The notes beneath the pieces were generated by a model. The model was not told the DNA's origin and did no database searches. It worked only from the letters and a program-made list of their open reading frames with translations. Below are positions 1-64,000 of a stretch of DNA of 64,000 nucleotides, one piece after another. The position numbers were made by a program, and so were the translations under genes. How positions within the stretch are numbered: position 1 is the stretch's first letter; each line of letters opens with the position of its first letter. Source of the DNA: Flavobacteriaceae bacterium (GTDB taxonomy: Bacteria; Bacteroidota; Bacteroidia; Flavobacteriales; Flavobacteriaceae); contig JABGUL010000027.1 in the NCBI GenBank assembly GCA_018646605.1, forward strand, positions 124,001 through 188,000. The letters are read 5' to 3'.

Positions 1-977
1 AGGAGATTTTTGAGATTAATAAGATCCAAAAATTATCTTCAATGATGCAAACTCAGATCATTGAAAATGTTGAAGTAACACCAGAGGAGGTTCGTGTCTT
101 TTTTGAATCCATTCCAAAGAATGAGCTTCCTACTTTCGGTACTGAATTAGAGATTTCACAAATTGTAATTGAGCCTGAGGTTAGCGAAACTGAAAAAGAA
201 CGTATTATTAATCAGTTGAAAACATTTCGAGAAGATGTTCTTGAAAGGGGTTCAAGTTTTGCCTCAAAAGCTATTTTATATTCTCAGGATCCAGGATCAC
301 GCTCCACAGGTGGAAAATATACATTACATAGAAAACGTCCTCAAATGGTTAAAGAGTTTCGAGATGAGGCTTTTAGTCTTGAAGAAGGAGAAATATCCGA
401 ACCTTTTAAAACAGACTTTGGCTGGCATATTTTAATGGTTGATAAAATTCGCGGACAAGAGGTAGATGTGCGTCATATTCTCCTTACGCCTAAAATAGAG
501 CCCAATCAGCTTCAGGTGGCAAAAGAGAAACTAGATTCTTTAAAAGTTAGAGTTCAAGCAGATGAAATTTCTTTTAAAGATGCTGCGCTTGAATTTTCAG
601 ATGAAAAAGAAACTAAATACAATGGTGGTGTTTTAATTAACCCTCAAACAGGTGACACTCGTTTTGAATTAACAAATTTAGATCCAGTATTGTATAGCCA
701 GATTAGAAATTTAAAGGATGAGGCTATCTCATCTCCTATTATGGAAGAGGATCGTTCAGGTTTAAAAAAGTATAAAATCATCAAAGTGAGTAATCGTTTT
801 GATGAACATACTGCAAACTATTCAATTGATTATGTTCGAATAAAAGCACTCGCTTTAAAAGAGAAACAGTTAAATACAATTAAGGATTGGATGGCCGAAA
901 AAATAGAAGACACTTATATCAGCGTTAATAAGGACAGTAAAACCTGTGACTTCAACAATAATTGGTTGAAAATATAA
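1..977 (+). CDS. SurA-like peptidyl-prolyl isomerase, 5'-truncated by window edge
   Basis: The reading frame is open from the first complete codon at base 3, so the N-terminus and any signal peptide lie outside the window. About 324 residues are visible. They begin with a SurA-type segment (VTPEEVRVFFESIP) and continue into two parvulin (PpiC) rotamase repeats. Both repeats show the typical GGKY/GGV turn and an F-x2-GWHI-like or HILL strand. The family folds outer-membrane proteins in the periplasm. The two Met codons at 42-47 are internal, because homology-like sequence extends upstream of them. The gene converges on crtZ and leaves no intergenic space. Family call is strong; orthology to E. 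coli SurA is only inferred. Confidence 0.85.
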   Translation, partial: EIFEINKIQKLSSMMQTQIIENVEVTPEEVRVFFESIPKNELPTFGTELEISQIVIEPEVSETEKERIINQLKTFREDVLERGSSFASKAILYSQDPGSRSTGGKYTLHRKRPQMVKEFRDEAFSLEEGEISEPFKTDFGWHILMVDKIRGQEVDVRHILLTPKIEPNQLQVAKEKLDSLKVRVQADEISFKDAALEFSDEKETKYNGGVLINPQTGDTRFELTNLDPVLYSQIRNLKDEAISSPIMEEDRSGLKKYKIIKVSNRFDEHTANYSIDYVRIKALALKEKQLNTIKDWMAEKIEDTYISVNKDSKTCDFNNNWLKI

Positions 978-1421
978 TTATTTAAAATATTTTACTGGAA
1001 CCCATAGCATACCGAAACATTCTCCTTTTTCTTTATTGATGTTTTTGTGATGTATCTTGTGTGCACGCCGTAGACCTTTCGCGTACTTATTATCGATATT
1101 ACGAAGTATTTTGAAGCGCTGATGTATAAATATGTCGTGAACAATAAAATAGGAGAGGCCATATAAAAATATACCAATAGCTATCGGTAAACCTGGCCAA
1201 AACCCAGCTTCTCCCCATAAAATCACAAACCCAGAACTCACTAAAGCATAAAAAATAAAAAATAAGTCATTGCGTTCAAACCAGGACTTGTGATCTTTTA
1301 AATGATGGTCTTTGTGAAGAGACCATAAAAAGCCATGCATAATGTATTTATGTGAAAACCAGGCCATAAACTCCATAAAGCAAAAAGTAACTATTAGAAT
1401 TGTGATCCAAAGAAAAGTCAT
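978..1421 (-). CDS. crtZ: Beta-carotene hydroxylase CrtZ
   Basis: The product is a 147-residue membrane di-iron hydroxylase that adds 3-OH groups to beta-ionone rings (beta-carotene to zeaxanthin). All four histidine boxes are visible: H24-x4-H29, HKDHH at 36-40, H95-x4-H100 and HKIHH at 121-125. Hydrophobic stretches at 1-20, 53-70 and 76-95 fit membrane segments. It lies 14 bp downstream of crtB on the same strand and is probably co-transcribed with it. Length and motif spacing match bacterial CrtZ. Substrate specificity (beta-carotene or another carotenoid) is inferred from family. Confidence 0.9.
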   Translation of the reverse strand: MTFLWITILIVTFCFMEFMAWFSHKYIMHGFLWSLHKDHHLKDHKSWFERNDLFFIFYALVSSGFVILWGEAGFWPGLPIAIGIFLYGLSYFIVHDIFIHQRFKILRNIDNKYAKGLRRAHKIHHKNINKEKGECFGMLWVPVKYFK

Positions 1422-1435
1422 GAGGTGCGTTTATT

Positions 1436-2275
1436 TTAGAGTAAGTTTAATCGGTATTTTAAATAACTACGGGCAAGGACGCTTATTTTTTGATAATTAG
1501 GAACCCTAATTCTCGTTTTTTGGATGGACAGCGAAGGTGTTTTCTTTAATTTAGAAAGTAATTTTGTGTAATATTTATAAGCTGTATAAACACCAAATCG
1601 AGCCTCAGTTGGGAGCTTAAAAATTCCTTCCAGCGCTATATTAAAATCTGCTTCAATTTCTTGAATAATGAGTGACTTAGAGTGTTCGTCAAACTTTGTG
1701 AAATCAACGTTAGGGAAATAGGTGCGATCCAAACCTTGAAAATCTTCTTTTAAATCTCTTAAGAAATTTACTTTTTGAAAAGCAGAGCCTAGTGCCATTG
1801 CTGGAGTTTTAAGTTCTTCATAGGTTTTGTCATCTCCTTTCACAAAAACTTTAAGACACATTAAACCAACTACATCAGCTGATCCGTAGATGTATTCCTT
1901 ATACTCCTCTTGAGTTTCGTATACTTGTTTTGATAAATCCAAACGCATACTTTTCATAAATGCATGGATAAGATCGTGGTCAATGTTAAAAAGGTTGACA
2001 GTATATTGAAATGAATTTAATATGGGATTTATACTTATTTTATCATTTAAGCTTTTGTATAAATCAATTTCAAAGTCATTTAGCAGTTTCTCCTTGTCAT
2101 GTTTGTGGAAGGTGTCAACAATTTCATCTGCAAATCTTACAAAACCATATAGGTTGTAAATGTGATTACGTATGGATGAATCAAGCATTTTTGTTGCCAT
2201 AGAAAATGAAGTGCTGTAGGCATTGGTAACCAGACGGCTACAATCTTGACTAACAGAATCAAATAAATTTTCCAT
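1436..2275 (-). CDS. crtB: Phytoene synthase CrtB
   Basis: The 279-residue protein belongs to the squalene/phytoene synthase family, which joins two geranylgeranyl diphosphates to make phytoene, the first committed step to C40 carotenoids. The two aspartate-rich substrate and Mg-binding motifs are present: DEIVD at 50-54 and DLKED at 174-178 inside NFLRDLKED. The YGSADVVGLMC segment near 130-140 is also typical. It sits between the MerR regulator (75 bp upstream) and crtZ, all on the minus strand. Neither phytoene desaturase (crtI) nor lycopene cyclase is in the window. Squalene-type alternatives are less likely given the crtZ neighbour. Confidence 0.92.
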   Translation of the reverse strand: MENLFDSVSQDCSRLVTNAYSTSFSMATKMLDSSIRNHIYNLYGFVRFADEIVDTFHKHDKEKLLNDFEIDLYKSLNDKISINPILNSFQYTVNLFNIDHDLIHAFMKSMRLDLSKQVYETQEEYKEYIYGSADVVGLMCLKVFVKGDDKTYEELKTPAMALGSAFQKVNFLRDLKEDFQGLDRTYFPNVDFTKFDEHSKSLIIQEIEADFNIALEGIFKLPTEARFGVYTAYKYYTKLLSKLKKTPSLSIQKTRIRVPNYQKISVLARSYLKYRLNLL

Positions 2276-2349
2276 AGAGTTCTATTCCTAAATTCCAATT
2301 ATAGTATAAACCATAAAATTAGGAAAAAGTGAACTAAAACAGATGAATT

Positions 2350-3273
2350 TTAACTTAAAATGGTTTGAATAAAGTAATTTGACATAAAACTTTCAACAGA
2401 TCGGTATAATTCGATTTTGTCAGGTAGATTATCTGTTTTAATTTCAAGCTGTTGAGGGCCAAAAATAATTAATTTAGAATCTGTTTTTGAGAGTAATTTT
2501 TCATGAAATTCATTTAAATAAGGCATAATTTCATCCTTATTTGGCTCAACTGTTAGATAAGTTACAAAATTAAAAGTGCTATTGTAAGTAAAAAGCGTCT
2601 CTAAACTTGAAGTTTGAATAGATTGCCCTAAAAAGATAGTGCGGTATCCATTGGAAAGAATTAGATAATTTAAATATAAAATACCAAGTTCATGAATTTC
2701 ATTTTCCGGAAGGAACAAAGCAAATATGGGTTGATCGTCTTGAAACGTGTTGTTTCGCTGTAATAATTCAGTTTGAACGTGAATTTTTTGTTTCACTAAG
2801 TTGGTTATGAAATGTTCATGTGAAGGAGAAATAGCACCTGTTTGCCATAATATGCCTAACTCTTTCATTAGGGGCATAAAAATGTCCATAAAAACATATT
2901 CAAAGTTGTTATGGAGAAGTATTTCATCATAATTATTGTCAAATAGATCACAATCAAAATTAATCATTGCAAGTTTAAATGCATTAATTGATACTTGTTC
3001 TGAGTTTGACTTTAAAGCAATGTTTCGGACTAAGTCAGGAATTTCATCGGAACTTAAGCTCGCAATTTTGGAAATTTTAAATCCGTGATTGTACAAGAGT
3101 GTAACATTCAATAGTGTTTTAAGACTTTCGAGACTGTAACGTCTAATGTTAGTGTCTGTTCTCTCTGGTTCAAGAAGGTTATACCTTTTTTCCCATATAC
3201 GAAGTGTATGGGCTTTAATCCCTGAGATATTCTCAAGATTTTTTATGCTGAAAGTGCTTTTTATCTTTTTCAT
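2350..3273 (-). CDS. MerR-family regulator with B12-binding domain (CarH/LitR-like)
   Basis: The product is 307 residues. An N-terminal MerR winged helix (about 6-75) carries SGIKAHTLRIWEKRYNLL and RRYS. A C-terminal cobalamin-binding half follows. Both hallmark motifs of the CarH/LitR light sensors are present: W143-x9-E153-H154, which caps the upper axial face, and E192-x-H194-x2-G197, whose His is the lower cobalt ligand. Known CarH proteins repress carotenoid genes in the dark as adenosylcobalamin tetramers and release DNA in light. Its place upstream of crtB-crtZ supports the same role here, by inference. I chose the ATG at 3273 because MKKIKSTFSIKNLE starts the fold and the upstream frame runs through tRNA-Leu. 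Confidence 0.88.
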   Translation of the reverse strand: MKKIKSTFSIKNLENISGIKAHTLRIWEKRYNLLEPERTDTNIRRYSLESLKTLLNVTLLYNHGFKISKIASLSSDEIPDLVRNIALKSNSEQVSINAFKLAMINFDCDLFDNNYDEILLHNNFEYVFMDIFMPLMKELGILWQTGAISPSHEHFITNLVKQKIHVQTELLQRNNTFQDDQPIFALFLPENEIHELGILYLNYLILSNGYRTIFLGQSIQTSSLETLFTYNSTFNFVTYLTVEPNKDEIMPYLNEFHEKLLSKTDSKLIIFGPQQLEIKTDNLPDKIELYRSVESFMSNYFIQTILS

Positions 3274-3300
3274 CGTCTTTGCTACATTTAAAAGCTTAAA

Positions 3301-3308
3301 CAAATATA
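3301..3308 (-). promoter_or_regulatory. Candidate -7 element for the MerR gene
   Basis: On the minus strand TATATTTG matches the Bacteroidota TAnnTTTG promoter element. It lies 27 bp upstream of the chosen ATG at 3273, so transcription would start about 20 nt before the gene. No clear -33 TTG was found at ideal spacing. It also supports the start choice, because it falls between tRNA-Leu and the gene. Confidence 0.5.
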
Positions 3309-3334
3309 ACAAAAAAAACGATTTTATTTTAATG

Positions 3335-3418
3335 TGCGCACGAGAAGACTCGAACTTCCACGGGAATAATCCCACCAGCCCCTCAAGCTGGCGCGTCTAC
3401 CAATTCCGCCACGTGCGC
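3335..3418 (-). tRNA. tRNA-Leu (anticodon GAG)
   Basis: An 84-nt class II tRNA reads on the minus strand. The acceptor stem GCGCACG pairs with CGTGCGC. The anticodon stem CCAGC/GCTGG holds the loop TTGAGGG, so the anticodon is GAG. A long variable arm and TTCGAGT T-loop follow. The discriminator base is A and CCA is not encoded. It lies 9 nt downstream of tRNA-Lys and is probably processed from the same transcript. Confidence 0.93.
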
Positions 3419-3427
3419 ATAGAAAAG

Positions 3428-3500
3428 TGACTTGGCTGGGGCTCGAACCCAGGACCCTCTCCTTAAAAGGGAGATGCTCTACCAACTGAGCTACCGAATC
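3428..3500 (-). tRNA. tRNA-Lys (anticodon TTT)
   Basis: A 73-nt class I tRNA reads on the minus strand. The anticodon stem TCTCC/GGAGA holds loop CTTTTAA, giving anticodon TTT. D-arm GCTCAGTTGGTAGAGC and T-arm CTGGG/CCCAG are regular. The acceptor stem GATTCGG against CCAAGTC contains one U3-G70 wobble and one C5-A68 mismatch. The discriminator is A, and CCA is not encoded. Confidence 0.93.
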
Positions 3501-3578
3501 TTTTGAGGGTGCAAATATAATATCAAATCTTAATTTATCCCCTTGATTTCATATAAATTTGTAGGAGTTTTAAAAACA

Positions 3579-4106
3579 ATGAAAATAAATAAAATTATAC
3601 TTCTTGGCTACATGGGTTGTGGGAAAAGCGCAGTGGGTTCTTTACTGAAGGAAAGACTGGGGTTCTCATATTGGGATTTGGATCATTTTATAGAGGAAAA
3701 ATCGAAAATATCCATTCCGGAAATATTCAAAACAAAAGGAGAAATTCATTTTAGAAAAATGGAAAGAGATTATTTAGAAAAAGCTTTACTAGAGGATCCC
3801 TTAATTCTTTCTACAGGAGGAGGAACTCCTTGTTACTATGATACCATGTCATATTTAAATTCCCTTGAAGGCGTAAAAACTATATATCTAAAGACAAGTG
3901 TAAAAGAGCTTAGTAGACGTCTTTTTGAAGCGCAATCAAATCGTCCTTTATTAAGTCATTTAAAAACAATAGAAGCATTTCAAGAGTTTGTAGGCAAACA
4001 TTTATTTGAAAGAAGTGTATTTTATAATGAAGCACATCTTTCAATTGTAACGGATAATAAATCAATTGTTGAAGTAGCAATTGAGATTCAAAAAAGTTTA
4101 GCTTAA
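3579..4106 (+). CDS. aroK: Shikimate kinase
   Basis: The 175-residue enzyme phosphorylates shikimate with ATP in the chorismate pathway. The P-loop GYMGCGKSAVG lies near 10-20. WDLD (shikimate and Mg site) and STGGGTP near residue 83 are also present, and the SNRPLL segment is typical of the lid. I chose the ATG at 3579 because it starts MKINKIILLGYMGCGKS directly, and GGAG lies about 12 nt upstream. A start 36 bp earlier would add an unconserved extension. Its 3' end overlaps the convergent phosphoribosyltransferase gene by 9 bp. Confidence 0.92.
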   Translation: MKINKIILLGYMGCGKSAVGSLLKERLGFSYWDLDHFIEEKSKISIPEIFKTKGEIHFRKMERDYLEKALLEDPLILSTGGGTPCYYDTMSYLNSLEGVKTIYLKTSVKELSRRLFEAQSNRPLLSHLKTIEAFQEFVGKHLFERSVFYNEAHLSIVTDNKSIVEVAIEIQKSLA

Positions 4107-4601
4107 ATAAATTCCACTTTCTTCACCTTCTAAAACAACTTTCACATGGTCATTTAAAGAAGTGGATAAAGAAATCCCTTTAAAATCTGCTTTTATAGGG
4201 TATTTTTTATGATTACGATTTACCATTACTGCAGTATTTATTTGCTTGACGGGTATTTGAAGAAAATAACTTACTGCATAAATCAAGGTACTGCCTGTGT
4301 CTAGGACATCATCAATAATAACTATAGAATGGTCTTTAAAGTTTTCAATAGGGGATGAACTTTTTACGGTATCCCTTGGATTAGATTTATTCATTTCAAG
4401 GTTGACATGAATTAAACGCAAAGGACTAATTACTTTTAAAACATCTCCCAAAAGGAAAGCAAGTTGGGTACCCTCCTTACCAATTCCTGCAATTACCAAA
4501 CTCGTTTGATCAACATTATTTTCATAAATCTGATAGGCAATTCGTTTGATGCTTGAACTGATGTCTGCAGCTGATTTTATTTTATTTCCCAACGTTTTCA
4601 T
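4098..4601 (-). CDS. PyrR-like phosphoribosyltransferase
   Basis: The 167-residue protein has the type I phosphoribosyltransferase fold. The PRPP-binding loop IVIIDDVLDTGST lies near residues 93-105. An upstream AGIGKEG segment forms the pyrophosphate loop. Such proteins transfer phosphoribose to a base, or act like PyrR as uracil phosphoribosyltransferases or regulators. The base is not readable from sequence. It lies 19 bp downstream of the S4-domain gene on the same strand, and its 3' end overlaps aroK. Orthology to true PyrR is uncertain. Confidence 0.8.
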   Translation of the reverse strand: MKTLGNKIKSAADISSSIKRIAYQIYENNVDQTSLVIAGIGKEGTQLAFLLGDVLKVISPLRLIHVNLEMNKSNPRDTVKSSSPIENFKDHSIVIIDDVLDTGSTLIYAVSYFLQIPVKQINTAVMVNRNHKKYPIKADFKGISLSTSLNDHVKVVLEGEESGIYLS

Positions 4602-4620
4602 ACTTTATTTTGCTGTGAAG

Positions 4621-5013
4621 TTACAAATCTTCTTTTTCTTCTTCTGTTTCTCCTATTTCAAGTTCATCAAGATCACGGCGATCTTTTTTAGTAGGTCTTC
4701 CGGTTCCTTCTTCTCTACGAATGCTACCAGTTAGATTTTGAAGTTCTTGATTTTCAAATACTGAAGGGTCTGTTTTTTCAATTACGTAAAGCGCAACAAG
4801 CTTAGGACCCATTCTACTTTTTGGAATGTCAAGAACCTCAAAGGTTCTCCATAACTGATCTTTTCTTACTTCAATTTGATCATGTGGTAAAATTTCTCTA
4901 GAAGGTTTTACTTTTTGTCCATTTACTTTTACCTGTCCTTTTTTACAGATTGTACTAGCCAAATTCCTTGACTTAAAAAGACGGATACACCATAAATATT
5001 GATCAACACGCAT
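4621..5013 (-). CDS. S4-domain RNA-binding protein (Hsp15-like)
   Basis: The 130-residue protein begins with an S4 RNA-binding domain at 1-60 (MRVDQYLWCIRLFKSRNLA, then GQVKVNGQKVKPS). A basic linker and an acidic tail rich in Glu follow. Hsp15-type proteins bind stalled 50S subunits carrying nascent chains. I chose the ATG at 5013 because it starts the S4 fold exactly; the in-frame codons upstream encode an unconserved stretch and would overlap the divergent lipoprotein gene. RRDLDELE near the end suggests a charged, flexible C-terminus. The Hsp15 assignment is by domain only. Confidence 0.82.
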   Translation of the reverse strand: MRVDQYLWCIRLFKSRNLASTICKKGQVKVNGQKVKPSREILPHDQIEVRKDQLWRTFEVLDIPKSRMGPKLVALYVIEKTDPSVFENQELQNLTGSIRREEGTGRPTKKDRRDLDELEIGETEEEKEDL

Positions 5014-5028
5014 ATATAAAACTTCTTT

Positions 5029-5850
5029 ATGAGATACAGCAAAAATAAAGTAAAATCGTATCTTGTACACGTTTTAAAAATAGTATTCTTGAAAAAAATT
5101 CTTACCAATACCGCCTTTTTGATCTTGTTGATTTTATCCTGTACAAATGAAGAGGAAGTTGAGCTCCCACGAGACGTAAGTGAGCAATCTATCGCTGATG
5201 ATCAATTATTAGAGAATTTTCTGTCAACACATTATTACAATTATGAAGCTTTCGATAATTCCGACCGCTATCCAGAAATTATTTTTGATACCCTTAGTGG
5301 TGCAAATGCCTCTAAGACTCCTTTGATTTCTCAAGTTGAAAAAAAGATAATTCGTGTTAAGACTTCAGATGGTAGTTTTGTGAATCATAATTTATACTAT
5401 TTGATTGCCAGAGAAGGAATAGGTAAAAGCCCTGCTTCGGTTGATTCAACTTTTCAATCTTATGAGGGATCACTCCTAAATGGAAATGTTTTTGATAGCA
5501 ATCAAAATTCAATTTGGTTTGATTTAACTCAAGTAGTTAGAGGCTTTAGAGAAGGGATGCCCAATTTCAAAGCAGGTACTTATGATGTAAATGAGGATAA
5601 TTCAATCACTTTCAAGGACTACGGACAGGGAGCTGTTTTTATGCCTTCTGGATTAGGTTATTTTAGTAGAGCTGCGGGGGCAATTCCTTCCTATTCCCCT
5701 TTGATTTTTAAGATCAATTTATACACAGTAAAACAAACGGATCATGATGGTGATGGTATCCCTTCATCAGAAGAATTTGACAATGATGGCGATGGTATCG
5801 CGGATGATACAGATGGTGACGGTACGCCAGATTATTTGGATAAAAGTTAA
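5029..5850 (+). CDS. FKBP-type prolyl isomerase lipoprotein with calcium-type repeats
   Basis: A lipoprotein signal ends at LILSC, followed by the acidic run TNEEEVE, which resembles Bacteroidota surface-export signals. The central region shows FKBP features: YEGSLLNGNVFDS, VVRGFREGMPNFKAG and SPLIFKINLY. The C-terminus has three thrombospondin type-3-like repeats (DHDGDGIP, DNDGDGIADD, DGDGTPDYLD), which usually bind Ca2+. The ATG at 5029 lies only 15 bp from the divergent S4 gene. A TTG at 5089 would give a more typical signal peptide (KKILTNTAFLILLILSC), so the start is uncertain. The 3' end overlaps the next convergent gene by 4 bp. Confidence 0.82.
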   Translation: MRYSKNKVKSYLVHVLKIVFLKKILTNTAFLILLILSCTNEEEVELPRDVSEQSIADDQLLENFLSTHYYNYEAFDNSDRYPEIIFDTLSGANASKTPLISQVEKKIIRVKTSDGSFVNHNLYYLIAREGIGKSPASVDSTFQSYEGSLLNGNVFDSNQNSIWFDLTQVVRGFREGMPNFKAGTYDVNEDNSITFKDYGQGAVFMPSGLGYFSRAAGAIPSYSPLIFKINLYTVKQTDHDGDGIPSSEEFDNDGDGIADDTDGDGTPDYLDKS

Positions 5851-6443
5851 TTCAAGTTATAAGCTAATCCTAGACTCCATTGATTAACTCTTGAGTCTAC
5901 TTTTCCTGAAATTGGAACTCCCTTGTTTTCTAAAAGTAAAATCTCATTTGATTTAAGACCCCTGTCGTATCTTATCCCAATACTCAAGTCACCTAAGTGT
6001 AAACGTACCCCCATATGAATTCCAATAGAAGTGTTTGATTCTAATTTACTCAAACTAAAATTCTCAATTTTTGGCTGTGTATCATAACGTAAACTTGGAC
6101 CAGCGAAAACACTTAAAAGAGGTAGTATTTCAAATCCTATAGATATGGGTGCTTCTAAACGGCTTTGAGAGAGAGTTAAGTTTTCAATATCAGTATTCAA
6201 GGATGAAAATTGAAGCTCAGGGCGAATGTAAATTATGGGTAAATCGATTTCTAAAAACCCACCAAAATAATAACCAGATAATTTTTCCTTTACATTTTCT
6301 ACACTAGAAAAATCTGAAGTAGCACCTGTTATAGATCCGGAAGCATTTACAATTATACCTGCTTTTAATCCATATTCAACTTGTCCGTGGAGGAATGAGG
6401 TCATTAAAAAAAGAAAAACTATAATTTGATTTTTTAATGACAT
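5847..6443 (-). CDS. Outer-membrane beta-barrel protein
   Basis: The 198-residue protein begins with a signal peptide (MSLKNQIIVFLFLMTSFLHG, cleavage likely before Q21-VEYG). Alternating hydrophobic and polar strands follow, with Gly turns such as YGLKAGI and FAGPSLRYD. It ends in the aromatic/hydrophobic strand WSLGLAYNL typical of small Bacteroidota barrels. No enzyme motif is seen, so its cargo or function is unknown. It is the last gene after the split transketolase on the same strand, 10 bp away, which suggests read-through rather than a shared function. Confidence 0.75.
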   Translation of the reverse strand: MSLKNQIIVFLFLMTSFLHGQVEYGLKAGIIVNASGSITGATSDFSSVENVKEKLSGYYFGGFLEIDLPIIYIRPELQFSSLNTDIENLTLSQSRLEAPISIGFEILPLLSVFAGPSLRYDTQPKIENFSLSKLESNTSIGIHMGVRLHLGDLSIGIRYDRGLKSNEILLLENKGVPISGKVDSRVNQWSLGLAYNLN

Positions 6444-6453
6444 ATTTAAATAT

Positions 6454-7407
6454 TTATTTACGTTTTATTACTTGATGTACTTTTTGGATTATTGCACTTT
6501 TATCTAAGCCATATTTAGTCATCAACTGTGCTGGGGTGCCAGATTCACCAAAAGTATCTTGAGTAGCAACCATTTCCATTGGTGTCGGAAGTTTAAGTCC
6601 TAATAGACCTGAAATAGTTTCTCCTAATCCACCAAGGTAGTTATGTTCTTCAGCACTTACAAGACATCCTGTCTTTTTAACAGAATTTAAAATGATTTCT
6701 TCGTCCAAAGGCTTAATTGTATGGATATTAATTACTTCAGCACTTATTCCATTTGCTTCAAGTTCTTCTGCTGCTTGTAATGCTTCCCATACTAGATGCC
6801 CTGTAGCAACTATTGTAACATCGTTTCCTGGGTTCAATAAAATTCCTTTTCCAATTTCAAAGCCTAATTCTGGGGTTGTGAAGTTTGCGACCTTTGGTCG
6901 GCCAAAGCGCAAGTATACAGGCCCTTCAAAATCAGCAATTGCAAGAGTAGCTGCTTTGGTTTGATTGTAATCACATGTGTTAATAACAGTCATTCCAGGA
7001 AGCATTTTCATCATTCCAATATCTTCAAGGATTTGATGTGTTGCTCCATCTTCTCCTAGAGTTATTCCGGCATGAGAAGCACATATTTTCACATTCTTTC
7101 CAGAATAAGCGATGGATTGACGAATTTGATCATAAACTCTTCCTGTGGAAAAGTTGGCGAATGTACCTGTAAAAGGAATTTTACCACCAATGGTTAAGCC
7201 CGCTGCAATTCCCATCATATTTGCTTCAGCAATTCCAATTTGAAAAAAACGCTCTGGATTTTCATCAATAAAATCCTGCATTTTTAAAGAGCCAATCAAG
7301 TCGGCACATAAAGCGACTACATTGGGATTCGTTCTTCCTAATTCTGTTAGACCATCACCAAATCCTGACCGGGTATCGTTACTTCCTTGGTTTATATATT
7401 GTTTCAT
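6454..7407 (-). CDS. Transketolase, C-terminal subunit
   Basis: The 317-residue protein matches the pyrimidine-binding and C-terminal domains of transketolase. IGIAEANMMGIAAGL near residues 57-71 carries the catalytic Glu that activates thiamine diphosphate. SHAGITLGEDGATHQ near 113 and a C-terminal Rossmann-like domain with SAEEHNYLGGLG follow. With the N-terminal subunit 13 bp upstream it should form an alpha2-beta2 transketolase of the pentose phosphate pathway. Related 1-deoxyxylulose-phosphate synthase is excluded by the split and by length. Confidence 0.9.
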   Translation of the reverse strand: MKQYINQGSNDTRSGFGDGLTELGRTNPNVVALCADLIGSLKMQDFIDENPERFFQIGIAEANMMGIAAGLTIGGKIPFTGTFANFSTGRVYDQIRQSIAYSGKNVKICASHAGITLGEDGATHQILEDIGMMKMLPGMTVINTCDYNQTKAATLAIADFEGPVYLRFGRPKVANFTTPELGFEIGKGILLNPGNDVTIVATGHLVWEALQAAEELEANGISAEVINIHTIKPLDEEIILNSVKKTGCLVSAEEHNYLGGLGETISGLLGLKLPTPMEMVATQDTFGESGTPAQLMTKYGLDKSAIIQKVHQVIKRK

Positions 7408-7420
7408 TTTATTTTATTTT

Positions 7421-8266
7421 TTAATAATCCCCAAGGGTTTCTATGTTTTGTGCTAATGCATTTTCTAACTGTTCATCATTTGGTGCTTTCCCATGCCATG
7501 CATGAGTATGCATCATAAAATCAACACCATTTCCCATTTCGGTTTCCATAAGAATAACAATGGGTTTTTGTCTACCTAACTTTGATTTAGCTGTTGCAAG
7601 AGTGGCTATGATTTTTTCAACATTATTTCCTTCTTTTAATGTCAAAACATCCCATCCAAAGGCTTTAAATTTTTCAGCAACATCCCCCATATGTAAAACA
7701 TCATCGGTTGTTCCATCAATTTGTTTTCCGTTTAAATCAACTGTTGCTATAATATTATCTACACCCTTAGCTGCAGCATACATTAGCGCTTCCCAATTTT
7801 GTCCTTCCTGAAGTTCTCCATCTCCCATCAAAACAAAAACAGTTTTAGGATCATTATTTAATTTTTTTGATTGTGCGGCTCCAATTGCAACAGAAAGTCC
7901 CTGTCCAAGTGAACCTGAGGCTACTCTTATTCCAGGAAGCCCCTCATGTGTGGTAGGATGTCCCTGCAAACGTGAATCGATGAGTCGAAATGTATTTAGT
8001 TCTTCAACAGGGAAATAGCCTTTACGAGCAAGAACGCTGTAAAAAACGGGAGAAATGTGTCCGTTTGAAAGGAAAAATAAATCTTCATTTTCTCCATTCA
8101 TATCAAAAGGAACTTTAATATCCATGGTGTTAAAAAATAGCGAAACAAAATACTCAACGCAACCTAAGGATCCTCCAGGATGACCTGAATTTACTTTGTG
8201 AACCATGCGGAGTATGTCTCGACGTACTTGGGTGCTTATATTTTCAAGAGCGCTAATGTCTGACAT
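7421..8266 (-). CDS. Transketolase, N-terminal subunit
   Basis: The 281-residue protein is the diphosphate-binding half of transketolase. It has HKVNSGHPGGSLG near residue 23, the thiamine diphosphate motif GDGELQEGQNWEAL ending in DLNGKQ, and HAWHGKAP at the C-terminus. I chose the ATG at 8266 because MSDISALENISTQVRRDI starts the fold and a promoter lies immediately upstream. The frame extends 31 codons further without conserved sequence. It is the first gene of a run with the C-terminal subunit. Confidence 0.9.
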   Translation of the reverse strand: MSDISALENISTQVRRDILRMVHKVNSGHPGGSLGCVEYFVSLFFNTMDIKVPFDMNGENEDLFFLSNGHISPVFYSVLARKGYFPVEELNTFRLIDSRLQGHPTTHEGLPGIRVASGSLGQGLSVAIGAAQSKKLNNDPKTVFVLMGDGELQEGQNWEALMYAAAKGVDNIIATVDLNGKQIDGTTDDVLHMGDVAEKFKAFGWDVLTLKEGNNVEKIIATLATAKSKLGRQKPIVILMETEMGNGVDFMMHTHAWHGKAPNDEQLENALAQNIETLGDY

Positions 8267-8281
8267 AATTAAATTTTCCGT

Positions 8282-8315
8282 CAAAAGTAACCCTTGTGCA
8301 GGCATTATCAAAAAA
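8282..8315 (-). promoter_or_regulatory. Promoter of the transketolase operon
   Basis: On the minus strand TTTG (8312-8309), 19 nt and TACTTTTG (8289-8282) match the Bacteroidota -33/-7 consensus (TTG, TAnnTTTG) with ideal spacing. Transcription would begin about 10 nt before the ATG at 8266, leaving no room for the longer upstream reading frame. Confidence 0.7.
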
Positions 8316-8392
8316 GGATTTGATAAACTTATAACAAAGCTGAAGGAAGTAATTAACAATGACTTTGCTTTACTATTTCTACTCTATAATAC

Positions 8393-8400
8393 TATCTTTG
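8393..8400 (+). promoter_or_regulatory. Candidate -7 element for tgt
   Basis: TATCTTTG matches TAnnTTTG and ends only 6 nt before the ATG at 8407. A TTTG lies 25 nt upstream (8364-8367), a little far for a -33 box. If used, the transcript would be leaderless or nearly so. Confidence 0.5.
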
Positions 8401-8406
8401 CGATCA

Positions 8407-9537
8407 ATGAAATTTACACTTTTAGCAAACGACCCGAGTACGGAAGCCCGTGCTGCAACACTTACCACTGATCATGGTACTATCGAGACCCCTATATTTA
8501 TGCCAGTAGGAACTGCGGCTACAGTAAAAGGAGTTCATCAACGCGAACTTAAAAATGATATTAATCCAGATATTATTTTGGGCAACACGTATCATTTATA
8601 TCTACGCCCTGGAACTAAAATTCTGGAACAAGCAGGTGGATTACATAATTTTATGGGTTGGCAAAGACCTATTTTAACGGACTCAGGAGGATATCAAGTA
8701 TATTCTTTATCCGCCAATCGAAAAATCAAAGAAGAAGGTGTGAAATTTAAGTCTCACATTGACGGTTCCTATCATGTTTTTACTCCAGAACGTGCAATTG
8801 AAATTCAACGTTCCATTGGAGCAGACATCATTATGGCATTTGATGAATGTACTCCTTATCCCTGTGATTACCGTTATGCTAAAACATCTATGGAGCGAAC
8901 ACATCGTTGGTTAACACGTTGTATTGAATCACATCAATCGCTGCCGATGCAATATGATTTTCAGCAAACCTTATTTCCCATAGTTCAAGGGAGTACCTAT
9001 AGTGATTTAAGAAAAATTTCTGCAGAATTCATTGCTAAACAAGATCTTCCTGGAAATGCTATTGGAGGACTTTCAGTTGGTGAACCAGCTGAGGAGATGT
9101 ATGCAATGACAAGTGAAGTATGTTCGGTTTTGCCAAAAGACAAACCACGTTATCTCATGGGAGTTGGGACTCCTATAAACCTATTAGAGAATATAGCTTT
9201 GGGTGTTGATATGTTTGATTGTGTGTTACCTTCTCGTAATGCTAGAAACGGAATGTTGTTTACTGCCGATGGAACAATTAATATCAAAAATAAAAAATGG
9301 GAAAACGACTTTTCACCTATTGATTCCAAAGGCTATTGTTTTGCAGACTTAGATTATAGTAAAGCTTATTTGAGACACCTTTTCTCAGTAAACGAAATGC
9401 TTGGGAAACAAATTGCCACACTTCATAATTTGAGTTTTTATCTGTGGTTGGTTCGTGAGGCCAGAAAACATATCTTAGCAGGAACTTTTGGTACTTGGAA
9501 AACTAAAATGGTGCGTCAAATGGAACCTAGATTATAA
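8407..9537 (+). CDS. tgt: tRNA-guanine transglycosylase (queuine synthesis)
   Basis: The 376-residue enzyme swaps guanine-34 for preQ1 in tRNAs with GUN anticodons. Visible motifs are the nucleophile region LTDSGGYQVYSL near residue 92, DIIMAFDECTPYP, GGLSVGEP and FDCVLPSRNARNG. The usual C-terminal zinc ligands are weakened: GYCFADLDYSKAYLRHL has one Cys and appears to lack the CxCxxC pattern. I chose the ATG at 8407 because MKFTLLANDP starts the family fold. It is followed after 1 bp by the LptF/G permease gene. Confidence 0.93.
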   Translation: MKFTLLANDPSTEARAATLTTDHGTIETPIFMPVGTAATVKGVHQRELKNDINPDIILGNTYHLYLRPGTKILEQAGGLHNFMGWQRPILTDSGGYQVYSLSANRKIKEEGVKFKSHIDGSYHVFTPERAIEIQRSIGADIIMAFDECTPYPCDYRYAKTSMERTHRWLTRCIESHQSLPMQYDFQQTLFPIVQGSTYSDLRKISAEFIAKQDLPGNAIGGLSVGEPAEEMYAMTSEVCSVLPKDKPRYLMGVGTPINLLENIALGVDMFDCVLPSRNARNGMLFTADGTINIKNKKWENDFSPIDSKGYCFADLDYSKAYLRHLFSVNEMLGKQIATLHNLSFYLWLVREARKHILAGTFGTWKTKMVRQMEPRL

Positions 9538-9538
9538 G

Positions 9539-10612
9539 ATGAAACTTATAGATTTATATATAATCAAACGCTATATAGGCACTTTTACAGTAATGATTTT
9601 ACTGTTTATTCCAATTGGAATAATGGTTGATGTAGCAGAGAAAATTGATAAATTCAAAGAGAAGGAAGTTCCTTTTGGGGCTATAATTGATTACTACATC
9701 GACTTTACTTGGTATTTTGCTAATTTACTGTTTCCAATTTTTTTATTCTTATCTGTTATATGGTTTACCTCAAAATTGGCTAATAATACTGAAGTTATCG
9801 CCATCCTGAGTTCTGGAATTTCATTTTTTAGGTATTTAAGACCATTTTTATTGGCAGCAACTTTTATCGCTATTTTCGCGTTTTTTGCAGGAATGTTAAT
9901 TGTACCAAAATCAAACTTAGGCTTTAATGATTTTAGGTATAAATACATTATTAAAAAGGAAGCCCGAAATACAACCAAAGTATTTCAACAAATCAACGAA
10001 AACGAATTCATCTATGTAAATAGTTATGATCCCATTCGAAAACGAGCAACTAATTTCACACTGGAACACTTTGAAGGGAATAAATTAAAGTTTAAAATTA
10101 AGTCAAATAGGATCAGATGGATAGAGGACGACAGTGTTTTTCGATTATCAAACTATTCTAAACGAACCTTTTTAGGTGATTCAGAGCATTTTGAAAGTAT
10201 AGCGCGAAAGGATACTCTTTTTGACTTTGAAATTGAAGATTTAGCTCCTGTAAATTATATTGCCGAAACACTCACATTTTCAGAACTTAATCAATTTATT
10301 GAAGATGAAAAAGAACGTGGTTCCATGCTTACTAATAGTCATTTGTTAGTTCGTCACAAACGTTGGAGTATTCCAATTTCTGCATTTATACTAACAATAA
10401 TAGCAGTTGCTGTTTCTTCCTTCAAAAGAAGAGGTGGGATGGGAGTTAATTTAGCCTTTGGAATTAGTTTAGGTTTTCTTTTCATCTTTTTTGATAAAAT
10501 TTTTGGGGTTTTGGTAAGTAAATCAACATTTCCACCAGTAGTTGCTGCCTGGCTTCCTCTGGTTTTGTTTGGCATTTTAGCTTTCTTTTTATTACGCTAT
10601 GCAAAACGATAG
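9539..10612 (+). CDS. LptF/LptG (YjgP/YjgQ) family LPS-export permease
   Basis: The 357-residue inner-membrane protein has the LptF/G layout. Three N-terminal membrane segments (about 15-35, 58-80, 100-125) precede a periplasmic beta-jellyroll domain (about 130-270), and three segments end the protein. KLIDLYIIKRYIGTF is the typical start. These permeases work with LptB to pull lipopolysaccharide from the inner membrane toward LptC/LptA. The ATG at 9539 follows the tgt stop by 1 bp; the longer frame overlaps tgt and is not conserved. Whether it is LptF or LptG cannot be told. Confidence 0.87.
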   Translation: MKLIDLYIIKRYIGTFTVMILLFIPIGIMVDVAEKIDKFKEKEVPFGAIIDYYIDFTWYFANLLFPIFLFLSVIWFTSKLANNTEVIAILSSGISFFRYLRPFLLAATFIAIFAFFAGMLIVPKSNLGFNDFRYKYIIKKEARNTTKVFQQINENEFIYVNSYDPIRKRATNFTLEHFEGNKLKFKIKSNRIRWIEDDSVFRLSNYSKRTFLGDSEHFESIARKDTLFDFEIEDLAPVNYIAETLTFSELNQFIEDEKERGSMLTNSHLLVRHKRWSIPISAFILTIIAVAVSSFKRRGGMGVNLAFGISLGFLFIFFDKIFGVLVSKSTFPPVVAAWLPLVLFGILAFFLLRYAKR

Positions 10613-11495
10613 GTCTAGGAGTCTCATACTGTATCACTTTGTGGTGGTTATTTTTGGCTTTTCTTCGGTATTGGGCGCTTTAATTTCTTTAGATGCAATC
10701 CCGCTTGTTATTTACAGGATGGGTTTAGCAGCCCTGGGATTAGCCTTTTTTTTTGCAGTATACAAACCTAACTATTTCCATCTTTCAAGAGATATGTGGG
10801 GGAAAGTTGTCCTTGGGGGAATTATTATTGCAGTACATTGGGTGACTTTTTTTCATGCGATTAAGGTTGCCGGGGTATCGTTAACTCTTAGTATGATGGC
10901 AACAGGCGCTTTTATCACGGCCATGCTTGAACCACTTTTGACTCAGAGAAAAATTTTAATTTATGAAATTTTATTTGGGGGAATTACTGCTGTTGGTGTT
11001 GGGCTGATCTTTAATGCAGAATTTGAACAATTTTATGGTATTTTGGTGGCTTTACTTTCCGCCTTTCTCTCTGCACTTTTTACTATTTTAAATAATCAAA
11101 TGGTCAAAAAAGCACTTCCTATTACACTCTCTTTTTATGAGCTTTTAGTGGGTACAGTAGTAGGTGTTTTTTATGTACTTATATTTGGTAACTATACTTG
11201 GAATAATTTCCAGTTTTCTGGATATGATTGGATTTGGATGTTGGCATTGGCTTGGATTTGTACTTCCTATGCGTTTAATATTTCTATTAAAGTAATGAAG
11301 CATTTATCTTCTTTTACAATCATGATGATCATAAATTTAGAACCTATTTATGGTATCCTACTATCACTTGCTATTTGGAATGAAAGAGAATATATGAGTC
11401 CGAGTTTTTATCTTGGTTTTTTTATTGTTTTGGGGAGTATTCTGATCAATGGAATTTATAAACACAAGAAAGAAGGTTTAAAAAAGCGAATCTAG
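10599..11495 (+). CDS. DMT-superfamily (EamA) transporter
   Basis: The 298-residue protein has ten predicted membrane helices arranged as two EamA repeats, with FGFSSVLGALI in the first and SAFLSALFTILNNQMVKK opening the second. The C-terminal tail is basic (KHKKEGLKKRI). Family members export amino acids, nucleobases or other small metabolites; the substrate here is unknown. It overlaps the upstream permease gene by 14 bp, suggesting translational coupling. IHWVTFFHAIKVAGVS-type helices are typical of this branch in Bacteroidota. Confidence 0.85.
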   Translation: MQNDRSRSLILYHFVVVIFGFSSVLGALISLDAIPLVIYRMGLAALGLAFFFAVYKPNYFHLSRDMWGKVVLGGIIIAVHWVTFFHAIKVAGVSLTLSMMATGAFITAMLEPLLTQRKILIYEILFGGITAVGVGLIFNAEFEQFYGILVALLSAFLSALFTILNNQMVKKALPITLSFYELLVGTVVGVFYVLIFGNYTWNNFQFSGYDWIWMLALAWICTSYAFNISIKVMKHLSSFTIMMIINLEPIYGILLSLAIWNEREYMSPSFYLGFFIVLGSILINGIYKHKKEGLKKRI

Positions 11496-11533
11496 TTCTA
11501 AAGAATTTTTACATTTGTCAAAGATAATTTTAT

Positions 11534-12487
11534 ATGGAATATTTAGAATTTGAATCACCAATAAAAGAATTACACGATCAACTTGATAAATGCAAATTGA
11601 TTGGTTCCGAGAGTGATATTGATGTTACAGAAACCTGTAGTCAGATTGAGCTAAAACTCGAGAAAGCAAAAAAAGAAATTTACGGAAATCTTTCGGCATG
11701 GCAGCGGGTACAACTATCTCGTCATCCCTCTCGCCCTTTTACTTTAGATTATATAAAAGCCCTATGCGGAGACACCTTTTTAGAATTACACGGAGACAGG
11801 AATGTCATGGATGATAAAGCCATGATAGGTGGGTTAGGTAAAATTGATGATCAATCCTTTATGTTTATCGGAACACAAAAAGGTTATAACACTAAGACAC
11901 GTCAATATAGAAATTTTGGAATGGCAAATCCTGAAGGCTATCGGAAGGCATTACGTCTAATGAAATCAGCAGATAAATTTGGCATTCCGATTGTAACTTT
12001 CGTTGATACTCCAGGAGCTTTCCCTGGATTAGAAGCAGAGGAACGCGGCCAAGGAGAGGCAATCGCTAGGAATATATTTGAAATGATGTCTATTTCGGTG
12101 CCTATTATTGTTGTTATTATTGGTGAAGGAGCCTCTGGAGGAGCCTTGGGAATAGGTGTAGGGGATAAAGTATTCATGCTTGAAAATACATGGTATTCTG
12201 TAATTTCTCCCGAATCTTGTTCCTCAATTTTATGGCGTAGTTGGGAGCATAAAGAGGAAGCCGCAGATGCGCTAAAGCTTACTTCTAAAGATATGCTTAA
12301 GAATAAGTTAATTGATAAGATTATCAAAGAACCTCTTGGTGGTGCTCATTTTGACCGTGAAGAAACTTTTAAAACGGTACGTAAAGAACTTCTTTCAACA
12401 TTTAAAAAGCTTGAAAAGGAGACTCCTAAAGACCGAATTAAATCAAGAAGAGAAAAATTCCTTGCAATGGGAAATTTTAGTAGTTAA
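11534..12487 (+). CDS. accA: Acetyl-CoA carboxylase carboxyltransferase alpha subunit
   Basis: The 317-residue protein carries the crotonase-like carboxyltransferase alpha domain. [22 protein letters not shown] near residue 155, [11 protein letters not shown] and [16 protein letters not shown] are all characteristic. With AccD it moves CO2 from biotin to acetyl-CoA to make malonyl-CoA. An N-terminal helical region (1-60) is typical. AccD is not in the window, as is common, since the two are often unlinked. It is separated from dnaB by about 115 bp. Confidence 0.95.
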
Positions 12488-12602
12488 GTATTTTACTTAT
12501 TAACATTTTTTTTTACTTATAAACACTCAATTCTTTAAAGATAGCTGACATTCTATTGTCTTTTTCTCAAAGCAATTTTAGAAAAGCATGTACATTAGTT
12601 GC

Positions 12603-14132
12603 ATGGAAAAAAAGCAATCTCTGGAATATATTAAAACCCCAAATCCAGCAGTAATTAATTTACAACAAGGCAAAATTCCTCCGCAGGCACTAGAACTAGA
12701 AGAAGCAGTATTAGGAGCCATGTTAATTGATAAAAAAGGAGTCGATGAGGTTATAGATATACTTCAACCAGATGCTTTTTATAAGACATCACACCAGCTT
12801 ATTTTTGAAGCGATCTACCAGCTTTTTCAAGACTCTCAACCCATAGATTTATTGACGGTTTCTTCAGAGCTTAGAAAAAAAGGTAAACTAGAAGCGGTAG
12901 GAGGTGAGTTTTATTTGGTACAACTTTCACAACGTGTTGCCTCCTCTGCCCATATTGAGTTTCATGCACGAATTATTTTACAAAAATTTATTCAACGTAG
13001 CTTGATTAGGATCTCAAACGAGATTATTGAAAGTGCCTATAAAGAATCAACCGATGTGTTTGATTTATTGGATGAAGCAGAATCTAAATTATACGATGTC
13101 ACTCAGGGGAATATTAAAAAATCCTCAGAAACAGCTCAAAATCTAGTATTAGAAGCCAAAAAGAAAATTGAAGAAATCTCAAAACGGGATGGTCTCAGTG
13201 GAGTAAGTACAGGTTTTGAGAAATTGGATAAGTTGACCTCTGGATGGCAACCCAGTGACTTAATAATTATTGCTGCCCGTCCAGGTATGGGTAAAACAGC
13301 TTTGACTTTATCGATGGCAAGAAATATAGCAGTGGGCAAACAAATTCCAGTAGCTTTTTTCTCTTTAGAAATGTCATCTGTTCAATTAATAACTCGATTA
13401 ATTTCATCAGAAACAGGACTTTCCTCCGAGAAATTAAGAACAGGTAAATTGGCAGACCATGAATGGCAGCAGTTAAATGTTAAAGTAACTGATCTTGAGA
13501 AAGCACCACTATTTATTGATGATACTCCTTCACTTTCCATTTTTGATTTAAGAGCAAAAGCCAGACGACTTTCTTCACAACATGGTATAAAATTAATTGT
13601 AGTTGATTACTTACAGTTAATGACTGCCGGAGCGAGTACAAAAACAGGAAATAGAGAACAAGAAATCTCAACCATTTCTAGAAACTTAAAAGCTCTCGCC
13701 AAAGAATTAAACATCCCTGTCATAGCACTCTCACAGCTATCGCGAGCAGTTGAAACGCGAGGTGGAACAAAACGACCTATGCTTTCTGACCTTAGAGAAT
13801 CTGGTGCAATTGAACAAGATGCTGATATTGTTTCTTTTATTTACCGCCCAGAATATTATAATATTGACGAATGGGATGATGATGAAAGAACACCCTCGCA
13901 AGGACAGGCTGAATTTATTGTTGCCAAACATCGAAACGGTGGACTTGACAATATCCGTCTGAAGTTTGTAGGGCATCTTGGAAAATTCGAAGATTTAGAT
14001 AGTTTTGATTCTCCTTTTGAATTCCAATCCAAGATGAATCCTAATGACAATGCCATAGACCCTTCGAGTCTCCCAAGTCCTGATGCTGCTTTTGGTGATT
14101 TTAATGATGTAGAGGATGATTCACCCTTTTAA
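12603..14132 (+). CDS. dnaB: Replicative DNA helicase DnaB
   Basis: The 509-residue protein has an N-terminal primase-interacting helical domain (about 20-130) and a RecA-like helicase domain. Walker A is ARPGMGKTALT near residue 225. VVDYLQLM is the Walker B strand, and SQLSRAVE and ESGAIEQDADIV are the later helicase motifs. It unwinds the replication fork as a hexamer. I preferred the ATG at 12603 over an in-frame ATG 15 bp upstream because MEKKQSLEYIKTPNP is the simpler N-terminus; the choice is not firm. No intein is present. Confidence 0.95.
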   Translation: MEKKQSLEYIKTPNPAVINLQQGKIPPQALELEEAVLGAMLIDKKGVDEVIDILQPDAFYKTSHQLIFEAIYQLFQDSQPIDLLTVSSELRKKGKLEAVGGEFYLVQLSQRVASSAHIEFHARIILQKFIQRSLIRISNEIIESAYKESTDVFDLLDEAESKLYDVTQGNIKKSSETAQNLVLEAKKKIEEISKRDGLSGVSTGFEKLDKLTSGWQPSDLIIIAARPGMGKTALTLSMARNIAVGKQIPVAFFSLEMSSVQLITRLISSETGLSSEKLRTGKLADHEWQQLNVKVTDLEKAPLFIDDTPSLSIFDLRAKARRLSSQHGIKLIVVDYLQLMTAGASTKTGNREQEISTISRNLKALAKELNIPVIALSQLSRAVETRGGTKRPMLSDLRESGAIEQDADIVSFIYRPEYYNIDEWDDDERTPSQGQAEFIVAKHRNGGLDNIRLKFVGHLGKFEDLDSFDSPFEFQSKMNPNDNAIDPSSLPSPDAAFGDFNDVEDDSPF

Positions 14133-14148
14133 TATATCTACTAAAAGG

Positions 14149-14667
14149 TTAAAATTTTAAATACATCAATATATCTGTTTGTGGATCATCACCCAATTGA
14201 AATACATGATGATCAAAGGCAATAAGACCTTTTTTTTTGTAAAAGGCGAGTGCTTTATAGTTGTGTTCCCATACCCCTAGCCATAACTGATTACAGCCCT
14301 TTTTAATTCCGAGATTTATTGCTGTACTGAAAAGCTCACTACCAAAACCATTTCCTTGAAATTCTTTTTTTATATAAATGCGTTCAATTTCAAAGCCATT
14401 ATTTTTTAATACATTTTCTGTTTGTGCGTTATTAAAATTCAATTTTAAATACCCGATAGTTTGATTTTGATTGTAAGCAAAATAAAAACTAGAATCTGGA
14501 TTTAAAAGTTCTTCTTGGATATGATCAATATTCATAGTATTCTCAAAATACCACTGCATATTTTCTGGGGTATTTTGATCTTCAAAGGTTTCTTTAAAAG
14601 TAAGGATAGAAATATCTCGTAAGTCATGTAGTTGTGAGACATCAATTTTTTTTAAATGGATTTGCAT
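14149..14667 (-). CDS. GNAT-family N-acetyltransferase
   Basis: The 172-residue protein has GNAT features: the acetyl-CoA loop QGNGFGSELF near residues 107-116, followed by a helix and WLGVWEHNYKALAFYKKKGL, the conserved motif B. The FKETFEDQNTPENMQWYF start is common in flavobacterial members. The acyl acceptor is unknown. I chose the ATG at 14667, which begins 1 nt after the stop of the HAD gene; an ATG 18 bp upstream would overlap that gene. Confidence 0.83.
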   Translation of the reverse strand: MQIHLKKIDVSQLHDLRDISILTFKETFEDQNTPENMQWYFENTMNIDHIQEELLNPDSSFYFAYNQNQTIGYLKLNFNNAQTENVLKNNGFEIERIYIKKEFQGNGFGSELFSTAINLGIKKGCNQLWLGVWEHNYKALAFYKKKGLIAFDHHVFQLGDDPQTDILMYLKF

Positions 14668-14668
14668 T

Positions 14669-15295
14669 CTAAACGTCAATTCCATAGGAGTTTAATCCTG
14701 CGGCTAGTTGATCTGGATCTAAAAACTGTATTCCATTAATTCCTAACGCTTCAGCACCTCTAATATTCCTAAGATTATCATCAATAAATAAAGCCGTTTT
14801 TGGGTCAATATTGAAACGATCCAAAGTAGTTTGATAAATATCTGCAAAAGGTTTTCTAGTTTGCTCTGTTCCCGAAACGACTATCCCTTCAAACCAATGT
14901 AGAAAATCAAACTTTTTTAGAGCCACCGGGAAAGTCTCTGCACTCCAGTTGGTAAGCGCAACAACACGATAATTTGGATTATCAATAAGTTTTCTTAAAA
15001 TAGTCACCGTACCTTGAATTGAATCACCTAACATTTCCTCCCATCTTCCATAATACATTCTAATAAAATCTTCTTGTTCCGGGAATAATTGAACTCGGTC
15101 CTCTGTAGCTTGAGCAAGTGGATACCCTGCATCTTGATTTTCATTCCAGTCCATGGTACAGATTTGATCAAAAAAGGAGTTCATTTTATTTCGATTTCCA
15201 TCAAAAACATCTAGATAGACATATTCAGGATTCCAATCAATTAATACCCCTCCTAAATCAAATATTATTGTTTTAATAAGGTTTGTTGTTTTCAT
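14669..15295 (-). CDS. HAD-family phosphatase
   Basis: The 208-residue protein has the HAD core motifs: FDLGGVLID near residue 12 (nucleophile Asp), ALTNWS near 113 (motif II), the Lys in RKPFADIY near 148 and FIDDNLRNIRGAE near 171 (motif IV). Such enzymes hydrolyse small phosphate esters or haloacids; the substrate is not readable. It overlaps the stop of prfB by 4 bp (ATGA), so translation is probably coupled. The GNAT gene follows immediately. Confidence 0.87.
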   Translation of the reverse strand: MKTTNLIKTIIFDLGGVLIDWNPEYVYLDVFDGNRNKMNSFFDQICTMDWNENQDAGYPLAQATEDRVQLFPEQEDFIRMYYGRWEEMLGDSIQGTVTILRKLIDNPNYRVVALTNWSAETFPVALKKFDFLHWFEGIVVSGTEQTRKPFADIYQTTLDRFNIDPKTALFIDDNLRNIRGAEALGINGIQFLDPDQLAAGLNSYGIDV

Positions 15296-16393
15296 TCGTT
15301 TTCTTCTTTTTGTCCGACACTCATTAAGTACGCTTTTAAAAAGGGATCGATTTGCCCATTCATAACTGCATCTACATCAGTAACCTCATGTTGCGTTCTA
15401 ACATCTTTCACTAATTTATAGGGATGCATTACGTAATTTCGAATTTGTGAGCCCCATTCAATTTTCTTTTTTGAAGCTTCTATCTCGTCCCTAGCAGAGA
15501 GTTTCTTTTGCAATTCAATTTCATACAACTGTGAGCGCAATAACTGCATGGCTTTGTTTTTATTTTCTAACTGAGAGCGCGTTTCGGAGTTTTCTATGAT
15601 GATTCCTGTGGGATGGTGTCTCAGTCGAACAGCTGTCTCCACTTTATTTACATTTTGTCCTCCAGCACCACTTGCACGCATCGTCTCCCAAGTATAATCG
15701 GAAGGACTGATCACAATTTCGATACTGTCATCTACTAATGGATATACGTAAACTGAAGCAAAAGAGGTATGGCGTTTAGCATTGCTATCAAAGGGAGATA
15801 TACGCACCAAACGATGGACTCCATTTTCACCTTTTAGCCAACCAAACGCAAAGTCACCCTCCAGCTCTAGCGTTACAGTTTTAATCCCTGCAACATCTCC
15901 TGCTTGGTGGTTGAGCTCTTTTATTTTATATCCTTGTTTTTCTCCCCACATAAGATACATTCGCATAAGCATTTCTGCCCAATCACAACTTTCTGTTCCC
16001 CCAGCTCCTGCAGTGATTTGTAAAACTGCACTCAAATCGTCTCCTTCATCAGAAAGCATGTTTCTGAATTCTAAGGCTTCTAAAAGTTCTAGGGATGATT
16101 CGTATTGTGAATTTACTTCAACGGCTTCTGCATCACCACTTTTCTCAAATTCCATTAAGACTTCAAGATCGTCAATTCCTTGCTTTATTATCTCATAATC
16201 AGAAACCCATTTTTTTAAGGTCCTTAATTGTTTCATATGAGCCTCAGCTGCCTTTGCTTCATTCCAGAAATCTGGAGCTAATGTCTTTTCCTCTTGGTTC
16301 TTAATTTCTACTTCCTTGGCATCAATGTCAAAGATAGCGCCTCAAGGCGCTGATGCGCTCCGTCAAGGACTTGAATTGTTCGTTAGAGATCAT
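15292..16393 (-). CDS. prfB: Peptide chain release factor 2 with programmed +1 frameshift
   Basis: The gene starts at the ATG at 16393 and encodes 21 residues ending RRYL, then meets an in-frame TGA at 16330-16328. A +1 shift on CTT TGA C gives Leu-Asp and joins the main frame at 16329. The complete protein is 366 residues, the normal RF2 length. The main frame has SPFDSNAKRHTSF (the SPF tripeptide that reads UGA and UAA) and SGAGGQNVNKVETAVRL, whose GGQ releases the chain. The shift autoregulates RF2, because low RF2 slows termination at the UGA. The stimulator differs from E. coli (see the hairpin). Confidence 0.95.
16328..16333 (-). promoter_or_regulatory. prfB +1 recoding site (CTTTGA)
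   Basis: On the minus strand CTT TGA C follows TAT, exactly as in other prfB genes. Zero-frame reading stops at TGA; a +1 slip of the CUU-decoding tRNA to UUU reads GAC next. Protein sequence on both sides joins to the RF2 consensus YLDID. Confidence 0.93.
16336..16351 (-). promoter_or_regulatory. GC-rich hairpin just upstream of the prfB frameshift site
   Basis: AGCGCC-TTGA-GGCGCT is a perfect 6-bp inverted repeat with a 4-nt loop. It ends 2 nt before the CTT slippery codon. It occupies the position where E. coli prfB has its Shine-Dalgarno-like stimulator, of which only AGG remains here. It also encodes conserved protein sequence (SALRR), so a chance origin is possible. Confidence 0.45.
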
Positions 16394-16742
16394 TTTTGGT
16401 GTTTCTACAAAAATAAGCGAATATGAATCTATTTCCCAATGATTGGATCATATATCACAAAACTTAGATAAATACCAATTGGAATACATAAATTCGAAAA
16501 AGCGTTTTTGATTGACTAAAATTTATTGGAGGAGGAAATTTAAATTAATGCAAGAATTTTGGATTTAATTTAAAAGGGAACTGATTAAAAGTTTGTTTTA
16601 AAACTATTAGTTTAAATTTACTCTTGAACCAAGCCTCAATTTAGTAGAAAATCATTTCTTTATCTAATTGATTTTCATTGCGCTATAATTTTCTATCATA
16701 TTGTTGCTGATCTAGTTTCACATGTTATAATCTTTAGTCCCT
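16394..16742. other. Intergenic region between prfB and a DUF3667 gene
   Basis: About 350 bp of very AT-rich sequence lies between two divergent starts, so it should contain both promoters. I see no tRNA, no terminator-like hairpin and no convincing protein-coding frame. GGAGGAGG at 16528-16535 precedes a six-codon frame (16548-16568) too short to call a gene. No clean TAnnTTTG box could be placed for either gene. Confidence 0.5.
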
Positions 16743-17762
16743 ATGAAAAAGACATTTATTTGTTGTAAGAATTGCGAAATGCAGTTTGAAAGTAGTTTTC
16801 AGTTTTGCCCATATTGTGGTCAAAAGTCAAACGATGAGCTTACCATTGGTTTGCTTTTTTATAATACTATTAGTAATTATTTCTCTTTTGACGCTCGTTT
16901 TTTCAAAAGCTTTTTTCCTTTGATTTTTAGACCTGGATATTTGGCAAATCGTTTTATAGCGGGAAAACGTCTTATGTATTTGCATCCCGCACAGCTGTAT
17001 TTATTCATTTCGGTAGTATTTTTCTTTCTTCTATCATTTACAATAGTTAGAAAACAAGTTGAGGATTTTGATATAACATTAAAAAAGACATTTGATAAGC
17101 CCTTAATAATTGAGGGGAATCAAGTTGAAGTATCTCAAGTTTGGGATTCGATTCAGTATGAGCTAAACAGTGCCAATAATCAAGCAAAAGATTCTTTGTT
17201 AATTTCAGAACGTAACAACAGCAATATTTTTGATTTAAATAAAATTGATTCATTAATTTCCTTAAATAGTTCTGATGCTCATATAATCAAGGAAATGGGC
17301 GTAGATGATGACACAAACATGCTTACAATAAAGTTTTATACCCAATTACTAAAACTTTATAAAGAACGAAACGGAGGTCAGTTGTTGCAAGCGTTTTATG
17401 ATACAATTCCGATTTCTTTATTTATATTATTACCAATTTTTGCTTTCATCTTAAAATTATTATTTTACAAAAGAGGACGATATGCCCATCATTTAGTATT
17501 TAGTTTCTATTTTTTTTCATTTTTATTTACCGTATTTAGTATCATTCTTCTGCTAAATGAGTTTATTGATATTCCTGATTGGTTGGATTTTTTAATTGCG
17601 ATTTCAACATTTTTTTATCTTTTGGTAGCGATCAAACGATTTTATAAGCACGATTGGCTTTTAAGTTTATTTAAAACAGGGGTAACCACTGTATTTTACC
17701 TACTTTTTGTTATCCCTATAGCAATCGTTATTATGAGTGGAGTTAGTTTATTGTTTTATTGA
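16743..17762 (+). CDS. DUF3667-type membrane protein with zinc ribbon
   Basis: The 339-residue protein starts with a zinc ribbon: C8-x2-C11 and C22-x2-C25. It continues with a conserved juxtamembrane stretch (FRPGYLANRFIAGKR and MYLHPAQLYLF) that defines DUF3667-like proteins. One helix follows near 85-105, then a polar loop of about 110 residues and four more hydrophobic segments to the end. Function is unknown. It stands alone between prfB and the ABC-F gene. Confidence 0.78.
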   Translation: MKKTFICCKNCEMQFESSFQFCPYCGQKSNDELTIGLLFYNTISNYFSFDARFFKSFFPLIFRPGYLANRFIAGKRLMYLHPAQLYLFISVVFFFLLSFTIVRKQVEDFDITLKKTFDKPLIIEGNQVEVSQVWDSIQYELNSANNQAKDSLLISERNNSNIFDLNKIDSLISLNSSDAHIIKEMGVDDDTNMLTIKFYTQLLKLYKERNGGQLLQAFYDTIPISLFILLPIFAFILKLLFYKRGRYAHHLVFSFYFFSFLFTVFSIILLLNEFIDIPDWLDFLIAISTFFYLLVAIKRFYKHDWLLSLFKTGVTTVFYLLFVIPIAIVIMSGVSLLFY

Positions 17763-17764
17763 TT

Positions 17765-17854
17765 TTAATCCAGTTTTTTAAAGGATAGCCCAATAAAAAT
17801 AATAGCAGAAAAGAGTGCACCTTTTGCTACTTTATGATTAAGAAGATTAGTGAG
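17765..17854 (-). pseudogene. Possible decayed C-terminal fragment of a membrane protein
   Basis: A 29-codon stretch between two stops on the minus strand has no start codon of its own. It reads like the end of a membrane protein: a polar segment (LLNHKVAKG), a hydrophobic helix (ALFSAIIFIGLSF) and a basic tail KKLD before TAA. The parent family cannot be named. AT-rich DNA can produce such strings by chance, so this is a weak call. Confidence 0.25.
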
Positions 17855-17922
17855 TTAATAAATCAGATTGCTTTTTTATTCCCGATTCTGAATCCGTACT
17901 TTTAGCAAAAATAAAGTCACCT

Positions 17923-19788
17923 ATGAATCTACTATCTGTAGAAGGCGTTTCAAAATCTTATGGCGAACGCATAATCTTTGAGCCACTCTCCTTTGGAATT
18001 AGTATAGGTCAAAAAATCGCGTTAATTGCAAAAAACGGAAGTGGCAAAACCACTTTGTTGAAAATAATTGCTAAGCAAGACACCCCCGACACAGGAGAAG
18101 TGAATTACAGAAAAGGCACTCATATTTCTTATTTAGCACAAGAACCCTCTTTAAAACCTAACCTTACGGTTGAAGAGACTATTTTGAGTTCAGGTAACAA
18201 AACCCTTCAGGTAATTGAGCAATATGAAAAAGCATTACTTAAAACAGATGATGCAGATGCTTATCAAAAAGCATTTGAGGCCATGGATCAGCACGAAGCT
18301 TGGGATTTTGAAACCCAATACAAGCAAATGTTAAGCAAGCTTAAGTTGGGTGATTTAACAATGAAGGTATCAGCTCTTTCTGGTGGCCAAAAAAAGCGTT
18401 TAGCATTATGTACGGCGTTACTAGAAAAGCCAGACCTTTTGATTTTAGATGAGCCTACTAATCATCTGGATATGGAAATGATAGAATGGCTTGAGGCTTA
18501 TTTTATTAAAGAAAAACTAACCTTACTCATGGTAACTCACGATCGATATTTTTTGGAACGTGTATGCAATGAGATTATCGAGTTGGATGAAGGGGATATT
18601 TTTACATATAAAGGAAGCTACTCCTATTATTTGGAAAAACGCGCCATCCGAATTGCCCATGAAGAAACAGTTGCGCACAAGACCAAGCGTCATTTTGTAA
18701 AAGAATTGGAGTGGATGCGACGTCAACCAAAAGCAAGAACTACAAAATCGAAATCGCGTATAGATGATTTTAAAATTATTAAGGAAAAAGCACAGCAACG
18801 TAGAAATGATCATGAGGTACAGCTAGAAATTAACATGGAGCGTCTAGGCTCTAAAATGATTGAAATGCATAAGGTTTCTAAAGCCTTTAAAGAAAACATT
18901 ATTCTCGATCAATTTGATTATAATTTTCAAAGGAATGACCGAATAGGTATCATAGGAAAAAATGGAACAGGGAAATCAACATTGCTAAATTTATTGACGG
19001 ATACTATTCAACCTGATTCTGGAAAAATTATTCGTGGAGAAACTCTAAAATTCGGGTATTATACGCAAGGTGGTATCAAGATTAAAAAAGGCCAAAAGGT
19101 AATTGAGGTTATTCAGGAATACGGAGAATTCATTCCCCTCAAAAAGGGCAAAAAAATATCTGCTCAGCAGTTGCTTGAGCGTTTTTTGTTTGACCGAAAA
19201 AAACAATTTGATTTTGTGGAAAAATTGAGTGGAGGGGAGCTAAAACGTTTATACCTATGTACTGTTTTAATTCAAAATCCGAATTTCCTTATTCTTGATG
19301 AGCCTACTAACGACCTGGACATTATTACACTCAATGTTTTAGAAAGTTTTTTATTAGATTTTCCAGGATGTTTGTTAGTGGTTTCTCACGATCGTTATTT
19401 TATGGATAAAATTGTAGATCATCTTTTTGTATTAAAAGGACAAGGTGAGATTGAAGATTTTCCTGGGAATTATTCTGATTACCGAGCTTATGAAGGAGAA
19501 AACCAATCCGATAGTGAAGTGATTGAGAAAAAAACTAAAAATGAATGGAAAAAAAGTGAGCGTTCTTCAAAAGGTCTTTCTTATCAGGATCAGCAAGCTT
19601 TTAAGAAGCTAGAGAAGGCGATTCAAAAACTAGAGATAGAAAAAGTGGTTCTTCAAAATCGTTTTGTAAATGAGACTTTAAATTCTAAGGAAATAAAAGA
19701 TCTTTCTATTGCCTTAAAAGAAATAGAATCTGATTTGAATCAAAAATCAGATCAATGGCTTGAGTTTTCAATATTACTGGAAGAGTAG
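17923..19788 (+). CDS. ABC-F family ATPase (Uup/EttA-like)
   Basis: The 621-residue soluble protein has two ABC domains in tandem and no membrane segment. Walker A motifs are AKNGSGKTTLL near residue 37 and GKNGTGKSTLL near 348. Signatures LSGGQKKRL and LSGGELKRL and Walker B LLILDEPTNHLD and FLILDEPTNDLD are intact. A charged linker with ARTTKSKSR lies between the domains, and a C-terminal coiled coil (about 540-621) is present. ABC-F proteins act on the ribosome E site or in DNA-related roles. The Uup-like subgroup is suggested by the coiled-coil tail but is not certain. Confidence 0.9.
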   Translation: MNLLSVEGVSKSYGERIIFEPLSFGISIGQKIALIAKNGSGKTTLLKIIAKQDTPDTGEVNYRKGTHISYLAQEPSLKPNLTVEETILSSGNKTLQVIEQYEKALLKTDDADAYQKAFEAMDQHEAWDFETQYKQMLSKLKLGDLTMKVSALSGGQKKRLALCTALLEKPDLLILDEPTNHLDMEMIEWLEAYFIKEKLTLLMVTHDRYFLERVCNEIIELDEGDIFTYKGSYSYYLEKRAIRIAHEETVAHKTKRHFVKELEWMRRQPKARTTKSKSRIDDFKIIKEKAQQRRNDHEVQLEINMERLGSKMIEMHKVSKAFKENIILDQFDYNFQRNDRIGIIGKNGTGKSTLLNLLTDTIQPDSGKIIRGETLKFGYYTQGGIKIKKGQKVIEVIQEYGEFIPLKKGKKISAQQLLERFLFDRKKQFDFVEKLSGGELKRLYLCTVLIQNPNFLILDEPTNDLDIITLNVLESFLLDFPGCLLVVSHDRYFMDKIVDHLFVLKGQGEIEDFPGNYSDYRAYEGENQSDSEVIEKKTKNEWKKSERSSKGLSYQDQQAFKKLEKAIQKLEIEKVVLQNRFVNETLNSKEIKDLSIALKEIESDLNQKSDQWLEFSILLEE

Positions 19789-19888
19789 ATATTGCTTTAT
19801 TCATTAAACGGTTGAAAAAAAATCAGTGGCCTATAAATTCAATTCACTTGTTTTTAGTAGTTTTAAAATTCACTAAATAAAAAATAGC

Positions 19889-22321
19889 ATGAACAAAATA
19901 ACTTATTCCACGATTCTTTTATTATTAATTATTGGGGTTAATGCACAAAATAGAGTCAATAAAAATAAAGAAGAAGTTAAGGCCTCACTATTAGATAAGT
20001 CAGAAGCTTATTCAGGCTTTTTTGATTTCAATTACAGTCCGGAAAAAGACGCTATCTACATGACAGTAAAAAAATTAGATGAGCAATTTTTGTATGTAAA
20101 TAGTTTAAGTCAAGGGATAGGAAGTAATGATATTGGTTTAGACCGGGGGCAATTAGGAAATGAACGTGTAGTATACTTTTCCAAAGCAGGGAATAAATTA
20201 TTGTTGATTCAGCCCAATCTTCGCTACCGATCAACTTCAGACAACCCCTTAGAACAAAGATCCATTAAAGAAGCATTTGCGAAGTCTGTATTATTTGGTT
20301 TTCCTATCGAGGAAACTAAGGATGGGAAATACATTATCAATCTGACTCCTTTTTTATTACAGGATGCCCATGGGGTTTCAAAGCGTTTGAAGCGAAGCAA
20401 GCAGGGAAGTTTTAGTATAGACAAAAGCCGTTCTACAGTTTATTTGGCTCGTACAAAAGCTTTTCCTTTAAATGTGGAATTCGATATGTTATTAACCTTT
20501 ACTGGAAATGCTGAAGGAGGTCTGCTACGATCAGTAACGCCCACTCCAGATGCAGTTACAGTTCATCAACATCATTCTTTTGTTGCCCTACCGGATGCTA
20601 AATATACACCTCGTGATTTTGACCCAAGATCAGGTGTTAATGCCTTACGGTTTTATGATTATTCAACACCTGTAAGTAGCGCTACAGAAAAAAAATATAT
20701 TTACCGTCATCGATTGGAAAAGAAAGATCCATCTGCATCAGTTAGTGAGGCGGTTGAGCCCATTATTTATTATTTAGATAACGGTACGCCAGAGCCCGTT
20801 CGTTCTGCGCTTATGGAAGGGGGTAGCTGGTGGAATCAAGCCTTTGAAAGTATTGGTTATAAAGATGCTTTTCAGGTTAAAATCCTCCCTGATGATGCTG
20901 ATCCTTTAGATGTTCGATACAACGTAATTCAATGGGTACATCGATCTACTCGAGGCTGGAGTTATGGCTCAAGTGTAGCAGATCCAAGAACGGGAGAAAT
21001 TATTAAAGGACACGTGAGTTTAGGTAGCCTTAGAATTCGTCAAGACTTTATGATTGCTTTAGGTTTAACCGAGGCTCCTTTTGATCCCAATAATAATAAA
21101 GAACAAGCGGCACTTGAGATGGCCTTAGCTAGAATCAGACAATTATCAGCACATGAGATTGGACATACATTAGGTTTTGCACACAATTTTGCTGCAAGTG
21201 CAAAGTCACGCACTTCTGTAATGGATTATCCACATCCAAATCTTTCTTTGGAATCAGATGAAATAAAATTCGATAAAGCCTATGAAGTAGGTATTGGTTC
21301 ATGGGATAAAGTAAGTGTGGGCTATGCGTACAGTGATTTTCCAGAAGGCACAGATGAAAAAGGTGCACTAAATTCAATTCTTGAGGAAAGTGTAAAAGAA
21401 GGCCATCGTTTTATCAGTGATAGTGATGCGCGCCCTATTGGTGGAGCACATCCTAAAGCACATCTTTGGGATAATGGAAGCCTTGCGACTACTGAATTAG
21501 CCAAATTAATGCAAATTCGAGCCAAAGCACTCGGTCATCTGGATTTAAATCATCTACGACCTGGAGAGCCATACAGTGCTTTAGAGGATCGTTTTGTACC
21601 CATGTATCTTTTACATCGCTATCAAGTTGAAGCTGTGGTAAAGTTAATAGGAGGGGTGGATTATGATTATGCTGTAAAAGGTCCCAAAACATATGCAACA
21701 ACAACGCTTGATTCAACTACTCAACGAAATGCGCTTCTTGCTTTTCTGGGTGCCCTTAGCCCTGAAGCTTTGAAAATACCCGAACATCTTTATTCTTTAT
21801 TGCATCCTCGTTCTTTTTCAAATCCACGTGGGCGTGAAAACTTTTTATCCCAAACAGGAGTAAGTTTTGATTATTTAGGAATTGCTAGTAGCTTGAGTGA
21901 CGCATTAATTGGGATGTTATTGCATCCGGAGCGTGCCAATCGATTGGTTATGCAATCAGGATTTGATTCAAATCAACTGTCATTAAACGAGGCTATAAGT
22001 ACCTTGATAAAAAATCATTTTAGAGTTTCTCCAAGAAATCCCCATGAGCGACAATTAAATGAAATTGTAAAAGCAAATATTTTAAATCATCTAATGGCTT
22101 TAGGTCAAAACAGTTTGTCTAGTACCATTACAAAAGCAGTTGTTTATGAGCAAATAGTTTCTTTAGATCGTTTGTTGGCTGGACAAAGTGAAGCTAACTA
22201 TACGAATTATTATCGTGGAGAAATTCAAAAGTATTTTGATCATCCAAATGATTTCAGACCTTCCTCATCTGAACGATTACCTGATGGATCTCCTATAGGA
22301 TCTTTTTCGTGTGATAACTAA
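19889..22321 (+). CDS. Zinc-dependent metalloprotease (DUF5117-like, metzincin motif)
   Basis: The 810-residue protein has a signal peptide (MNKITYSTILLLLIIGVNA). The catalytic motif HEIGHTLGFAH near residue 421 matches HExxHxxGxxH with three zinc-binding His and a catalytic Glu, and a VMDYPHPN turn follows. The upstream half contains an organised beta-rich domain (SGFFDFNYSPEKDAIYM, LNVEFDMLLTF) as in DUF5117/DUF5118 proteins. It is probably periplasmic or secreted; the substrate is unknown. It lacks an obvious type IX sorting domain at the C-terminus. Confidence 0.85.
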   Translation: MNKITYSTILLLLIIGVNAQNRVNKNKEEVKASLLDKSEAYSGFFDFNYSPEKDAIYMTVKKLDEQFLYVNSLSQGIGSNDIGLDRGQLGNERVVYFSKAGNKLLLIQPNLRYRSTSDNPLEQRSIKEAFAKSVLFGFPIEETKDGKYIINLTPFLLQDAHGVSKRLKRSKQGSFSIDKSRSTVYLARTKAFPLNVEFDMLLTFTGNAEGGLLRSVTPTPDAVTVHQHHSFVALPDAKYTPRDFDPRSGVNALRFYDYSTPVSSATEKKYIYRHRLEKKDPSASVSEAVEPIIYYLDNGTPEPVRSALMEGGSWWNQAFESIGYKDAFQVKILPDDADPLDVRYNVIQWVHRSTRGWSYGSSVADPRTGEIIKGHVSLGSLRIRQDFMIALGLTEAPFDPNNNKEQAALEMALARIRQLSAHEIGHTLGFAHNFAASAKSRTSVMDYPHPNLSLESDEIKFDKAYEVGIGSWDKVSVGYAYSDFPEGTDEKGALNSILEESVKEGHRFISDSDARPIGGAHPKAHLWDNGSLATTELAKLMQIRAKALGHLDLNHLRPGEPYSALEDRFVPMYLLHRYQVEAVVKLIGGVDYDYAVKGPKTYATTTLDSTTQRNALLAFLGALSPEALKIPEHLYSLLHPRSFSNPRGRENFLSQTGVSFDYLGIASSLSDALIGMLLHPERANRLVMQSGFDSNQLSLNEAISTLIKNHFRVSPRNPHERQLNEIVKANILNHLMALGQNSLSSTITKAVVYEQIVSLDRLLAGQSEANYTNYYRGEIQKYFDHPNDFRPSSSERLPDGSPIGSFSCDN

Positions 22322-22335
22322 CGATAGCATAATAT

Positions 22336-23358
22336 ATGATTGTAAACCTAATAAGTGATACCGTAACAAAACCTTCTGACGGAATGTTAGAGGCAATGTT
22401 TGCTGCTCAAGTTGGTGATGATGTTTTTAAGGAAGATCTTTCTGTAAATACATTGGAGATTGAAGTGGCAGAACTTTTTGGAATGGAAGCGGCCTTATTC
22501 TTTCCCTCTGGGACAATGGCAAACCAAACAGCAATAAAATTGCATACACAACCTGGTGAACAATTGATTTGTGATCATTATGCCCATGTTTATAATTATG
22601 AAGGGGGAGGAGTAAGTTTCAATTCAGGTGTTTCTTGTCGTTTAATTGAAGGGGATAGAGGGAGGATTACAGCTACTCAAATTGCAGATTGTATTAATCC
22701 ACCTGATTTTTATCACAGTCCAAAAACAAGTTTAGTCTGTTTGGAAAACACAACCAATAAAGGGGGGGGAGCAGTTTACGATTTTAATGAGATTATTACT
22801 ATTCGTGAACTATGCAACAAACATGATTTAGCCCTTCATTTAGATGGAGCACGATTATGGAATGCCTTAGAGGTGACCAATGAAAAACCCAAAGCATACG
22901 GAAAAATATTTGACACCATTTCTTTGTGTTTAAGTAAAGGGTTGGGGTGTCCTGTAGGTTCTATTCTGCTAGGCTCAAAGAAGCATATTAATGAAGCGAT
23001 TCGAATTCGTAAAATTTTTGGTGGAGGTATGCGACAAGCCGGATATCTCGCTGCTGCAGGCTCTTATGCGATAAAAAACCATAGAGTAGAATTAAACGAG
23101 GATCATCGTAAGGCTAAAGAGATTGAAGCCGTTTTATTGCGTTGTGATTATGTGGAAAAAGTAGAGCCAGTATCAACTAATATTGTTATTTTTTCCTTAA
23201 TTTCGGGTAATTCCGAATTAAATTTTATTGATAATTTAAACCAAAAAGGAATACGTTTAATTGCCCTTGGGAAAGGGAAGCTCCGAATTGTAACCCACCG
23301 TGATTATACTCAAACACAGCATGATTATGTGTTAACAACTTTAACAAAAATGTATTGA
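22336..23358 (+). CDS. ltaE: Low-specificity L-threonine aldolase
   Basis: The 340-residue PLP enzyme has the threonine aldolase opening DTVTKPSDGMLEAM and VGDDVFKED. FPSGTMANQTAI follows, with HLDGARLWNA (PLP-pairing Asp) and CLSKGLGCPVGS carrying the PLP Lys near residue 196. It cleaves threonine or allo-threonine to glycine and acetaldehyde. It lies 14 bp after the protease gene and 1 bp before the S9 peptidase gene on the same strand, so the three may share a transcript. GGGMRQAGYLAAAG is also typical. Confidence 0.9.
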   Translation: MIVNLISDTVTKPSDGMLEAMFAAQVGDDVFKEDLSVNTLEIEVAELFGMEAALFFPSGTMANQTAIKLHTQPGEQLICDHYAHVYNYEGGGVSFNSGVSCRLIEGDRGRITATQIADCINPPDFYHSPKTSLVCLENTTNKGGGAVYDFNEIITIRELCNKHDLALHLDGARLWNALEVTNEKPKAYGKIFDTISLCLSKGLGCPVGSILLGSKKHINEAIRIRKIFGGGMRQAGYLAAAGSYAIKNHRVELNEDHRKAKEIEAVLLRCDYVEKVEPVSTNIVIFSLISGNSELNFIDNLNQKGIRLIALGKGKLRIVTHRDYTQTQHDYVLTTLTKMY

Positions 23359-23359
23359 T

Positions 23360-25498
23360 ATGCGTATCCCTATTTTAATTTCAAGTTTGATTTTTGTAAT
23401 CCCGTTTACATCATGTAAAAACAAAATAAAAATGAATTTTGATACTACAACTCAAGCTCCTATTGCAGAGCCAATTCCATACCAACTTAAAGAACATAAT
23501 GATATACGTGTGGACGATTATTATTGGTTAAAAGAAAGGGATAATCCTGAAGTTATTGATTATTTAGAACGTGAAAATGATTATTTCAAAAAAATGACCG
23601 ATGATTCTGAGTCTTTTCGAGAAGATCTTTTTGAGGAGCTAAAAAGTAGAATAAAAGAAGATGATGAATCAGTACCTTATTTTTATAATGATTACTGGTA
23701 TATCACTCGATTTGAAAAAGGACAACAGTATCCAATTTATATTAGAAAAAAAGATTCTTTAGACGCTGCTGAAGAGGTTTTGTTTGATTGTAATAAAATG
23801 GCCGAAGGGTTAGATTATTTTCGTTTAGTTGGAGTAAATGTTAGTCCCGACAATACCAAAGTCGTTTATGGAATTGATACAGAGTCAAGAAGAAAATATA
23901 CACTTTGCGTTAAAGATCTTTTAACGAATGAAGTACAAAAGACTAAAATTGAAAATACAACAGGAAATGCTGCTTGGGCATTAGACAACCAGCATTTTTT
24001 CTATGTTTATAAAAACCCTGAGACCCTTCGTTCAGAAAGTATTTTTAGACATGACATTAAATCTCCAACAAGTGGTGATGCTTTAATCTTTAAGGAAGAT
24101 GATGAAACTTTTTCGACTTATGTTAGGGAATCAAAATCACATGAATATATTTTTATTTCTTCCTTTAGTACACTCACTTCAGAACATCAGTTTGTAAAGG
24201 CTGACACTCCTCTCGAGAAGTTTGAAATAATTCAACCTAGACTTAGAGGATTGGAATACAGCGTGGAACAATTTGAGGATCATTTTTATATTTTAACCAA
24301 TATAGACGATTCCAAAAACTTTAAGATTGTAAAAACTCCAATACTCAATTCATCAATTGAACATTGGGAAACAATATTAGATCATAGAGAGGATGTTTTG
24401 TTAGAAGATTTTGAAATTTTCAAAGAATATTGGGTAATTACAGAGCGTGAACAAGGACTCACAAAAATTCGTATTCAAAGATGGGATCAAACAGAGGATT
24501 ATTTTTTACCGATAATAGGGGAGACCTATAGTCTTTATGCCGGTTTTAATCCTAGTTTTGAAACGACTAAACTTCGTTATGGATTTACGTCATTGACAAC
24601 TCCTAGCAGTCTTTTTGAGTTTGATATGGCAGATAAATCCCAGACCTTATTAAAACAGCAAGAGATTGTGGATACTGATTTTGACTCTAAAAATTATATC
24701 GAAAAGCGTGTATGGGCTGAAGCAAGAGATGGAGTTCAAGTACCAATTTCTATTGTGCATCATAAAGACACTGAGTTAACTGAGGAAACTCCCTTTCTTT
24801 TATATGCATATGGATCGTATGGTTCAACCATAGACCCTCGATTTTCAAGTACTCGATTGAGTCTACTAAACAGAGGTTTTGTTTTTGGAATTGCTCATAT
24901 CCGTGGGAGTGAATATTTAGGACGCCAATGGTACGAGGATGGTAAATTATTAAAAAAGAAAAATACTTTTAATGATTTTATAGATTGTTCTAAATACCTT
25001 ATTGAAAATAATTACACTAGTGCTTCTCATCTTCATGCATTGGGAGGATCCGCTGGAGGCTTACTTATGGGAGTCATTGTAAATGATGCACCCAATTTGT
25101 ATCGAAGTGTAACAGCTGCTGTTCCTTTTGTTGATGTTGTAACAACTATGTTGGATTCTAGCATTCCCTTGACGACTAGTGAATACGATGAATGGGGTAA
25201 TCCAAACGATAAAGATTATTATGAGTACATGAAATCCTATTCTCCTTACGATAATGTTAAGGCTCAAGCATATCCTAATTTGCTAATAACCGCAGGGTAT
25301 CATGATTCCCAAGTACAATACTGGGAACCAGCTAAATGGGCTGCAAAATTAAGAACCTTAAAAACGGATACTAACGTTTTATTTTTAAGCACGAATATGG
25401 AAGCTGGTCATAGCGGAGCATCAGGCCGATTTGATGCCCTAAAAGAAACTGCAAAAGAATTTGCTTTCATGTTGCAGTTAGAAGGTAAAGCAGAGTAA
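23360..25498 (+). CDS. S9 family peptidase (oligopeptidase B-like), probable lipoprotein
   Basis: The 712-residue protein starts with a lipoprotein-like signal (MRIPILISSLIFVIPFTSC). A beta-propeller (about 60-440) precedes an alpha/beta-hydrolase domain. The nucleophile is in GGSAGGLLMG near residue 565. The Asp lies in TAGYHDSQVQY and the His in AGHSGASGRF near 688. HIRGSEYLGRQWYEDGK is an oligopeptidase B-type segment. These enzymes cleave short peptides, oligopeptidase B after basic residues. A lipid anchor is inferred from the TSC box. Confidence 0.9.
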   Translation: MRIPILISSLIFVIPFTSCKNKIKMNFDTTTQAPIAEPIPYQLKEHNDIRVDDYYWLKERDNPEVIDYLERENDYFKKMTDDSESFREDLFEELKSRIKEDDESVPYFYNDYWYITRFEKGQQYPIYIRKKDSLDAAEEVLFDCNKMAEGLDYFRLVGVNVSPDNTKVVYGIDTESRRKYTLCVKDLLTNEVQKTKIENTTGNAAWALDNQHFFYVYKNPETLRSESIFRHDIKSPTSGDALIFKEDDETFSTYVRESKSHEYIFISSFSTLTSEHQFVKADTPLEKFEIIQPRLRGLEYSVEQFEDHFYILTNIDDSKNFKIVKTPILNSSIEHWETILDHREDVLLEDFEIFKEYWVITEREQGLTKIRIQRWDQTEDYFLPIIGETYSLYAGFNPSFETTKLRYGFTSLTTPSSLFEFDMADKSQTLLKQQEIVDTDFDSKNYIEKRVWAEARDGVQVPISIVHHKDTELTEETPFLLYAYGSYGSTIDPRFSSTRLSLLNRGFVFGIAHIRGSEYLGRQWYEDGKLLKKKNTFNDFIDCSKYLIENNYTSASHLHALGGSAGGLLMGVIVNDAPNLYRSVTAAVPFVDVVTTMLDSSIPLTTSEYDEWGNPNDKDYYEYMKSYSPYDNVKAQAYPNLLITAGYHDSQVQYWEPAKWAAKLRTLKTDTNVLFLSTNMEAGHSGASGRFDALKETAKEFAFMLQLEGKAE

Positions 25499-25544
25499 TA
25501 TATTTTGATTAAATTTGTATAAATTTTGTTTTTAAATACAAAGT

Positions 25545-26600
25545 ATGATTGACCATGTGAATACCTATCAAAACATTCTAGAGCTGATAGGAAACACCCC
25601 TTTAATTAAACTAAATAACATAGTTAAGGAATACGATGGTGCATTTTATGCTAAGTTTGAAGCATTTAATCCGGGTCATTCAAACAAGGACAGAATTGCA
25701 ATCCATATTATAGAATCAGCAGAGCGTAAAGGAATATTAAAACCTGGCGCAACAATCATTGAAACTACATCTGGAAACACAGGGTTTAGTTTAGCAATGG
25801 TTTCTATGATTAGAGGTTACAATTGTATTTTGGCTGTTAGCTCAAAGTCCTCAAAGGATAAAATAAATATGTTAAGTTCAATGGGAGCTCAAGTTCATGT
25901 ATGTCCTGCAAATGTTGCTGCAGATGATCCAAGATCGTATTATCAAGTAGCTAAACGTTTGCACAGTGAGATAAAGGAGTCTGTTTACATAAACCAGTAC
26001 TTTAATGAATTAAATGTTGAAGCACATTACAAATCTACTGGTCCAGAAATTTGGGAGCAAACCAAAGGAAAAATAACACATCTAGTTGCGAGTAGTGGAA
26101 CTGGTGGTACAATTTCAGGTTGCGCAAAGTATTTAAAAGAAATGAATCCTGATATTACCATTATTGGAGTAGATGCTTATGGATCGGTGTTGAAAAAGTA
26201 TCACGAAACCCAAGAGTTTGATACCAATGAAATTTATCCTTATCGAATTGAAGGTTTAGGTAAAAATTTAATACCTACAGCAACTCATTTTGATCTAATT
26301 GATTTTTTTGTCAAAGTGACTGATGAGGAGAGCGCACATACTGCAAGGAAAATAACTAAATCTGAAGGTATGTTTGTCGGTTATACTTCAGGGGCAGCAA
26401 TGCAAGCCATTCATCAATTGGCTGAAGAGAAATATTTTGATAAAAACAGTAACGTAGTTGTTATTTTTCCAGATCATGGTTCACGCTACATGAGTAAGAT
26501 ATATAATGAAGAATGGATGGAAGAACAGGGATTTTTCGATGCTTCCAACGAATCACATCAAAACATACAATACATTAAAGATATTACATCCAAAAAATGA
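25545..26600 (+). CDS. Cysteine-synthase-like PLP enzyme, candidate cysteate synthase
   Basis: The 351-residue protein has the fold of O-acetylserine sulfhydrylase and cystathionine beta-synthase. The PLP Lys is K48 in NPGHSNKDR, where usual enzymes have [19 protein letters not shown] (substrate loop), [10 protein letters not shown] (phosphate cup) and TSGAAMQA are present. It ends ATGA with the next gene, a serine-palmitoyltransferase-like enzyme. In Bacteroidota such pairs have been linked to capnine (sulfonolipid) synthesis, where this enzyme would make cysteate from a serine derivative and sulfite. Ordinary cysteine synthesis is the alternative. Confidence 0.8.
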
Positions 26601-27859
26601 GAGATTTATTTGATAGAATACATTCCAATAAAGGACCACTTGGTAAATGGGCTTCACAAGCCGAAGGTTATTTCGTATTTCCTAAACTAGAGGGACCTAT
26701 TTCCAATCGCATGAAGTTTAAGGGAAAAGAAGTAATTACTTGGAGTGTAAATGATTATCTAGGTTTAGCCAATCATCCTGAAGTACGCAAAATAGACGCT
26801 GAAGCTGCTGCCGAATTTGGTTCTGCTTATCCCATGGGGGCTAGAATGATGTCTGGTCACACTGAACTGCATGAAAAGTTGGAAAATGAACTAGCAGAAT
26901 TTGTGGATAAAGAAGCTGCATATCTACTAAACTTTGGATATCAAGGAATTCTTTCCACAATCGATACTTTAGTAAGTAAGGATGATGTTATCGTTTATGA
27001 TGTCGATGCTCACGCTTGTATTGTTGATGGTGTTCGTTTACATCTTGGAAAACGCTTTACTTATCAGCATAACAATGTTGAGAGTTTAGAAAAAAATTTA
27101 CAACGTGCTACAAAAGTTGCTGAGCAAACCGGAGGAGGAATTTTAGTAATCTCTGAAGGGGTTTTTGGAATGCGTGGACAACAAGGTTGTTTGAAAGAAA
27201 TAGTTGCTCTGAAAGAGAAATATAATTTTCGCTTTTTAGTTGATGATGCACATGGCTTTGGAACCCTAGGTGAAAATGGTAAAGGGGCTGGAAACGAACA
27301 AGGTATTCAAGACCAAATTGATGTTTACTTTGCCACATTTGCTAAATCAATGGCTTCTACTGGTGCTTTTGTTGCAGCAGATAAAGAAATTATTGATTAT
27401 TTGAAATACAATATGCGTTCTCAGATGTTTGCAAAATCATTGCAGATGCAGCTGGTTAAAGGGGCTTTAAAACGTTTGGATATGTTAAGAACACGTCCTG
27501 AATTTAAAGTGAAGCTTTGGGAAAACGTAAATGCACTACAAGATGGATTGAAAGCTAGTGGTTTTGATATTGGAACGACACAGAGTTGCGTAACTCCTGT
27601 TTACCTTAAAGGAAGTATCCCAGAGGCTATGGCACTCGTAAAAGACTTACGAGAAAATTATGGTATCTTCTGTTCTATAGTTGTTTATCCTGTAATACCA
27701 AAAGGATTGATTTTACTGCGTCTTATACCAACAGCTACACACACACTTGAAGATGTTAGTGTTACTCTAAAAGCTTTTTCTGGTATTAGAGAGAAGTTAG
27801 AGAACGGAACCTACAAGCGTCTTTCAGAAGCTGTAATGGCTGCCGTAGGAGATCAATAA
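26597..27859 (+). CDS. Alpha-oxoamine synthase (serine palmitoyltransferase-like)
   Basis: The 420-residue PLP enzyme belongs to the family of serine palmitoyltransferase and [48 protein letters not shown] and [11 protein letters not shown] with the PLP Lys near residue 249 are all visible. Family members condense an amino acid with an acyl-thioester and lose CO2. It overlaps the upstream gene by 4 bp, so the two products probably act together. Candidate roles are cysteate acyltransferase in capnine synthesis, or sphingolipid base synthesis. The sequence alone cannot decide the amino acid used. Confidence 0.85.
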
Positions 27860-27876
27860 AGAAAACTCTTTAGCAA

Positions 27877-28995
27877 TTATTCATTAAGCATTACCGGCAT
27901 CACCAACATAGTGATATGTTCACCTTCCTCTGTGTTGTCTAATGGAGTTAGGATTCCAGCTCTATTAGGAAGCGACATGGAAAGTTTGATTTGATCACAT
28001 TCCATGTTGTTAAGCATTTCAATTAAAAAACGTGAATTAAATCCAATTTGAATATCGTCTCCTTGATAATCACAATCAAGACGTTCTTCAGCGCTGTTGC
28101 TATAATCAAAGTCTTCAGCAGAAATCTGTAAAGCAGCACCCGCTATTTTTAATCGAATTTGATGTGTAGTTTTATTTGAAAAGATACTCACTCTACGAAC
28201 AGAATTTAAAAAGCTAACACGACTCACCTGCATTTGATTTGGATTTTCTTTTGGAATTACCGCTTCATAATTTGGATATTTTCCATCAATCAATCTGCAC
28301 GTCAATGCAGAGTCACCAAATCTAAATTGAGCGTTGGTGTCATTATATTCTATTGATATTTCCGATATACTTCCTTGTAATATTCCTTTCAATAACTGTA
28401 AAGGTTTTTTAGGCATGATAAATTCAGAAGTGTCAGTAGCGGTAACATCACTTCGTGTGTACTTTACTAGTTTATGAGCGTCTGTTGCTACAAACGTAAG
28501 AGATTCAGTTGAAAACTGAAAAAACACACCACTCATTACAGGGCGTAAGTCATCATTTCCACTTGCAAATAATGTGCTGTTTATGGCAGTATATAAAATA
28601 TCACTCTGTATTAAAGTTGTTTTTGCATCGTTAACTTGTGCCGCTTTAGGGAATTCGTTTCCTTCGACATAAGCAACAGCATATTTACCGTTATTAGCAC
28701 TAATTTCTACTGTATTTTTTTCAGTTTTAATAAAAGTTAAAGGTTGTTCTGGAAATGTCTTTAAAGTATCCAACAGTAATCTTGCTGGAAGCGCAACCAT
28801 ACTATTGCTCTCAGATTCAACAGCAATGCGAGTTGAAAAAGTAGTTTCTAAATCTGAGGCAGTAAGGGTTAGACTATTTCCATTGATTTCAAAAAGGAAG
28901 TTATCTAAAATTGGGAGTGTATTTGTGCTGTTAATTACCCCTCCTAGCATTTGGAGTTCCTTGAGTAGGGCGGCACTGGAAACAATAAATTTCAT
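27877..28995 (-). CDS. dnaN: DNA polymerase III beta clamp
   Basis: The 372-residue protein has three clamp domains and the conserved ends MKFIVSSAALLKELQ and EGEHITMLVMPVML. TLPILDNFLFE near 26-36, FPEQPLTFIKTE and DGKYPNYEAVIP are characteristic. The ring keeps polymerase III on DNA. It lies downstream of gldFG on the same strand but has its own promoter box at 29010-29017. dnaA is not in the window, so this is not an evident dnaA-dnaN origin locus. Confidence 0.95.
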   Translation of the reverse strand: MKFIVSSAALLKELQMLGGVINSTNTLPILDNFLFEINGNSLTLTASDLETTFSTRIAVESESNSMVALPARLLLDTLKTFPEQPLTFIKTEKNTVEISANNGKYAVAYVEGNEFPKAAQVNDAKTTLIQSDILYTAINSTLFASGNDDLRPVMSGVFFQFSTESLTFVATDAHKLVKYTRSDVTATDTSEFIMPKKPLQLLKGILQGSISEISIEYNDTNAQFRFGDSALTCRLIDGKYPNYEAVIPKENPNQMQVSRVSFLNSVRRVSIFSNKTTHQIRLKIAGAALQISAEDFDYSNSAEERLDCDYQGDDIQIGFNSRFLIEMLNNMECDQIKLSMSLPNRAGILTPLDNTEEGEHITMLVMPVMLNE

Positions 28996-29009
28996 AAAAA
29001 CTATTTTAC

Positions 29010-29017
29010 CAAAGATA
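29010..29017 (-). promoter_or_regulatory. Candidate -7 element for dnaN
   Basis: On the minus strand TATCTTTG matches TAnnTTTG and ends 14 bp before the dnaN ATG (28995). The predicted leader is under 10 nt. The -33 region is only T-rich. Confidence 0.55.
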
Positions 29018-29056
29018 TTTGAAATGCATCGAATCCTAAAAGAAACTTATCAACAG

Positions 29057-31441
29057 TTATACCCTTAACTGTTTACTTCTCATTACTTGATTTAATACTC
29101 CGATTCCAACTCCTAAAAGTAATGGTATTAATAACATGCATAATTTCCAAAAGAGCGCTTTTTGTATACTTTTTTCTTCATCTAAAAAGGCAACCTTCCA
29201 ATTTTTCTTCCTTAGAGATAAACGATCTTCATTGCCAGTTAAAAAATGAATACAGTTCATGATAAGGTCTTTGTTAGAATAGAAATTATTTGTCCATTTA
29301 TCATACCCTAAACTTAAAGGAAGGCCCTTGTCTGTTTGGTTTTCTGCTAAATTTCCATCCCCAAAAAGAATTAAATTAATGTTTCCTTCTTCTTTAGCGT
29401 CTTTTAAGTGTATGGGTTTAATTCGATTTGAAAATAAAGAATTGCTTTTTCCTTCTATGAGGATTCCCAAAATTTTTGAAGACTCATCATATTGTGAGGG
29501 TTGAATTTTTTGAGCTGCTTGTTCTAAATTTACAATAGCTGGAACAGGTAGTGTCCTAGTGAAATCTGAAGTTTTTAGTAGTATCTTTTTTTGAAGAGGG
29601 TTACTTAGTGTATCTAATGGACTGACAAATTGTGTTAAAACCGGACCGAGATTTTCACCAATTGAATTATCGTTCTCAGGCTTTGAAAGTGGGTAAAATG
29701 GCCAAGGGTAGGGTATGTATTGGCTTTTTTCTTCACTCCCACTAGCTAGAACAATTGGAGCACTATAAAGATCTTGAATTAGTTCTTTTCGCAAACGTAC
29801 ACCAAAATGAAAAAAGTAATCATCTAGATTTAATTCCCTGGGAAATCCATAGGCTTTTCCTTGGATGTTAAATAGGCTATCTCGATCAATACTTATGCCG
29901 TCTAAAAGCCAAAATTGTTTTCCTCCCGATAGTGCATGTTGGTCTAAAATGTATTTTTCTGTTTGTGAAAAGGCTTCTTTAGGGTTTGAAATAAATAAGG
30001 CATCAAATCGGTTTAGATTATCTAAACTTTGTTGCGGACTCAACTCTTCTTCCTTTAGATTAAATGATGCTAAATTATAATATGGACTTAAGTTTTGAAG
30101 AAGATCAGCTAATTTAATGTCTTCGGATGTATCATGAGAGGTGAGCACTGCAAGATTTTGTTTTACTTTTAACGTAATCTTGTGGATACCATCCATGATT
30201 TGGTATTCTAATTGCTCTAATGAACGAACTAATTTTTCATTTTCCGTATCTCCTAATTGCTTTTTCAGTAATGGAATACGTTCAGAGCGCTCCCCACTAT
30301 TTATTATAATCCATGGAAAAATTAAAATTTCATTACGCATTCCATCTTTATTTTCTACAACTATTTCTGGCGTCATACCATAGCCTTGCATTTCCTTTAT
30401 GACCTGATCTGTAGTCCCAATCTCAAAGGGATCATTATAGCTTATAATGAATTGATCTGAATGATTTTGAAGTTGATCTAAAAAAGTGCCTAGTTCATTT
30501 CTAAAACGGATGTAAGGTCCTGGCAATTCACCTGATAGAAATACATCCAGACGAATAGGCTCCTTAATTGATTCGAGTTTTGTTACAGTACTTTCAGAAA
30601 GACTATAACGATGGTCCTTAGTCAAATCTATTTGTACACCAAAGGAATTACTTAAATAAACCAATACTAAAGTGCTTACTATAATAATTAACGGTTTTGT
30701 AACGACCTTAAAATCTTTTGAGTTAGTAACAAATCGAACTCCCAGGAGTAGGAGTCCAATAAAAAAGCCTACAAAATAGATTAAAGTCTTTAAGCTTAAA
30801 ACACCTCTACTGATATTCAAATAGTGTGATTGTATTCCTATCTCACTGATAAATTTATAAAGCTCATTGTTGCTTGAGTAATCAGCAAGAAACGACCAGA
30901 GATAAAATTGAGAAAAGCAGCCCAAAACAGCAACTAAAAACGAAGCGACTTGATTTTTGAAAAGGAGAGAACTTATTAGGCTAATCGAAATAAAGAGTAA
31001 TCCAACGAACAGTAACCCTAAATAGGAACCCGAAAGACTTCCATAATCAATCGCCGAATTAGGTTCTAATAATGATTCAATGGCAAATAAATTAACAACT
31101 GTAGGAATCAACGCAATTCCAAAAATAATAAAGATTCCTAGAAACTTTCCACTATAGATTTCCAGTGAAGTTAATGGTTTAGTGATGATTAACTCGAATG
31201 TACCACTAGCATGCTCTTCAGAAAAGCTTCGCATGCTTAAGGTTGGGATGAGAATTAAAAAAAGTAATGGAGCTAATTCAAAGAAAAGGGAGAAGTCTCC
31301 AAAACCTGAATTTAGAATATTAAAAGGGTTATCAAAAAACCATAAGAATAGGGTATTGATAATTAAGTAACTACCAATCACTAAATAACCAATTGGACTA
31401 CTGAAGAAAAAACGTAATTCTCTTTTAGCTATAGACCACAT
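29057..31441 (-). CDS. gldFG: GldF-GldG fusion, gliding ABC-type transporter
   Basis: The 794-residue protein joins two gliding proteins that are separate in Flavobacterium johnsoniae. Residues 1 to about 240 are an ABC-2 permease like GldF, with six membrane segments and MRSFSEEHASGTFELIITKP. From about 245 a new membrane segment leads into GldG: IDLTKDHRYSLSE, then a large periplasmic region and a last membrane segment near 765-785. No stop or frameshift lies at the junction. GldF and GldG work with the ATPase GldA, not seen here. The role in gliding and adhesion is known from the family, but how the fused form works is inferred. Confidence 0.87.
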   Translation of the reverse strand: MWSIAKRELRFFFSSPIGYLVIGSYLIINTLFLWFFDNPFNILNSGFGDFSLFFELAPLLFLILIPTLSMRSFSEEHASGTFELIITKPLTSLEIYSGKFLGIFIIFGIALIPTVVNLFAIESLLEPNSAIDYGSLSGSYLGLLFVGLLFISISLISSLLFKNQVASFLVAVLGCFSQFYLWSFLADYSSNNELYKFISEIGIQSHYLNISRGVLSLKTLIYFVGFFIGLLLLGVRFVTNSKDFKVVTKPLIIIVSTLVLVYLSNSFGVQIDLTKDHRYSLSESTVTKLESIKEPIRLDVFLSGELPGPYIRFRNELGTFLDQLQNHSDQFIISYNDPFEIGTTDQVIKEMQGYGMTPEIVVENKDGMRNEILIFPWIIINSGERSERIPLLKKQLGDTENEKLVRSLEQLEYQIMDGIHKITLKVKQNLAVLTSHDTSEDIKLADLLQNLSPYYNLASFNLKEEELSPQQSLDNLNRFDALFISNPKEAFSQTEKYILDQHALSGGKQFWLLDGISIDRDSLFNIQGKAYGFPRELNLDDYFFHFGVRLRKELIQDLYSAPIVLASGSEEKSQYIPYPWPFYPLSKPENDNSIGENLGPVLTQFVSPLDTLSNPLQKKILLKTSDFTRTLPVPAIVNLEQAAQKIQPSQYDESSKILGILIEGKSNSLFSNRIKPIHLKDAKEEGNINLILFGDGNLAENQTDKGLPLSLGYDKWTNNFYSNKDLIMNCIHFLTGNEDRLSLRKKNWKVAFLDEEKSIQKALFWKLCMLLIPLLLGVGIGVLNQVMRSKQLRV

Positions 31442-31442
31442 A

Positions 31443-32273
31443 TTAATCGAATTTTATTGTTACGGGATCTCGGTAGTCTAATCCAAAAAGTGAGCTTGCA
31501 CTTCCTACGGTAAGGGGGTTACTCTTATAAACTGCTAATTCTAAATGTCCAGCAGAATTGAATAATGCTAATTTTTTTCCATCTTCCTCACGCTTTTCTT
31601 TAGATAAATTAAAATCTATGGCATCGCTATAGCTTTCATGGATCTTTCGGAATTTAACAGTTCTCGCAAAAATGGTAAAGTTTCTTGTTTTTCCAATTTC
31701 TTTAAAAAGTTTTGCCGTAATGTTAGTTACTACATTTCCATAATTGTCAATATAAATTACACTGCCCAAAATTTGATTTTCCTCTTGATTAATCACAGGT
31801 TTTACATTTGTCAATTCCCTAATTTTACTGATAGGGGAACCAATAACTTCTAGGGTTCCCTTTCTTGCAATATGTGCTGCAACATGTATAAACACATCCA
31901 AAACAGGAAAGGAAGTCACTAGGGTATTATGAATGTTAATTGCAACTATTTTTTTAGCACTTAAGCCTTCCTTAATTAAAGAGAAAATTCCGTTATCGGC
32001 TCCAATAAAATAATGTCCCTCAAATTCCATAGCAAGATGAATATTTTCAGGGGTTAATTCTGACTCGACTCCAATAATGTGAATACTGCCCTCTGGAAAA
32101 GCGGCATAGGCGTTTTTTAGTATATAGGCTGTTTCCGAATGATTGTAAGGAGTTATTTGATGAGAAATATCAACGATAGTAGCCTCAGGAATAAGATTTA
32201 TTAAAGCTGCTTTTATTACTGCAATTGAATAATCTTTATGGCCAAAATCTGTAGTTAACGTAATGATGGTCAT
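31443..32273 (-). CDS. SAM hydroxide adenosyltransferase (DUF62 family)
   Basis: The 276-residue protein matches the family that includes SAM hydrolases and the fluorinase/chlorinase. TDFGHKDYSIAVIKAAL starts the fold, VDISHQI contains the SAM-site Asp, and GADNGIFSLI and YIDNYGNVVTNI follow. Most bacterial members cleave SAM to adenosine and methionine with hydroxide; a halogenase role would need an insertion loop that I do not see. It lies 1 bp upstream of gldFG on the same strand and diverges from phoH. Confidence 0.87.
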   Translation of the reverse strand: MTIITLTTDFGHKDYSIAVIKAALINLIPEATIVDISHQITPYNHSETAYILKNAYAAFPEGSIHIIGVESELTPENIHLAMEFEGHYFIGADNGIFSLIKEGLSAKKIVAINIHNTLVTSFPVLDVFIHVAAHIARKGTLEVIGSPISKIRELTNVKPVINQEENQILGSVIYIDNYGNVVTNITAKLFKEIGKTRNFTIFARTVKFRKIHESYSDAIDFNLSKEKREEDGKKLALFNSAGHLELAVYKSNPLTVGSASSLFGLDYRDPVTIKFD

Positions 32274-32372
32274 AAACTAAAAAATCTATTATTAATTAAG
32301 TAAAATTATTCTATTTTTATAGGCGAGCTTATCCCTCAGTAACAAAAATAATTTATTTTAAACTACTAGCCT

Positions 32373-33326
32373 TTGAATGAAATAAAAATTGATTTAACTG
32401 AAATCGACACCCAAGCTTTTTTTGGGGAACAAAATGCGAATATAGCTAAACTTCGCACTTATTTTCCCAAGGTTAAGATTGTTGCAAGAGGAAGTTCTTT
32501 TAAAGCATACGGTGAAGAACCACAACTTGTTGAATTAGAAAAACGAATGGCAATGTTGATTTCTCATTTCGGGAAATTCAACATATTAAATGATGAAATT
32601 ATTGATCGAATTGTTTTGGCAGGAAGTGAAGAAAATGTAGCGCTTAGTTCTGGAACAGAAATTCCAATCCTTCATGGAGTGGGAGGTAAGATTATTAAAG
32701 CTAAAACCTTTAATCAGAAACGTTTGGTAGAATCCATGCGTAAAAATGATATGGTTTTCGCTATTGGTCCTGCAGGAACAGGAAAAACCTATACGGGAGT
32801 TGCATTAGCAGTAAACGCCTTAAAAGAAAAACAGGTCAAGCGAATTGTGCTTACACGCCCTGCAGTTGAAGCTGGAGAGAATCTTGGATTTTTACCGGGA
32901 GACTTGAATGAGAAATTGGATCCCTACATGCAGCCTCTATATGATGCACTACGAGATATGATACCAAATGAGAAACTTAAAAGCCATATCGAAAAGGGTA
33001 TTATTCAAATTGCACCCTTAGCTTTTATGCGAGGTAGAACACTAGACAATGCTTTTGTCATTTTAGATGAAGCACAAAATACTACCCATGCACAAATGAA
33101 GATGTTTTTGACCCGTATGGGAAAAAACGCAAAGTTTATGATTACCGGAGATCCAGGTCAGATAGATTTACCCAGACGCGTTATCTCTGGATTAAAAGAA
33201 GCTCTTTTAATTTTAAAAAACACTCCTGGAATAGGGATTATTTATTTAGACGATAAAGATGTCATTCGGCACCCCCTTGTAAAAAAAGTGATTGAAGCCT
33301 ATAAAAATATTGAACACGATAATTAA
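32373..33326 (+). CDS. phoH: PhoH family ATPase
   Basis: The 317-residue protein has an N-terminal KH-like part and a P-loop ATPase domain. [16 protein letters not shown] near residue 130 is Walker A, and [11 protein letters not shown] is Walker [17 protein letters not shown] and [11 protein letters not shown]-type motifs (here [11 protein letters not shown]) define PhoH. The start is a TTG at 32373, because an in-frame stop lies two codons upstream and the next ATG is internal to the fold. PhoH-like proteins are implicated in RNA metabolism. The gene is 2 bp upstream of purC. Confidence 0.9.
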
Positions 33327-33328
33327 TT

Positions 33329-34279
33329 ATGTCAAACGCATTAATGCACACTGACCTTCATCTTGAAGGATTGAAGTCTAAGTATACTGGAAAAGTTCGC
33401 GAAGTTTATCGATTAGAAAATGACACCTTAATAATGGTTGCAACCGATCGTCTTTCCGCTTTCGATGTTGTAATGCCAAAGGGGATTCCTTTTAAAGGAC
33501 AAATTCTGAATCAAATAGCGAATAAAATGTTAGCGGCGACGGCAGATATCGTTCCTAATTGGCTTGTTGCAACTCCAGATCCAAATGTTTCTATTGGTGT
33601 AGCCTGTGAGCCCTTTAAGGTAGAAATGGTTATTCGAGGTTACTTATCAGGTCATGCTGCAAGAACCTATAAAAGTGGGGAGCGTTTATTGTGTGGAGTT
33701 TCCATGCCCGAGGGGCTGATTGAAAATGATCCCTTTCCAACTCCTATTATCACACCCGCAACAAAAGCAGAAGAAGGACATGATGAAGATATTTCACGAG
33801 AAGAAATAATTAAACAATCGATAGTTAGTGAATCAGATTATTTAAAATTGGAATCGTATACTCATAAACTATTTGCTAGAGGAACAGAAATAGCAAAAAA
33901 ACAAGGACTTATTTTAGTAGACACAAAGTATGAATTTGGAAAAACCGCAACAGGTGAGATTTTATTGATTGATGAAATTCATACTCCAGATTCTTCACGT
34001 TATTTTTATGAGGAGGGGTATGCAGAACGTCAAGCTAAAGCATTACCTCAAAAACAACTCTCAAAAGAATTTGTTCGACAATGGCTCATATCCAATGGTT
34101 TTCAAGGTTTAGAGGGGCAAATTTTACCTGATATGGATTCAAGTTTGATAACGTCTATTTCTGATCGTTACATTGAGTTATATGAAAACATAACAGGTCT
34201 GCCTTTTGAAAAAGCCACCATTTCTAACATTCAAGAGCGAATTCAGAAAAATATTTCAAATTATTTGAAACAGGAATAG
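33329..34279 (+). CDS. purC: SAICAR synthase
   Basis: The 316-residue enzyme ligates aspartate to CAIR in purine synthesis. The long form resembles the yeast Ade1 type. It has YTGKVREVY near residue 19, [27 protein letters not shown] and [10 protein letters not shown]. The active-site region [13 protein letters not shown] is intact. It follows phoH after 2 bp and is probably co-transcribed. No purine riboswitch is visible, and no other pur gene lies in the window. Confidence 0.94.
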
Positions 34280-34285
34280 TCAGTG

Positions 34286-35475
34286 CTAGTAATGGAGCTC
34301 TTCAATGGCTTTTAAAATAAAAGGTAGAACTGGGTTCTCATAAAGACTTTCCTCATTTATTTTAAGTTTTATTGGGGTGTCAAATTCTTCAAATGATTTC
34401 TTAAAAGATTTCGCCTGGTTTAAAAAGTTGATCTGATTGTTTTTATTGTAAAATAAAGTGACAGAGGATTTAGTCTCCCATGAATCAATTTCATTAAATG
34501 CTAGGGCTTCAATAAAATCAACATCTTTTCCACTTAATACGCCATTTATGAAATCAATATTGAATACGGATTCAGAATTTATGCTTTTAAATTCAAGCGA
34601 ATCAATCTGTATCCCACTATTCATGATATCTGAATAAACATCGGTTAAATAGTAATTCCATGAATTAGATAATTTGGGGTATATTAATTTATAGCTTTCT
34701 ACTAATTTTAAAAAATATTTTAGATCTCCATGATCTTGATTGTTTAACAATAAATCTTTAACCCATATGTTTTTTAAAAACAAACCTTCTCCTGCAATAC
34801 TCTTATTAATTAATATTTCTTCATTTTTCTCAATTAGTTGATGCATTGCTAAAGATGCTAGAGCCCCCTCTGAATATCCTACGAGACTGATTTTATTATC
34901 GGTTTTTATTTTTTTATGTTCAAATATTCTTTGGATGCTTTAATGAAATCTAAACCATTTTGTGCTAATGAAGCTTTGTGTTCAAACGAGTGGTTTTTAT
35001 GTTTTGAATCTCCATATTCCAAGTAATCAGGAACTAAGACAATAAATCCTGTGCTTGCAATTATTGCTGCATGGGACAGTTCATTTGCCCCCATTTTAGA
35101 TAATGAGGGAGCTGTTCTTTTCTTTATAAGATCTCCTTGATGCTGGTAGGAAACAACAATAGTGGTTCCTGTAGTTTTTGGAATTAAAATAATTCCAGAG
35201 GCAAAAATATCAACTTGATCAATGGTTTTAGTCTTATATATTATTTTTGTTGCTTCTACGTTGTGAAAGGTATAGTTTTGCATCCTTGATGATGAACCAT
35301 TTGCAATTGCTCCTAAAATCCGTCCTGTAAATAGATAATGATGATAGCTATTGACTAGATGTTGGGCATCTGTTTTTTTATTAGCTCCTATTTCTTCGAG
35401 GGAACAGGATAGTATAATTAAAAAAAATATTAAAATAGGATAAGTGAAACGGATATTCATTTGGGGATGATTCAT
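34286..35475 (-). pseudogene. Lipase-like alpha/beta hydrolase lipoprotein, split by frameshift
   Basis: Two frames on the minus strand form one protein of about 395 residues. The first (stop at 34906-34908) has a lipoprotein signal ending IILSC and the secretory-lipase segments VVSYQHQGDL and LVPDYLEYGDS. The second begins within the A7 run at 34909-34915, reads GYSEGALASLAM (nucleophile elbow) and continues to 34286. A -1 shift, or one extra A, joins them exactly. A AAA AAA followed by T is also a slippery sequence, so slippage could restore the protein. Inactivation, sequence error and recoding all remain open. The ATG could be 35475 or 35460. Confidence 0.75.
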
Positions 35476-35520
35476 TGTAAATATATCTTGTTTAAAAGAC
35501 ATATTTTAAAACGAGTATCC

Positions 35521-35646
35521 TTAAATGGCTGAAGAATTAATAAGTGGATGTTTTAAATAAACAAGAAACCACTTTAATAGCGTGAGAGGAAAATCATGGT
35601 CTAAAAAATGATAGTGTGATTTAATGATAAAAACACTTTCTAAAAT
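35521..35646 (-). pseudogene. Possible fragment of a protein C-terminus
   Basis: A minus-strand frame without a usable start runs from the end of miaA to a TAA at 35521-35523. It reads like a folded C-terminus (HYHFLDHDFPLTLLKWFLVYL). The pattern His-x-x-Pro-Leu...Trp-Phe resembles the last helix of lipase-type alpha/beta hydrolases, the type of gene next to it. It may be a relic of a tandem copy. The evidence is a short string only. Confidence 0.22.
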
Positions 35647-35647
35647 A

Positions 35648-36547
35648 TTATTCCTCTAGTAAGCTGTAAATTTCCTCGGCAGGAGTATTGGCAGGAAAAC
35701 ATAATGCATTATCATATTTTTTAAACCAAGTAATCTGTCTTTTGGCATAGCGACGACTGTTCTTTTTTATTTCAGAGACAGCAGTTTCTAAATCAGATTT
35801 CTCTTCAAAATAGGGGAAGAGTTCTTTATAGCCAACTGTTTTAAGAGGGGAGAGTTCCTTGTAAGATAAAAGCTTGTGGGCTTCTTCTTCAAGTCCAGCG
35901 GCAATCATTTGATCCACGCGCAAATTAATTTTATCGTACAATATTTTTCTTGGACAATGTAAAATAAGCATTTTGGAAACAAAATTTCTTGGCGCTCGTG
36001 GCATGCCTAGGAATGATGAGAAAGGCTTGTCTGATGCAATGCAAACTTCAAGTGCTCTAATAAGTCTTACTGGATTATTTATATCCACACGGGTGTAATA
36101 TTTTGGATCTTTTTCGAGTAATAATTCTTGAAGTCCTTTAAGACCGTGTGTTTTGTAAAATACGTTGATTTGATTTCTTGTTTCATCAGGGACTTCTGGA
36201 AATTTGTCCATTCCAAACATAACCGCATCTGCATACATTCCAGATCCACCTACCATGATTACAGTATCTTTCTTTTTAAATAGGAGATCTAATTTTTTTA
36301 TTGCTTCCTTTTCAAAATCACCAACCGTATAAACTTCATGAATTGATTTATGCTGAATAAAGTGATGCTTAACCTCTTTTAATTCATCAGGTGCGGGAAC
36401 TGCTGTTCCAATATTCATTTCTTTATAGAACTGTCTTGAATCACAGGAGATTATTTCCGTATCAAAGAGTTTGGCGATTTTCAAACTCAATTGTGTTTTC
36501 CCAACTCCAGTTGGTCCGGCGATATAGATTAAATTTTTAGTTGACAT
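35648..36547 (-). CDS. miaA: tRNA dimethylallyltransferase
   Basis: The 299-residue enzyme adds dimethylallyl to A37 of tRNAs that read UNN codons. IAGPTGVGKTQLS (P-loop, Lys 17) is at the N-terminus. CDSRQFYKEMNIGTA (Asp and substrate site), GGSGMYADAV and LKTVGYKELFPYF follow, and RRYAKRQITWFKKY near residue 265 is the tRNA-binding signature. The start overlaps the end of the ion channel gene by 11 bp. The length is typical of Bacteroidota MiaA. Confidence 0.94.
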   Translation of the reverse strand: MSTKNLIYIAGPTGVGKTQLSLKIAKLFDTEIISCDSRQFYKEMNIGTAVPAPDELKEVKHHFIQHKSIHEVYTVGDFEKEAIKKLDLLFKKKDTVIMVGGSGMYADAVMFGMDKFPEVPDETRNQINVFYKTHGLKGLQELLLEKDPKYYTRVDINNPVRLIRALEVCIASDKPFSSFLGMPRAPRNFVSKMLILHCPRKILYDKINLRVDQMIAAGLEEEAHKLLSYKELSPLKTVGYKELFPYFEEKSDLETAVSEIKKNSRRYAKRQITWFKKYDNALCFPANTPAEEIYSLLEE

Positions 36548-37349
36548 GATTTATTTTTTTTCCACATTGATGGCAATGAATTGCATTTTCTTTATGGTCA
36601 GTGGTTAAACAATGAGGACACTCCTGGGTATTTGTGTCTATTTTATTTGATTTAGTCATTTCTGCGGTAACAATTCCTGTAGGAACAGCAATAATACCAT
36701 ACCCCATAATCATTATAAATGAAGCTATAAGTTGTCCTAATGGTGTGATGGGAGCGATATCCCCATAGCCAACAGTTGTTAAAGTTACTATACACCAATA
36801 GATACTTCTTGGGATACTGGTGAATCCACTTTCGTTACTTTCAATTAAATACATAACGGTTCCAAAAATGATACACAATATCAAAACACTAAATACAAAA
36901 ACAAGAATTTTAGTCCTACTTGACTTAAGTGCTTTGAGCAGCATGTTTGATTCCCCTATATAATGACTTAACTTCAAAATCCTAAAGACTCTAAGTAATC
37001 GTAAAGCTTTTAGGGCAACTAAACTATGAGTGCCTATGAAAATTAGTGAAATGTATTTAGGTATAGTGGATAGTAGATCAATGATTCCGTAAAAACTAAA
37101 GACATATTTTAACGGGTGAGTAACACTTAATATACGTGCAATGTATTCTAAGGTAAAAAGGACAGTAATGATCCATTCTGCTATATTGAGGTATTCATGG
37201 TACACTTGGTCTATAGAAGCGATACTTTCCAGAGAAACTAATAAAACACTAAAAAGAATGATAAATAAAAGTAGGATATCAAACAGTTTTCCCGCAAAGG
37301 TATCTGCCTCATATATAATTTCATGTAACTTATGCTGCCACTTTCTCAT
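36537..37349 (-). CDS. Voltage-gated-like potassium channel with C-terminal zinc ribbon
   Basis: The 270-residue protein has six membrane segments. ALKALRLLRVFRILKLS near 110-126 is the S4-like segment with regularly spaced Arg. The selectivity filter TTVGYGD lies near residue 192. After the last helix the protein ends in a zinc ribbon, CPHC and CHQCGKK, about 20 residues apart. It is expected to conduct K+ in the inner membrane. The ribbon could regulate gating or bind metal, which is inference. It is co-oriented with miaA and overlaps it by 11 bp. Confidence 0.87.
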   Translation of the reverse strand: MRKWQHKLHEIIYEADTFAGKLFDILLLFIILFSVLLVSLESIASIDQVYHEYLNIAEWIITVLFTLEYIARILSVTHPLKYVFSFYGIIDLLSTIPKYISLIFIGTHSLVALKALRLLRVFRILKLSHYIGESNMLLKALKSSRTKILVFVFSVLILCIIFGTVMYLIESNESGFTSIPRSIYWCIVTLTTVGYGDIAPITPLGQLIASFIMIMGYGIIAVPTGIVTAEMTKSNKIDTNTQECPHCLTTDHKENAIHCHQCGKKINHVN

Positions 37350-37386
37350 GATATGTTTACTGCAGATATGGGGTTCATTGTAAATT

Positions 37387-38769
37387 TTAGTTTGTAGTAA
37401 TGAATGACAAAGGTATTAACTTATTGTATTTTTTTCGCCTTAAAAAGCTACGAATTAATTTTTGTGCATCTGGATTGTTTTCCATAGGGATTAAACGTGC
37501 TTCTATTTGGTTTTGACTTTTGATTTGGTGATTCAATTCATGGTATCCATATCCTCTAAAAATAGAATTTTCAATGTATACAAAAGAAGATTCACCTTCT
37601 TTTTTCCCTCTTTCAATAATTAAAAAATGCTCATGTGGATAGGATAAATCTTCCAATAGCAATTGAATTTTCTCTTGGTATGATTCAGGAGTCTCAGCTC
37701 CTATACAGGCGCCGTCGCATTTTTGTATACCATGATTAAAACAAGCGGTGTCAGATTTTGATAAGCTTGTTTTATGTGTGCATATTCCAAAATCATCTGC
37801 CCAACGGAAAAGTACTGTTTTTGCTGCCTTTTGATTTTTAAAAACACTAATGTATTGTTCTTCTAGTTTTACCTGTTCTAGAATTAATTTAGGATAGGTT
37901 TCAGTGTTATCAATCCGAATGCCCATTGGAAATATTCTAAATCGCATTGCACGATTGAATTTAGGCGCAATATTTTTAATTTCATTTTGCTCTTTTAAAA
38001 GCGTTACTAATTCTCCACCTGTTAGTGAAAAGGTAATGTGCGAAAGTTCTGCTTGAATTGCAATTGATTTACGTTGTGTTCCCGTAAGATGACTTAAAAC
38101 CCGTTTTTTTATATTATTACTTTTTCCAATATAGATGATTTCATTTTCAGAATTATGTAGATAGTAGACTCCCATTTCTGAGGGAAGCTTGTCTATAAGA
38201 TTCAAATATTTTGAAGGAACTTTATTTGGATTTTTAGTATTTATATGCTCTTTCAAGATTGTCTTTTGTACATCTTTTTCTAATAGTAATTCAAATAATT
38301 TTAAAGTTACTTTCGCATCTCCATGAGCTCTATGTTGATCGGAAAAGGGAATGCCCAGACTGCGAACTAACTTTCCAAGGCTATAGGCGGGTTCGTCAGG
38401 GAGTAGTTTTTGAGATAATTCTACTGTACAGATTGATTTTCTCTCAAAAGGAAACCCTAGCCTACGAAATTCTGTTTGTAAAATGCGATAGTCAAAGGAT
38501 GCATTATGAGCGACTAAGATGCAGTCTTCGGTAAGTTCTACAATACGTTTTGCAACCTCGTAAAACTTTGGAGCGCTCCGCAACATTTTTGAATTAATTC
38601 CGGTTAGTTTTTCAACAAAAGGCTGTATTTCTTTTTGGGGGTTAATAAGACTGCTAAATTGATCTACTACTTTTTGTCCATTGTATTTATAGATGGCAAT
38701 TTCTGTAATTCCTTCTTCATCGTATTTTCCACCGGTAGTCTCAATGTCAAGTATGGCGTACATGTTCAA
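37387..38769 (-). CDS. DEDDh exonuclease fused to GIY-YIG nuclease domain
   Basis: The 460-residue protein joins two nucleases. Residues 1-170 are a DnaQ-like exonuclease: LDIETTGG (Asp, Glu), HNASFDYRI and HRAHGDAKVT (His, Asp). Residues about 195-275 are a GIY-YIG domain: MGVYYLHNSENEIIYIGKS with the Arg in NNIKKRV and the Glu in LLKEQNEIK, as in UvrC and Cho. It resembles proofreading epsilon-type plus UvrC-type incision activities in one chain. Its role in DNA repair is inferred. It overlaps the YggS gene by 4 bp. Confidence 0.9.
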   Translation of the reverse strand: MNMYAILDIETTGGKYDEEGITEIAIYKYNGQKVVDQFSSLINPQKEIQPFVEKLTGINSKMLRSAPKFYEVAKRIVELTEDCILVAHNASFDYRILQTEFRRLGFPFERKSICTVELSQKLLPDEPAYSLGKLVRSLGIPFSDQHRAHGDAKVTLKLFELLLEKDVQKTILKEHINTKNPNKVPSKYLNLIDKLPSEMGVYYLHNSENEIIYIGKSNNIKKRVLSHLTGTQRKSIAIQAELSHITFSLTGGELVTLLKEQNEIKNIAPKFNRAMRFRIFPMGIRIDNTETYPKLILEQVKLEEQYISVFKNQKAAKTVLFRWADDFGICTHKTSLSKSDTACFNHGIQKCDGACIGAETPESYQEKIQLLLEDLSYPHEHFLIIERGKKEGESSFVYIENSIFRGYGYHELNHQIKSQNQIEARLIPMENNPDAQKLIRSFLRRKKYNKLIPLSFITTN

Positions 38770-39416
38770 TAATTGCGTTCTCCAAATATTTTACTTCCCA
38801 CACGAATCATCGTTGCACCCTCTTCAATAGCAATTTCATAATCTCCACTCATACCCATAGAAAGAATTGTGTTTTTAGGATACACTTTGATAGTTTCTTT
38901 ATAAAGAGAAGCTAAGTGCTTGAATTCTTTCCGAACTTGATTTAGATTCGCTGTGAAACTAGCCATTCCCATCAGGCCTCTAATAGTAACATTGGGAAGG
39001 TCTTCTGCTGCAAGTAGAAGAAGGGGGAGTTCTTCGGGAGGAAGCCCGAACTTGGTTTCTTCTTCAGCAATACGGATTTGAATTAAACATCCAATAGTAC
39101 GGTTATTTTTAAGCGCTTGTTTTTGGATTTCCTTTAGTAATTTAAGACTGTCAACAGCATGGATAAGGTGAACAAAAGGAGCCATGTATTTAACTTTATT
39201 GGTTTGTACATGACCTATCATGTGCCAATCAATGTCTTTGGGGAGCTTCTCCCATTTTTCAGCCATTTCTTTAATTTTATTTTCGCCAAAGGCACGTTGA
39301 CCTGCTTGATACGCCTCTAATAAATCAGATTGAGGTTTTGTTTTAGAAACCGCAATTAAGCTGACCGACTCAGAGAGTGTACTTTTAAATTCAATTATAT
39401 TTTCTGAAATGCTCAT
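38766..39416 (-). CDS. YggS/PLPBP pyridoxal phosphate homeostasis protein
   Basis: The 216-residue protein is a single-domain alanine-racemase-like barrel. LIAVSKTKP holds the PLP Lys (K25), FGENKIKEM and WHMIGHVQTNKVK follow, and LSMGMSGDYEIAIEEGATMIRVGSKIFG is the phosphate-binding C-terminus. It binds PLP without known catalysis and balances vitamin B6 and amino acid pools. The stop overlaps the start of the exonuclease gene. All core residues appear intact. Confidence 0.92.
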   Translation of the reverse strand: MSISENIIEFKSTLSESVSLIAVSKTKPQSDLLEAYQAGQRAFGENKIKEMAEKWEKLPKDIDWHMIGHVQTNKVKYMAPFVHLIHAVDSLKLLKEIQKQALKNNRTIGCLIQIRIAEEETKFGLPPEELPLLLLAAEDLPNVTIRGLMGMASFTANLNQVRKEFKHLASLYKETIKVYPKNTILSMGMSGDYEIAIEEGATMIRVGSKIFGERNY

Positions 39417-39463
39417 AAAAATAGCAAATATACGCTTTCAATACCATTCAAAAGAAGGTTTAT

Positions 39464-40594
39464 TTAAATATCAAATACAGAAGAAATTAGTAAACCTGTA
39501 AGCATTTTAGGAAGAATAAAGGTAGACTTTGCTGGTAGTGTTTTCTGTTTTTTCGCAAAATCGAATAAATATGATTTTGATAGCGGCTTCATGTGAAAAA
39601 CAAGTTGATTGTTACTTTGTGATTCCAATGAAGACTCATTTAAATCTGGGGCATAATTAAGCTTTGGGAGGGGAGTAGGTAAGGGGTCAAGCAATTTGCT
39701 AATGATGAAGTTTGGGATGTTTTCTGAATTTATTGTTTCTTTTGAAAATCCAAACCATTGCTGTTTAACCTGAATAAGTAAAGGATAATTACTTTTTAAA
39801 TTTTCATTATTTTTCAAAGTACCCCCCCCTCTTTTAACAATCATTTGCTCTAAAGCTAGATAAAATCTCTGGCTTAGTACTTCATTCGTGAACCAGACAA
39901 ATGAATTTAATTTTATTTGACTTTCGTGAACTAGAAAACTAAAAACAGAAAGTGGTTTTCCCACTACTTTAGATAAATCCACCATACATTGAATACGATG
40001 ATGCCCATCTGCCAAGTGAAAATGTGTCTGTGAATTTGCCCAATTCTCTAAAATGGTACTTTGATTCGAGTCTAAGGGCCAGAGTTGATGGCGGGTTCCG
40101 TCAAAATCAAAATCCAAAACGCAGTCATTCTTTTCTAAAATGTAAGGTTTTAATTCATTAGGAGTAGGTAATTCATGTATCATCATAACAGGCTCTGCTT
40201 GTATCTGCACTGCTTTGACATAGGTAGCCATATGATCTACTCTATTTTTAAATGTTTTTTCATGTTTAGTGATCTTGTTGGATTCTATATCAGAGGTATC
40301 AGCACCCCCTAAAAAACCTACGGTTTGGAAATTTGAGTTGCTAATTTTGTAATAAAAGAAGGAAGGTTTTTTTGTTTCAGTATACTTCCTTTCTTTTAAA
40401 AAATTCAACCACATTTCCCGAACCTGATTTACATCTCGCGGTTTTTTTTTCTGTGGATGAATAACATTAATGAAATTATCTTCTGTTTTTTTTAATTCAA
40501 GAACTTCTTTAAAACTGTACTTGTCTAAAGAGTGAATTACTTGTCTACTTGGCGCTTTGGGTAAAGAAAAGCTGAGGGGAGTGAATTTGGGCAT
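39464..40594 (-). CDS. DUF1015-type protein
   Basis: The 376-residue protein has features of DUF1015: FYYKISNSNFQTVGFLGG near residue 80, the central DGTRHQLWPLD and FHLADGHHRIQCM segments near 170-205 with a conserved Gly-His-His, and a proline-rich LPTPLPKLNYAPD. Function is unknown. The flavobacterial family members I recall are somewhat longer (about 410 residues); the N-terminal part here looks shortened. It is followed after 12 bp by the oxidoreductase gene upstream on the same strand. Confidence 0.75.
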   Translation of the reverse strand: MPKFTPLSFSLPKAPSRQVIHSLDKYSFKEVLELKKTEDNFINVIHPQKKKPRDVNQVREMWLNFLKERKYTETKKPSFFYYKISNSNFQTVGFLGGADTSDIESNKITKHEKTFKNRVDHMATYVKAVQIQAEPVMMIHELPTPNELKPYILEKNDCVLDFDFDGTRHQLWPLDSNQSTILENWANSQTHFHLADGHHRIQCMVDLSKVVGKPLSVFSFLVHESQIKLNSFVWFTNEVLSQRFYLALEQMIVKRGGGTLKNNENLKSNYPLLIQVKQQWFGFSKETINSENIPNFIISKLLDPLPTPLPKLNYAPDLNESSLESQSNNQLVFHMKPLSKSYLFDFAKKQKTLPAKSTFILPKMLTGLLISSVFDI

Positions 40595-40606
40595 TAAAAA
40601 ATTTGT

Positions 40607-41569
40607 TTAACCAATACATGCTATAATTTGATGGGCAACTGCTAATGCTTTTGCACCATCTTTCAGAGACACTAGTGGTGTAATATTATTATGGATACAA
40701 TCTGCAAAGTGTTCTAATTCTTCCTGAATAGCATTGGAATCGTGTATTTCAGGGTTTTCAAAATATATTTGTTTTTTTTCACCTTCTGCATTCGTTAATA
40801 ATAACGCTAAGTCATCGGTAATTTCAGGAGCGTCTTTTATTTTAACCACCTCCACTTTTTTTGTTAGAAAATCGACTGCGATATAGGCATTCTTCTGAAA
40901 AAAGCGAGTTTTACGCATTTTCTTTAGCGATATTCGACTGGCTGTTAAATTTGCTACACAGCCATTTTCAAACTCAATTCGAGCATTACTAATATCAGGT
41001 GTTTCGCTAATTACAGCTACTCCAGAGGCATCTATTTTTTTTATAGGTGAGTTTACAACACTTAGAATAATATCAATATCATGAATCATTAAATCCAAAA
41101 CAACGGATACGTCCGTGCCCCTTGGGTTGAATTCTGCTAAACGATGCGCCTCTATAAATAATGGGGCTGTGATAGAATTTATAATCGACTGAAATGCAGG
41201 ATTGAAACGTTCTACGTGTCCCACTTGTCCGATAACACCTTTGGATTCTGCCAAAGCTACAAGGGCAGTAGCTTCAGCATCTGTTTTGGCTAAAGGCTTT
41301 TCTATAAAAATATGCTTTTTTGCATTTATAGCCAATGAAGCCATTTCAAAATGAGAAAGGGTAGGAGTTACAATATCAACAACATCACAAGCTTCAATTA
41401 GAGCTTCTGGACTTTCAAAAGGATGATAACCATAACTTGAATTTATTGAGGCGACGGTTTTTGGATCTGGATCATAAAAACCAACCAAATCATAGCGTGT
41501 AGATGCTGCAGCAATATGCAAGTGAATTTTTCCTAAATGTCCAGCTCCGAGGACTCCTATTTTTAGCAT
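40607..41569 (-). CDS. Gfo/Idh/MocA family oxidoreductase
   Basis: The 320-residue protein has an NAD(P)-binding Rossmann domain (GVLGAGHLGKIHL at 5-17) and the family hallmark IFIEKPLAKT near residue 90-99. DLMIHDIDIILS near 165 contains the catalytic-type His-Asp pair, and a C-terminal beta-sheet dimer domain follows. These enzymes oxidise or reduce sugar derivatives; the substrate is unknown. It is divergent from pcm with a short shared promoter region. Confidence 0.87.
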   Translation of the reverse strand: MLKIGVLGAGHLGKIHLHIAAASTRYDLVGFYDPDPKTVASINSSYGYHPFESPEALIEACDVVDIVTPTLSHFEMASLAINAKKHIFIEKPLAKTDAEATALVALAESKGVIGQVGHVERFNPAFQSIINSITAPLFIEAHRLAEFNPRGTDVSVVLDLMIHDIDIILSVVNSPIKKIDASGVAVISETPDISNARIEFENGCVANLTASRISLKKMRKTRFFQKNAYIAVDFLTKKVEVVKIKDAPEITDDLALLLTNAEGEKKQIYFENPEIHDSNAIQEELEHFADCIHNNITPLVSLKDGAKALAVAHQIIACIG

Positions 41570-41589
41570 TTTTTTTGATTGAATGGAAC

Positions 41590-41597
41590 CAAAAATA
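41590..41597 (-). promoter_or_regulatory. Candidate -7 element for the Gfo/Idh oxidoreductase gene
   Basis: On the minus strand TATTTTTG matches TAnnTTTG. It ends 20 bp before the ATG at 41569. It forms a divergent pair with the pcm promoter 9 bp away. Confidence 0.5.
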
Positions 41598-41605
41598 CAA
41601 TCTAA

Positions 41606-41638
41606 TTGTGAAATTTTAAGAAAACAGCGTTATTTTTG
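41606..41638 (+). promoter_or_regulatory. Promoter of pcm
   Basis: TTG (41606-41608), 22 nt and TATTTTTG (41631-41638) resemble the Bacteroidota consensus. The box ends 6 nt before the ATG at 41645, so the transcript would be leaderless or nearly so. This also argues against the TTG at 41636 as a start. Confidence 0.6.
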
Positions 41639-41644
41639 TTTCCA

Positions 41645-42286
41645 ATGAAAGAATCAACGAAGCATCAAGGATTACGAAGGCATCTAATTGAAACACTGAA
41701 GGCAAAAGGTATACAGTCAGAGGCGGTTCTGAGTGTCATGTTAGATGTTCCAAGGCATTTTTTTATGGACCCGAGTTTGGTGGGTTACGCTTATGAGGAC
41801 AATGCATACCCTATTTCAGCTGATCAAACAATTTCTCAGCCTTATACAGTTGCTTTTCAATCGGAGTTATTAGACGTTTCAAGTGCAAATAAAGTGTTGG
41901 AGATAGGAACAGGCTCTGGATATCAGACTGCTGTTTTATTAGGGCTTTCACCACAAGTATATACGATTGAGCGACAGCAAGTACTATTCAAGCAAACCCA
42001 ACGTCTTTTTCTTCAATTGGGATACCGTCCCAAAAAACATATTTTTGGGGATGGTTACAAAGGACTACCTGATGCAGCACCATTTGATCGGATTATTGTT
42101 ACAGCAGGTGCACCAGAAGTCCCAAAACCATTACTTAATCAACTCGCTATTGGAGGGAAGTTAGTCATACCAATAGGTGAAAAAGAACAAATCATGACTC
42201 GCTTTATTCGCACTTCCAAGAGTTCCTTTGACAAAGAAGAATTTGGTCTTTTTCGATTTGTACCCTTACTAGAAAATAAAAATTAA
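41645..42286 (+). CDS. pcm: Protein-L-isoaspartate O-methyltransferase
   Basis: The 213-residue SAM-dependent enzyme repairs isoaspartyl residues in damaged proteins. VPRHFFMDPSLVGYAYEDNAYPI near residue 28-50 is the family signature, in which the usual ISQPYTVA follows. LEIGTGSGYQTAVL is the SAM loop, and DRIIVTAGAPEVPKPLL completes the domain. I chose the ATG at 41645; a TTG three codons upstream overlaps the -7 promoter box. Length is typical. Confidence 0.93.
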   Translation: MKESTKHQGLRRHLIETLKAKGIQSEAVLSVMLDVPRHFFMDPSLVGYAYEDNAYPISADQTISQPYTVAFQSELLDVSSANKVLEIGTGSGYQTAVLLGLSPQVYTIERQQVLFKQTQRLFLQLGYRPKKHIFGDGYKGLPDAAPFDRIIVTAGAPEVPKPLLNQLAIGGKLVIPIGEKEQIMTRFIRTSKSSFDKEEFGLFRFVPLLENKN

Positions 42287-42348
42287 TTTCTTATTTTTTT
42301 TTGATTAAGCTATTAAGAAAAAATATAATTTCGCTTAAAATTCAGGTA

Positions 42349-43524
42349 ATGTTATTTGATAATACCCAAAGAGCGTATCATTTAAAAACAGATAGGGAGC
42401 TATATAAAGCCTACTATTTATTTCGTCTTATTTCCAACTCTACCCTTGTCACAGTGGGTAGCTGGTTTGCGCAACTTTCTTTAAAGTTAAGACTGCCCGT
42501 AGCACCTCTTTTTAAAGCAACTGTTTTTTCTCAATTTTGCGCCGGTCTTAATAAAGAAGAATCCTTGGAATTAGTTAATAAACTAGAGTCTTATAAAATT
42601 AATTCCTATTTGCATTTTGCTGCTGAAGAATCGAAAACTGAGGAAGGGATGGATATAAGTTTAGCGAACACCCTGGAAACTCTCTCATTTTCAAAAGAGT
42701 CAAGTTCTCTACCATTTACCGTTTTTAAAGCCACTGCTCTGGGTCCCATGTCACTTTTTAAAAAAAAAGGTGATAAAATAGATTTTACAAATTCGGAAGA
42801 AGAAACCTGGAAGCGGGTGTTGAATAGAATTGATACCTGCTGTGAGAATGCAAAAAAAATGGGAGTTAATTTGCTTATTGATGCAGAAGAATCGTGGTTT
42901 CAAGATGCAATAGATGAAATTGCAGAATCCTTAATGGAAAAGTACAATAAGGAAACCCCTTTTGTTTATACAACCCTTCAGATGTATCGTAAAGATCGTT
43001 TGGAGTATCTGAAAAATTTACATGAAAATGCAACAAAAAAAGGGTTTAAAATAGGGGTTAAATTGGTAAGAGGAGCTTACATTGAAAAAGAAAACTCCAG
43101 AGCATTACAGTTGGGTATTAGCTCACCCATCTGCGAATCAAAGCTAATGACAGATTTAAACTTTAATGCTGGACTAGACTTTATTCTTAAAAATCTTGAG
43201 GATTGTAGCTTGTTTTTAGGTTCTCACAACGAACAAAGTGTAAAGCGTGTAATTGACTGGATGGTGGAGAATAAAATTGAAAAAGACCACCCTCATGTTT
43301 GGTTTTCACAACTATTAGGGATGGCAGATCATATTTCTTTTAATCTTGCGTCAGAAGGATATAGTGTAGTTAAATATCTTCCCTATGGTCCCGTAAGCGA
43401 AGTGATTCCATATTTGATTAGAAGAGCCGAAGAAAACACCTCTGTAAGTGGTCAAACCCCCCGAGAGTTAAGCTTGATTGAGAAAGAATTGAAACGAAGA
43501 AAAGCTACGGTTTCAAGTAGCTAA
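42349..43524 (+). CDS. Proline dehydrogenase
   Basis: The 391-residue FAD enzyme oxidises proline to pyrroline-5-carboxylate. The TIM barrel shows ALGPMSLF, LLIDAEESWFQDAID, TLQMYRKDRLEYL, KLVRGAYIEKE (FAD/proline site) and LGSHNEQSV. The C-terminal signature YGPVSEVIPYLIRRAEENTS is intact. I preferred the ATG at 42349 to a TTG 48 bp upstream because MLFDNTQRAYHLKTD begins the conserved part. Its end overlaps the convergent small-protein gene by 20 bp. Confidence 0.91.
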   Translation: MLFDNTQRAYHLKTDRELYKAYYLFRLISNSTLVTVGSWFAQLSLKLRLPVAPLFKATVFSQFCAGLNKEESLELVNKLESYKINSYLHFAAEESKTEEGMDISLANTLETLSFSKESSSLPFTVFKATALGPMSLFKKKGDKIDFTNSEEETWKRVLNRIDTCCENAKKMGVNLLIDAEESWFQDAIDEIAESLMEKYNKETPFVYTTLQMYRKDRLEYLKNLHENATKKGFKIGVKLVRGAYIEKENSRALQLGISSPICESKLMTDLNFNAGLDFILKNLEDCSLFLGSHNEQSVKRVIDWMVENKIEKDHPHVWFSQLLGMADHISFNLASEGYSVVKYLPYGPVSEVIPYLIRRAEENTSVSGQTPRELSLIEKELKRRKATVSSS

Positions 43525-43867
43525 TAACAGTAAGCGTTTTATCACAATTAGTAACTTCAAATGCTCCATTTGATTTGGGCCCAACGGCTATATAATACAT
43601 ACGGCAAGAATCTCTTTTAGTATCACTTTTAGAAAAATTAATATCTCCACGATCTATATATAATCGAACCAAACTGTCTGTTAACTGAGGGAATTTTTTT
43701 TGGAGTTCTAATGGAAATTTAATTTCTTTTTGTAGAATATTATCTTTCACTCGAGCAGAGGGGGAGTAATTACAACTTGTTTTTTTACCATTAAAAATAA
43801 AGGCTAAAAAAATTAACCCTACAGAGAAGCCTCCTAGATAATAGCCGAAGCGGTATAATATCTTCAT
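43505..43867 (-). CDS. Small membrane-anchored DUF4258-like protein
   Basis: The 120-residue protein starts with a single hydrophobic segment (YYLGGFSVGLIFLAFIF) and a short basic/Cys-containing loop. It then has a polar domain with SKSDTKRDSCRMYYIAV. The pattern (membrane start, CNYSPSARV, SDTKRDSC) resembles flavobacterial proteins assigned to DUF4258, which I recall but cannot verify here. Function is unknown. It overlaps the tsaE gene by 4 bp and is probably translated from the same mRNA. Confidence 0.65.
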   Translation of the reverse strand: MKILYRFGYYLGGFSVGLIFLAFIFNGKKTSCNYSPSARVKDNILQKEIKFPLELQKKFPQLTDSLVRLYIDRGDINFSKSDTKRDSCRMYYIAVGPKSNGAFEVTNCDKTLTVISYLKP

Positions 43868-44274
43868 TTAATTACTTGTTTTAATTTCCGTGTTGAAGCA
43901 TTTATCATCTCCAGTTGATAGTGATCATAGGATAATGGAAGGTGTTCTGAAATTATTTCAGCCCACTCAAGTAAGCATATATTCCCCGATTCAAAATATT
44001 CTTCTACACCAAAATCAATAGCTTCATTTGAGTTCTCTAAACGGTAAAAATCAAAATGATAAATAGCTCCTTGTGGACTTTTATAGGTATTGACTAAGGA
44101 AAAGGTTGGACTACTTGTCGTTTCTGTAACCCCCATCCTTTTACAAAGAGCTGAAATTAAGGTTGTTTTTCCTGCTCCCATTGTTCCGTCAATACGAATA
44201 ACATCATGGTTTTTATGATCAAGGATTGCATCTACTGCATTATTAATAGCTTCTTTGTCAAAGATTATTTCCAT
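43864..44274 (-). CDS. tsaE: tRNA threonylcarbamoyladenosine synthesis ATPase TsaE
   Basis: The 136-residue protein has the TsaE P-loop DGTMGAGKTTLISAL (Lys 36), SSPTFSLVNTY, HFDFYRLENSNEAIDFG and LLEWAEII. It binds TsaB-TsaD and is needed to make t6A37 in tRNAs reading ANN codons. It lies 16 bp downstream of porX on the same strand. All ATPase residues appear intact. tsaB and tsaD are not in the window. Confidence 0.92.
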   Translation of the reverse strand: MEIIFDKEAINNAVDAILDHKNHDVIRIDGTMGAGKTTLISALCKRMGVTETTSSPTFSLVNTYKSPQGAIYHFDFYRLENSNEAIDFGVEEYFESGNICLLEWAEIISEHLPLSYDHYQLEMINASTRKLKQVIK

Positions 44275-44290
44275 GAAGTCAAAGGTAATG

Positions 44291-45838
44291 CTAACGAGGA
44301 CTTAAAACAACAAAAGGAATAATCATTTCTTCCATAGAAACACCTCCGTGTTGAAAAGTGTTTTTGAAGAAATTAACAAAATGGTTGTAGTTATTTTTGT
44401 AAACAAAATAATAATCTTCTTCAGCAAAAATGTAAGGACTGTTGATTGATACGGCAGGCAAATGGAAATCCTTAGGGTCTTTGCATTCCAAAACATCTTT
44501 TGGATCATAAGTTAGACTTTTTCCTGTTTTGTATCGAAGGTTTAAACTCGTCTCACGATCTCCCATTACTGCAGAGGGGTGTCCAACATTTATAGTGCCA
44601 TGGTCAGTAGTTAAAAGCACTTTGAATCCTAAAGAAGCAGCTTTTTTAAGCAATTCTTTCAATGGACTATTTCGATACCAGCTGAGGGTTATAGAACGAT
44701 ACGCTTTGTTGTCTGGAGCCAATTCTTTGATAACTTCCATTTCAGTTTTTGCATGTGAAATCATGTCTACAAAGTTGTAGACTACCGCAGTTAATCCCTC
44801 ATGGGTATGGTTTTGTAAATTTTTAATAAGTTGCTGACTATGTTGTAATTGTGTGATTTTATGATAACTGATAGGGCGTTTAAAGTTCAAACGTTCACAC
44901 TGTGCTTCCAATAATTCTTTCTCATATAAATTTTTTCCACCTTCCTCTGTGTCATTCTTCCACCATTTTGGGAATTTCTTTTGAATTTCTAAGGGTGTAA
45001 GACCTGAAAAAAAAGCATTTCTAGCGTATTGCGTTGCGGTAGGTAAAATACTGAAACAGGTGTGTTCCTGTTCGATAGTATAGTTGTTTCTGATCTCTGG
45101 TTCTATTGTTTTCCATTGATCAAAGCGCAAATTGTCAATTAGTATGAGCAAGGTGGGTTTGTTTTCTCTTAACTCAGGGACAACATGTTTTTGGAATACT
45201 TTATGGGATAAAGTTGGACCTGCATTATCTTGTATCCACCTGGTGTAGTTTGAAGAAATGAATTTAGCAAATTGGGAATTTGCTTCTTTCATTTGAGTTT
45301 CAAAAATTTCAAAAAGACTTTTGTCTTCAAGTGTTTCAAGCTCTAGTTCCCAATACATTAACTTTTTGAAGTACTCAATCCAGTCGTCATATGAATCTAA
45401 ATCCATTAATGACTGTGAAATTTTCCTGAATTCCTGCTGGTAACTTTGAGTTGTTTTTTCTGCAACTAGATTTTTTTGATTTAAAATTTTCTTAAGTGAT
45501 AATAATATTTGATGTGGATTAACAGGTTTTATGAGGTAATCTGATATCTTAGAACCAATGGCATCTTCCATGATTTGTTCTTCCTCGTTTTTAGTAATCA
45601 TAACTACAGGAAGGTTAGGTTTTCTGTTTTTGATTTCTGCTAAAGTTTCCAAACCATTTAGTCCTGGCATGTTTTCGTCTAATAAAATCACATCAAAACG
45701 ATTTGCTTTAATCAAGTCAAGGGCATCTTGGCCATTGGTACATGGCGTGGTAGTATATCCGCGATCTTCAAGAAAGAGAAAATGAGGTTTGAGCATCTCT
45801 ATCTCATCATCAACCCATAAAATTTTTATACTTTCCAT
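44291..45838 (-). CDS. porX: PorX, response regulator with alkaline-phosphatase-like domain
   Basis: The 515-residue protein has a receiver domain at 5-120: acidic pocket D10-D11, phosphoacceptor D54, T82 and K104. A PglZ/alkaline-phosphatase-like domain follows, with LLILIDNLRFDQW, LTTDHGTINV and the His-rich tail. PorX regulates the type IX secretion system together with the sensor PorY and sigma factor SigP in Porphyromonas. PorY is not in the window. It diverges from the HD-domain gene. The catalytic role of the second domain in nucleotide hydrolysis is reported for the family. Confidence 0.92.
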   Translation of the reverse strand: MESIKILWVDDEIEMLKPHFLFLEDRGYTTTPCTNGQDALDLIKANRFDVILLDENMPGLNGLETLAEIKNRKPNLPVVMITKNEEEQIMEDAIGSKISDYLIKPVNPHQILLSLKKILNQKNLVAEKTTQSYQQEFRKISQSLMDLDSYDDWIEYFKKLMYWELELETLEDKSLFEIFETQMKEANSQFAKFISSNYTRWIQDNAGPTLSHKVFQKHVVPELRENKPTLLILIDNLRFDQWKTIEPEIRNNYTIEQEHTCFSILPTATQYARNAFFSGLTPLEIQKKFPKWWKNDTEEGGKNLYEKELLEAQCERLNFKRPISYHKITQLQHSQQLIKNLQNHTHEGLTAVVYNFVDMISHAKTEMEVIKELAPDNKAYRSITLSWYRNSPLKELLKKAASLGFKVLLTTDHGTINVGHPSAVMGDRETSLNLRYKTGKSLTYDPKDVLECKDPKDFHLPAVSINSPYIFAEEDYYFVYKNNYNHFVNFFKNTFQHGGVSMEEMIIPFVVLSPR

Positions 45839-45842
45839 TTGT

Positions 45843-45850
45843 TATCTTTG
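45843..45850 (+). promoter_or_regulatory. Candidate -7 element for the HD-domain gene
   Basis: TATCTTTG matches TAnnTTTG and ends 19 bp before the GTG start at 45870. It lies in the 31-bp gap between the porX start and the HD gene start, so the -33 region would overlap porX coding sequence. Confidence 0.5.
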
Positions 45851-45869
45851 TTAAAAATTTGATTGAAGC

Positions 45870-47096
45870 GTGCGAAGCAAGAACCCTTTATTTAACGACC
45901 CAATTTATGGATTTATTGCCATTCAATCGGATTTGATTTTACAACTTATCAATCATCCTTATTTTCAAAGACTTAGACGGATTTCTCAGATGGGTTTATC
46001 CAGCTTAGTTTATCCTGGTGCACACCATACGCGTTTTGAACACGCAATAGGGGCAATGCATATCATGCAGAATGCAATCTCGGTACTTACAGGTAAAGGG
46101 ATTGAAATCAATAAAGAGGAGGGTGAAGCAATGCAGATTGCAATTTTACTTCATGACATAGGGCATGGCCCTTTTTCACATGCAACAGAAAAAGCACTAT
46201 TGCCAGGAGTGCATCATGAGGAAGTTTCCCTCATAATCATTAAAATGTTTAATAAAGAATTTGATGGTGCTCTAGATTTAGCTATACAAATTTTTACCAA
46301 TACGTATTCTAGAAAATTTATGCATCAATTGGTTTCTGGTCAAGTGGATGTCGATCGTCTTGATTACCTCAAGCGAGACAGCTTTTATACAGGTGTGACA
46401 GAAGGGAATATCAATACCGATAGAATTGTTGCGATGATGAACGTTGACCAAGAACAATTGGTTTTTGAAAGTAAAGGAGTTCATTCCCTTGAAAAATTTT
46501 TATTGGCTAGGCGTTTGATGTATTGGCAAGTATACCTCCATAAAACGAGTCTTGCAGCTGAATTAATTCTTGTAAAAATTCTTTACCGTTTCAGAATCTT
46601 GACTGAAAGTGGCAAGGAAAGTTTAACAGACTCTCATGTTCTTTTCCCTTTTTTTAATTTGAATAAAGCATCTATACTTGAAGAAAGTGCGTTGGAAACG
46701 TATCTCACCCTTGACGATTCGGATATTTTAGCCCTTTTGAAAAGGTGGATGAAGCATGAAGATATTGTTTTAAGTAGGTTATCTAAACAGTTAATAAACA
46801 GAGATTTACCTAAGGTAAAGCTGCAATCTACCCCTATTTCTGAAGAAGCTATCAATAAGAAAAAGGATCGTTTAATTCATCTCAATGTTTCGGACAGTAT
46901 TTCAGATAATTTCGTGTTTTCAGGCAGCGTTTCAAACCAAACCTTTACATCAGATCAAGCACAAATTTTGTTACAAGAAAAATCAGGTAAGATTAACTCG
47001 ATTGCAAAGTCAATCAACTATTTAGATTTCGAACAGTTTTCAAAGCCAATTCATAAATATTATTTGTGTTACCCCAAGGCAAATAGTTCCCTTTAA
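45870..47096 (+). CDS. HD-domain phosphohydrolase (dNTPase-like)
   Basis: The 408-residue protein has the HD metal site: H58 (TRFEH) and H95-D96 (LLHDIGHGPFSH), then DVDRLDYLKRDSFYTG near 155. This matches the dNTP triphosphohydrolase and SAMHD1-like family. It probably degrades dNTPs or a related nucleotide. The start is GTG at 45870, because a TGA lies two codons upstream in frame and MRSKNPLFNDPIYGFI starts the fold. It lies 17 bp before lpxD on the same strand. Confidence 0.85.
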   Translation: MRSKNPLFNDPIYGFIAIQSDLILQLINHPYFQRLRRISQMGLSSLVYPGAHHTRFEHAIGAMHIMQNAISVLTGKGIEINKEEGEAMQIAILLHDIGHGPFSHATEKALLPGVHHEEVSLIIIKMFNKEFDGALDLAIQIFTNTYSRKFMHQLVSGQVDVDRLDYLKRDSFYTGVTEGNINTDRIVAMMNVDQEQLVFESKGVHSLEKFLLARRLMYWQVYLHKTSLAAELILVKILYRFRILTESGKESLTDSHVLFPFFNLNKASILEESALETYLTLDDSDILALLKRWMKHEDIVLSRLSKQLINRDLPKVKLQSTPISEEAINKKKDRLIHLNVSDSISDNFVFSGSVSNQTFTSDQAQILLQEKSGKINSIAKSINYLDFEQFSKPIHKYYLCYPKANSSL

Positions 47097-47101
47097 ATCC
47101 T

Positions 47102-47109
47102 TATTTTTG
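47102..47109 (+). promoter_or_regulatory. Candidate -7 element for the lpxD operon
   Basis: TATTTTTG matches TAnnTTTG and ends 4 nt before the lpxD ATG at 47114. If active the mRNA would be leaderless. The -33 region overlaps the HD gene end and has no clear TTG at ideal spacing. Confidence 0.45.
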
Positions 47110-47113
47110 CCTC

Positions 47114-48136
47114 ATGAATTTATCCCTTAATGAGATAGCTTTAAGATTCAAAGGCTCAATTGAAGGTAAGATTGACTCTAAAGTCAATCAGCTTTCTAAG
47201 ATTGAAACAGCTCAAATAGGTTCATTGAGTTTTTTGGCTCATAAAAAATATACCCCTTATTTATACAAAACAAAAGCTTCTGCAGTATTAATTCAAAAGG
47301 ATTTTGTATTAGAATCTCCAGTAAATACTACGCTTATTAGAGTAGATGATCCGTATAGTGCTTTCACTTCATTATTGGTGGAGGAGGCTAAAGAAAAACA
47401 AAAGCCATTGCATGGGATTCATGAAAAAGCTGTGATAAATCCTTCTGCAAAATTAGGCAAGGATGTTTATGTTGGGCCTAATGCAACTATAGGAGAATGT
47501 GTCATAGAATCTGGCGTTCAGATCCATTCTAATTGTGTAATTGGTGCGGGTGTTATCATAGGAAAAAACACAATCTTAATGCCTAATGTCATTATTTTGG
47601 ATGAATGTGTTGTTGGGGCTAATTGTATAATTCATAGTGGTGTAGTTATCGGCTCTGATGGCTTTGGATTTGCCCCACAAGAGTCTGACGCATATGTTAA
47701 AATTCCTCAGTTAGGAAGGGTTGTTGTTAAGGATGATGTGGAAATTGGCGCAAATTCTACGATAGATCGTGCAACTTTAGGAGATACACTTATTGAAAAA
47801 GGTGTCAAACTAGACAATATGATTCAAATTGCTCATAATGTTGAAATTGGCGCCCATACGGTAATTGCAGCACAAACTGGTATCGCGGGTTCCACAAAAA
47901 TTGGTTCCCACTGCGTTATTGGAGGGCAAGTTGGATTTGCTGGGCATCTAACAATAGGTGATGGTGTTCAACTACAAGGTCAAACAGGAGTAACCAAAAG
48001 TATTCCTTCTGCAGGTGCCTTCCAGGGAACCCCAGCGATGGATTACAAAGCGTATTACAAATCTTATGCTTTGTTTAAGCAATTTCCCAAAATAGAAGCT
48101 CGTTTAAGAAAATTAGAACAATTATTAAAACCATGA
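47114..48136 (+). CDS. lpxD: UDP-3-O-acylglucosamine N-acyltransferase
   Basis: The 340-residue enzyme adds the second 3-hydroxyacyl chain in lipid A synthesis. An N-terminal UDP-binding part (SLSFLAHKKYTPYLY) precedes a left-handed beta-helix of hexapeptide repeats from about 110. The catalytic His lies in NMIQIAHNVEIG, and GQVGFAGHLTIGD and QGQTGVTKSI follow. It starts the lpxD-lpxC/fabZ-lpxA cluster and overlaps the next gene by 4 bp. Confidence 0.94.
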   Translation: MNLSLNEIALRFKGSIEGKIDSKVNQLSKIETAQIGSLSFLAHKKYTPYLYKTKASAVLIQKDFVLESPVNTTLIRVDDPYSAFTSLLVEEAKEKQKPLHGIHEKAVINPSAKLGKDVYVGPNATIGECVIESGVQIHSNCVIGAGVIIGKNTILMPNVIILDECVVGANCIIHSGVVIGSDGFGFAPQESDAYVKIPQLGRVVVKDDVEIGANSTIDRATLGDTLIEKGVKLDNMIQIAHNVEIGAHTVIAAQTGIAGSTKIGSHCVIGGQVGFAGHLTIGDGVQLQGQTGVTKSIPSAGAFQGTPAMDYKAYYKSYALFKQFPKIEARLRKLEQLLKP

Positions 48137-49536
48137 TAAAACAAACTACACCACAAAAGACGCTGTCTAAAGATGTTCGTTTAGATGGAATCGGCTTACA
48201 TTCAGGTGAAGAAATTCAATTAAACCTAAAACCTGCTCCAGTTAATACAGGTTTTGTATTTCGAAGAATTGATTTAGATCCTGTAGTAGAAATCCCTGCG
48301 TTATCCAATTTTGTTAGTAAAACGGATAGAAGTACCACATTGGCAAAAGGAGATGTTGAAATTCAAACTACGGAACATTTACTTGCTGCTCTTGTGGGAT
48401 GCTCAGTAAACAATTGTTATATCGATATTAATGGTGCTGAACTTCCCATTATGGACGGCTCTTCCAAATTATTCGTTGAAGGAATACAAAAAGCCGGGAC
48501 TACAGAGCAAGATGAACTACAAGAAGTTTTTGTGGTTCAAGACATTATTCACCATACAGATGAAGAATCTGGCAGTGAAATTATGCTTCTTCCTGCAGAA
48601 GATTCATCTTACACTGTAATGATCGATTTTGAAACTAAAGTTTTAGGGACTCAAAATGCTACGCTAAATAAGATGGAAGACTTTGCAAGTGAAATTGCTT
48701 CCTCAAGGACTTTTAGCTTTTTACATGAATTAGAAATGCTTTTGGACAATGGTTTAATCAAAGGAGGCGACCTCAATAATGCTATTGTTTATGTCGACAA
48801 GCCTCTTGCCGAAAGTAATATGGAGCAACTAAAAGTTGCTTTTGGAAAGGAAAATATTTCTGTAAAGCCCAATGGTATTTTAGATAATTTAACACTTCAT
48901 CATCCTAATGAAGCAGCACGGCATAAGCTTTTGGATGTAATTGGAGACTTAAGTTTGATAGGGATGCCTGTTCAAGGTAGGATGATTGCTACTAAACCAG
49001 GACACAAGATAAACACAGATTTTTCAAAACATGTAGCTGCGTTAATTAGAAACAATAGAAAATCAAATGCCCCTCTCGTAGATTTGAATAAGCCGCCAGC
49101 AATGGATATTAATCAGATCATGAATATGCTTCCACACAGGCCTCCTTTTCTCCTGGTTGATAAAATTCTTGAATTATCAGAATGTCATGTTGTAGCATTG
49201 AAGAATGTTACCATGAATGAATCTTTTTTTCAAGGTCATTTTCCTGGCGCTCCTGTTATGCCTGGTGTACTTCAGGTTGAGGCAATGGCTCAAGCCGGAG
49301 GTGTATTGGTTTTAAATACAGTGCCTGATCCAGAAAATTATTTGACATTCTTCATGAAAATTGATAATGTTAAATTCAAGCGTCCCGTGTATCCAGGAGA
49401 TACATTGGTGTTTAAACTAGAATTAATTACTCCAATTAGACGTGGAATTTGTAATATGCGAGCTCACGCTTTTGTTAATAACCAATTGGTAAGTGAAGGT
49501 GAAATGATGGCTCAAATATCAAGACGAGAATCTTAA
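48133..49536 (+). CDS. lpxC/fabZ: Bifunctional LpxC deacetylase / FabZ dehydratase
   Basis: The 467-residue fusion joins two lipid enzymes. Residues 1 to about 310 are LpxC: GIGLHSGE, TTEHLLAALVG (zinc His), ELPIMDGSS and NEAARHKLLDVIGDL, in which His and Asp complete the zinc site. Residues about 324-467 are FabZ: MLPHRPPFLLVD and GHFPGAPVMPGVLQ, with the catalytic His and the conserved QVEAMAQ helix. LpxC commits UDP-acyl-GlcNAc to lipid A, while FabZ dehydrates 3-hydroxyacyl-ACP. The fusion is well known in Bacteroidota and balances lipid A and fatty acid flux. Confidence 0.95.
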   Translation: MIKQTTPQKTLSKDVRLDGIGLHSGEEIQLNLKPAPVNTGFVFRRIDLDPVVEIPALSNFVSKTDRSTTLAKGDVEIQTTEHLLAALVGCSVNNCYIDINGAELPIMDGSSKLFVEGIQKAGTTEQDELQEVFVVQDIIHHTDEESGSEIMLLPAEDSSYTVMIDFETKVLGTQNATLNKMEDFASEIASSRTFSFLHELEMLLDNGLIKGGDLNNAIVYVDKPLAESNMEQLKVAFGKENISVKPNGILDNLTLHHPNEAARHKLLDVIGDLSLIGMPVQGRMIATKPGHKINTDFSKHVAALIRNNRKSNAPLVDLNKPPAMDINQIMNMLPHRPPFLLVDKILELSECHVVALKNVTMNESFFQGHFPGAPVMPGVLQVEAMAQAGGVLVLNTVPDPENYLTFFMKIDNVKFKRPVYPGDTLVFKLELITPIRRGICNMRAHAFVNNQLVSEGEMMAQISRRES

Positions 49537-49547
49537 TTTAAATTAAC

Positions 49548-50324
49548 ATGATACAACCTCTTTCTTATATCCACTCAGACGCAAAAGTTGCTGACAATGT
49601 CATCGTTGAGCCCTTTACTACCATTCATAAAAACGTTGAGATTGGTCAGGGAACTTGGTTAGGGTCCAATGTTACTATCATGTCAGGTGCAAGAATAGGA
49701 AAGAATTGTAAAATATTTCCAGGGTCTGTCATTAGTGGTGTACCCCAAGATTTAAAATTTGATGGAGAAGATTCTTTAGCTGTTATAGGTGACAATACCA
49801 CTATACGTGAATGTGTTACGATCAATAGAGGAACAGCAAATAAAGGCATTACTAAAATTGGAAAAAACTGTCTTATAATGGCCTATTCTCATATTGCCCA
49901 TGATTGTAGCGTCGGTGATTTTTGTGTTTTTTCAAATAACAGTACTTTGGCAGGCCATATTGAAGTTGGAGATCATGTGATTTTGGCTGGGCTTGCAGCT
50001 ATTCATCAGTTTTGCACTATTGGAGATTTCGCCTTTATTTCGGGAGGATCGTTAGTGCGAAAGGACGTGCCTCCTTTTGTCAAAGCTGCACGTGAACCCC
50101 TGTCATACATGGGTGTAAATTCTATTGGGTTAAGGCGAAAAGGTTTTGAGTCTGAAAAAATTCAAGAAATTCAAACTATTTACCGAATACTATTTCAGCA
50201 AAAAAATAACATATCACAAGCCGTTCGTATTATTGAGGCGGAAATAAATGCAACACCAGAGCGGGATAAAATATTACAGTTTGTGAACAACTCCAAGCGA
50301 GGATTAATGAAAGGCTATTTATAA
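49548..50324 (+). CDS. lpxA: UDP-N-acetylglucosamine acyltransferase
   Basis: The 258-residue hexapeptide-repeat enzyme transfers 3-hydroxyacyl from ACP to UDP-GlcNAc, the first lipid A step. Repeats run from about 10 to 190. The catalytic His lies in MAYSHIAHDCSVGD near residue 120. LAGLAAIHQFCTIGDFAFISG and the helical C-terminus with GLRRKGFESEKIQEI match LpxA. It lies 11 bp after lpxC/fabZ and 14 bp before efp. Confidence 0.94.
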   Translation: MIQPLSYIHSDAKVADNVIVEPFTTIHKNVEIGQGTWLGSNVTIMSGARIGKNCKIFPGSVISGVPQDLKFDGEDSLAVIGDNTTIRECVTINRGTANKGITKIGKNCLIMAYSHIAHDCSVGDFCVFSNNSTLAGHIEVGDHVILAGLAAIHQFCTIGDFAFISGGSLVRKDVPPFVKAAREPLSYMGVNSIGLRRKGFESEKIQEIQTIYRILFQQKNNISQAVRIIEAEINATPERDKILQFVNNSKRGLMKGYL

Positions 50325-50338
50325 AAAAAAATAAGATT

Positions 50339-50905
50339 ATGGCATCTACATCAGATATAAGAAAGGGTTTATGTATAAAATACAATAATGACATTTATAA
50401 GGTTATTGAGTTCTTGCATGTTAAGCCGGGAAAAGGACCTGCGTTTGTCCGTACTAAATTAAAAAGTGTTACTTCAGGCAAAGTATTGGATAACACCTTT
50501 TCGGCTGGTCATAAAATTGAAGACATTCGTGTTGAAACTCATAAATATCAATTTTTATACAGTGAGGGCGAACAGTATAACTTCATGAATACCGATGATT
50601 ACAATCAAATCACGGTGGAGAAATCTGTTTTAGATGCGCCTGAGTTAATGAAAGAGGGTGAAATGGTTTCCATTTCAATCAATACAGAAGATGGTATGCC
50701 TTTGTCGGCAGATATGCCTGCAAGTGTTGTCTTAGAAGTGACACATACAGAGCCCGGGGTGAAAGGAAATACTGCTACAAATGCAACCAAGCCTGCTACC
50801 GTTGAAACTGGAGCTTCTATAAATGTTCCTCTTTTCATTAATGAAGGTGATAAAATTAAGGTAGATACAGAGAAAGGTAACTATATAGAAAGAGTAAAAG
50901 AATAA
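50339..50905 (+). CDS. efp: Elongation factor P
   Basis: The 188-residue factor has three domains. The N-terminal tip HVKPGKGPAFVRTK carries the usual Lys (K32) that enters the peptidyl-transferase centre to relieve polyproline stalling. The C-terminal signature GASINVPLFINEGDKIKVDTE is typical. No epmA or other modification gene is visible nearby. It follows lpxA after 14 bp, an arrangement seen in flavobacteria. Confidence 0.94.
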   Translation: MASTSDIRKGLCIKYNNDIYKVIEFLHVKPGKGPAFVRTKLKSVTSGKVLDNTFSAGHKIEDIRVETHKYQFLYSEGEQYNFMNTDDYNQITVEKSVLDAPELMKEGEMVSISINTEDGMPLSADMPASVVLEVTHTEPGVKGNTATNATKPATVETGASINVPLFINEGDKIKVDTEKGNYIERVKE

Positions 50906-50942
50906 CATAAATAAGACTAATTGAATTAATTAAAAATAAAAC

Positions 50943-51815
50943 ATGAGTGTACTTGTTAATAAAAATTCTAAAATAATCGTACAAGGTTTTACGGGTAGTG
51001 AAGGAACCTTTCATGCTACCCAGATGATTGAGTACGGAACTAATATTGTAGGGGGTGTTACTCCTGGTAAAGGGGGGCAGACCCATTTGGATAAGCCTGT
51101 TTTTAACAGTGTCGCTGAGGCTGTAAAAACAGCGGGTGCAGATACTACTATCATATTTGTACCGCCTGCTTTTGCTGCTGATGCAATCATGGAAGCTGCA
51201 GAGGCTGGAATCAAAGTAATTATAACTATTACGGAAGGTATTCCCGTTAATGACATGACCAAAGCATACGCATACGTGAAAAGTCAAGGGGCAACACTAA
51301 TCGGCCCAAACTGTCCTGGAGTGATTACTCCTGAGGAAGCAAAAGTGGGTATTATGCCTGGTTTTGTGTTTAAAAAAGGGAGAGTAGGAATTGTTTCAAA
51401 ATCTGGAACATTGACGTATGAAGCTTCAGATCAAGTAGTTGCCCAGGGGTTGGGTATTTCAACTGCTATAGGAATTGGAGGTGACCCTATTATTGGAACA
51501 ACTACCAAAGATGCTGTTGAGCTTTTTATGAATGATTCTGAAACAGATTGTATCGTAATGATAGGCGAAATTGGAGGTCAGTTAGAGGCTGATGCAGCGC
51601 AATGGATAAAAGCCAATGGAAATATGAAACCAGTGATTGGATTTATAGCCGGAGAAACAGCACCCAAAGGAAGAACAATGGGACACGCTGGGGCTATAGT
51701 GGGAGGTAGTGAAGATACTGCCGAAGCAAAAAAACGAATTATGAGAGAATGTGGAATCCATGTAGTGGATTCTCCTGCTCAAATAGGGGCTAAAGTAGCT
51801 GAAGTATTAGGATAA
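50943..51815 (+). CDS. sucD: Succinyl-CoA synthetase alpha subunit
   Basis: The 290-residue protein has a CoA-binding Rossmann domain ([12 protein letters not shown] near 18-29, [18 protein letters not shown]) and a ligase domain with [25 protein letters not shown] follows. The phosphohistidine region is [10 protein letters not shown] near 248. It forms succinate and nucleoside triphosphate from succinyl-CoA with SucC. sucC is not adjacent, unlike in many bacteria. It lies between efp and fabG. Confidence 0.93.
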
Positions 51816-51819
51816 TATT

Positions 51820-52566
51820 ATGAATTTACTCACAGGAAAAACAGCAATTATTACCGGAGCCAGTCGTGGTATTGGTAGGGGAATAGCCAAAACCTTTGTA
51901 GACCATGGCTGTAATGTTGCTTTCACGTACAGCAGTAATAAAGCAGCAGCAGATAGCCTAACGGAAGAGCTCAGTGGTTCAGGCGTTCAAGTAAAAGGGT
52001 ATCAAAGCAATGCGGCAAACTTCGCCCAAGCACACCAGTTGGTAGAAGATGTGCTTTCAGACTTTGGTAGCTTAGATGTTTTAGTCAATAATGCAGGGAT
52101 TACAAAAGACAACCTCTTGATGCGAATGAGTGAAGATGACTTTGACCAAGTTATTGAAGTTAATTTAAAGTCAATTTTTAACATGACTAAAGCAGTTCAG
52201 CGTACTTTTTTAAAACAACGCCATGGTGCACTCATTCACATGAGTTCGGTGGTGGGAGTAAAAGGAAACGCCGGTCAAGCTAATTATGCAGCTTCTAAAG
52301 CAGGAATTATAGGTTTTTCTAAATCAGTTGCATTAGAGTTAGGGTCTAGAAATATTCGATCCAATGTAATCGCTCCTGGTTTTATAGAAACAGAAATGAC
52401 AGCCAAGCTCTCTGAGGAAGTAGTCCAAGGATGGAGAGAAGGAATCCCTTTGAAAAGGGGAGGACAAGCTGAAGATGTAGCCAACGCCTGTGTGTTTTTG
52501 GCTTCTGAATTATCCAGTTACATAACTGGACAAGTGCTTCATGTAGATGGAGGAATGTTAACTTAA
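51820..52566 (+). CDS. fabG: 3-oxoacyl-ACP reductase
   Basis: The 248-residue short-chain dehydrogenase has ITGASRGIGRG for NADPH binding. NNAGITKDNLLMRM is a FabG hallmark. The catalytic Ser, Tyr and Lys lie in MSSVVGVKGNAGQANYAASK, and APGFIETEMT follows. It reduces 3-ketoacyl-ACP in fatty acid elongation. It starts 4 bp after the sucD stop. C-terminal YITGQVLHVDGGM is typical. Confidence 0.92.
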   Translation: MNLLTGKTAIITGASRGIGRGIAKTFVDHGCNVAFTYSSNKAAADSLTEELSGSGVQVKGYQSNAANFAQAHQLVEDVLSDFGSLDVLVNNAGITKDNLLMRMSEDDFDQVIEVNLKSIFNMTKAVQRTFLKQRHGALIHMSSVVGVKGNAGQANYAASKAGIIGFSKSVALELGSRNIRSNVIAPGFIETEMTAKLSEEVVQGWREGIPLKRGGQAEDVANACVFLASELSSYITGQVLHVDGGMLT

Positions 52567-52578
52567 AAAAAACGAATC

Positions 52579-53397
52579 ATGCAAAAATTACCCAAAATTG
52601 GATTACCTATCATTTTATTGGTAGTCGTATTACTTATTTTTATTTCTAAATCTTCCATAAACATTGGATATGGAGAAGCAGGAGTATTGTTTAAAACCTT
52701 TGGCGGCGGTGTCGTAATTGATGAGCCACCATTAGGGGAAGGATTTCATATTATTGCTCCTTGGAACAAGGTGTATATTTATAATGTGAAACAACAGGAG
52801 GTGTTTGAAAGCAAAATGCAGGTACTTTCTTCAAATGGATTAGAAATCAGTTTAGACATCTCTGTTTTGTACCAACCTACAATTCAAGATTTAGGAAAGT
52901 TACACAAGACTAAGGGAGAAAATTATTTAAATATTATCATTATTCCTCAGATTCGAGCTGTTGCTAGAAGTGTAGTGGGACGTTACACGCCAGAACAATT
53001 ATATTCTACAAAGCGTGATGCTATTCAAAATGAAATCTTTGAAGAAACACGTAAAGTAGTTGAAGGTCAATTTGTTCAACTGAATGCCGTATTAGTTAGA
53101 GATGTTACACTTCCTATCGCAATTCGTGAAGCAATTGAGCGTAAGTTGAATCAAGAGCAGGAAGCTTTAGAGTATGAATTTAGAATTGAAAAAGCAACAC
53201 AAGAAGCAGAGCGTCAGCGAATTGATGCAGAAGGGAAAGCAACAGCTAACCGTATCCTGAGTGCTTCTTTAACAGATAAAATCCTTCAGGAAAAAGGAAT
53301 TGAAGCAACGATTAAGTTGTCTGAATCTCCTAATTCTAAGGTAATTGTAATTGGTAGTGGTAAAAATGGACTTCCTATTATTTTGGGAAATCAATAA
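52579..53397 (+). CDS. Prohibitin/SPFH-domain membrane protein
   Basis: The 272-residue protein has an N-terminal membrane anchor (GLPIILLVVVLLIFIS) followed by an SPFH domain. GYGEAGVLFKTFGGG, GFHIIAPWNKVYIYNVKQQEV and LDISVLYQP are prohibitin-like. A coiled coil (about 185-235) rich in Glu, Ala and Arg follows. Such proteins form membrane rings or scaffolds, sometimes with FtsH-type proteases. It is last in the lpx-fabG run; the his leader promoter begins about 35 bp after its stop. Confidence 0.87.
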   Translation: MQKLPKIGLPIILLVVVLLIFISKSSINIGYGEAGVLFKTFGGGVVIDEPPLGEGFHIIAPWNKVYIYNVKQQEVFESKMQVLSSNGLEISLDISVLYQPTIQDLGKLHKTKGENYLNIIIIPQIRAVARSVVGRYTPEQLYSTKRDAIQNEIFEETRKVVEGQFVQLNAVLVRDVTLPIAIREAIERKLNQEQEALEYEFRIEKATQEAERQRIDAEGKATANRILSASLTDKILQEKGIEATIKLSESPNSKVIVIGSGKNGLPIILGNQ

Positions 53398-53431
53398 TTT
53401 ATTAGATGATTTTTTTTAAAAATAAAATTAA

Positions 53432-53439
53432 TATATTTG
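53432..53439 (+). promoter_or_regulatory. -7 element of the his operon promoter
   Basis: TATATTTG matches TAnnTTTG and ends 5 nt before the ATG of the leader peptide. Transcription would start at or just before that ATG, placing the whole attenuator in the leader RNA. The -33 region is only T-rich. Confidence 0.6.
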
Positions 53440-53444
53440 CACCC

Positions 53445-53498
53445 ATGCAATTAAAAAAATTAAATCATCATCATATAATAGACTCAAGCGAGTGCTAA
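53445..53498 (+). CDS. hisL: Histidine operon leader peptide (HisL-like)
   Basis: A 17-codon frame, MQLKKLNHHHIIDSSEC, holds three consecutive His codons at 53466-53474. It ends at TAA 53496-53498, 24 bp before a terminator and 92 bp before hisG. Its position, size and His run are those of a transcription-attenuation leader. Low histidyl-tRNA should stall the ribosome at the His codons. The sequence does not resemble the longer His run of the enteric HisL, so it is likely independent. Confidence 0.85.
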   Translation: MQLKKLNHHHIIDSSEC

Positions 53499-53533
53499 TG
53501 ATGTTATCTATACATTTATTAAAACCCGTTTGA
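53484..53533 (+). promoter_or_regulatory. Predicted his antiterminator pairing
   Basis: TCAAGCG at 53484-53490, inside the leader frame, can pair with CGTTTGA at 53527-53533 (7 bp, one G-U). CGTTTGA is the 5' arm of the terminator, so the two structures exclude each other. The same TCAAGCG recurs in the terminator 3' arm at 53536-53542. A ribosome finishing the leader would cover 53484-53490; one stalled at the His codons would leave it free. Confidence 0.7.
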
Positions 53534-53551
53534 TTTCAAGCGGGTTTTTTT
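53522..53551 (+). terminator. His operon attenuator (intrinsic terminator)
   Basis: A 12-bp stem pairs 53522-53533 (AAACCCGTTTGA) with 53536-53547 (TCAAGCGGGTTT) with one G-U pair and a 2-nt minimal loop. It is followed by T residues to 53551. It lies between the leader peptide and hisG. This is the only strong intrinsic terminator I see in the window. Confidence 0.85.
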
Positions 53552-53590
53552 ATTTATACCTATGCGAAAATCAAACATAAAAACAAAAAA

Positions 53591-54442
53591 ATGATTCGAA
53601 TAGCGATTCAAAAATCAGGAAGACTCAATGAGGATTCACTTCGTTTATTAAAAGATTGTGGAATTTTTATTGATAATGGAAAGGATCAGCTCAAAGCTTC
53701 AGCACGAAACTTTCCAATGGAGGTGTTTTTTCTTCGCAATGGAGACATCCCGCAATACATGAGAGATGGAGTGGTGGATATTGCCATTTTAGGGGAAAAC
53801 TTACTTATTGAAAAAGGTAATGATCTCGAGGTTGTTGAGAAACTTGGTTTTTCAAAATGCCGCGTTTCAATTGCTGTACCAAAAGGGATTAAGTTTTCAG
53901 GAATCAATGATTTGGAAGGAAAGCAAATTGCAACTTCATATCCAAACACTGTAAAGTCCTTTTTGAAAAAAAATCAAATAAATGCCAATATTCACATCAT
54001 TAATGGCTCTGTTGAGATTGCACCTAACATAGGATTAGCTGATGCAATTTGTGATATTGTTTCAAGTGGGAGCACATTATTTAAGAACAACTTAAAGGAG
54101 GTAGTTGAAATAAATACATCAGAGGCTGTTTTGGTTCAAGCCCCTAGTTTAAATCTCGAAAAACAAGCGTTGATTGAAAAGCTGAAATTCAGGATTCAAG
54201 CAGTACTTAGAGCAAAAAAATCCAAATATATTTTAATGAATCTGCCCAATGATAAAATTGATGCCATAAGTTCTATTTTACCTGTATTAAAAAGTCCAAC
54301 AGTTCTCCCTCTTGCAAAATCAGGATGGAGTTCTCTACATTCTGTAATTAATGCTGGAGATTTTTGGGAAGTCATTGATGCTCTAAAAGCTAATGGTGCA
54401 GAAGATATATTAGTGTGTCCTATTGAAAAAATGGTCTTATAA
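53591..54442 (+). CDS. hisG: ATP phosphoribosyltransferase, long form
   Basis: The 283-residue enzyme makes phosphoribosyl-ATP, the first step of histidine synthesis. It has the MIRIAIQKSGRL start and the PRPP-binding region SVEIAPNIGLADAICDIVSSGSTL near 140-163. A C-terminal regulatory domain (about 210-283) marks the long, HisZ-independent form that is usually inhibited by histidine. It is the first structural gene after the attenuator; its stop overlaps the hisD start (TAATG). Confidence 0.93.
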   Translation: MIRIAIQKSGRLNEDSLRLLKDCGIFIDNGKDQLKASARNFPMEVFFLRNGDIPQYMRDGVVDIAILGENLLIEKGNDLEVVEKLGFSKCRVSIAVPKGIKFSGINDLEGKQIATSYPNTVKSFLKKNQINANIHIINGSVEIAPNIGLADAICDIVSSGSTLFKNNLKEVVEINTSEAVLVQAPSLNLEKQALIEKLKFRIQAVLRAKKSKYILMNLPNDKIDAISSILPVLKSPTVLPLAKSGWSSLHSVINAGDFWEVIDALKANGAEDILVCPIEKMVL

Positions 54443-55734
54443 TGAAGCAAATTATTAATCCACCCCCTTCTAAATGGGAATCCCTTTTAGCACGTCCATC
54501 GGCTTCTTATGATGCATTGGAACCCATTGTGGCAAAGGTTTTTACTGCTATTGAAAGTAGAGGTGACACAGCTATTCGTGAGTTTACCGAGGAATTTGAC
54601 AAAGTTAAACTCACAGATTTTAAAGTTTCTGCCGAATCACTTGCCGCTGCAGAAGATGAGGTTTCGGCAGCATTGAAAGGAGCAATTCAGCAGGCCAAAA
54701 ACAATATATCGTGTTTTCACACTGCTCAAAAAACGGATAGAGTTTTTGTTGAAACAATGAAAGGAGTTGCTTGTTGGCAAGAAAAAAGACCCATTGAAAA
54801 AGTAGGCTTGTATATTCCAGGAGGTTCAGCCCCTTTGTTTTCGACGCTTCTAATGCTGGCTGTTCCAGCTAAAATTGCAGGGTGTAGCGAAATAGTGTTG
54901 TGCACGCCCCCCGATCAAAAGGGAGAGATTCCCGCAGTAATTCGTTATACCGCATCACTTTGTGGGATTTCACAATTATATGCTGTTGGTGGGATACAAG
55001 CCATTGCTGCAATGACTTTGGGGACTGAATCCATCCCTCAGGTATATAAAATATTTGGCCCTGGAAATCAATATGTAACCGTAGCAAAGCAATGGGCAAC
55101 ACGATTTAATGTAAGTATTGATATGCCAGCAGGCCCCAGTGAGTTACTTGTTGTTGCGGATGATTCAGCAGATCCAGATTTTATAGCGTCAGATTTACTT
55201 TCTCAAGCAGAACACGGCCCCGATAGTCAGGTTATTTTTGTAACAACAGTAATTGAAATGCTTGATAAAGTAGCTTCAGCGGTGAAAGCACAATTAGAAG
55301 TTTTGCCACGAAAAGCTATTGCTGAAAAAGCTTTAGCAAATTCAAAAATGATTTACTTTTCAGAAGAAGAGCATGCAATTCGTTATATAAACGCTTATGG
55401 CCCAGAGCACTATATTGTTTGTGTGAAGAATGAAGATCGCTATGTGTCAGGGATTCAGAATGCGGGTTCTGTATTTATAGGTAATTATACTCCTGAAAGT
55501 GCAGGAGATTATGCGTCAGGAACCAACCATACTCTTCCTACAAATGGTTATTCAAAACAATATAGTGGGGTGAATCTCGACAGTTTTTTAAAGGCAATTA
55601 CATTTCAGAAAATTTCGAAAGAAGGGATTCAGACGCTGGGAAAAACAATTGAACTAATGGCGGCTGCAGAGGGCTTGGAAGCACATAAAAATGCTGTACG
55701 AATACGGTTAAATAAAATAGCTGATGAAAATTGA
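54442..55734 (+). CDS. hisD: Histidinol dehydrogenase
   Basis: The 430-residue zinc enzyme oxidises histidinol to histidine in the last two steps. IEKVGLYIPGGSAPLFST, GPGNQYVTVAKQWA, AGPSELLVVAD, QAEHGPDSQ (zinc and catalytic residues) and TNHTLPTNGYSKQYSG (catalytic His) are intact. It overlaps hisG by 1 bp and hisC by 11 bp, so translation of the operon is tightly coupled. Confidence 0.95.
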   Translation: MKQIINPPPSKWESLLARPSASYDALEPIVAKVFTAIESRGDTAIREFTEEFDKVKLTDFKVSAESLAAAEDEVSAALKGAIQQAKNNISCFHTAQKTDRVFVETMKGVACWQEKRPIEKVGLYIPGGSAPLFSTLLMLAVPAKIAGCSEIVLCTPPDQKGEIPAVIRYTASLCGISQLYAVGGIQAIAAMTLGTESIPQVYKIFGPGNQYVTVAKQWATRFNVSIDMPAGPSELLVVADDSADPDFIASDLLSQAEHGPDSQVIFVTTVIEMLDKVASAVKAQLEVLPRKAIAEKALANSKMIYFSEEEHAIRYINAYGPEHYIVCVKNEDRYVSGIQNAGSVFIGNYTPESAGDYASGTNHTLPTNGYSKQYSGVNLDSFLKAITFQKISKEGIQTLGKTIELMAAAEGLEAHKNAVRIRLNKIADEN

Positions 55735-56770
55735 TGTAAACAAATATCTGAGAAAATCTTTGTTAGCAGTTGCACCCTACCAATCGGCGAGAGAGGAATA
55801 TGTCAATGATGGACGTAAAATGATTTTATTGGATGCCAATGAAAATCCATTTGCTACAGCTATTAATCGCTATCCAGATCCAATGCAATTGGAACTTAAA
55901 ACTCAAATAGCTGCTTGGAAGAAAGTTCCAATAAATCAAATTTACCTAAGTAACGGGAGTGATGAGTTTATTTCTCAAATCATTATGGGATGTTGCGAGC
56001 CAGGGGTGGATCATATTGTACTTGTTCCCCCTACTTTTGGAATGTACAAAGTCGCAGCAACTTTAAACGGAGTTGGGGTTGTGGAAGTTCCCCTTACTGA
56101 AGATTTTCAATTAGATGTTTCGGCCATTCTAGAAACTTCAAATGAGCAATCAAAGCTGCTATTTATACCAAATCCGAACAATCCTACTGGAAATAGTTTT
56201 AATAGAAAGGACATTAAAACACTAGTTGAGAATTTCAATGGCCTAGTGGTTTTAGATGAGGCATATGTAGAGTTTGCCGAAGCTAAATCGATTCTTCCCG
56301 AATTAGCAAAACATCCAAACTTGATGGTTTGTCAAACTTTATCTAAGGCACAAGGAATGGCTGGAGTTCGATTGGGTATGGCATTTGCTCATGCAGAGTT
56401 GATTCTTTTCTTGAATAAGATAAAAGCACCTTACAATATCAATTCATTAACCCTGAAAGCAGTATTGCAAAAACTTAAAGAGCAGGAACTTGTAAAAGAA
56501 CAAGTGGTTTATTTGCTTAAAGAACGCAAACGCCTTGAGGCTTCGTTTAAAGAATTGGATTGGATAATAACGTGTTTTCCTTCGGATGCTAATTTTATAC
56601 TAATACGAGTAGATGATAGCGCTCTCCGCTATGCTCAGCTTATTGAGGCTGGGATAGTTGTTAGAAATTCATCAAACAGTTTGGGATGTGAAAATACCCT
56701 TAGAATCTCTGTGGGGACTCAAGAAGAAAACAATATTTTAATAAATGTTTTACAGACACTAGAGGCTTAA
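55724..56770 (+). CDS. hisC: Histidinol-phosphate aminotransferase
   Basis: The 348-residue PLP enzyme transfers an amino group from glutamate to imidazole acetol phosphate. LDANENPFA opens the fold, SNGSDEFI binds the PLP phosphate, NPNNPTGN and [11 protein letters not shown] hold the PLP contacts, and [16 protein letters not shown] carries the PLP Lys near residue 207. It overlaps hisD by 11 bp and is followed after 2 bp by hisB. Homologous phenylalanine aminotransferases are excluded by the operon context. Confidence 0.94.
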
Positions 56771-56772
56771 AT

Positions 56773-57900
56773 ATGAAGAAAGTTTTATTTATAGATCGGG
56801 ACGGAACACTCGCCTTAGAACCAGACGATTATCAGTTGGATGCTTTTGATAAACTGATGTTTTATCCACAGGTATTTACTTATTTAGGTAAAATAGCTAA
56901 AGAATTAGACTATACACTAGTGATGGTTACCAATCAAGATGGTTTGGGAACAGATAGTTTTCCTGAGGAAACCTTTTGGCCAGTACATACGTTACTTTTA
57001 AAAACGTTTGAACAAGAAGGAATTATTTTTGAAGAAGTATTGATCGATAGAAGCTTTCCCAAAGATAATGCGCCCACGCGGAAACCCAGAACGGGAATGC
57101 TCACGAAATATTTAAATCCTAGGGAGTATGATTTAGCCAATTCATATGTAATAGGCGACCGTTTAACGGACATGGAGTTAGCCAAGAACCTAAAAACTAA
57201 GGGTATTTTTATCGCAAATGATGAGGTTTTGGGCATGGAGGAGGTTTCGGGTGATTTGAATGGGTTTGTTTCCTTAAAAACGGTCTCTTGGGAAGCGATC
57301 TACCATTTTTTAAAATTAGAACAACGCATTACCATCCAAAAAAGAACCACCAATGAGACTGATATTCAACTAAGTTTAAACCTTGACGGATCCGGTAAAA
57401 GTGAAATTTCAACTGGAATTGAGTTTTTTGATCATATGTTAGATCAGTTGGCGCGTCACGGAGGTATGGATATTTCACTTCAAGTAAAAGGTGATTTAGA
57501 GGTGGATGAGCACCATACAATAGAGGACACTGCTATAGTCCTGGGTGAAGCCTTTTCTATGGCCTTAGGAAACAAACTTGGGATAGAGCGTTATGGCTTT
57601 TGTTTGCCCATGGATGATTGTTTGGCACAGGTCGCAATTGATTTTGGTGGACGTAACTGGTTGGTGTGGGATGCAGAATTTAAGCGTGAGATGATTGGAA
57701 AAATGCCCACGGAAATGTTTTTACATTTTTTTAAATCATTTTCAGATGGAGCAAAGGCAAATTTGAATATCAAAGCGAGCGGAACAAATGAACATCACAA
57801 AATAGAAGCTATTTTTAAATCGTTTGCTAAAGCGATAAAAGTAGCTGTCAAACGTGATCCAGATAAAATGATCCTCCCATCAACCAAGGGAAGCCTGTAG
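56773..57900 (+). CDS. hisB: Bifunctional histidinol-phosphatase / IGP dehydratase
   Basis: The 375-residue protein fuses two steps. Residues 1 to about 165 are a HAD phosphatase ([12 protein letters not shown] with nucleophile Asp, [24 protein letters not shown]). Residues about 185-375 are imidazoleglycerol-phosphate dehydratase, with [15 protein letters not shown] and [14 protein letters not shown] as manganese-binding His clusters and [14 protein letters not shown] at the end. The fused form occurs in enterics and Bacteroidota. A zinc loop of the enteric phosphatase appears reduced here. Confidence 0.94.
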
Positions 57901-57901
57901 C

Positions 57902-58489
57902 ATGAAAATAGCAATTATTGATTATGGAGCTGGTAATATCAGAAGTTTGCAATTTGCACTTGAACGCTTGGGTGTGGTTGGTGAATTGACTTCAGATCCA
58001 GAGCTGATTACAAAAGCGGATAAAGTTATTTTTCCGGGTCAAGGGGCTGCTAAAAGTGCAATGTTAAAGTTAAAAGCCCACGGTCTTGATCTTTTAATCC
58101 CCCAATTAAAGCAACCTGTATTGGGGATCTGTTTGGGGATGCAATTGTTATGTGATTATTCAGAAGAAGGGGGTGTTAAGGGATTAGGAATTATTGAAGG
58201 TAAGGTGCGTCGGTTTTCAGATAGAGTAAAAGTTCCACAAATGGGTTGGAATAAAATTTCAAAAACTCAAACGGCTCTCTTTCAGAGTATTAACGAGGAT
58301 GAGTTCATGTATTTAGTTCACTCATATTTTGTTCCTATTTTGCCGGAAACTATTGCAATCAGTACTTATGACACACCCTATAGTGTGGCGCTAAATAAAG
58401 ATAATTTTTATGGTGTACAATTTCACCCAGAGAAGAGCAGTAAGCCAGGACAAAAATTGCTTCAAAACTTTTTAAATCTTACTGTATGA
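57902..58489 (+). CDS. hisH: Imidazole glycerol-phosphate synthase, glutaminase subunit
   Basis: The 195-residue class I glutamine amidotransferase supplies ammonia to His[19 protein letters not shown] opens the protein. [21 protein letters not shown] (nucleophile Cys near residue 78) and QFHPEKSS (catalytic His and Glu) are intact. It starts 1 bp after hisB and overlaps hisA by 4 bp, as expected for a subunit made in stoichiometry with HisF. Confidence 0.95.
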
Positions 58490-59214
58490 GAATAATTCCA
58501 GCAATTGATCTTATTGAGGGTAAATGTGTTCGCCTTTCCAAAGGAGATTACAGTACCCAAAAAATATATAACGAAAGCCCATTAGAGGTGGCCAAAGCTT
58601 TTGAGGCTCATGGAATTGACCATCTACATTTAGTAGACCTTGATGGCGCTAAATCAAAACACATAGTCAATCACAAAGTACTGGAGACTATCGCTTCTAA
58701 AACGTCTCTTAAAATTGATTTTGGAGGGGGTCTTAAGACAAATGAAGATCTAAAAATTGCATTTGAATGTGGTGCCCAACAAATTACAGGAGGAAGTATT
58801 GCTGTTAAAGCGCCTGCTCTTTTTGAAGAATGGATCCGCATTTACGGGAGCGAAAGAATTATTTTAGGTGCAGACTTTCAGGATGATTTCATTGCAACCG
58901 ATGGATGGTTAGAGACTTCCAGCCATCACTTGATCGATTTTGTAGCGGCCTATCAGAACAAAGGAATTCAATATGTAATTTGCACAGACATTAGCAAAGA
59001 TGGGATGTTGCAAGGGCCTTCTTTCAAGGTTTATAAGGATTTATTGAAAAAACAACCGAACATAAAATTAATTGCTTCTGGCGGTATTTCAACCTTTGAG
59101 GAACTTCCTAAACTAGCAGCAATGGGTTGTGAGGGAACTATCATTGGAAAAGCGATTTACGAGAATAAAATCAGTATGAAAGAATTAGAAGATTATATCA
59201 TTAACTCAAACTAA
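58486..59214 (+). CDS. hisA: ProFAR isomerase
   Basis: The 242-residue beta-alpha barrel opens the ribose ring of ProFAR by an Amadori rearrangement. [19 protein letters not shown] carries the catalytic Asp (D8). Phosphate-binding loops are FGGGLKT and [12 protein letters not shown], and [13 protein letters not shown] holds the second catalytic Asp. It overlaps hisH by 4 bp. Half-barrel symmetry with HisF is evident. Confidence 0.94.
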
Positions 59215-59215
59215 T

Positions 59216-59971
59216 ATGCTAACTAAACGTATCATTCCTTGTTTAGACATTAAAGACGGTAGAACTGTCAAGGGGATTAATTTTGTTAATCTTCGAGATG
59301 CTGGTGATCCGGTGGAGCTAGCGCGTCAATATGCCGATCAAAACGCTGATGAATTGGTTTTTTTGGATATTTCAGCAACGGAACAGAAGCGGAAAACTTT
59401 AGCCGATTTAGTTTTAAAAGTAGCCGCAGCAATTGATATTCCCTTTACGGTGGGAGGAGGTATTTCTTCTGTAGATGATGTTGCAATCCTCTTACAAAAT
59501 GGAGCAGATAAGGTTTCAATCAACTCGGCGGCAGTAAAAAACCCAGAATTAATCAATGAATGTGCAGCGCAATTTGGGAGTCAATGTATTGTGATTGCCA
59601 TTGATGCAAAGAAAATAAACAACCAATGGAAGGTACATTTAGTAGGGGGTAAAGTGCCTACTGAACTGGACTTGTTTGATTGGGCAAAAGAAGTTGCTCA
59701 ACGTGGTGCGGGAGAGATTCTGTTTACCTCTATGGACCATGACGGAACTAAAGGGGGATTTGCCAATGCTGCATTAGCCCGATTATCTGATGAAGTGAAT
59801 ATCCCCATCATTGCCTCAGGAGGTGCGGGTGATATCAATCATTTTGTTGATACCTTTACCCTTGGAAAAGCAGATGCTGCTTTGGCAGCAAGTATTTTTC
59901 ATTTTGGTGAGATCTTAATCCCCGAACTCAAACAAAAGCTTAAACAACAAGATATAGCGATACGAATTTAA
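59216..59971 (+). CDS. hisF: Imidazole glycerol-phosphate synthase, cyclase subunit
   Basis: The 251-residue barrel uses ammonia from HisH to form IGP and [24 protein letters not shown] contains catalytic Asp (D11). [12 protein letters not shown] and [12 protein letters not shown] are phosphate loops, and [12 protein letters not shown] holds the second Asp. It follows hisA after 1 bp. AICAR links the pathway to purine synthesis. Confidence 0.95.
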
Positions 59972-59972
59972 T

Positions 59973-60572
59973 ATGACGACACTTAATTTTTCAAAATCAA
60001 CCGACGGTTTACTTCCCGCAATTATTCAGGATGTTAACACAAAAAATGTTTTGATGTTGGGGTACATGAACCAAGAAGCCTTGACTAAAACGCAAGAAAC
60101 AGGAAAAGTAACTTTCTTTAGTAGAAGTAAAAACCGCCTTTGGACAAAAGGGGAGGAGAGTGGTAATTTCCTTCATTTTGTGAGTCTTAAAGAAGATTGC
60201 GACCAAGACACCCTCCTGATTCAAGTAAAGCCACATGGGCCCACATGTCACAAAGGAACGGATACGTGCTGGAATACTACTAACGACGTTAGTTTTGGAT
60301 TTTTAAGTCAATTGGAGACAACCATAAAATCACGTAGAGAAGAGGATAGTGATACGAGTTATGTTGCTTCATTGTTTAGAAAAGGAATCAATAAAATTGC
60401 TCAAAAAGTAGGAGAGGAAGCTGTAGAGACTGTTATTGAGGCTAAAGATGATAGCGAAGAATTGTTTCTCGATGAAAGTGCCGATTTATTGTTTCACTAT
60501 TTGATTTTACTTCAAGCAAAAGGGTATTCCTTGAAAGACATTTCTCGAGTATTAGAATTGAGGAGTAACTAA
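59973..60572 (+). CDS. hisIE: Bifunctional phosphoribosyl-AMP cyclohydrolase / phosphoribosyl-ATP pyrophosphatase
   Basis: The 199-residue fusion joins HisI (1 to about 105) and HisE (about 108-199). HisI has MLGYMNQEALTKTQETG and the zinc motif HGPTCHKGTDTCW. HisE has KVGEEAVETVIEAKDDSEEL, the Mg-binding Glu-rich helix. The two remove pyrophosphate from PR-ATP and open the purine ring. It is the last gene of the operon, which is therefore complete for the pathway from PRPP and ATP to histidine. Confidence 0.94.
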   Translation: MTTLNFSKSTDGLLPAIIQDVNTKNVLMLGYMNQEALTKTQETGKVTFFSRSKNRLWTKGEESGNFLHFVSLKEDCDQDTLLIQVKPHGPTCHKGTDTCWNTTNDVSFGFLSQLETTIKSRREEDSDTSYVASLFRKGINKIAQKVGEEAVETVIEAKDDSEELFLDESADLLFHYLILLQAKGYSLKDISRVLELRSN

Positions 60573-60574
60573 TC

Positions 60575-60607
60575 TTTGTTGCGCCCTTAAAAAAAAATGT
60601 ATTTTTG
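60575..60607 (+). promoter_or_regulatory. Promoter of the DUF885 lipoprotein gene
   Basis: TTTG (60575-60578) and TTG (60579-60581) lie 21 or 18 nt before TATTTTTG (60600-60607), matching the Bacteroidota consensus. It is placed just after the hisIE stop, so the next gene has its own promoter. The start at 60641 would give a leader of about 28 nt. Confidence 0.62.
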
Positions 60608-60640
60608 TTTGGCTTACAAATCTCAAAATCAAATTTTTCA

Positions 60641-62404
60641 ATGAAAAAAACAGTAATAGCACTTGCTTTCTTGGTTCTTTCTTGTAACAGCCAAGATCCA
60701 AAAAACAGTTCCACCACTTTTGATGAAACATTAGAAGCATACTATCAAGAGAACTTATCACTATACAGGCTAAAAGGAACTTTCCAGGGAGATACCCGAT
60801 ATAATGATACGCTACCAAACTACCTTTCTGATGCGTTTCAAAAGAAAGAAAAGGCGTTTTACACTTCTTTTTTAAACCAAATGAAGGCGTTTGACGACAC
60901 TTCACTTTCTGAGGATGCGCTCTTAAATAAAAACATATTGATTTGGGAGTGTGAGATGAGCTTGAAAGGCATGGAGTTTCCAAAAGACCGAATGCCCATA
61001 GATCAAATGTGGGGCTTTCAACTTACAGTTGGACAATTGGCCAGTGGGGAAGGTGCACAACCTTTTAAAAGTGTAAAGGATTATGACAATTGGCTTGTTC
61101 GAATTCTAGGCTATCTAGAATGGCTACAGAGCGCTCAGGATAAAATGAAAGAGGGAATGGAAATAGGTTGGGTTTTACCTCAATCTCTTATCAAAAAGGT
61201 TTTACCCCAATTAGAAGGTATGACCACTCAAGATTTGAATACCCATCTTTTTTATAGCCCTGTGCGAAATTTTCCAACGTCCTTTCCTGAGGAAGAAAAG
61301 CAACGACTCACTTCTGCATACAAAAGCATGGTGTTGGATCAAATTGTTCCAGCCTATCAAAAACTACATGATTTTATGGCAACTGAATATTTTGAAGCAG
61401 CCCGAACTACGAGTGGATTTAATTCATTAGAAGGGGGTGATGCATATTATGCTCACGCTATAAGACAATATACAACCACCACGCTTAGTGCCGAAGAAAT
61501 TCATCAATTAGGGTTAAGTGAAGTGACCCGAATTGGTCAAGAAATGGAAAAAGTGAAAAGCCAAGTTGGGTATGAAGGAGATTTAAAATCCTTTTTTGAC
61601 CATGTTCGAAACAAAAAAGAGTTAATGCCCTTTTCAGATCCACAAGAAGTGATTAATAACTTTTATGCGATTCAAGAAAAGATGTTGCCGCAAGTCAACA
61701 AGCTTTTTGACCTGCAGCCAAAAACAGCTTTTGAAGTTCGTCGTACCGAAGCATTTAGAGAAGCTTCAGCAAGTGCTGAATACAATCCGGGTTCTTTGGA
61801 CGGTACTCGTCCAGGGATTTTTTATGTTCCCATTCCGGATGTAAACAAATACAATCTGTTTTCAGATGAGGATTTGTTCTTACACGAAGCCATTCCAGGA
61901 CATCATTTTCAAATTTCTTTACAGCAAGAAAATACAGCACTTCCGTCTTTCAGAAAAGATCTATGGTATAGTGCCTATGGAGAAGGTTGGGCATTATATA
62001 CAGAGTCTTTGGGAGAGGAGTTGGGATTGTATCAGGATCCCTATCAATATTTTGGGATGTTGGGAGCAGAAATGCATCGTGCCATTCGTTTGGTTGTAGA
62101 CACAGGCCTTCATGCTAAAGGGTGGACACGTGAGCAGGCCATTCAATATTCTTTGGATAATGAAGCTGAATCTGAAGCTAGTATCACTTCAGAAATCGAA
62201 CGTTACATGGCCAATCCGGGACAGGCACTATCCTACAAGATCGGACAACTTAAAATACGTGAGTTACGTAAAAAAGCTGAAACAGAATTGGGAGTTGCTT
62301 TTGATATTAAAGTTTTTCATAGAAAAGTACTTGAGTCAGGATGTGTACCACTTCACTTTTTAGAAGCCAAAATAAACCGATGGATTCAAGCTACTAAAAA
62401 TTAA
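60641..62404 (+). CDS. DUF885-family lipoprotein (probable metallopeptidase)
   Basis: The 587-residue protein has a lipoprotein signal with Cys 15 (LVLSC). It is DUF885-like, with AEYNPGSLDGTRPGIFYVP, the metal-binding-like LHEAIPGHHFQISLQ near residue 415, and YGEGWALYTESLG. HEAIPGHH and the later EAES-rich helix fit a gluzincin-like peptidase, but catalysis is inferred. The ATG at 60641 begins the signal peptide; an ATG 36 bp upstream would add a polar extension before it and lies over the transcription start. Confidence 0.85.
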   Translation: MKKTVIALAFLVLSCNSQDPKNSSTTFDETLEAYYQENLSLYRLKGTFQGDTRYNDTLPNYLSDAFQKKEKAFYTSFLNQMKAFDDTSLSEDALLNKNILIWECEMSLKGMEFPKDRMPIDQMWGFQLTVGQLASGEGAQPFKSVKDYDNWLVRILGYLEWLQSAQDKMKEGMEIGWVLPQSLIKKVLPQLEGMTTQDLNTHLFYSPVRNFPTSFPEEEKQRLTSAYKSMVLDQIVPAYQKLHDFMATEYFEAARTTSGFNSLEGGDAYYAHAIRQYTTTTLSAEEIHQLGLSEVTRIGQEMEKVKSQVGYEGDLKSFFDHVRNKKELMPFSDPQEVINNFYAIQEKMLPQVNKLFDLQPKTAFEVRRTEAFREASASAEYNPGSLDGTRPGIFYVPIPDVNKYNLFSDEDLFLHEAIPGHHFQISLQQENTALPSFRKDLWYSAYGEGWALYTESLGEELGLYQDPYQYFGMLGAEMHRAIRLVVDTGLHAKGWTREQAIQYSLDNEAESEASITSEIERYMANPGQALSYKIGQLKIRELRKKAETELGVAFDIKVFHRKVLESGCVPLHFLEAKINRWIQATKN

Positions 62405-62413
62405 ATTATATTT

Positions 62414-63085
62414 ATGCATACGATTAATCCAGAGGTACTTCTCTTTTTTAAAGCCTTAGCAGAAAACAATTCTCGTGAGTGGTTTGAGCCTCAAAAGCCT
62501 CGTTTTAAAAAACTAGAGTCTGAGTTTAAAATCTTGGGTGAGGAAATTAAAGCCAGCATGAACGAGACAGATGAGATCGAAAGAGCCAAGCTTTTTCGTA
62601 TTTATCGGGATGTGCGGTTTTCAAAAAACAAAACTCCTTTCAAAACCCATTTTGGAATGAGTTTTAATCGTAAAAAACCTCGTTTGAGAGGAGGCTACTA
62701 CATTCACATTGCTCCCGGAGATTCTTTCCTGGCTGCGGGATTTTGGAACCCAAACAAAGAAGATTTATTTCGTATTCGTAAAGAAATGGAGATGGATGCT
62801 GAAGAATTTCGAACCCTCTTACAAGACCCCGTTTTTACAAAAGCATGGGGAGGACTTGAAGGAGAGGAAGTAAAAACCGCTCCCAAAGGTTTTTCTAAAG
62901 AACATCCCAATATTGACTTAATCAAAAAAAAACAATATTTATTTATAAAAAAACTGGATGATAAAGCTATTTTAGCGGACAATTTTCAAACAGAAGTGAT
63001 TCAACATTTTAACGCCATCCGGCCAATTTTCAATTATTTTTCAAGTGTTCTAACCACCGACTTAAACGGTGTTTCTATTCTTTAA
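62414..63085 (+). CDS. DUF2461 family protein
   Basis: The 223-residue protein matches DUF2461. It has FFKALAENNSREWFEPQKPRF at the start, FRIYRDVRFSKNKTPFKTHFG near residue 62, GGYYIHIAPGDSFLAAGF, and LKTAPKGF-like APKGFSKEHPNIDLI. The function is unknown. It lies 9 bp after the DUF885 gene and 11 bp before the M61-like gene on the same strand. No signal peptide is seen. Confidence 0.85.
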   Translation: MHTINPEVLLFFKALAENNSREWFEPQKPRFKKLESEFKILGEEIKASMNETDEIERAKLFRIYRDVRFSKNKTPFKTHFGMSFNRKKPRLRGGYYIHIAPGDSFLAAGFWNPNKEDLFRIRKEMEMDAEEFRTLLQDPVFTKAWGGLEGEEVKTAPKGFSKEHPNIDLIKKKQYLFIKKLDDKAILADNFQTEVIQHFNAIRPIFNYFSSVLTTDLNGVSIL

Positions 63086-63096
63086 TATTCTTATTT

Positions 63097-64000
63097 ATGA
63101 AAACCTATCTATCTAAATTTACTTTAAGCGTAAGCCTCGTAGTTCTGTTAACTGGCTGTGCAGCTTTAAAAACCAACAATTCTTCAAGCCCTATCCTTAT
63201 AGAAGCTTCCATAGATCTGGAGAATGTAGTGGATGATAAAGTGAAAATTACAATTTCACCTTCCGCATTAGCAAGTGATGAAATTATTTTTTATATCCCT
63301 CAGATTGTGCCTGGAACCTATGAATATTCAAATTTTGGTCGTTTTGCAGAAGATCTTAAAGCCTTTGACAGCAAAGGAAATTCTCTAACGGTAACCGCTA
63401 TTGATCAAAATAGTTGGAAAATAGAAGGTGCAAAAAAGCTACAAAGAATAACGTATTGGGTCAATGACACCTTTGACGGGCCTGATGGCAGCGAAATCTA
63501 TCCTATGGGTGGAACTAGTTTTGATACTGACAAAACCCACTTGCTCAATTTACATAGTATGATTGGCTATTTTGAAAACTTAAAGGAAAGCCCTTACAAA
63601 CTGTCCGTGCGATCTCCAAAAAATCTTCAAGCGTTTACTTCATTACCTTCTATTTCAATCTCTGATTCGTTAGACATTTTTAAAGCGGATCGTTATTTTC
63701 ATATCATAGACAATCCGATTATGTATAGCGAACCCAATGCGGTTTCATTTGATTTAGATGATATAAAGGTTGGATTAGCGATTTATTCTCCTTCCGGAAC
63801 GCACAAAGCTACTGCTTATCAACCTGCGATTCAAGAAATGATGCTTGCCCAGAAGAAGTTTTTAGGCGAGTCTAACAATACACCTAGTTATGATATTTTA
63901 TTGTATTTAATGGGAATGGATGACTTACAGTATTTTGGAGGTATGATGGGGGCTTTAGAACACCATACTTCAACGACCGTAGTTTTTGTTGATCAAATGC
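63097..64000 (+). CDS. M61-like peptidase, 3'-truncated by window edge
   Basis: The frame runs from the ATG at 63097 off the window end (301 codons). A lipoprotein signal ends LLTGC (Cys 21). The visible part is the beta-rich N-terminal domain typical of M61 glycyl aminopeptidases: IPQIVPGTYEYSNFGRFAEDLKAFD is shortened here to PGTYEYSNFGRF, followed by YWVNDTFD. The zinc motif HExxH and any PDZ domain would lie beyond the edge; EHHTST at the end probably precedes it. The assignment rests on the N-terminal domain only. Confidence 0.7.
   Translation, partial: MKTYLSKFTLSVSLVVLLTGCAALKTNNSSSPILIEASIDLENVVDDKVKITISPSALASDEIIFYIPQIVPGTYEYSNFGRFAEDLKAFDSKGNSLTVTAIDQNSWKIEGAKKLQRITYWVNDTFDGPDGSEIYPMGGTSFDTDKTHLLNLHSMIGYFENLKESPYKLSVRSPKNLQAFTSLPSISISDSLDIFKADRYFHIIDNPIMYSEPNAVSFDLDDIKVGLAIYSPSGTHKATAYQPAIQEMMLAQKKFLGESNNTPSYDILLYLMGMDDLQYFGGMMGALEHHTSTTVVFVDQM

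Follow-up and report, generated by a model that had tools for sequence, protein, structure and literature searches.

The his operon of this flavobacterium is very probably controlled by a ribosome-mediated transcription attenuator, whose terminator 5' arm very probably also pairs with an additional element, F. Comparison of related genomes establishes, at the level of sequence, the leader and the pairings predicted between its arms (terminator D:E, antiterminator B:D, hairpin A:C, and D:F), from which we infer the switching itself, the response to histidine and the role of F.

The leader and the operon belong to a marine flavobacterium, and both are on the + strand of the window, i.e. the whole stretch of 64,000 nucleotides that was analysed. 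The −7 promoter box, TATATTTG (53432–53439), is of the TANNTTTG type, whose consensus and spacing are published (PMC6847099, PMC9723704). It is followed by a leader peptide ORF of 17 codons, MQLKKLNHHHIIDSSEC (53445–53498), which starts with the ATG at 53445, ends with the stop codon TAA at 53496–53498 and contains three consecutive His codons, CAT CAT CAT (53466–53474). Part of these codons doubles as arm A of a putative pause or sequestering hairpin, the other strand of which is arm C, ATGATG (53498–53503). According to the minimum free energy (MFE) fold and to pairing energies, arm B, TCAAGCG (53484–53490), sits in the loop of this A:C hairpin. Arm B is the candidate antiterminator strand, based on pairing counts, covariation and an energy test, and its possible partner is at 53527–53533, in arm D (53521–53533). 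The latter is the 5' arm of the terminator and could pair with B, E or F (MFE fold, D:E covariation). Arm E, the 3' arm (53537–53548), makes up with a run of seven T (53545–53551) the segment 53537–53551, and the terminator D:E, read directly and predicted by RNAfold, spans 53521–53548.

Element F, AAATCAAAC (53568–53576), is located between the terminator and hisG, 14 nt from the hisG start codon. It is complementary to the terminator 5' arm and loop (53528–53536), with which it would form a duplex of 9 bp (−9.2 kcal/mol) in the window. The first gene of the operon, hisG (53591–54442), scores over the cut-offs of TIGR00070 and TIGR03455; hisD, hisC, hisNB (encoding a bifunctional HisB), hisH, hisA, hisF and hisIE follow (54442–60572), each recognised above the cut-off of an appropriate NCBIfam model, and the order after the leader is hisGDC(NB)HAF(IE).

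The box, the 17-codon leader and the three His codons had been pointed out in a first-pass annotation, and all are read directly in the DNA. The same annotation described a 12-bp terminator with a T-run. Indeed, the structure predicted by RNAfold for the leader of the window (−26.2 kcal/mol, z −3.94, none of 200 shuffles being as good) consists of a 12-bp D:E stem, which ends in the seven T, and of the A:C hairpin. A pause hairpin between the His codons and ATGATG had also been proposed; the energies of A:C given below support it, but its register was off by one, the MFE fold pairing the second and third His codons (53469–53474) with 53498–53503. No match to the Rfam His_leader (RF00514) or to a T-box was found at the gathering threshold in the whole window, or at E values up to 10 in the region 53300–53700. 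The matches to PyrR, the L10 leader, the Trp leader and other families that appear in this region at E values up to 10 are far under their gathering scores, and were taken as terminator look-alikes. Rfam also locates two neighbouring tRNA genes at 3335–3500 of the window, on the − strand.

A search for hisG in 38 genomes from the genus of the window gave 35 with the gene, whose upstream regions were all read. All 35 regions encode a leader of 17–19 codons with at least two His codons, followed by a terminator; at least three His are present in 34 of them, and two only in L011. The absence of the His codons or of the terminator arms from close relatives, which the first-pass annotation had named as evidence against an attenuator, is thus seen in none of these regions, which all have the box, the His leader and the terminator. 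In the rest of the family, hisG was found in 127 of the 149 genomes drawn, and 124 of the 125 new upstream regions were read (L156, in which the script recognised no start, was left out). A script annotated 155 of the 159 genus and family regions, those dropped (L038, L116, L136 and L143) having no recognised terminator. A leader with at least two His is present in all 155, with at least three in 150, and it is 17–19 residues long in 146. When a His-rich ORF is defined by at least three His within six residues, it is found upstream of hisG in 34/35 regions of the genus and 119/124 of the family. The reverse strand gives 0 and 2 such ORFs, and shuffled sequences 0.1 and 0.9, respectively.

The sequence TCAAGCG had been proposed as an antiterminator strand directed against the terminator 5' arm, and it is conserved as such: over the 155 regions, B and D are complementary at 8/8 positions in 103 cases, at 7/8 in 48 and at 6/8 in 4. 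The pairing predicted in the window has 7 bp, one of which is G-U. With B defined by its position, as the last 15 nt at the end of the leader ORF, the mean B:D energy is −10.4 kcal/mol, compared to −3.9 with shuffled sequences and −2.6 with codons 2–6. Swapping D between genomes barely shifts this energy (−9.7 kcal/mol), because D varies little. When it does vary, B follows: a U-to-C change in D is accompanied by a G in B in 10/10 genomes, against 31/135 where the change is absent (10 of the 155 were set aside, and kinship is uncorrected). His leaders are therefore kept among relatives and their arms B and D change together, as an alignment of related leaders was expected to reveal. The codons of B read SNE in the genus of the window (SSE in the window itself) and QA[RSKN] in most of the family, and the frame in which B starts is 1 in 115 regions, 2 in 38 and 0 in 2. 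Since the motif is read in different frames, it is the RNA and not the peptide that is conserved, and these two reading frames rule out conservation of the B motif at the peptide level.

The mean A:C energy over the 155 regions is −11.3 kcal/mol for cognate arms, −8.1 for swapped and −5.3 for shuffled ones, and the D:E covariation score is 0.171, compared to 0.113 after shuffling. In 144/155 regions, B starts 19–25 nt beyond the first His codon, counted from the end of this codon, and in 134/155 its start is 11 or 13 nt 5' of the leader stop. With the usual ribosome footprint, such spacings leave B free when the ribosome stalls on the His codons, and covered when it is at the stop codon. The exposure of B on stalling and its masking at the stop codon, both proposed from the window, fit this spacing, but the gap between the last His codon and B is 9 nt rather than 10. 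Judged in this way, the region is what is expected of an attenuator, with a His-rich ORF, an intrinsic terminator between this ORF and hisG, a covarying antiterminator that would exclude the terminator, and a suitable spacing of the arms.

Two details of arm B can be mentioned. In some members of the family (L050, L281 and L292, with Kriegella aquimaris and Maribacter stanieri among those that have a name), the leader stop codon is within arm B (CTTAGGCG), and the peptide is shortened while the RNA arm is retained. In the window, the CTC and GAG that flank B (53479–53497) can make a small hairpin of their own, which is not found in every relative; it might keep B closed without translation.

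His leaders are also found beyond the family. The other families of the order provided 26 genomes with hisG, of which 23 upstream regions were read; a His-rich leader precedes hisG in 20 of these and in 30 of the 35 regions that represent other orders of the class, the reverse strand giving 1 and 0 and shuffled sequences 0.0 and 0.7, respectively. A terminator accompanies the His ORF in 49 of these 58 regions outside the family. The best antiterminator in these has a mean energy of −9.4 kcal/mol, compared to −6.3 for shuffled sequences, and exceeds the shuffled mean by at least 3 kcal/mol in 23/49. His leaders thus look class-wide, and the full antiterminator, as judged from its predicted pairing, is well supported for the family only. 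This spread and element F (53568–53576) both go beyond the first-pass annotation. Among named hisG loci, which are not independent of the other samples, 67 of 80 pass the His-rich rule, including those of Kordia, Maribacter and Flagellimonas; in most of the 13 misses, inspection by eye shows His codons that are fewer or spaced apart, or GTG as the start codon.

The three misses in the other families of the order (L180, L217 and L218) all belong to one family (f15), with genomes about 0.6 Mb in size; they have a terminator just 5' of hisG and no His-rich ORF, and the attenuator has perhaps decayed to a constant terminator in these reduced genomes. Several of the loci L174–L199, mostly from other orders, share a GGCTTACC..GGTAAGCC type of terminator, unlike the flavobacterial CCCGTTTGA..TCAAACGGG. 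In the genome of the window, an apparently similar leader is found upstream of a trpE-like gene (locus L220; PF04715, contig C10, near 158770). In it, 5 nt separate TATATTTG from MNRTIIFLSWWHMNNNRYS, which has two Trp codons side by side; a terminator is directly 5' of the gene. Inspection by eye of this trpE-like leader revealed no obvious B-type arm or F, and no leader was seen by eye upstream of ilvD in the same genome.

The TANNTTTG box is 5–8 nt 5' of the leader ATG in the 35 regions of the genus. In Flavobacterium johnsoniae, transcription is reported to start 4–5 nt from the −7 element (PMC6847099), and in F. psychrophilum the promoter box is placed at −12 to −5 (PMC9723704). On the basis of this published spacing, the transcription start site of the window is predicted at 53444 or 53445, which corresponds to a 5' UTR of 0–1 nt, and the 5' UTR predicted across the genus is 0–4 nt. 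The leader ORF of the window is probably leaderless, or nearly so. That it may be leaderless had already been suggested; the idea agrees with the published promoter spacing, the start site itself being a prediction. In the rest of the family, the TTTG nearest to the leader ATG is most frequently 17–19 nt away (53/120), and 4–11 nt away in 23/120. Leaderless mRNAs are described as a minority in flavobacteria: they amount to 5.5% in F. psychrophilum (PMC9723704), and 87% of the F. johnsoniae transcripts with a probable promoter are given leaders of more than 10 nt (PMC6847099). If the leader ORF is indeed leaderless, the timing of the switch would be set by initiation at a bare 5' end.

The evidence for a third partner of arm D comes from the comparison of D with the sequence upstream of hisG. 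The mean energy of the D:F duplex is −10.7 kcal/mol; it falls to −4.4 when the sequence is shuffled, and to −7.4 when it is taken from other genomes. The cognate duplex is better than the swapped mean in 88/128 only; this advantage is modest because relatives share F. Against circularity, F was also chosen on the six-base core of D alone, in the 110 regions where 30 nt or more are available for it. The core is matched at 6/6 positions in 89 of them, compared to a mean of 27.6 and a maximum of 38 with shuffled sequences, which also give core matches, so that part of the 89 sites may be due to chance. The loop positions, which were not used in choosing F, are complementary to it in 358 of 422 cases (85%); permuting the loops lowers this to 65% (0/2000 permutations are as high) and shuffling to 37% (0/500).

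The covariation of D and F was examined in an alignment of 77 sequences, 12 of the 89 having been dropped on length or identity. Standard pairs occupy 93.2% of the cells, compared to 82.3% after shuffling (kinship is uncorrected), and the covariation score is 0.357, compared to 0.197 for shuffled alignments (0/500) and at most 0.100 when the strands are slid by 1–3 columns. The six core columns are biased, since the choice of F was made on them; the loop columns 14–19 played no part in it and contain 97 of the 108 two-sided changes. The position of F is also constrained: its end is 12–17 nt 5' of the hisG start in 62/89 regions by the core rule (ties being broken towards 14 nt), and in 61/81 when F is chosen by duplex energy, without distance preference. 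These results suggest that D:F is a new third pairing, made by an arm beside the hisG start. A literature search restricted to papers outside subscription found no prior description of F. The hypothesis that F is a copy of E or B was ruled out, the 5' part of F being the complement of the terminator loop and not a repeat. A general role of F as a strand that sequesters the start codon was not upheld either: it pairs with the hisG start region at −8 kcal/mol or better in 30/81 only, and cognate F does so more than swapped F in 41/81 only.

In the other families of the order, F is clear, with differing sequences, in 13 of the 23 regions (L161–L173; in L172 the terminator is quite different), weaker in L177, and not seen in the other 9. 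Outside the order, L202 alone shows a clear F, with a flavobacterial-type terminator; as the genome is listed with 5% contamination, a stray contig and a transfer of the operon are equally likely. In the genus of the window, 7 of 35 members have room for F; six of these (L001–L006) pass the core rule, and in the seventh (L020), which fails it, a looser duplex of −8.9 kcal/mol is present. Attenuation therefore does not need F, since 28 of the 35 have no room for it and L020 fails the core rule.

The energies of the competing states were compared by forcing each pairing in the 89 regions with F. The more stable state is D:E rather than D:F in 86, and D:F rather than B:D in 78. Compared to D:E, the D:F state raises the modelled accessibility of the hisG AUG in 66 regions and lowers it in 12; B:D raises it in 9 and lowers it in 31. 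In the window, D:F hardly alters this accessibility (0.71 vs 0.69). Equilibrium folding of the short leaders gives D:E in 155/155, both for free RNA and with a ribosome modelled at the His codons or at the stop codon, and B:D is never favoured. With the full-length RNA and no ribosome, D:E is obtained in 151, D:F in 3 and B:D in 0 of the 155, and a modelled ribosome on the His codons favours B:D in 4 of 155. Equilibrium folding with a modelled ribosome therefore reveals no switch, and was discarded as a demonstration of it. Since B:D is never favoured at equilibrium in the short leader, the switch must be kinetic, if it operates. Known attenuators also switch kinetically.

The following sequence of events can be proposed. 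RNA polymerase would start at or beside the AUG of the leader. With little charged His-tRNA available, the leading ribosome would stall on the His codons, which would break A:C and free B; B would then capture D before E is made, and the polymerase would read through. When histidine is plentiful, the ribosome would reach the stop codon and cover B, and D:E would terminate transcription. In the absence of a ribosome, A:C and D:E would form together, because B sits in the A:C loop and would be kept there. F may then act as a latch: the loop bases that are unpaired in B:D would be a toehold, and F would take D from B once it is made. The antiterminated mRNA would end as D:F, with the hisG start open, and leaky transcripts would stay in D:E. 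The relay from B:D to D:F is deduced from the forced-state energies and the modelled accessibility of the start. The resulting three-way switch of D between B:D, D:E and D:F would couple premature termination to hisG translation, the latch remembering antitermination; this model is put forward tentatively, its probability being somewhat short of even.

F could also have the opposite sign. In that case D:F would sequester the start region and lower the translation of hisG in leaky mRNA, and B:D would prevent this in starvation, a single arm controlling termination and translation together. This would fit the clustering of the end of F at 12–17 nt from the start codon (61/81), which puts F inside the −20 to +20 zone around the start, described as generally low in pairing in F. 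johnsoniae (PMC6847099); D:E itself lies at a like distance from hisG in the genus members that lack room for F (28 of 35), and sequestration of ribosome binding sites by attenuators is known (PMC9413887). However, D:F would be rare unless B:D came first, considering that D:E is the more stable in 86/89, and as F is a stronger partner than B in 78/89, it would presumably silence the very mRNA made in starvation. We regard this interpretation as rather doubtful.

That the complementarity to F extends through the loop, the accessible part of the terminated leader RNA, is also what would be expected if this RNA acted in trans, through its exposed loop, on the F of the full-length mRNA, or if D:F served in protection or processing of the mRNA. 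A leader product acting in trans has been reported, namely the trp leader peptide of Sinorhizobium (PMC7298713). However, the clustered spacing between F and the start points to initiation, and pairing in cis requires no added assumption, which makes such a role unlikely. It is equally improbable that the upstream arms attenuate alone, F being a relic devoid of a present role in the organism of the window. The F of the window has indeed only 9 bp and leaves the modelled accessibility of the start unchanged, and 28 of 35 genus members lack room for F. On the other hand, the AA beside its core fits the TT of its own loop, and in the same way the AGT of L002, L003, L005 and L006 fits their own ATT loops, L004 fitting at 2/3 positions. 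Finally, a His-rich ORF arising by chance next to a terminator that merely closes the upstream gene, for which nothing pleads beyond the AT-richness of the sequence, has a negligible probability and is ruled out by conservation and by the shuffled and reverse-strand controls.

Amino-acid attenuation is the textbook example of transcription–translation coupling, and is known mainly from proteobacteria. In the his attenuator of enterobacteria, a leader with His codons, a pause hairpin, an antiterminator and an intrinsic terminator precede hisG, and the signal is the position of the ribosome. The leader described here shares these elements with the enterobacterial one (RF00514). It differs from it by the position of B inside the A:C loop, whereas the enterobacterial arms form a simple chain of neighbours, by its leader ORF, which is probably leaderless, and by the third partner of D beside the hisG start. 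Leaderless leader peptides are known in Actinobacteria, such as that of ilvBNC in Corynebacterium, whose ORF begins at or near the 5' end of the transcript; the likeness is in this position, and the difference is that leaderless mRNAs are a minority in flavobacteria. Attenuators are reportedly also the subject of older comparative work by Vitreschak and colleagues.

A study of his regulation in Gram-positive bacteria outlines the attenuator scheme and names his attenuators in Proteobacteria and some Firmicutes (PMC9413887). The attenuators that it proposes in Firmicutes, in 17 genomes from three lineages, resemble the present one in having a His-rich leader peptide and alternative terminator and antiterminator hairpins (PMC9413887); here, His leaders are found in 30/35 and 20/23 distant regions, and F in the order. 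The string "Bacteroid" is absent from the main text of that article. The RBS-sequestering attenuators that it mentions would be similar in that stalling on the leader peptide decides whether the downstream start is open (PMC9413887), whereas here the intrinsic terminator and the arm close to the start would share strand D. In Bacteroidota, the description of his genes in PMC8305728 mentions attenuation for enterobacteria only, and short ORFs that recall leader peptides are described in some long 5' UTRs of Bacteroides thetaiotaomicron (PMC7366714). The transcriptome study of F. psychrophilum speaks of strong clues to attenuation by leader peptides 5' of operons for amino-acid biosynthesis (PMC9723704), and is the sole direct precedent found for this type of regulation in a flavobacterium; the account given there describes no third arm, and the word "Histidine" is absent from its main text.

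If D:F is functional, one switch rules both termination and translation, and if it works as a latch, full translation would be reserved for transcripts that went through a ribosome stall. Such a double lock would be common across Flavobacteriales and would operate with ribosomes that, in Bacteroidota, do without Shine-Dalgarno pairing; in the genus of the window, the leader ORF involved would be leaderless or nearly so. That most of the Bacteroidia examined have His leaders suggests that ribosomes closely trail the polymerase in this group, the mRNAs of which are devoid of Shine-Dalgarno sites, and these leaders would be a ready reporter for transcription–translation coupling.
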